Source: a virus. Taken from it: DNA of 20,291 nucleotides. The stretch spans positions 1-20,291 of IMG/VR virus record IMGVR_UViG_3300025120_013943; one strand, given 5' to 3'. Position 1 is the first letter of the stretch. Each line of letters starts with the position of its first letter. Under the pieces are notes generated by a model that was given only the letters and a program-made list of their open reading frames with translations, searched no databases and had not been told where the DNA came from. The translations under genes were made by a program, and so were the position numbers. Positions 1 through 20,291 of the stretch are shown here, piece by piece.

Positions 1-3000
1 TACCTATATTGGCGTAGCCATCATATTTATATTTACTAATTTCTGGTGGCTTATTTTCATCTATACATGCAGGCTTTGGATTTGTCGCAGTCTGAGTAAC
101 TGTGACGATACCTTCGGGAACCCCAGTCCCGTCGGATGAGTTACCCGGAGGAATCATGTCTGTAAGAGCATCACGATTCTTGTTGATAGAGTAGTTGATT
201 CCACCATGGATCGAATAATTAAAGTCAGCTGATACAGAATATGGTCTCGAGAATCTGCGTGTCGCATAAGTGTTTCCTTGATATACTCCGTTGCTACCGG
301 ATAGGTTGATAGGATTGGAGGATGATTGCTCATTCTGATTCGTGAGGACATCGATGATTGCGCCTTCACGTCGCTCCTTTTGCCATAAACAGTTTTCGTT
401 TTGATCTCCGGACAATGGTGAGTGACCAGTTCTCCAGCTGTACTTCATTTCCTGCACACCTCTCATTGAGGCTTCAGTGGAAGTTACGGTACTTAGCAAA
501 CCAACTTGTCGTTGATACTTGTCTCTCTCGAGTATGTGAGGTTCGATAACATCGACGATGCCCCCAGCGAAGTTTGCCGACAGTGGAATCAACTGGTTGA
601 CCATAGAGGAAATGTTTGAGTCAATCCACTTGAAGTACTCGAAGAACCGATCGAAATCAATATCTCTCTCGACTTTGTCAAAGAACAGTTGGCGAGCTTT
701 TGCGAGATCCTTGTATTCCACTCGATAGCGATCAACGGGACGACCAATGAGGTTGGCGAACTCTACAGTTGTTGAGAAAGATTTTAGCATCTCCTCGGAT
801 ATAAGAGCTGATGGAGATTTCTCCATAACGAACAGATTATCACTCACATCATCGTCATCAGAGAAGTTGATCTCTTGCTCCCCCTTGATATATATGTTTT
901 GAGCGTCGTAGGCGCTCTCAGGCAGCTGTTTCTTGTAAGCTTGGATGAACTCATAGCCAAAGACCGAAACGTCGTTCAGAGGGAAATTTGCCCCCTTAGC
1001 TTTGTGTTCTCTGCGGATGATATCATCAATGGTTCCGTAGATCGTATCAGTGTGTCCTGATGTGATGTCTTCGACAACAAACTCTCCGGATCCGTCAGAT
1101 GTTGTAACGGTGTCGAAGTCCCAGTTTAAGATCGTTAGGTCTTGAGTTGGGATTTGGATGTCGTCAATCAAGTAAAGGTTTGACCCGTCAATAGATGAAC
1201 GCATACCATAATTTAAAACGTCCTTGTTGTGTTGTAGGATTTCGTCGTTCTCCAAGTAGTCAAGCCATACTCTGACGCCTCCGACTTGGATATCTGATTT
1301 CTCTCGAGCAGTTGCTCCTGTGAAGTCAACGAGGTGTGCGCCAGCGTATACACGCTTGGATGCGTTCATCAAGGCGAGGCCGTCGGCATTTGAAATTGTC
1401 TGAGATAAAAGAACCTCTTGTTCTACTTCTCCGAAGTTTGTGGTTACAGCGTAAAGCTCCACATCGTAGCTTGGAGCGGTGTTGGTAACACCTCCGGCAT
1501 ACGGGTAGGTTTGAGGCTTGATTCTTACGGCAACGTTGTAGTGTTCGTTTTCGTAGATGTCGTAAATGAAGTCTGACTCTTGCTTGATGGTTCCAAGTTC
1601 GTTTCTCAATACAAACTTTGCGTTTCGAGAACCAACAGAATCTCGAACAATGTAGACACACAAGTTTTGAGCTCCCCAAGTGAAGTCTGCAGGATTCGCA
1701 GCAGCTTCGTGGAAACCCATCACAGATGCAGATATGAATGAGGTGTCGAAATATCCCGCCTCGCCCACTTCTTTCTTGTAGGGCACTACTATGTCGGCTT
1801 CCATCGTAAAAGCGTTTCTAGAGGCATCAGCGGACGCTGCAATGTAAGAATTGGGGTTTGCTGAGGATGCGACTTGATAGATTACTGAATCAAAGTGGTC
1901 TGGATCGTTGAAGTTGATGTACTTCTTCTTAACTGATGTCTCGCGCGCCTTGTCTGTGAAGTATTGTGTTCCACCATCTGTGTACAGGTTCAGTCGTATG
2001 AGTTCGTCATCAATACCGTAACAACGAATGAGGTTTCGAATTGAACCTTCTGTACCTTTGGTCTTGTAAATCTTCTCAAGGTTGTTGTAGATGTTGGTAT
2101 AGATGATGTTCTTGATTTCGTGGAGTTCAGTTTCGAACTGATTGTCTTGTAAGTTGATTGACGCTAGCTTTTCAAAGACTTCGTCATTCTCGAACATGGT
2201 CGAGACCATGAACCCTCTGTCTTTCAACAGGTCTGCAGCTAATGTGTTCGTTTTTATACCTGATAATGGATATCTCTTTGTCTTAAGTTCGGTCAACTCT
2301 TTGATTTGAACATGTAGAGTGTCCATATAAGAGCCTAGGATCTGAGAGAACAATCGGAGGTTTCCGTTGTCCTCTTCTTGCAGCCATGTGGGCATCGATC
2401 GGAAGAATGCTTGGCCTCGATCTGCATCGTAAGCAGATCCAGATGTTTGCATCTCAGATACAAGCGAGGAAACACTCGGATGTGTTGAGTAAATAATTGG
2501 AGAAGGTGTCTCAGTATATCCAGACAAGTTCATTGCGGAGTCTGTGGAGCGAGCGCTCGTTGTGCTTGAATACCCTATCCACGTTCCATTGGCAAGTCGA
2601 CCTGAGTAGTCTAATACTGTAGCGTCGGTTGTGCTTGTGCCGGTTATTCCTTCATTGAACTTAAAGTAAACTCCAAGATCAGACGTTGCATCGTCAGTGT
2701 TTGCCCCACCGCCAATTACGTCGAGCCAGTTGAGTTTGATTTGTCGCGATGTTCGTTTCGTCTTCCAGAAACGGAATTCATCGAGGTACCCCTGAAACTT
2801 ACCTGAGGCGGTTGCTCCAAAGCCATCAAAACTAGTTTGCATAGCACCAATGAAGGCATCCATTTTTCCTTCGAAGGTATATGTGCTAGAAAAGTTTGTA
2901 GAAACTGTTTGAATCCCATCGACGTAGGACTTAGCCTTGAGGATACCATCTTCTTCGATTAAAGAAACGGCAAAGTGGAACCATGTTCCGGTTGCAAAAC

Positions 3001-3712
3001 TTGTTAGTTCAAATAGTTTAGTTTGTGTTGTTGCATTTTTGAGCAGTCTCAATCTTATGTATTGTTTTGACGAGAATTCTGCGAATTCAACAATCATTCT
3101 AGAGTTGGTGGTCGTGGAACTTCCATTCCACAGATCCAGAATCACCTCGGCTTCATTAGCAGTTGTGGAATCCTTCTTCATCCAAAATTCAACGGTTGCT
3201 CCGTTGGTGAAGTCGCAGTTCCAGTTTTGATTTCTGTTCTTATCTGCTTCATATCGTGCGGAAGAAATAAAGTGGTCGCTGAGAGTCGTAGCGTCACTAT
3301 CTGTATGTAGTCCGCCCCATACTCTGATGTATTCCGGAGTTGTTGTTGCTCTGTATACACCTGAAAGTCCAGCCAAGTCGGCAGAAGTTCCAAGCTCAAC
3401 ATGTCCTGTTGTTTTTGGATATTTGTTCTCGAACACCCAGCGTTCAAGCGCAGACGCGGAATGTTCAAATGAAATCTGTTCTGCTTTTGAACCATCATAG
3501 GGGTAGTCTTCGTAGATACGTCTGATTGCTGCGTCATAATACAGTTCTGCTGAACCATAGTATACGAAGTTTTTGGGATCGGAAAAGTCGATCTGCGGAT
3601 GATAGGTTTGGTCCGCTTTAGTCTTTTCTTCTACAAATGCGACGCTTTCGACGTCTTGGACAGTATCTTCAAGGTTGCGAGAAGTCTTGCCGAATAAATC
3701 TTTAATACTCAT
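1..3712 (-). CDS. Giant baseplate wedge/adhesin-like protein: gpI/gp7-like segment flanked by two LamG-like domains (partial, 3' end outside window)
   Basis: The frame starting at ATG 3712 is open for 1237 codons to the left edge with no stop, so the C-terminus lies outside the window. I spot-checked the frame at both ends and in the middle. Residues about 165-330 look like a concanavalin/LamG-type jelly roll: a strand with EFWMKK, then GTWFHFAVSL, YVDGIQ, and the closing GYLDEFRFW. Residues about 430-575 resemble the P2 gpI / tail protein I family: a helical start FFRSMPTWLQEE and the typical KGTEGS-IRNLI turn near residue 551. Residues about 630-830 form a second LamG-like unit ending in VGGVRVWLDYLENDEI. 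The ATG overlaps the upstream stop by 11 nt. In P2 and Mu, a gpI homologue follows gpJ; T4 gp7 is regarded as the counterpart. Placement after the gp6-like gene supports a wedge role. The LamG domains suggest glycan or surface binding, which is inference. Confidence 0.8.
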   Translation of the reverse strand, partial: MSIKDLFGKTSRNLEDTVQDVESVAFVEEKTKADQTYHPQIDFSDPKNFVYYGSAELYYDAAIRRIYEDYPYDGSKAEQISFEHSASALERWVFENKYPKTTGHVELGTSADLAGLSGVYRATTTPEYIRVWGGLHTDSDATTLSDHFISSARYEADKNRNQNWNCDFTNGATVEFWMKKDSTTANEAEVILDLWNGSSTTTNSRMIVEFAEFSSKQYIRLRLLKNATTQTKLFELTSFATGTWFHFAVSLIEEDGILKAKSYVDGIQTVSTNFSSTYTFEGKMDAFIGAMQTSFDGFGATASGKFQGYLDEFRFWKTKRTSRQIKLNWLDVIGGGANTDDATSDLGVYFKFNEGITGTSTTDATVLDYSGRLANGTWIGYSSTTSARSTDSAMNLSGYTETPSPIIYSTHPSVSSLVSEMQTSGSAYDADRGQAFFRSMPTWLQEEDNGNLRLFSQILGSYMDTLHVQIKELTELKTKRYPLSGIKTNTLAADLLKDRGFMVSTMFENDEVFEKLASINLQDNQFETELHEIKNIIYTNIYNNLEKIYKTKGTEGSIRNLIRCYGIDDELIRLNLYTDGGTQYFTDKARETSVKKKYINFNDPDHFDSVIYQVASSANPNSYIAASADASRNAFTMEADIVVPYKKEVGEAGYFDTSFISASVMGFHEAAANPADFTWGAQNLCVYIVRDSVGSRNAKFVLRNELGTIKQESDFIYDIYENEHYNVAVRIKPQTYPYAGGVTNTAPSYDVELYAVTTNFGEVEQEVLLSQTISNADGLALMNASKRVYAGAHLVDFTGATAREKSDIQVGGVRVWLDYLENDEILQHNKDVLNYGMRSSIDGSNLYLIDDIQIPTQDLTILNWDFDTVTTSDGSGEFVVEDITSGHTDTIYGTIDDIIRREHKAKGANFPLNDVSVFGYEFIQAYKKQLPESAYDAQNIYIKGEQEINFSDDDDVSDNLFVMEKSPSALISEEMLKSFSTTVEFANLIGRPVDRYRVEYKDLAKARQLFFDKVERDIDFDRFFEYFKWIDSNISSMVNQLIPLSANFAGGIVDVIEPHILERDKYQRQVGLLSTVTSTEASMRGVQEMKYSWRTGHSPLSGDQNENCLWQKERREGAIIDVLTNQNEQSSSNPINLSGSNGVYQGNTYATRRFSRPYSVSADFNYSIHGGINYSINKNRDALTDMIPPGNSSDGTGVPEGIVTVTQTATNPKPACIDENKPPEISKYKYDGYANIG

Positions 3713-5087
3713 TGTTTACCACTCTAAATCTATGCTTAAAAGGGAGCTCTTGATAACTCTTGGTCATTACATTAAATAGAGCTAACTTGATTTCGTAATC
3801 ATAATTAGGCTCTAGCATGCTAATATCAAGATCAAAATAGTTCCCGTTTGCGTCATAGGATAGCGTGGTTGTTTTGTCGGTCGTCTTGTCGTAATCAAAT
3901 ATGATCTCGTCCGTTGCGACTCTGCAGATTTTGTACAATAGGTTGTCGTACACTTTAGAGTCTGGTCTCGATGCTGCGACTGTGAATATGTTTGGAGACC
4001 AGTCTTTCTCTCGGATGTAAAAATAGAAGCGAGAGGTTTGACCCGTATAGTGAGAGTCTTGGTTGTTCAATACAGAAACAACAAGATCGTAAATAGGTGA
4101 AGTTCCAGTAGGTACTTGTGTGGTGACCGTAATGGACCCTGTAACGACTTCCGTACCGTTGTCGGACCAAACGTCGTAGAGAGTGCTAGCAGACGTTGTA
4201 GGGGTCACCACGGCCTTGTAAACGCCTGTTTCGGGATTAGTTGTCGCAACATCTGTAGCAGTAGCGATTGCTGGTGTGCCTAGGGTTTCATGTAGAGAAA
4301 CTGTTACTGGTCCAGCTAGATTCGTTAGTGCTCCCCTCAACTCGTTGTAAAGATAGATGTTGTTTGATTTTCCTGAGAGTAGAGTCTTCCGATGGTCTGT
4401 TGTCTGGGAGTCCCAACGTGCTTCGATAACAGGCTTCTTGAAGAAGTTGCTTGTTCCTCGAGCAAAGAACATCTTTGTGTAATAAGAGCGAGTTTCGGCT
4501 GTGGCTGAGGCTGGGAGCTTTACGATAAGTCCGTAGTTAGATGCGGGAGTAGCTCTCCAAGCATTGACAAATGAAGTGATCTCGACAGATAGGTCCTCGC
4601 CTCCTTCAGCAAAAGTAGCGGTAACGGGAGTGCCCGACGGGAAATGCCCACCGAGAGTAGTCCATGCGACACCAGCGCCTTTTTGTTTCCAGCTAGAGCC
4701 TTTACCATATGTGAGATCTCTGTAGTCTTCCATATCCATTCCCGTACCCTCTTCCCACGCTTCCTCTAGAGGAACAACTTCAAGTTGAAAGTCCAAAGGC
4801 AATGTGCGACCGTGTGGAGCGTTGAAGAGCTTTAGGTAATATTTTGCGGCTGCATCAAGCTCGCCTGCTGTAATGTCTGCCGTGATCTCCGTGATATCAA
4901 ATTCAATGAGGATCCGTGCTTCTTCAGCAGAGAGGACTCCCAAAGAACTTTCAACCTGACCGTAGATAGAAAAAGCTTCGAGGATATCCGAGGCTCCCAT
5001 GTTGGCATCTTGGCCATCTTCTGATAGATTCTCACGGAAGGCGTTGGTTATCGTATTGTCCTTCGTTGCGTAGTAACGTTTAATCAT
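3702..5087 (-). CDS. Beta-rich tail/baseplate-associated protein with DNRLRE-like and Ig-like regions
   Basis: 461 aa. The first 230 or so residues follow the pattern of DNRLRE / carbohydrate-binding-like jelly rolls: an opening of the type 'ATKDNTITNAF', a shared strand ARILIEFDI, and a later strand SNYGLIVKL followed by PVIEARW. Residues about 244-322 look like an Ig-like beta sandwich, rich in T, V and A with alternating strands and the segment GVYKAVVTP. The last 140 residues include FYFYIREKDWSPNIF and end in aromatic beta strands. No signal peptide or membrane segment is visible. The start ATG overlaps the stop of the gp6-like gene by 4 nt (ATGA), so translation is probably coupled. It sits between the gp6-like and gpI/gp7-like genes, where P2-type clusters have nothing, so a peripheral baseplate or fibre-anchoring role is likely but unproven. 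Family assignment is by pattern only. Confidence 0.7.
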   Translation of the reverse strand: MIKRYYATKDNTITNAFRENLSEDGQDANMGASDILEAFSIYGQVESSLGVLSAEEARILIEFDITEITADITAGELDAAAKYYLKLFNAPHGRTLPLDFQLEVVPLEEAWEEGTGMDMEDYRDLTYGKGSSWKQKGAGVAWTTLGGHFPSGTPVTATFAEGGEDLSVEITSFVNAWRATPASNYGLIVKLPASATAETRSYYTKMFFARGTSNFFKKPVIEARWDSQTTDHRKTLLSGKSNNIYLYNELRGALTNLAGPVTVSLHETLGTPAIATATDVATTNPETGVYKAVVTPTTSASTLYDVWSDNGTEVVTGSITVTTQVPTGTSPIYDLVVSVLNNQDSHYTGQTSRFYFYIREKDWSPNIFTVAASRPDSKVYDNLLYKICRVATDEIIFDYDKTTDKTTTLSYDANGNYFDLDISMLEPNYDYEIKLALFNVMTKSYQELPFKHRFRVVNNEY

Positions 5088-6886
5088 CTGACCAATACTC
5101 CTTTGATATCAGTGGCTGGAAGTTTGAGTTCCATAATTACATTCTTTGGCGTCTTGATAAATGTACCATCTTGGGACATGGCTTCTTTAAAGTTCATACG
5201 AACCATAGAGTAATTGGAGCTAGTTTTTTGGTACACATTAACTTTCTTCACATCCGATACACCCTCGACCTTTGACAAGACAGCATAGAGTCTTGTGATG
5301 TAGACCGGCTCTCCAATGTAAGATTGGTTCGAGAAATAGTTGCGGATTGCGGCATTGCATCGCGATAAAATGTTTTCATTAGAAAATCGAGGGTCAACGG
5401 AGACCTTAAAGTCGACTCCGAAGTTTACAATCTTCGCATCGTATATATCGAGGACATCATTGAGAGATTTATATTGCGTCAGCCAGTTTTTAATATTTTG
5501 TTTTATTCTAGAATTCGCATTTATCAGCTTACCATCGGAATCCTCTGATACGATATACATGGCCATTCTTCTGTTTGTTGCCGAGGGATCATTTATCACG
5601 CTGACGCGTTTAATAATCCCAAATTTGTTAGGCATATTATACACTAGAGATTCGTAGTCTTGACGAGTGACTGCCCTACCTTGAGATGCGTAGTGTCCAA
5701 CCGCTCTTTGTTTTAACTCTTCGTTCGTCATTCTTTCGGCTGAGCCAACGATTGGCTCTTCATTCGATATTTCTATAGATGAGACGACACTGCTTTTCTT
5801 GCTAGATACGAGAGTTATTTCTGAAGGGAACTTCATTCTTGCGTTAATGATAGAATTCACATCACCGGATGCGGCGCTAGATAGATCTGTTGTGTTTGCT
5901 TTGGCTATGACCGTCAGTGTCGTACCAGAAGGTGAAATACCCAGCTTAGTGGTACCAATGAGTTTGGATGGATCAAACGTTTGAGAAGATATATAGTTCT
6001 TCCCATGCATCTCGAGAAATACCTTCGACGGATCAGCTATCTCTTCAGCTTCGGAAGTTTCTGATCCGAATCCAAACTGCAAGTATGTTCCGGTGTCGTC
6101 TTGTTCGACTACGAATCTTCTAGTAGCCACAAATGGCTTGAGAATACTTCTCACTCCTTCCGAAGCTGCTGCTCGATTTGTAGTTTCTCTGAATACAACT
6201 TCTTGTGATAAATTATCAACTTCGTAATATGTGTTCCCATCAGAATCTTTAACCGATATAACTTCACTATATGTCGAGTCACCGATTCTAATCTTTTTAA
6301 ACTTTTCGAACGTTGAGCTTCTAAGGTCTACGGTTATTCTTGAGAATGTACCAGAAACGACCTGTCCGACAGTTTTTACTGCGAAGTGTGTTGTTTGACC
6401 AGTTGACGCATCAAATTTAGCAGCCACAATATCATTTAATGGGTTATCAAATGAAACATCTTCGGTCAGAGTAAATACAGCACCAGAGGAAGCCGAAAAG
6501 GAAGAACCTTTTTGCATCACAGGCATGTAGTTGAAATCTGGAGCTGTACCATCAATATTAGAGGGTACGAGAATAAAGATTGAAATAAACCCGTATGAGT
6601 TTGCGGATCCTGCGAATTTAAAGCCCAATGATCTTGCGTGTTTTCGAATATTGTTGAACTCTATAGCCGAATCCATGAATGATTCGTTGGCTTGATAGTC
6701 CAAGTAATACGATAAGACATCTCCGACATAGGCGACTGAGTCAACCAGAAGCGAATTGATCGTTCCTTTTGTAAAATCCTTCCATTGTTCTGGATAGAAT
6801 CTTTTCGCGTGCTCAACGATATCAGACTTGATAGAATCAAAGTCTCTACTGGTGTATTTTATAGGTGTTTTCTTTTGTTTTGACAT
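5084..6886 (-). CDS. 6: Baseplate wedge subunit, T4 gp6 / baseplate J-like
   Basis: 600 aa, close to T4 gp6 (about 660). The N-terminus (residues about 10-110) has the family opening with YTSRDFDSIKSDI, a DFTKGTINSLLVDSVAYVGD helix, and a YQANESFMDSA segment, all typical of gp6-like wedge proteins. The C-terminal half (about 380-570) has the J-like core: NEELKQRAVGHYASQGRAVT, the DYESLVYNMP segment, and a helical region ending in VYITRLYAVLSKVEGVSDV. gp6 family proteins form the dimeric arms that hold the hub in the inner ring of contractile tails. The gene lies 35 nt downstream of the gp25-like gene; a GAGGG sequence lies about 10 nt before the ATG. The next gene overlaps its stop by 4 nt. 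Family assignment is strong by motif and context. Confidence 0.9.
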   Translation of the reverse strand: MSKQKKTPIKYTSRDFDSIKSDIVEHAKRFYPEQWKDFTKGTINSLLVDSVAYVGDVLSYYLDYQANESFMDSAIEFNNIRKHARSLGFKFAGSANSYGFISIFILVPSNIDGTAPDFNYMPVMQKGSSFSASSGAVFTLTEDVSFDNPLNDIVAAKFDASTGQTTHFAVKTVGQVVSGTFSRITVDLRSSTFEKFKKIRIGDSTYSEVISVKDSDGNTYYEVDNLSQEVVFRETTNRAAASEGVRSILKPFVATRRFVVEQDDTGTYLQFGFGSETSEAEEIADPSKVFLEMHGKNYISSQTFDPSKLIGTTKLGISPSGTTLTVIAKANTTDLSSAASGDVNSIINARMKFPSEITLVSSKKSSVVSSIEISNEEPIVGSAERMTNEELKQRAVGHYASQGRAVTRQDYESLVYNMPNKFGIIKRVSVINDPSATNRRMAMYIVSEDSDGKLINANSRIKQNIKNWLTQYKSLNDVLDIYDAKIVNFGVDFKVSVDPRFSNENILSRCNAAIRNYFSNQSYIGEPVYITRLYAVLSKVEGVSDVKKVNVYQKTSSNYSMVRMNFKEAMSQDGTFIKTPKNVIMELKLPATDIKGVLVR

Positions 6887-6921
6887 TTATTGGGCCCTCT
6901 ACGAAGACTAAATAGTTTGAC

Positions 6922-7335
6922 CTAAAGAACTTCCAGTTCAAAAACCTCTGGTATCGTTAGATTGTTGTAGAAGAATTCAATGCGTATATTCAACACTGGT
7001 CTTGTTGAATCTATATCGACTTTCATATCTGAAATAGTCATGTAAGGCATATATGTTGCCGATTGAGATCTAATTAACGAATCTAAACTTCCAGTATTAA
7101 CTTCTTGTTCTTGCAAGAATAGATAATCTGGTAGTCCTATACCGTAGTTAGCATCCATTACATATTCACCAGGTCGGGTCAATAACAACATCTTTAAATT
7201 TTGCTTTATTGCTTCGACTGGATTTAGGTCTGAATACGAGGACACTCCGAATGAAGTTCCAGTGACCCGACCAGAGCCGATTCCGAACCCCGGTCCGGGC
7301 CCTATCTCTAATGGAAAAATAATTGAAATTGACAT
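6922..7335 (-). CDS. 25: Baseplate wedge subunit, gp25 / GPW family
   Basis: 137 aa, matching the usual size of T4 gp25 (132 aa). The conserved core is present: NPVEAIKQNLKMLLLT, then RPGEYVMDANYGIGLPDYLF (about residues 53-72), which fits the GPW/gp25 pattern of a helix, an arginine-proline-glycine-glutamate turn and the glycine-rich strand. The C-terminal half alternates hydrophobic strands (VLNIRIEFFY). The first 30 residues are glycine-rich and unlike T4 gp25. gp25 is the sheath-like polymerisation seed at the inner baseplate, linked to the (gp6)2-gp7 wedge. AAGGA lies 7 nt before the ATG and overlaps the end of the preceding giant gene, whose stop is 3 nt upstream. Placement directly before the gp6-like gene agrees with W-J order in P2 and with related phages. 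Confidence 0.92.
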   Translation of the reverse strand: MSISIIFPLEIGPGPGFGIGSGRVTGTSFGVSSYSDLNPVEAIKQNLKMLLLTRPGEYVMDANYGIGLPDYLFLQEQEVNTGSLDSLIRSQSATYMPYMTISDMKVDIDSTRPVLNIRIEFFYNNLTIPEVFELEVL

Positions 7336-7338
7336 AAT

Positions 7339-10300
7339 CTAATCCTTAAAAAGTTTTTGGAAATCATTTAGGCACTCATTTCCGTCTTTGTTGAATGGAT
7401 TGATATCAACAATTCTAGCTGATTGCCACCATCGTACGCTTCCGTCTAGACCTAAGTAAGAGTCTGGTAATAAATTAGACAACCATTTAGCATCAAATTT
7501 TCTCTTTTCTTGCTTGCTGCTTTCATAATCATCGTCATCTGATTGGTATGTGGATCTAAACTGCTTCTTTATCGTGACCTTAACATCATTGAAGATGGTT
7601 CTCTTCCATTGGTTTTTAATCTTATCTCGGCGATCTTCTTCGACTTCATCTGGGCCTAAGCCTATACATTCAAAGAAATTGTAATATGAGTATATTCCGA
7701 ACAAAGAAGTGAAGGTCGTGGTCTTGATAATTGTTTCGAACAAGAACTTAAAATCTTTAGATTCAGACAACTTGTCAATATAACACTTAGTGTCTTCGCC
7801 AAGATCTTCGTCATCAAGATCAATATCTTTAATCGCCTTGTCCAATAGATCATGTTCGTAGCTAGCCATTGGAATGTGATAAAAGCCTCGAATTTTTCCA
7901 ACGCGCTCCTTTAGTTCATCTAAGTTTGGAATGAGATTCAAAGAGGAGTGAGGAACATAGATTAGCCTAACTCCAAACTTGACTCCGATGCTACCAAAAA
8001 ATTTATTATTCAAAACAACAGCATTGCCAAAATAGTCTGAGATCTTTAGGTTTGGATCATATTGCTCTGTGTTCGATATCATTTCTTTGAACTCAGAAAT
8101 GGTCATGACTTGTTCGGTATCATCTTTTGAAATGACCCTCAAGTATTTCTCTATAAACATGATGCCTCTTTCTGGAAGGTTCCCTAGAGACTCCATGTTA
8201 CTAGTAGATGAACTAACTAACTGGCTATCTGGACAATTCATTATCTTTCCATACTCTGGTTTGCCTGATCCTTCGACAACTTGAACTTCCACGGTGGATA
8301 ACCCAGATTTCGTTTCCGAAAAATTGACCACTCCATTCTTGGACAAGGCTAACTTTTTTATGTCCCACGCGTGAGGAAGGGGTCTCATATTCAAAGAGAT
8401 CCTATCAGATAGGCTAGACATCTCTCTTTTCAATAGGGCCGCTAAGAAAACTTGAGCATGCCGTCTAGAGTCGTGTATAGCCGCCACCTTTCGAGCCATT
8501 CTTCTTTTGTCTAGGCGCATGATCGCCAACTTTCTTCTATATTTATCCGGTGATATTGATTTGAATTTCTCCTCCCATTCATCGTTATGTCCTATTATCG
8601 CAGCGCCTTTGATTGTCTGCCTAATAGCTACAGCAGTATCATCGCTTCTCTCAAAGTTCATTTGAACTTTGTTGAGTGCTTCGAGTGCATTCGTCATTTC
8701 TGGTGTCTCGTCTAGAAGTCCTTCTTTGATTTGACGCTGGGCAACTTGAACGCATTGTTCGATAAACAAAAGGTAGTAGGTGTACGATTTAACAAAATTG
8801 AAATCTATACTGCTTCCTTCGGCAATAAATTCTTGCTCGATTTTTTCAGCCATCATCATGAACAGTGAGTCGTCATAGTTGTCGGAAGATAGTCGAATAG
8901 ACCCTAGAATTGGTAATGTTCGAAGTATAAACTCTGTACCGTAAGTTCTAAGAGCAGAGATTATTAATCCCTCGAGGATACCGTGATTCGCAGGTGTTAA
9001 CTGCCTATCGTATGGTACTTCGAACCTGCACTCTGGTTCTTGAGATAATCTCTTGTCGATAGGTAAGGATCCTTCGATCTTTTTTGCTCTTCTTGCGATG
9101 TCGTTAATTTGTAAAAAACCATTATCAACATCATCGCAAACTTCCATCTCAGGTAAGAAAGCTTTTACCATACCTAACCAACCGCCATAGCTTGCTGGTT
9201 CGATATATATCTTGGGAAACAGGTATGAGCCTCCGTGGATAGCTGGATCAAGAAAGTGTACTCTCGGATGTTCAGTGGCTGATTTTCCAAGAATCTTTTC
9301 TGCTGGAAGCTTGGTGTATACCCAAGTTAGCATGCGGTCTGGGTCTGCTTCGGGGTTGACGTATAACATGTCCTTGAAAGTTACCTTTTGCCCATCGTCC
9401 GCTCCAAAACTAAAGCCGAGCGGAGTATCTCCGTTTGTTTTTTGAGTGATAGTTTTCTTAACAAAGTTCAATGTCTCCAAGTTCCAAGAGTCAGTAACTT
9501 TTTCTAGTTTGCCCAACATTGAGTTGCCTATATTATTGTTAGCCTTTTTCATCAAAAAGTTTCGGAACAGAATAGTCTCAACGTTAAAGTATTCTTCGAA
9601 AATACTGTAATCGATTTCGTTCGTCATATCTTGAACAGAAAAATCCTTTACTCTAAATCGACTTGAGTTAGGGCTCACAATGCCGCCGAATCTAGATCCT
9701 TCAAGTCCAAGTTTTTTCTTTTCTTTCCTAGATATTCTTCTGTGGAAAGTTTCGCCAACCTTTACGAGATGAGTTGGGTTGGGTCTAGGGAGAACACGAT
9801 AGACAAGCTTGCTTTCGTAATCAGTCTCCTCTTCAGAGTCTTTGAAATTCATAACAATGGTATTCTTAGCCTTCGAGTCGTATTGGAGGTTCATATTCTT
9901 CATTTTTTGAAGCATTCTACCTCCAACAGTTTCAGGGAATTCTCCGGTCATCTTATCTAGATCATAAGGAAATCCACCTAAGACAGGGACGTCGACTTGG
10001 AAAGGAAAATTATCTTTTCGTCTTTCGAGCATCTCTTCGTTGTCAACATAGTTTGGTCGGATGAATGGTTGCCCTGCTCTTCTTTCGTGCTTGTTGAGTC
10101 GGAATCCGTAAGTGTCCACAAGAATATTGTTGAGGATTGAGTTCCTACCTTCGATAAGGTCCGACATAAACTTCTTCTCGATTGTTTTGAAAAAGTCATT
10201 TAGCATATCAAGTTTTTCAGCGGCGAGATCTTCGTCTTCCAAAATAATAGCAGATGGATTCGTTTCGCAGTCAGGCTCTCCTTGGTTCAAAAGGTCATCC

Positions 10301-13300
10301 AGCGCTTCCGCTAGTAGCCCTTCAGGGCCTTTTTGAAGCATATTAGATACAGTACCTAGGTCATCTAGTGCACGATCGTTGGCTTTGTCTATGAGCTCTT
10401 GAGCGATATCTTCATCTAGACCACTGCTAAGATAGATTGCTTTTCTATCACTGTTCCACTTGTTCAACTCCTCTTGAGTCAGACAGATCGCATCGAATAC
10501 TGGACTCTCGGGTACCTGAGAAGCTTGTTCTTTTAAAAATGCTCGTAGTTCTGGTGGTATGAATTTTTGCATTGAGCCAAAGCAATCTCGGATATCTGCT
10601 GGGTCTCCAAGTACTGGAGATAAGGCAGGACATCTTGAGTTTACCAATTGGGATACCTTCGTCACAACAACTCCATCCATATTGGACGGTGTGTTCGTCA
10701 GTAATCCAATAATCTCTTGCTTGGACATGGCGGCATTTAAAGTTTGAAACAAGCAGTCATAAGCAGAAGTATCTGGGGCTTGTAATCCGGAGCCGCCTTT
10801 CCCTAAAGCATTGTTAAATAAATTTTCTTTGATCTTATCGAGGTCTGCATCCGCATTCGGGCAAAATGCGTCTTTTACCGCTTCATCAAGACCATTGTGG
10901 TCACCAGTCAATAGAGCTGCCGAGAGTTGACCTGCGGCGTTAATACTCTTACAGAGAGCGTCATCGACTGTCTGAATTAGTTTTAAGATCATCTGGGTCA
11001 ATATCTTAGTCAGTACAGTCTCGAGTTTGTCAATAAATTTATTTCTTATTATTGTTAAGAAGTCTTTTCTCCAAGGTTTGAGATCTCTGATGTTAAATTT
11101 TCTCATTGCACTTGGGAAACCTAAGGCAGTGTTTCCGTCGCTACATGGGTCAAAAGATAGCGTTGAGAGAAAAGATTTGATCGGAGGATTGTGGAGACCC
11201 TGAAATGAGCATGTAACTTGATTGAGGTATCTTTGAACCAATTGTCCGCCGGGAAATCTATCTAGGTGAGACATCAGCTCATCTACTCCAAGAACATCCA
11301 TCATGTTTTCAATGTACATGTCCACCAGTGCAGACTGTATGTCTCCGAGAGCGGTGCCCAAAGTACCTTGTGCATTTGTTTGAGCAGCAATCAACTCTTC
11401 TTGTCTCTCCGGAGGCAATTTTGAAAAATCTTCTTCTTGGAATTCTTTGAGTTGATTTTGGATGTCGTTACGCGCTACTTCTAGCTGTTTTATCTCGAGA
11501 TTTATTTGAGATCTTTGTTCATCTAGAGATTGAATTTCCGATGAAGATAGTGCCTCAGAAGTAGGTGCGCTAACGGCATCTTCAAATGCTGTTGATTCGA
11601 ATTGTCTATCGGCAATATCTAATTCTATTTTTGCTAAGTCTTCTTTCAGTCTTGTTTTTAGTGGTCCAATGTTGCTATTTATCCCTCCAGCTGATAGATG
11701 TTTCAAATAGGGGTTTGAATCTTGAGATGATCCACCAGAAAAACCAGCTTCCCAAGGCATCGGCATATCTGCCCACTTTTGGCTTGCCATTTCTCGGAGC
11801 TCTGCTTGTTTTGCTGGTGGTAGCCCTTGGACGAAGAAACCCATCACATCGATATCCATTGCCTCTAGTGCTGCTTGGACAATCTTTTTGAAGGCCGCCT
11901 CCTGTGTTACTCCTGAGAACAAACACTGGATAGCATTGATCGTCAAAGCTTTTACATTACAAAGTGTTAACCTTTTTAACAAATCTTCCGGTGCTGATTT
12001 GGCTGTTTGATTTGCTTTCGGCGAAGTAATTTCTCCCGTGGTCATGAAAGTTTCTATATCTACGAGTTGCGCTAGTATGCCATCTTGATACTTTAGTTCT
12101 TCAAGGGCTAGCTTCTTTGCTTCTTTAAAGTATGGATTTCCCAATTCTCGATTAGCTTTACGGGCTTGTTTGGCTAAGTTTCTCTTGTTTTGTTTTTTCG
12201 TTTTTTTCGATGGAGATTCTGCATCTAGTTCATTTTCTAGACCAACAAGGGCGTCTCTTAAAGATTCTATTTCTGAAGGCAGTTTGTCTAGTTTTTTCTG
12301 AAGTCTCTGAGAATTACGGGCTGCTTCATCCCGCTGGTTTTTATATTTTCTTAGTGTTTTGTTGTCTGAAGCGCCAGATGATATGAATTCATTGAACATT
12401 TCTCTTTGGGCTTCAAATTCAGCTAGTTCCGATTCCATTAATTGTTGGTTCTGTAATAAAGATTCTAGTTCCGATTCTTTTTTAATTATAATGTTTATTA
12501 CAGTTTCGACAGGATCGTTATTTGCTGATTTTCTCGCATCAAGACCTGGAGTAAATGTTTCTTGTTTAAAATATTTCTTTTCAATCTCTGATTCAGCCAA
12601 CAAGTCTTTGCACGACTCTTTGGAGTTAAACTCGTACGCAATGGCTTGCACCAAAGACAGTGCTTCGTTTAAAACGTAATCTCTTAGTTCTCCTCCGAAC
12701 TCTTCAATGTTGTTGGCTACACACTCTCCAAGAGTATCAGTTACGGACTCTTCATTAAGAACTCCATAGTCAACCACCAAAAGCGGGAAAGTAAACTTAA
12801 CTAAGAAATCAAGCCAAGGGTAAGACTGCCTAGCTTTGAGTGCAGTGTCAATTTCTTTTATCTTTGCGATGTAATTCATAACCGTTGGCTTATTGCTATA
12901 TTTTTTTGCAAACTTGCTATTTCGGCCGCATATTCTTTGATAATCACAACCATCAATTTTTGCTTCAATTCGCTTGATCTTATATGGATTTCCGTTCTCA
13001 CCAGTCATAAAAGTTATGCGAAGTTTGTCTGCATTCTTTACTATCACCGATGGAGTGTTAGATCGAATATTCCACCTCTTCTTTTTGGGCTTCATTTCGC
13101 TATTTGCTTCTGCCTTCAAATCTTCGTAAAAGGTCGATATTTTACTAGAGAAAGATGATGCATAATAGTCACTACCGCTTTCTTTAAATTTCAAGAAGCC
13201 ATCTTGAGTCTGGTAGAAATGTGATTGGTACGTAGAGTACGCTTTGAGAGCGGACTTTAATCTAATAATTTGACCAAAGAATTGTCTGATGTCTATTTCT

Positions 13301-14037
13301 ACTTCATTTTTCGTAGCCTCTGCTGACTGTTGTATTTCCTGGCCAGTTGGATTGTCTGGTACAGAATCTAAAATGAACGCTGGTATGGCTACCAAAACCT
13401 TCAATAAACCTTGCATAGGTTCGATATCGAAATCAATCACTCTAGCGTAAAGTTCTAGAGCAAAAGGGTTCTTAATTTCATTAGATATACTTTGAAGAAC
13501 AAACTGCGTAAATGAGATAGGTTCTTCAGGGTTAAATTCCAATGGCCCTGATTTTGTCAAAAGATCAGGACAATCTTTTGGCTTCGCGATAGGGTCATCT
13601 CTTAAGTCCATAAAGATCCCATCAAAGTTATCATATTTTTGCAACAGTTCGTTCGGTGTCCTACCAGCAACGGCTGGTCCATCATGAGATGCACAGATAA
13701 TTTGCTGAGCTATTAGTTTATCGGTGTCCTGCAACATCAATCGAATAGCAGGTTGCACAAAAGATCTGAACAAGTGTTCTCGAGTTGGATACTTTGAAGA
13801 CCCTACGGCATTTTGGAAGTCGGTTCCCTCAAAATATTGCCCTTCATTGTTTAATGTTACGCAAATTTTATACTCACAGTCAGACTCATCCAGATATGTC
13901 TCTTCAAGCATCTGTCTCCAATCGGGAGCTATGAATGATTTGTTGGGGGTGCATGCAGGGCAAAACTTCTTAAGAGATAGGTCATCCGGTGCACCATCGC
14001 AGACCTTTGATTGAAATTGTTCAAAATTATTAGACAT
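7339..14037 (-). CDS. Giant 2232-aa virion protein of unknown family, baseplate region
   Basis: I do not recognise a characterised family. The N-terminus has a CPAC motif (Cys26, Cys29) followed by PNKSFIAPDW, a combination that looks like a conserved phage structural signature. Residues about 515-635 are strongly heptad-like and charged, predicted coiled coil, ending in a lysine-rich KKTKKQNKRNLAKQARK stretch. A second long helical region runs about 793-895 (LKTRLKEDLAKIELDIADRQ, then LEVARNDIQNQLKEFQEED). Residues about 990-1065 are amphipathic helix. The C-terminal half is mixed alpha/beta with scattered cysteines. No signal peptide or clear transmembrane segment is visible. It starts 1 nt after the spike-like gene with AGGAAAG as ribosome-binding site, and ends 3 nt before the gp25-like gene. 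A virion, probably baseplate, role is inferred from position. It is long enough to be a tape measure, but its place after the hub and its sequence do not fit that well. Confidence 0.8.
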   Translation of the reverse strand: MSNNFEQFQSKVCDGAPDDLSLKKFCPACTPNKSFIAPDWRQMLEETYLDESDCEYKICVTLNNEGQYFEGTDFQNAVGSSKYPTREHLFRSFVQPAIRLMLQDTDKLIAQQIICASHDGPAVAGRTPNELLQKYDNFDGIFMDLRDDPIAKPKDCPDLLTKSGPLEFNPEEPISFTQFVLQSISNEIKNPFALELYARVIDFDIEPMQGLLKVLVAIPAFILDSVPDNPTGQEIQQSAEATKNEVEIDIRQFFGQIIRLKSALKAYSTYQSHFYQTQDGFLKFKESGSDYYASSFSSKISTFYEDLKAEANSEMKPKKKRWNIRSNTPSVIVKNADKLRITFMTGENGNPYKIKRIEAKIDGCDYQRICGRNSKFAKKYSNKPTVMNYIAKIKEIDTALKARQSYPWLDFLVKFTFPLLVVDYGVLNEESVTDTLGECVANNIEEFGGELRDYVLNEALSLVQAIAYEFNSKESCKDLLAESEIEKKYFKQETFTPGLDARKSANNDPVETVINIIIKKESELESLLQNQQLMESELAEFEAQREMFNEFISSGASDNKTLRKYKNQRDEAARNSQRLQKKLDKLPSEIESLRDALVGLENELDAESPSKKTKKQNKRNLAKQARKANRELGNPYFKEAKKLALEELKYQDGILAQLVDIETFMTTGEITSPKANQTAKSAPEDLLKRLTLCNVKALTINAIQCLFSGVTQEAAFKKIVQAALEAMDIDVMGFFVQGLPPAKQAELREMASQKWADMPMPWEAGFSGGSSQDSNPYLKHLSAGGINSNIGPLKTRLKEDLAKIELDIADRQFESTAFEDAVSAPTSEALSSSEIQSLDEQRSQINLEIKQLEVARNDIQNQLKEFQEEDFSKLPPERQEELIAAQTNAQGTLGTALGDIQSALVDMYIENMMDVLGVDELMSHLDRFPGGQLVQRYLNQVTCSFQGLHNPPIKSFLSTLSFDPCSDGNTALGFPSAMRKFNIRDLKPWRKDFLTIIRNKFIDKLETVLTKILTQMILKLIQTVDDALCKSINAAGQLSAALLTGDHNGLDEAVKDAFCPNADADLDKIKENLFNNALGKGGSGLQAPDTSAYDCLFQTLNAAMSKQEIIGLLTNTPSNMDGVVVTKVSQLVNSRCPALSPVLGDPADIRDCFGSMQKFIPPELRAFLKEQASQVPESPVFDAICLTQEELNKWNSDRKAIYLSSGLDEDIAQELIDKANDRALDDLGTVSNMLQKGPEGLLAEALDDLLNQGEPDCETNPSAIILEDEDLAAEKLDMLNDFFKTIEKKFMSDLIEGRNSILNNILVDTYGFRLNKHERRAGQPFIRPNYVDNEEMLERRKDNFPFQVDVPVLGGFPYDLDKMTGEFPETVGGRMLQKMKNMNLQYDSKAKNTIVMNFKDSEEETDYESKLVYRVLPRPNPTHLVKVGETFHRRISRKEKKKLGLEGSRFGGIVSPNSSRFRVKDFSVQDMTNEIDYSIFEEYFNVETILFRNFLMKKANNNIGNSMLGKLEKVTDSWNLETLNFVKKTITQKTNGDTPLGFSFGADDGQKVTFKDMLYVNPEADPDRMLTWVYTKLPAEKILGKSATEHPRVHFLDPAIHGGSYLFPKIYIEPASYGGWLGMVKAFLPEMEVCDDVDNGFLQINDIARRAKKIEGSLPIDKRLSQEPECRFEVPYDRQLTPANHGILEGLIISALRTYGTEFILRTLPILGSIRLSSDNYDDSLFMMMAEKIEQEFIAEGSSIDFNFVKSYTYYLLFIEQCVQVAQRQIKEGLLDETPEMTNALEALNKVQMNFERSDDTAVAIRQTIKGAAIIGHNDEWEEKFKSISPDKYRRKLAIMRLDKRRMARKVAAIHDSRRHAQVFLAALLKREMSSLSDRISLNMRPLPHAWDIKKLALSKNGVVNFSETKSGLSTVEVQVVEGSGKPEYGKIMNCPDSQLVSSSTSNMESLGNLPERGIMFIEKYLRVISKDDTEQVMTISEFKEMISNTEQYDPNLKISDYFGNAVVLNNKFFGSIGVKFGVRLIYVPHSSLNLIPNLDELKERVGKIRGFYHIPMASYEHDLLDKAIKDIDLDDEDLGEDTKCYIDKLSESKDFKFLFETIIKTTTFTSLFGIYSYYNFFECIGLGPDEVEEDRRDKIKNQWKRTIFNDVKVTIKKQFRSTYQSDDDDYESSKQEKRKFDAKWLSNLLPDSYLGLDGSVRWWQSARIVDINPFNKDGNECLNDFQKLFKD

Positions 14038-14038
14038 T

Positions 14039-15037
14039 TTACTTTCCTATAAAAACTGTATTACTCAGAATGTTGTCCTCTGGAGTTCCTTTTAGTGATC
14101 CAGATTTTGTGCCCAAGTACTGCCTTGTTGTTTTTGCCTTGTGAAGTTCTTCGATGAGAGAGTCAAGTTTCTGATCGAACAAATTCTTAATTCCAGCGTT
14201 CCCTTTTGTAGCTGCAGACGCTGAAGGTGTAGATGGGCCCGCTCCTGCTACAATATGAACATGTCCTGCTAGGGCTACCTTATATAATGCTACATCCGTT
14301 TCAAGCTTGTCTACTTTCGCGGCAAGTGTGTTTACATAATCATTGACTTCATAAAGGTATTTGACCAAGTTTGCGCCGCGAACAGCAGGTTGATATTCAT
14401 CTTCAGTGATTGATCCAATTTCAATTTTTGCATTGACTTGCTTCGATCCAGTGACTAGTCGCTCTCCGCCTTGAAACTTGCCTAGGCCCGCAAGGATCCT
14501 GACCCTCTCTCTACCTATGACCAATGTGTGATCAGATTTAATTCCAATTCCTGATTTTAAATTATCTGATATAGCAGTTAGTGGGTCCGTATTTTCTGTT
14601 CCGAAATAGTGATTTATATTTCCTCGCTCAGTCAAATATATTCTTGCTCCATCTTCAGCAAAATTTGCTCTAGATTTTGTATCTGAGGTTCGGATGAGTT
14701 TAGATGCAGAAAGTTGACCAGCAACGATATCAATGGCTTCGCATTTTGTACCACCAGCTCCCCCTAGACCGGTCGATCTGGAGCCATAGTTGTCTTTTGT
14801 TAAAACAATCCGAGCACCGGCGTCATATCCGAGTACTGATTTTCGAGAAATGACTTTTTCGCAACCAGCAGCCTTCACAAACAACGGTAATTCTTCGTCA
14901 TCATCGGTCAAAAATAGGCCGCTCCTAGGAGGAAGTCTCTCCATTTTAATAGCCATTCGATCTTCGAGATCTTTTCTATTTTTATGAACCAGTGCATTAT
15001 ACGCCGATTTCATTCTTACATGTATTCTTTTTGTCAT
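14039..15037 (-). CDS. Putative central spike / baseplate protein
   Basis: 332 aa. Residues about 98-215 read as short repeated beta strands with DG and GN turns (EDGARIYLTERGNINHYFG, SDHTLVIGRERVRILAG), as expected of a beta-helical or OB-type spike core. Residues about 222-255 are a heptad-like helix (YEVNDYVNTLAAKVDKLETD). This is followed by the motif AGHVHIVAGAGPSTPS at about 257-272. The HxH pattern (His259, His261) resembles the metal-binding tip seen in P2 gpV and Mu gp45 spikes, though here it lies before, not at, the C-terminus. The last 50 residues are helical and then basic. The start ATG overlaps the upstream hub-like stop by 4 nt (ATGA). The spike call rests on context and pattern; it could instead be another hub component. 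Confidence 0.6.
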   Translation of the reverse strand: MTKRIHVRMKSAYNALVHKNRKDLEDRMAIKMERLPPRSGLFLTDDDEELPLFVKAAGCEKVISRKSVLGYDAGARIVLTKDNYGSRSTGLGGAGGTKCEAIDIVAGQLSASKLIRTSDTKSRANFAEDGARIYLTERGNINHYFGTENTDPLTAISDNLKSGIGIKSDHTLVIGRERVRILAGLGKFQGGERLVTGSKQVNAKIEIGSITEDEYQPAVRGANLVKYLYEVNDYVNTLAAKVDKLETDVALYKVALAGHVHIVAGAGPSTPSASAATKGNAGIKNLFDQKLDSLIEELHKAKTTRQYLGTKSGSLKGTPEDNILSNTVFIGK

Positions 15038-16170
15038 TCTCCAGGTCCTCCCTTTGAAGTTAGCGAGAAGTGTATATGTTCTGGTGATGGTGGTTTAGAA
15101 TTTTCATTTTCTCTAGCATTCTCTAGTTGGTATTTCCTGATGTGACCTGCTGCTTTCAAATCTTTTAGGGAACTCAGTATGGATTGCACATCAGACCATT
15201 CGAGATCGTTTGTTCTTAGATCAATAGCTCCGGATTCCATGTGGTTCGATATGTATATTCCGGCGTTGTACTGTTCTGTTAATTTTGTTATTAACCTACT
15301 CTTCAATCCAGCAACATCTGTTGACCAATCTTTTTCTGCTATGATTGCTTGGACTTCTCTGCCCTGATTGGTTCGATACATGGTGGTCCATTTTTTAAAT
15401 TCTATATAGCTTTGTGAGTCGCCTTGTGAAATTCTGCCGGACATCATAGCATTGACTTGGGCCGTGGGGCCTCGGAACATACTTGTAACCGTAATAGACG
15501 TTTGGGAATATCCTGAGCCCGTTAACTTTTCAGACAGGACCGGTAAAAAATCTTTGTAAGGAAACCTTTTGGACTGGTTGATCAGTGATGATCTATTGTT
15601 CTTGAATTTAATCTCAACCGTTGATCCCGGTATTCTAGGGTTTAAGCCTAGTAGGTTTTTTATACCAGATTTAAAGGCATCGGACGGGCCTCCGGTAACT
15701 TTGCCGAGTTTTGGGTTGAATGAAAATGCAGATGCTTGAACTAGGGATAAAAGTTGTATTGTTTGATCTTTTATTGTACAGCTCCATATTGACCCATTCG
15801 TTAAATTTTGTACATCGGAATGATCAATCCTAATATATCCCTCTTGACATTGGTTGATTGCTGTTTGGTATTCAATTCTACTTTTGGCGTCTAGAGGATT
15901 GTTCAAACCAGCGTGGTAGAAATTTTGATCAAACACTCTACATTTTAAAATGTTCGTCGTTCCTGTTGTGGGGCTTTGGGTAGTGGTCGTTGAAGATGCA
16001 ACGTTAGACCTTGCAGTCCTCACGACCTCTTCTGTTATGTGATCTATAAACACATAGGCATCAAATGGATCGGGAAATTGTTGTTGATTTCTAGTTTTAA
16101 ACTCCGACTCCATCCTGAGGGCTAGGCGATCTTCGGGTCTTAATAATTGATTTTGTGATTTAATTGTCAT
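15034..16170 (-). CDS. Baseplate hub-like protein with C-terminal M15-like zinc peptidase domain
   Basis: 378 aa from ATG 16170. I prefer this start over a TTG at 16215 that gives 15 extra basic residues, because the ATG overlaps the upstream stop by 11 nt like other junctions here. The first 200 residues include CRVF and an 'IDH-DVQNLTNGSIWSCTI' stretch that could be an OB-type hub domain. A T/S-rich linker lies at about 59-72. The C-terminal part (about 222-372) matches M15 / LAS-type peptidases: TSMFRGPTAQ with Arg233, SNHMESGAID with His310 and Asp317, and EHIHF with Glu364 and His367. These are the expected Zn ligands (His, Asp, His) and catalytic Glu of the ExxH motif. The H-to-G spacing is one residue longer than the usual HxxG. 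Such domains cut peptidoglycan cross-links, so it may be the tail-associated lytic enzyme, in the role of T4 gp5 lysozyme. Confidence 0.72.
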   Translation of the reverse strand: MTIKSQNQLLRPEDRLALRMESEFKTRNQQQFPDPFDAYVFIDHITEEVVRTARSNVASSTTTTQSPTTGTTNILKCRVFDQNFYHAGLNNPLDAKSRIEYQTAINQCQEGYIRIDHSDVQNLTNGSIWSCTIKDQTIQLLSLVQASAFSFNPKLGKVTGGPSDAFKSGIKNLLGLNPRIPGSTVEIKFKNNRSSLINQSKRFPYKDFLPVLSEKLTGSGYSQTSITVTSMFRGPTAQVNAMMSGRISQGDSQSYIEFKKWTTMYRTNQGREVQAIIAEKDWSTDVAGLKSRLITKLTEQYNAGIYISNHMESGAIDLRTNDLEWSDVQSILSSLKDLKAAGHIRKYQLENARENENSKPPSPEHIHFSLTSKGGPGE

Positions 16171-16456
16171 CTTTAGTGTTTTCCGAATCTTGAATTTCGT
16201 CAAATATTTGAGCAAAATCTTTATCGGTCAACTCTTCTGTCTTCTCATTCTTTGATAACAGCCCGCATATCTTTACAAGTTGTTCATTTGACCTCTGAAG
16301 CGTCTCTACGTACTTCGCAAGGGTTTGGCCTATGTCCCTATGTCGCGACATGTCTTGGGCCAAATATCGCATCGCATCATCAAGGAGTTCGCGAGTTGTT
16401 TCACGATCTTCCCTGATGTTGGTGATTGCTTCATCTATAATATCTTTGCTGCTCAT
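16160..16456 (-). CDS. Small helical phage protein of unknown function
   Basis: 98 aa, predicted almost wholly alpha-helical and acidic. The core 'DRETTRELLDDAMRYLAQ' and 'AKYVETLQRSNEQLVKI' runs in heptad-like spacing, which suggests a coiled-coil oligomer. It resembles small conserved proteins found beside structural genes in T4-related marine phages, but I cannot give a function. It follows the sigma-like gene after 19 nt. No clear Shine-Dalgarno sequence is visible upstream of the ATG. Its stop overlaps the hub-like start by 11 nt. Candidates include an assembly chaperone or a terminase-like small subunit; neither has direct sequence support. Confidence 0.75.
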   Translation of the reverse strand: MSSKDIIDEAITNIREDRETTRELLDDAMRYLAQDMSRHRDIGQTLAKYVETLQRSNEQLVKICGLLSKNEKTEELTDKDFAQIFDEIQDSENTKDDN

Positions 16457-16475
16457 GGTAATAATTAGTTCTACT

Positions 16476-17168
16476 TTAAATTTCGCCGTTGTCCCAATCT
16501 TTTCTAAAGTTTTTATAACGGGACCTCATTTTATTAAGTTGGACGACGATTTGCTTTGTGTTCATTCCTGTGAGCTCTCGGAGGTACAAGTAGATTGCTT
16601 TCTTATTGAATATCTCAATGTCTTCTGCAGAGTCAAACAATACCATTACTGCATCATAGACTTTCTTCTCAGATTCTTTTTGAAAGTCTGGTCTCCATGA
16701 TTCCATTTCGCTCTTCAGGTTCGCTATAAGCTCTTTGCGCATTGTCTTGTCTTGGTATGATTCGCCTTTGTCAAGAAGGTCTCTTTCAACGTTGTAATCG
16801 ACGGAATCATAAGACACTTCTCTTTCGAGTCGCTTCTTGTTTTTCTTGACCTTGTGTATAAACCAGTTTTTTGTAACAACTGAGAAATATGAGAATGCTT
16901 TATGACCTTTGTTTGGGTCAAACTTTGCTAAGATGGTCACGAGCCATCCTTTGCATTCTTCACGAAGGTCGTCGATATCTGGTAATGTTGTGAAACGATA
17001 AGTGAAAACAATCTTATCAACCATCTGCGAGAAGGCTGGTTGAATTAGAGAGCCATAGAGCTTCTCTTTTGTTTTCATATCGTCTGTCGAACAGTATTTA
17101 ACTATCGCGTCTTCGTGTACCTGCGTAAAGTACATGTTTTTCTTTTTCGCTGATCTCTTCCTCGGCAT
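16476..17168 (-). CDS. RNA polymerase sigma factor-like protein (gp55-type late sigma candidate)
   Basis: 230 aa from ATG 17168, chosen because GAGG lies 6 nt upstream; ATGs at 17195, 17189 and 17135 have poorer sites. Residues about 40-112 resemble sigma region 2: LIQPAFSQMVDKIVFTYRF, then DIDDLREECKGWLVTILAKFD, then AFSYFSVVTKNWFIHKVKKN, which fits polymerase clamp binding and -10 recognition. A basic N-terminus (MPRKRSAKKK) precedes it. Residues about 188-222 (YLYLRELTGMNTKQIVVQLN) look like a helix-turn-helix, possibly a region 4 equivalent, which T4 gp55 lacks. I see no hydrophobic-acidic C-terminal sliding-clamp motif of the gp55 type. The gene overlaps the upstream membrane-protein gene by about 71 nt in another frame. 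A role in switching on late genes is plausible from family and position. Confidence 0.75.
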   Translation of the reverse strand: MPRKRSAKKKNMYFTQVHEDAIVKYCSTDDMKTKEKLYGSLIQPAFSQMVDKIVFTYRFTTLPDIDDLREECKGWLVTILAKFDPNKGHKAFSYFSVVTKNWFIHKVKKNKKRLEREVSYDSVDYNVERDLLDKGESYQDKTMRKELIANLKSEMESWRPDFQKESEKKVYDAVMVLFDSAEDIEIFNKKAIYLYLRELTGMNTKQIVVQLNKMRSRYKNFRKDWDNGEI

Positions 17169-17478
17169 TTTCTTCCTCTTGTGTTTCATATTCAATTGGG
17201 TCCGTTATCGATATAACTTCTCCATATTGCTCTTCTAATAGTGTTCTGACTGCATTGGTGTGAGTCATCAAGGCCTGCAACGTCTCGTCTCCATAGAAAG
17301 CATCAAGTTCATAGACTTTCTTTAGGTGAGTCCGATAGTTCTCGACAATTTCCACAAGATCTCCGATGTTATCAGAAACGATTGCAAGATCTTTTGATTG
17401 CCAACTCGCAAGGCGAATCAGAACTACGTTCACCAATACGGATACACCTAAACAGGCTCCAAGTATTATACTAGTCAT
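17098..17478 (-). CDS. Single-pass membrane protein, conserved-phage type, unknown function
   Basis: 126 aa. Residues about 3-21 are a hydrophobic segment (SIILGACLGVSVLVNVVLI) with a following Arg, best read as an N-terminal transmembrane anchor with the rest on the cytoplasmic side. Residues 28-60 are helical. The segment YELDAFYGDETLQALMTHT resembles a signature of small membrane proteins common in T4-like marine phages, whose function is unknown to me. The C-terminal 30 residues are very acidic (EEENAEEEISEKEK). The ATG overlaps the zinc-ribbon stop by 8 nt (ATGACTAG), with GGAG about 8 nt upstream. The last 71 nt are shared with the sigma-like gene in another frame. Confidence 0.75.
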   Translation of the reverse strand: MTSIILGACLGVSVLVNVVLIRLASWQSKDLAIVSDNIGDLVEIVENYRTHLKKVYELDAFYGDETLQALMTHTNAVRTLLEEQYGEVISITDPIEYETQEEENAEEEISEKEKHVLYAGTRRRDS

Positions 17479-17725
17479 CAGGTAACTCCACTCTCTTTTT
17501 TCGCTCTTCCTTTAGAACAGCTCTATTTTCCTCTATGGCGCGTTTTACTTCGTCGCCTACCTTACCACCCTTCGTGCTTTGCTTGCGAGCCACATGAGGC
17601 ATTTGAGGCACCTTACGTATCTTGTTTGACTTGCAAAACCCGCACGTAAAGTGTTCATCGTTCATTCCATGAACAACATCAAATACCTCAGTACATTCTA
17701 GACACTTGTAGGTGTATCTAGGCAT
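17471..17725 (-). CDS. FmdB-type zinc ribbon protein
   Basis: 84 aa from ATG 17725. The opening MPRYTYKCLEC is the classic FmdB/CxxC_CxxC start, which fixes this ATG over an upstream in-frame one at 17758. Four cysteines in two CxxC pairs (Cys8/Cys11 and Cys28/Cys31) should hold one zinc ion. The rest (about 50-84) is a basic-acidic helix (EVKRAIEENRAVLKEERKKR). FmdB-like small zinc ribbons are proposed regulators but are mostly uncharacterised in phages. The start overlaps the stop of the 64-aa gene by 8 nt (ATGCCTAG). No membrane segment is seen. Confidence 0.85.
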   Translation of the reverse strand: MPRYTYKCLECTEVFDVVHGMNDEHFTCGFCKSNKIRKVPQMPHVARKQSTKGGKVGDEVKRAIEENRAVLKEERKKRVELPDD

Positions 17726-17912
17726 CTTTGTCGACCTTGATGGAGTCTTTGACTTCAAACGATGGTGGGTTCATTACCACCAACTGTCCTGCGTCATCAA
17801 CTTGGATTTGGAAGCTTTGAAGTACCGGCGTAATATCCGACTGTTCTAACAAAGACTTTTGAAGAGCCATCATGATTGCTCCAACGGCTTGATTTGATAA
17901 TTTGTGATCCAT
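17718..17912 (-). CDS. Small conserved-type phage protein, first gene after the promoter
   Basis: 64 aa. An N-terminal helix (NQAVGAIMMALQKSLLEQSD) is followed by a short beta hairpin (FQIQVDDAGQLVVMNPPSF) and a charged tail. This pattern (LQK..LEQ.DI..VL, then VVMNPP) looks like small conserved proteins in T4-related marine phages; the function is unknown to me. The ATG has AGGAG 6 nt upstream, the best ribosome-binding site in this block, and is the first start after the promoter. Its stop is shared with the start of the zinc-ribbon gene. Confidence 0.8.
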   Translation of the reverse strand: MDHKLSNQAVGAIMMALQKSLLEQSDITPVLQSFQIQVDDAGQLVVMNPPSFEVKDSIKVDKDA

Positions 17913-17918
17913 AATAAT

Positions 17919-17923
17919 CTCCT
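17919..17923 (-). promoter_or_regulatory. Shine-Dalgarno site AGGAG for the 64-aa gene
   Basis: AGGAG on the minus strand with a 6-nt gap to ATG 17912. It decides that start and is stronger than most ribosome-binding sites further along this operon. Confidence 0.85.
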
Positions 17924-17930
17924 ATTAATA

Positions 17931-17962
17931 TTACCCTTATTATAGCACCGATTAGAGGGTAA
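17931..17962. repeat. Inverted repeat bracketing the -10, possible operator
   Basis: TTACCCT at 17931-17937 and its complement AGGGTAA at 17956-17962 form a perfect 7-bp dyad with an 18-bp centre that contains the -10. The arms do not extend inward or outward. One arm covers the predicted start and the other touches the -35. A repressor or activator site is possible, but a chance match cannot be ruled out. Confidence 0.35.
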
Positions 17963-17967
17963 GTCAA
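17939..17967 (-). promoter_or_regulatory. Near-consensus sigma70 promoter with extended -10, reading into the virion gene cluster
   Basis: On the minus strand the -35 is TTGACT (17967-17962), the spacer is 17 nt, and the -10 is TATAAT (17944-17939). A TG one base before the -10 makes it an extended -10 (TGCTATAAT). The predicted start is near 17932, giving a leader of about 20 nt before ATG 17912. Five of six -35 bases and all six -10 bases match consensus. The -35 overlaps the dehydrogenase stop codon. A T4 late promoter would be TATAAATA without a -35, so this is a host-polymerase type promoter. Confidence 0.88.
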
Positions 17968-18794
17968 GTCTTTTTTTTATTTTTTTTTGAAATAGCCCCA
18001 GAAATCCGCTCCCAGTTTCTGTCTTCTCTAATTTCGAGATTCTTTTCCCATGCTGCTTGTTGGATTTTTGGGTCTAAATCTAAAGACCTGCAATAGTCAT
18101 TGAATGCTTGGACGTCCTTTGGAAAACACTTGCCTCCGTAGCCTAGATGGCCGTCAGGACCGGGCACCATTGTGTGCATGGGGTTGACCCAACCTGAGGA
18201 CATTAGACCGTCTAGAGAGTCATCCCAGTTGACTCCAGCTTCCATGGCGACTTGATGAAACTCATTCATTAGAGATACTTTGGCGGCGAAGAAACAGTTG
18301 CAAAAATATTTTATAAAACATGCAGTCTTGGCGTCCGTCTTTATGTAATGACAAGTTGGAAAGACTTTTTTGTAGAGAGTCTCAAGCAAATCATTGGACT
18401 CGGACCTTTCGCTTCCGAGAACGATCCTCTTTTGGTTCTTGAAGTCTTCCACAGCAGTACGCTCCGTCAGAAACTCCGGATTAAAAACAAAGTAGTGATC
18501 TGGGAATATTTGTATTAGTTCTTCGCCGGCCTTAGGCGTAATCGTGGATTTAATGACGAGAGTCTTTTCTGTTGGGATATTGACTATGCAATTCATCAAC
18601 GGGTTCAAGTTGAACGTACCATCGTCAAAGACTGGTGTGGGTAAACAGAGAAATAGTACGTCATTGGTAACGCAGTCTTCAAATGAGTCCTTGCTCTTTG
18701 ATGGGTCGATGTCGAACACTTTTATGTCGAAGTGATCCTTCATCCCTTCAAATAGAGCGTTGCCGACGAAACCGTTTCCTAATATAGAAATCAC
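17964..18794 (-). CDS. Short UDP-glucose/GDP-mannose dehydrogenase-like protein
   Basis: 276 aa from GTG 18794. This start forms a GTGA overlap with the methyltransferase stop and puts the Rossmann strand and GNGFVG right at the N-terminus, as the family expects. An ATG at 18893 in the same frame would add 33 basic residues inside the methyltransferase gene and is less likely. Family marks are IKSTITP, NPEFLTERTAVEDF, the helix FIKYFCNCFFAAKVSLMNE with Lys162 and Asn166, and GYGGKCFPKD with catalytic-type Cys223. These cover the NAD-binding and central domains. The usual C-terminal domain of about 150 residues is missing, as full enzymes have 400 or more. The gene ends in KKNKKKT encoded by long A runs. 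The family oxidises UDP-sugars to uronic acids; activity of this short form is uncertain. Confidence 0.8.
   Translation of the reverse strand: MISILGNGFVGNALFEGMKDHFDIKVFDIDPSKSKDSFEDCVTNDVLFLCLPTPVFDDGTFNLNPLMNCIVNIPTEKTLVIKSTITPKAGEELIQIFPDHYFVFNPEFLTERTAVEDFKNQKRIVLGSERSESNDLLETLYKKVFPTCHYIKTDAKTACFIKYFCNCFFAAKVSLMNEFHQVAMEAGVNWDDSLDGLMSSGWVNPMHTMVPGPDGHLGYGGKCFPKDVQAFNDYCRSLDLDPKIQQAAWEKNLEIREDRNWERISGAISKKNKKKT
17971..17988 (-). promoter_or_regulatory. A-tract, candidate UP element upstream of the -35
   Basis: Two runs of A (nine and eight) on the minus strand split by one T, starting 4 nt upstream of the -35. A/T-rich tracts here are the usual binding site for the RNA polymerase alpha subunit C-terminal domain. 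The same bases encode the KKNKKK end of the dehydrogenase. The function is inferred from position and composition. Confidence 0.5.
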
Positions 18795-19327
18795 TTTGTA
18801 GCTCGCAATCCGAGATTTATTTTCCCGTGGAGCCTGTTTGCACGTGAGTTTTGTACTTTTACAACTTCTGTGAATCCGGCTTTTTTTAAACAAAAAGTTA
18901 AGTATTTTTGATCAAAACAGGACTTGTGATAGTTTGATAGTGTTGGACCGTAACTAATAAGTCTAGACGCAAACCATTTCACGCTATGTTCTTGATTATC
19001 GAATTTTAGCCAGTCGTCTCCAGAATTGCCGTTCATATAGCACTCAACTAAGTATCCCAAATCAGGCACATGAATTTCTATAGTTGCTCCATCTTTTAAT
19101 ACCCTATATGCCTCAGATAGAGCATAGTCTACCTGAAACCAAGGAACATGCTCCAAACAATGACTAGCATATAACATATCTACGGACTTGTCCATCAGAG
19201 GGAGAGGGTCGGCGCCCCATGATGCAACATGATCAACAACACCTTCTCTTTCAAAATCTCCAATTGTTACCCATTCTTTAGAGATCTTTCCAAAGCCCGG
19301 CCCTATTTCAACTTTTACAATCGACAT
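18791..19327 (-). CDS. Class I SAM-dependent methyltransferase
   Basis: 178 aa. VEIGPGFGK at residues 6-14 is the SAM-binding motif I. DMLYASHCLEHVPW and EAYRVLKDGATIEIHVPDL are motifs typical of Methyltransf_11-type enzymes and COG4627-like proteins near sugar or surface-polysaccharide genes. The C-terminal part includes ISYGPTLSNYHKSCFD and a final strand. The start has AGGAG 7 nt upstream and lies 2 nt after the phosphoribosyltransferase stop. The substrate cannot be read from the sequence. The link with a dehydrogenase of sugar nucleotides suggests a sugar or surface target, which is inference. Confidence 0.85.
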   Translation of the reverse strand: MSIVKVEIGPGFGKISKEWVTIGDFEREGVVDHVASWGADPLPLMDKSVDMLYASHCLEHVPWFQVDYALSEAYRVLKDGATIEIHVPDLGYLVECYMNGNSGDDWLKFDNQEHSVKWFASRLISYGPTLSNYHKSCFDQKYLTFCLKKAGFTEVVKVQNSRANRLHGKINLGLRATK

Positions 19328-19329
19328 CG

Positions 19330-20151
19330 TTAAACTCCTAATTTTGAATATAATCTATTATTTTCTATGCAATAAACATCCTTTCCCGTCAATTCAAATA
19401 TTTTTTCTGCTTGCCATAAGCTACTTTCTACGAACAATACGGCGTCGCTCGAGCTATAGTGTTTTGCTTTATATACACCTGCGTTGGATCGTAATCTTCT
19501 TTCGACAGCTGTAGGGAAGTTTTGCATTATTAGTTTCCCATATTTAACCTTATTTTTACTGAGCCATTCTTCGGTGATGGAGCGCCATCGCTCGATTCTG
19601 TTGGTGCAAATGCTGTGTATGGGATACTTTGTTAAAAATAAATGAGGAAGGATTCTTATTTCATTTTCATAACTTTCACCGTCATCATCGTAAACCCTGG
19701 GATCTATGCACAGTACACCATCCATATCAAACATTACCTTAGAAGTGTTTAAGTTATTGAACATGTTCCACTCGAACATCCTAGGTCCGTCTATAATGCT
19801 GGAATAGAAATCTAACAAATTAGAAGAATTAGATCTAGCTATTACAGCAGCTGTAAGCTTTTCATATTTTTCATATTTTTTAGCCTCAGAAATCATAGCC
19901 CTTCCGCTGCTTATTGAATCATCAATTATAAGAACCTTTTTTACAATGGAAGGGTTGCTTATTCTTTCTCCGCCATAACAAACACCATCGACCATTATAG
20001 GTACGTTTAGTTTCTGAGCTATTTTGAATGCAGGAATCATCCCGCTACGTAAAACTGGTACTACTGCATCTATTTTTTGATATGATTTCAATATTTTCAT
20101 TGTAAGATCGTCTATCATGCGATCAAATTTTTTATAACTTACAAATTTCAT
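19330..20151 (-). CDS. Phosphoribosyltransferase-HAD fusion
   Basis: 273 aa from ATG 20151, chosen because GAGG lies 5 nt upstream and the N-terminus MKFVSYKKFDRMIDDL is the usual start of this family. The N-terminal half is a type I phosphoribosyltransferase: VVPVLRSGMIPA (31-41) and the PRPP loop VLIIDDSISSGR (73-84). From about 139 a HAD-like domain begins: VMFDMDGVLC with motif I Asp142/Asp144, ICTNR as motif II, and LFVESSLWQA near 239-248 where the usual acidic pair is reduced to ES. Each half is complete in outline. The substrate is unknown; a base, nucleotide or sugar phosphate is possible. An in-frame ATG at 20211 adds 20 residues, and the frame stays open to the window edge, so a longer protein is possible. 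Confidence 0.82.
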   Translation of the reverse strand: MKFVSYKKFDRMIDDLTMKILKSYQKIDAVVPVLRSGMIPAFKIAQKLNVPIMVDGVCYGGERISNPSIVKKVLIIDDSISSGRAMISEAKKYEKYEKLTAAVIARSNSSNLLDFYSSIIDGPRMFEWNMFNNLNTSKVMFDMDGVLCIDPRVYDDDGESYENEIRILPHLFLTKYPIHSICTNRIERWRSITEEWLSKNKVKYGKLIMQNFPTAVERRLRSNAGVYKAKHYSSSDAVLFVESSLWQAEKIFELTGKDVYCIENNRLYSKLGV

Positions 20152-20291
20152 ATTTTCCTCTCTTAATAAGTTGTGAAACAGGTCAATTGCGTCAGCCTTC
20201 TTTTGTCTCATCTTGTCGATGAGGTCTCTACCGTTTAGCGAATACCAGTCTTCATAGCATGCACCGATGAGGGAGCGGTTTGTAAAAACCT
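20152..20291 (-). other. Unresolved upstream coding sequence in frame with the phosphoribosyltransferase
   Basis: The frame of the phosphoribosyltransferase continues upstream without a stop to the edge (codons from 20289). It reads protein-like near the end: EDWYSLNGRDLIDKMRQKK. The other two minus frames stop at about 20252 and 20235, so an upstream gene could also end in either of them. I cannot decide between a fused domain and chance openness over about 46 codons. Confidence 0.4.

Follow-up and report, generated by a model that had tools for sequence, protein, structure and literature searches.

The window, here the whole stretch of DNA analysed, is an uncultured virus record of 20,291 bases, whose minus strand carries a baseplate operon in the order gp25–gp6–x–wedge. 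The wedge gene lies downstream of gp25 and of the gp6/J-like gene, from which it is separated by one gene of 461 aa, and its product is truncated by the contig edge. The genes and the parts of the wedge protein were assigned as follows.

6922..7335, minus strand: gp25 (Pfam GPW_gp25, E 1.7e-9)
5084..6886, minus strand: gp6/baseplate J-like wedge protein (PHROG phrog_6, E 3.9e-27)
3702..5087, minus strand: 461-aa gene between gp6 and the wedge gene, partly DNRLRE-like (NCBIfam NF033679, E 7.5e-5, below the cut-off)
2..3712, minus strand: giant wedge protein, N-terminal 1237 aa (open reading frame with ATG start, 3' end off the contig edge)
3353..3712, minus strand: aa 1–120, N-terminal region conserved in this lineage only (no profile match to the N-termini of the immuto and Mel-JY01 proteins)
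2594..3355, minus strand: LamG1 jelly roll, aa ~120–373 (Pfam Laminin_G_3; VIA match to pentraxin 3flp)
2798..3250, minus strand: exchangeable face of LamG1, aa ~155–305 (comparison of close pairs)
1913..2452, minus strand: first half of the gpI/gp7-like core, aa 421–600, with helices, the KGT helix and the first strand (hhalign to the immuto core and to a gpI profile)
2051..2059, minus strand: KGT motif, aa 552–554 (in register with P2 gpI and T4 gp7)
1208..1822, minus strand: likely LamG2 jelly roll, inserted in the core, aa ~631–835 (structure prediction; Pfam silent)
488..877, minus strand: second half of the gpI/gp7-like core, aa 946–1075 (hhalign E 6e-6; 5e-11 with deeper profiles)
2..382, minus strand: aa 1111–1237, fast-changing junction to the giant tail (comparison with relatives)

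The capsid protein Gp23 of the T4 type is encoded by six of eight related records, which reach 193 kb, and among cultured phages, Microcystis phage Mel-JY01 (37% identity) and Rhodothermus phage RM378 (34%) have the nearest capsids. By sequence, the lineage is that of an uncultured T4-like (Gp23-capsid) phage. The operon order recurs in Mel-JY01 and in Flavobacterium phage immuto, with one further gene in each (a small one in immuto), and genes of 395 and 373 aa, respectively, occupy the position of the 461-aa gene.

Relatives and the extent of the gene

Candidate relatives (at least 569) were retrieved with two LamG1 patterns, so that the sample is biased towards LamG1-bearing proteins and the core need not be present in every one. 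The best 80 of these at least 569 metagenomic loci align over nearly all of aa 1–1110, and the family appears to be common in metagenomes, subject to the bias of the sample towards LamG1 carriers. Among 50,697 phage records, no member with the LamG1–LamG2–wedge architecture was found. LamG1 would therefore be a candidate marker for host prediction.

The sequence-only reading had expected a protein longer than 1237 aa, which is the case: the reading frame is open at the contig edge, and complete copies in relatives (n = 52, some near-duplicates) span 1229–4326 aa, those of the closest relatives 2095–3153 aa. It had also asked for the rest of the gene. The window itself holds only the N-terminal part, but the tail could be read in the relatives, where it differs in length and is adhesin-like. 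Further LamG domains were recognised by Pfam in the tails of L010, L144 (three stretches), L163 and L117, and none by Pfam in some other tails. In L111, L115 and L173, the wedge protein ends at 1229–1241 aa, and a second reading frame, starting a few bases downstream, encodes the tail and aligns with the fused proteins from aa ~1280 onwards (in 59–61 of 61). Nearly all of the wedge unit is thus contained in the window, the missing part being a fused neighbour.

Two LamG domains and a divided gpI/gp7-like core

LamG1 has the LamG jelly-roll fold. Pfam Laminin_G_3 matched aa 169–326 with E 3.1e-12 and 47.3 bits, above the cut-off of 27.6, and passed the cut-off also in L004, L005, L010, L112, L116, L117 and L118. 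AlphaFold2 modelling of aa 1–1110, based on 10 sequences, gave a mean pLDDT of 42 and was usable only in the two LamG regions. In that of LamG1, the pLDDT was mostly 65–80 and the matches comprised pentraxins and other LamG folds, among them pentraxin 3flp (VIA Z 14.0, 175 residues, rmsd 3.3). As this match spans aa ~120–373, the jelly roll is wider than the ~165–330 first proposed. A search of the PDB with the sequence of the window protein alone returned nothing significant, the best hit (E 0.37) being a pentraxin, and the PDB likewise yielded no significant match to profiles built from the immuto core or the window family.

LamG2 is likely a LamG jelly roll, as judged by structure prediction. 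Pfam gave no match to it, even at E 5, so that the Laminin_G_3 cut-off was missed. The AlphaFold2 model of aa 630–830 is predicted to be all-beta, with a pLDDT mostly of 55–80. When the two-LamG model was submitted to Foldseek, the two-LamG chains 6cw1, 3asi (neurexin) and 2jd4 (laminin) aligned over 659–704 columns, a length that would fit two jelly rolls in the window protein. The sequence-only reading of two LamG-like jelly rolls thus held for LamG1, by Pfam and the VIA fold match, and probably holds for LamG2, by structure prediction. Comparison of the LamG1 and LamG2 profiles gave no significant match, so an internal duplication is not demonstrated.

The remainder of the conserved region was compared with wedge proteins of contractile systems. 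The immuto protein gp109, which has neither LamG1 nor LamG2 and represents a natural 'empty' version, aligns to the window protein in two pieces, aa 420–578 and 947–1083 in window numbering, with LamG2 missing between them; in the first piece, a helix and a strand come after the KGT motif. The core is therefore interrupted by LamG2 between its first and second strands. The first half matched the immuto core with an hhalign E of 1e-12 (1.7e-21 with deeper profiles), and the spliced window core reached 3e-29 with deeper profiles. The Mel-JY01 protein (WWT39511.1) lies in an equivalent operon region, as does gp109, and shares the homologous core, but its alignment runs through LamG2, colinear with window aa 412–1066 (hhalign E 5e-17), and it lacks LamG1. 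A domain corresponding to LamG2 therefore occurs in the Mel-JY01 clade and is missing from the immuto clade. Both proteins are annotated as hypothetical, and their N-termini are unrelated to that of the window protein.

The KGT segment 'KIYKTKGTEGSIRNLIRCYGIDDELIRLNLY', at aa 547–577, links this core to known wedge proteins. Its profile aligned with the gpI profile at the motif with an hhalign E of 1.8e-4 and, weakly, with T4 gp7 at E 0.02, compared with E 0.2 for a LamG1 control, and the KGT helix is in register with both P2-type gpI and T4 gp7. Pfam Tail_P2_I (PF09684) had no match in the window protein, which is accordingly not assigned to this family; inside the wedge reading frame of one relative, L103, it was found at the KGT site with E 0.0029 in one record and 13.6 bits, short of the cut-off of 20.6.

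As LamG1 accounted for the matches in the fold search with the two-LamG model, the LamG-free immuto core was modelled instead. In this model (pLDDT 63), three strands, at residues 205–208, 265–270 and 356–361, come after the KGT helix. The eight highest VIA rows for it are, without exception, chains from contractile baseplates, namely cyanophage A-1(L), phiKZ, a Streptomyces contractile injection system, P1 (twice), T4 5iv5_BJ, Pam3 and phi812, at weak values throughout (Z 3.1–6.2, rmsd 10–14 Å). The T4 chain was matched at residues 644–896, and gp7 is part of 5iv5. Each of these matches is weak singly, and the weight of the comparison comes from their consistency.

Among the known proteins, T4 gp7 resembles the window protein in being large and multi-domain and in its gene following gp6 (with one gene between in the window lineage). 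Its 'FYSTKGIEASYKFLFK' aligns with the KGT segment, its domain V (766–861) follows the equivalent helix, and the weak fold match noted above covers its residues 644–896. It differs in having no LamG domain by Pfam, with fn3 found only at E 0.0019, below the Pfam cut-off, and in its own Gp7_helical, Gp7_5th and Gp7_6th models, which are present in T4 gp7 and absent from the Pfam matches of the window protein at E up to 1. P2 gpI, Mu gp48 and the Tail_P2_I family share the position after gpJ/gp6, a similar order of helix and strands and, for P2 gpI, the register of the KGT helix. Unlike the window protein, gpI has only ~176–180 aa and no lectin, and the Pfam cut-off for this family is not reached. 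In marine T4-like phages, T4 gp7 is reportedly absent, with VrlC in its place and concanavalin-type proteins encoded near the baseplate (PMC7029224). VrlC and I899_gp055 of pelagiphage HTVC008M resemble the window protein as long wedge-region proteins, and I899_gp055 contains 'LYKAKGTKAANEIFF' and Pfam Baseplate_wedge. VrlC was ruled out as a relative by the lack of profile similarity between the HTVC008M protein and the window protein (hhalign E 0.42–0.63 for core and LamG1; 0.25 for aa 840–1080).

Taken as an alternative, the protein could be a large adhesin or tail fibre that happens to be encoded beside gp6, with a coincidental KGT motif. The silence of Pfam and PHROGs, neither of which matched a baseplate family within the window wedge protein, the weak fold matches and the adhesin-like tail would agree with this, but the gene order, the two-part homology to a LamG-free immuto protein, the motif in register with gpI and T4 gp7, and the fold list, headed by eight baseplate chains, speak against it, and we consider it highly improbable. 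Gene order, immuto homology, KGT register and fold list together strongly suggest the gpI/gp7 identity of the core, and its gpI fold is supported by the model but not proved. The architecture as a whole, a gpI/gp7-like wedge protein with two LamG domains, is very probably correct. The earlier proposal of a gpI-like segment with a KGT turn at ~430–575 accordingly stood for the motif register and the profile match; it requires revision in that the core comes in two pieces and its fold falls short of proof. Similarly, LamG1 is N-terminal of the core, as in the proposed sandwich, but LamG2 splits the core, and the second half follows it. The comparison of predicted folds that had been called for gave, for the LamG-free immuto core, baseplate chains at the top, at weak values.

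LamG1 exchange and its possible role in host recognition

Close pairs of relatives with a core identity of 0.90–0.985 had an average identity of 0.53 in LamG1 (aa 121–300), which did not track that of the core. In the clearest pair, L112/L117, LamG2 and core are 98–99% identical and LamG1 ~31%. Both flanks of LamG1 are 97–100% identical in this pair, and the identity over aa ~184–290 is mostly 0–20%. Synonymous differences per site (pS) rise from 0.07 in the N-terminal part and 0.14 in the first half of the core to 0.59 in LamG1, and this jump within one gene indicates replacement by recombination rather than point mutation under selection. Both alleles keep the reading frame and score as Laminin_G_3 (E 2.3e-16 and 7.8e-17), and the most similar LamG1 among the other aligned sequences is only 23–24% identical. 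Among 21 independent close pairs, the 150-aa stretch with the lowest conservation fell in LamG1 in nine, in LamG2 in six and in neither in six (p 0.004 for LamG1 and LamG2 together, 0.01 for LamG1 alone), and three LamG1 types are present in the clade of the window protein itself. The face of LamG1 is thus exchanged as a cassette between near-identical wedge proteins. A first impression, that LamG1 and LamG2 form a merely conserved scaffold, was dropped after the comparison of close pairs.

The exchange might reflect ordinary mosaicism devoid of function, or an artefact of assembly, given that the sequences are metagenome contigs and that phage genes recombine widely (PMC10684548). We regard this as improbable: the swap lies between matching flanks within a single gene, frame and LamG score are kept in both alleles, the lowest-identity windows are concentrated in the LamG domains across independent pairs, and the clade of the window has its three types. 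Instead, the pattern of change in LamG1 resembles the behaviour expected of a surface-recognition head and not of a passive scaffold, and the cassette exchange suggests a contribution of the baseplate itself to host recognition. It lends indirect support to the sequence-only proposal of binding on the baseplate, as do the published carbohydrate-binding wedge proteins described below.

The best overall explanation, to which we assign a probability of roughly 0.6, is a gpI/gp7-like wedge arm with LamG1 as an exchangeable host-recognition head. By homology and gene order, the core would take the place of gpI/gp7 in the wedge, and its KGT-containing halves (aa 421–600 and 946–1075) presumably join gp6 and gp25, as gpI/gp7 does elsewhere. 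LamG2 would be carried on the core loop between the first and second strands and LamG1 on a separate N-terminal lobe. Going by its pattern of change, LamG1 may bind a glycan or another feature of the host surface, thereby holding the baseplate flat on the cell, and its cassette would be swapped upon a change of target. LamG2, the steadier domain, may have a partly structural role. In this lineage, the wedge protein is fused to a very long and variable tail, which in some phages adds adhesive modules and may include further LamG domains. Considered separately, a recognition role for the LamG domains on the baseplate stands at about even odds.

LamG domains can also serve as plain protein–protein modules. 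They might accordingly be structural, mediating wedge-to-wedge or wedge-to-fibre contacts, with the fused tail alone touching the host and LamG1 co-evolving with a swapped tail or fibre. Such a role would agree with the occurrence of both domains, with few gaps, in every aligned relative, with a rate of evolution in LamG2 that exceeds that of the core only moderately, and with tails that vary in length and bear LamG domains of their own; moreover, the gp7-like part of AlgoCIS contacts tail fibres (PMC8894135). However, the near identity of LamG2 and core in L112/L117 beside such different LamG1 alleles would require the partner to be swapped too, and the 23–24% identity to the best LamG1 relative goes beyond what co-evolution at one contact would need. 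A purely structural role is hence rather unlikely, and LamG1 as a recognition head remains the preferred reading.

The host range of myophages is commonly ascribed to spikes and fibres carried on the baseplate. In this lineage, the element that varies lies within a core subunit of the wedge, adjacent to the switch for contraction. Because the LamG domains sit on the wedge subunit adjoining gp6, a link to the triggering of contraction is possible. More tentatively, and at somewhat less than even odds, the wedge protein may be a modular recognition device whose LamG1 cassette is exchanged among phages of a large uncultured T4-like lineage to change the surface recognised, next to the gp6/gp7 core, which controls sheath contraction. 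Natural comparisons are available within the lineage: the immuto wedge has no LamG, that of Mel-JY01 has LamG2 only, and others carry both; tails are fused or split off; and near-identical pairs differ in LamG1. These comparisons make the part of the wedge domains in recognition and triggering testable.

Carbohydrate-binding wedge proteins are already known. Gp119 of phage Vp4 (baseplate wedge 3) has carbohydrate-binding modules that are missing from a homologue, and a Gp119–GFP fusion decorates host cells, but the module-free homologue Gp177 does not (PMC11406892). This is another wedge protein, of the A511 gp105 type, with CBM folds and not LamG on gpI/gp7. In AlgoCIS, the wedge protein Alg11 has two carbohydrate-binding modules inserted into it (PMC8894135); Alg11 differs in being a subunit distinct from the gp6/gp7-like Alg12, in that its modules form a spike cage, and in not belonging to a phage. 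In the open-access literature searched, neither LamG on a gpI/gp7 wedge nor a paper combining LamG, baseplate, wedge and phage was encountered, nor was the scale of this version or the exchange of LamG1 found there. As a separate observation on gpI proteins with additional regions, a bacterial gpI (L322) has an NHL-repeat region upstream.

Wedge and giant tail in relatives

The giant tail, a long C-terminal extension of the wedge protein, is fused with the wedge in a single gene in most relatives, whereas the two are encoded by neighbouring genes in L111, L115 and L173; together, these split and fused arrangements are a natural series of gene fusion or fission. The C-terminal tails of L144, L163, L117 and L118 carry one to three additional LamG domains or a reelin-type subrepeat. 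Synonymous divergence (pS) between relatives L002 and L007 is 0.07 over the first half of the core but reaches 0.40–0.45 in LamG2 and the core's second half, a rise suggestive of another recombination breakpoint in the wedge gene.

gpI-type proteins elsewhere

L329:33435-36485, I899_gp055 of pelagiphage HTVC008M, annotated as 'head closure Hc2'

As this protein is encoded after gp25/gp6 and contains LYKAKGTKAANEIFF along with Pfam Baseplate_wedge, it is probably a wrongly named pelagiphage equivalent of gpI/gp7. In L322, a bacterial Tail_P2_I protein, NHL repeats precede the Tail_P2_I part and are a further case of an accessory domain on gpI.

Other genes of the window

3702-5087 (-), 461-aa gene of the wedge operon with a DNRLRE-like stretch (NCBIfam NF033679)
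7339-14037 (-), 2232-aa ORF between gp25 and the spike-region genes
17964-19327 (-), methyltransferase-like and nucleotide-sugar dehydrogenase-like genes, by eye
19330-20211 (-), 293-aa ORF, read by eye

The NF033679 match to the 461-aa gene was below cut-off (E 7.5e-5); its product may be one more beta-sandwich of the operon. The 2232-aa ORF, which returned no match in Pfam and PHROG searches, encodes a giant protein of the baseplate region, and its end is kept in relatives L002-L007. The methyltransferase-like and dehydrogenase-like genes possibly serve sugar modification. By eye, the 293-aa ORF begins to resemble a phosphoribosyltransferase at VLIIDDSISSGR and, after that, a HAD protein at VMFDMDGVLCID.
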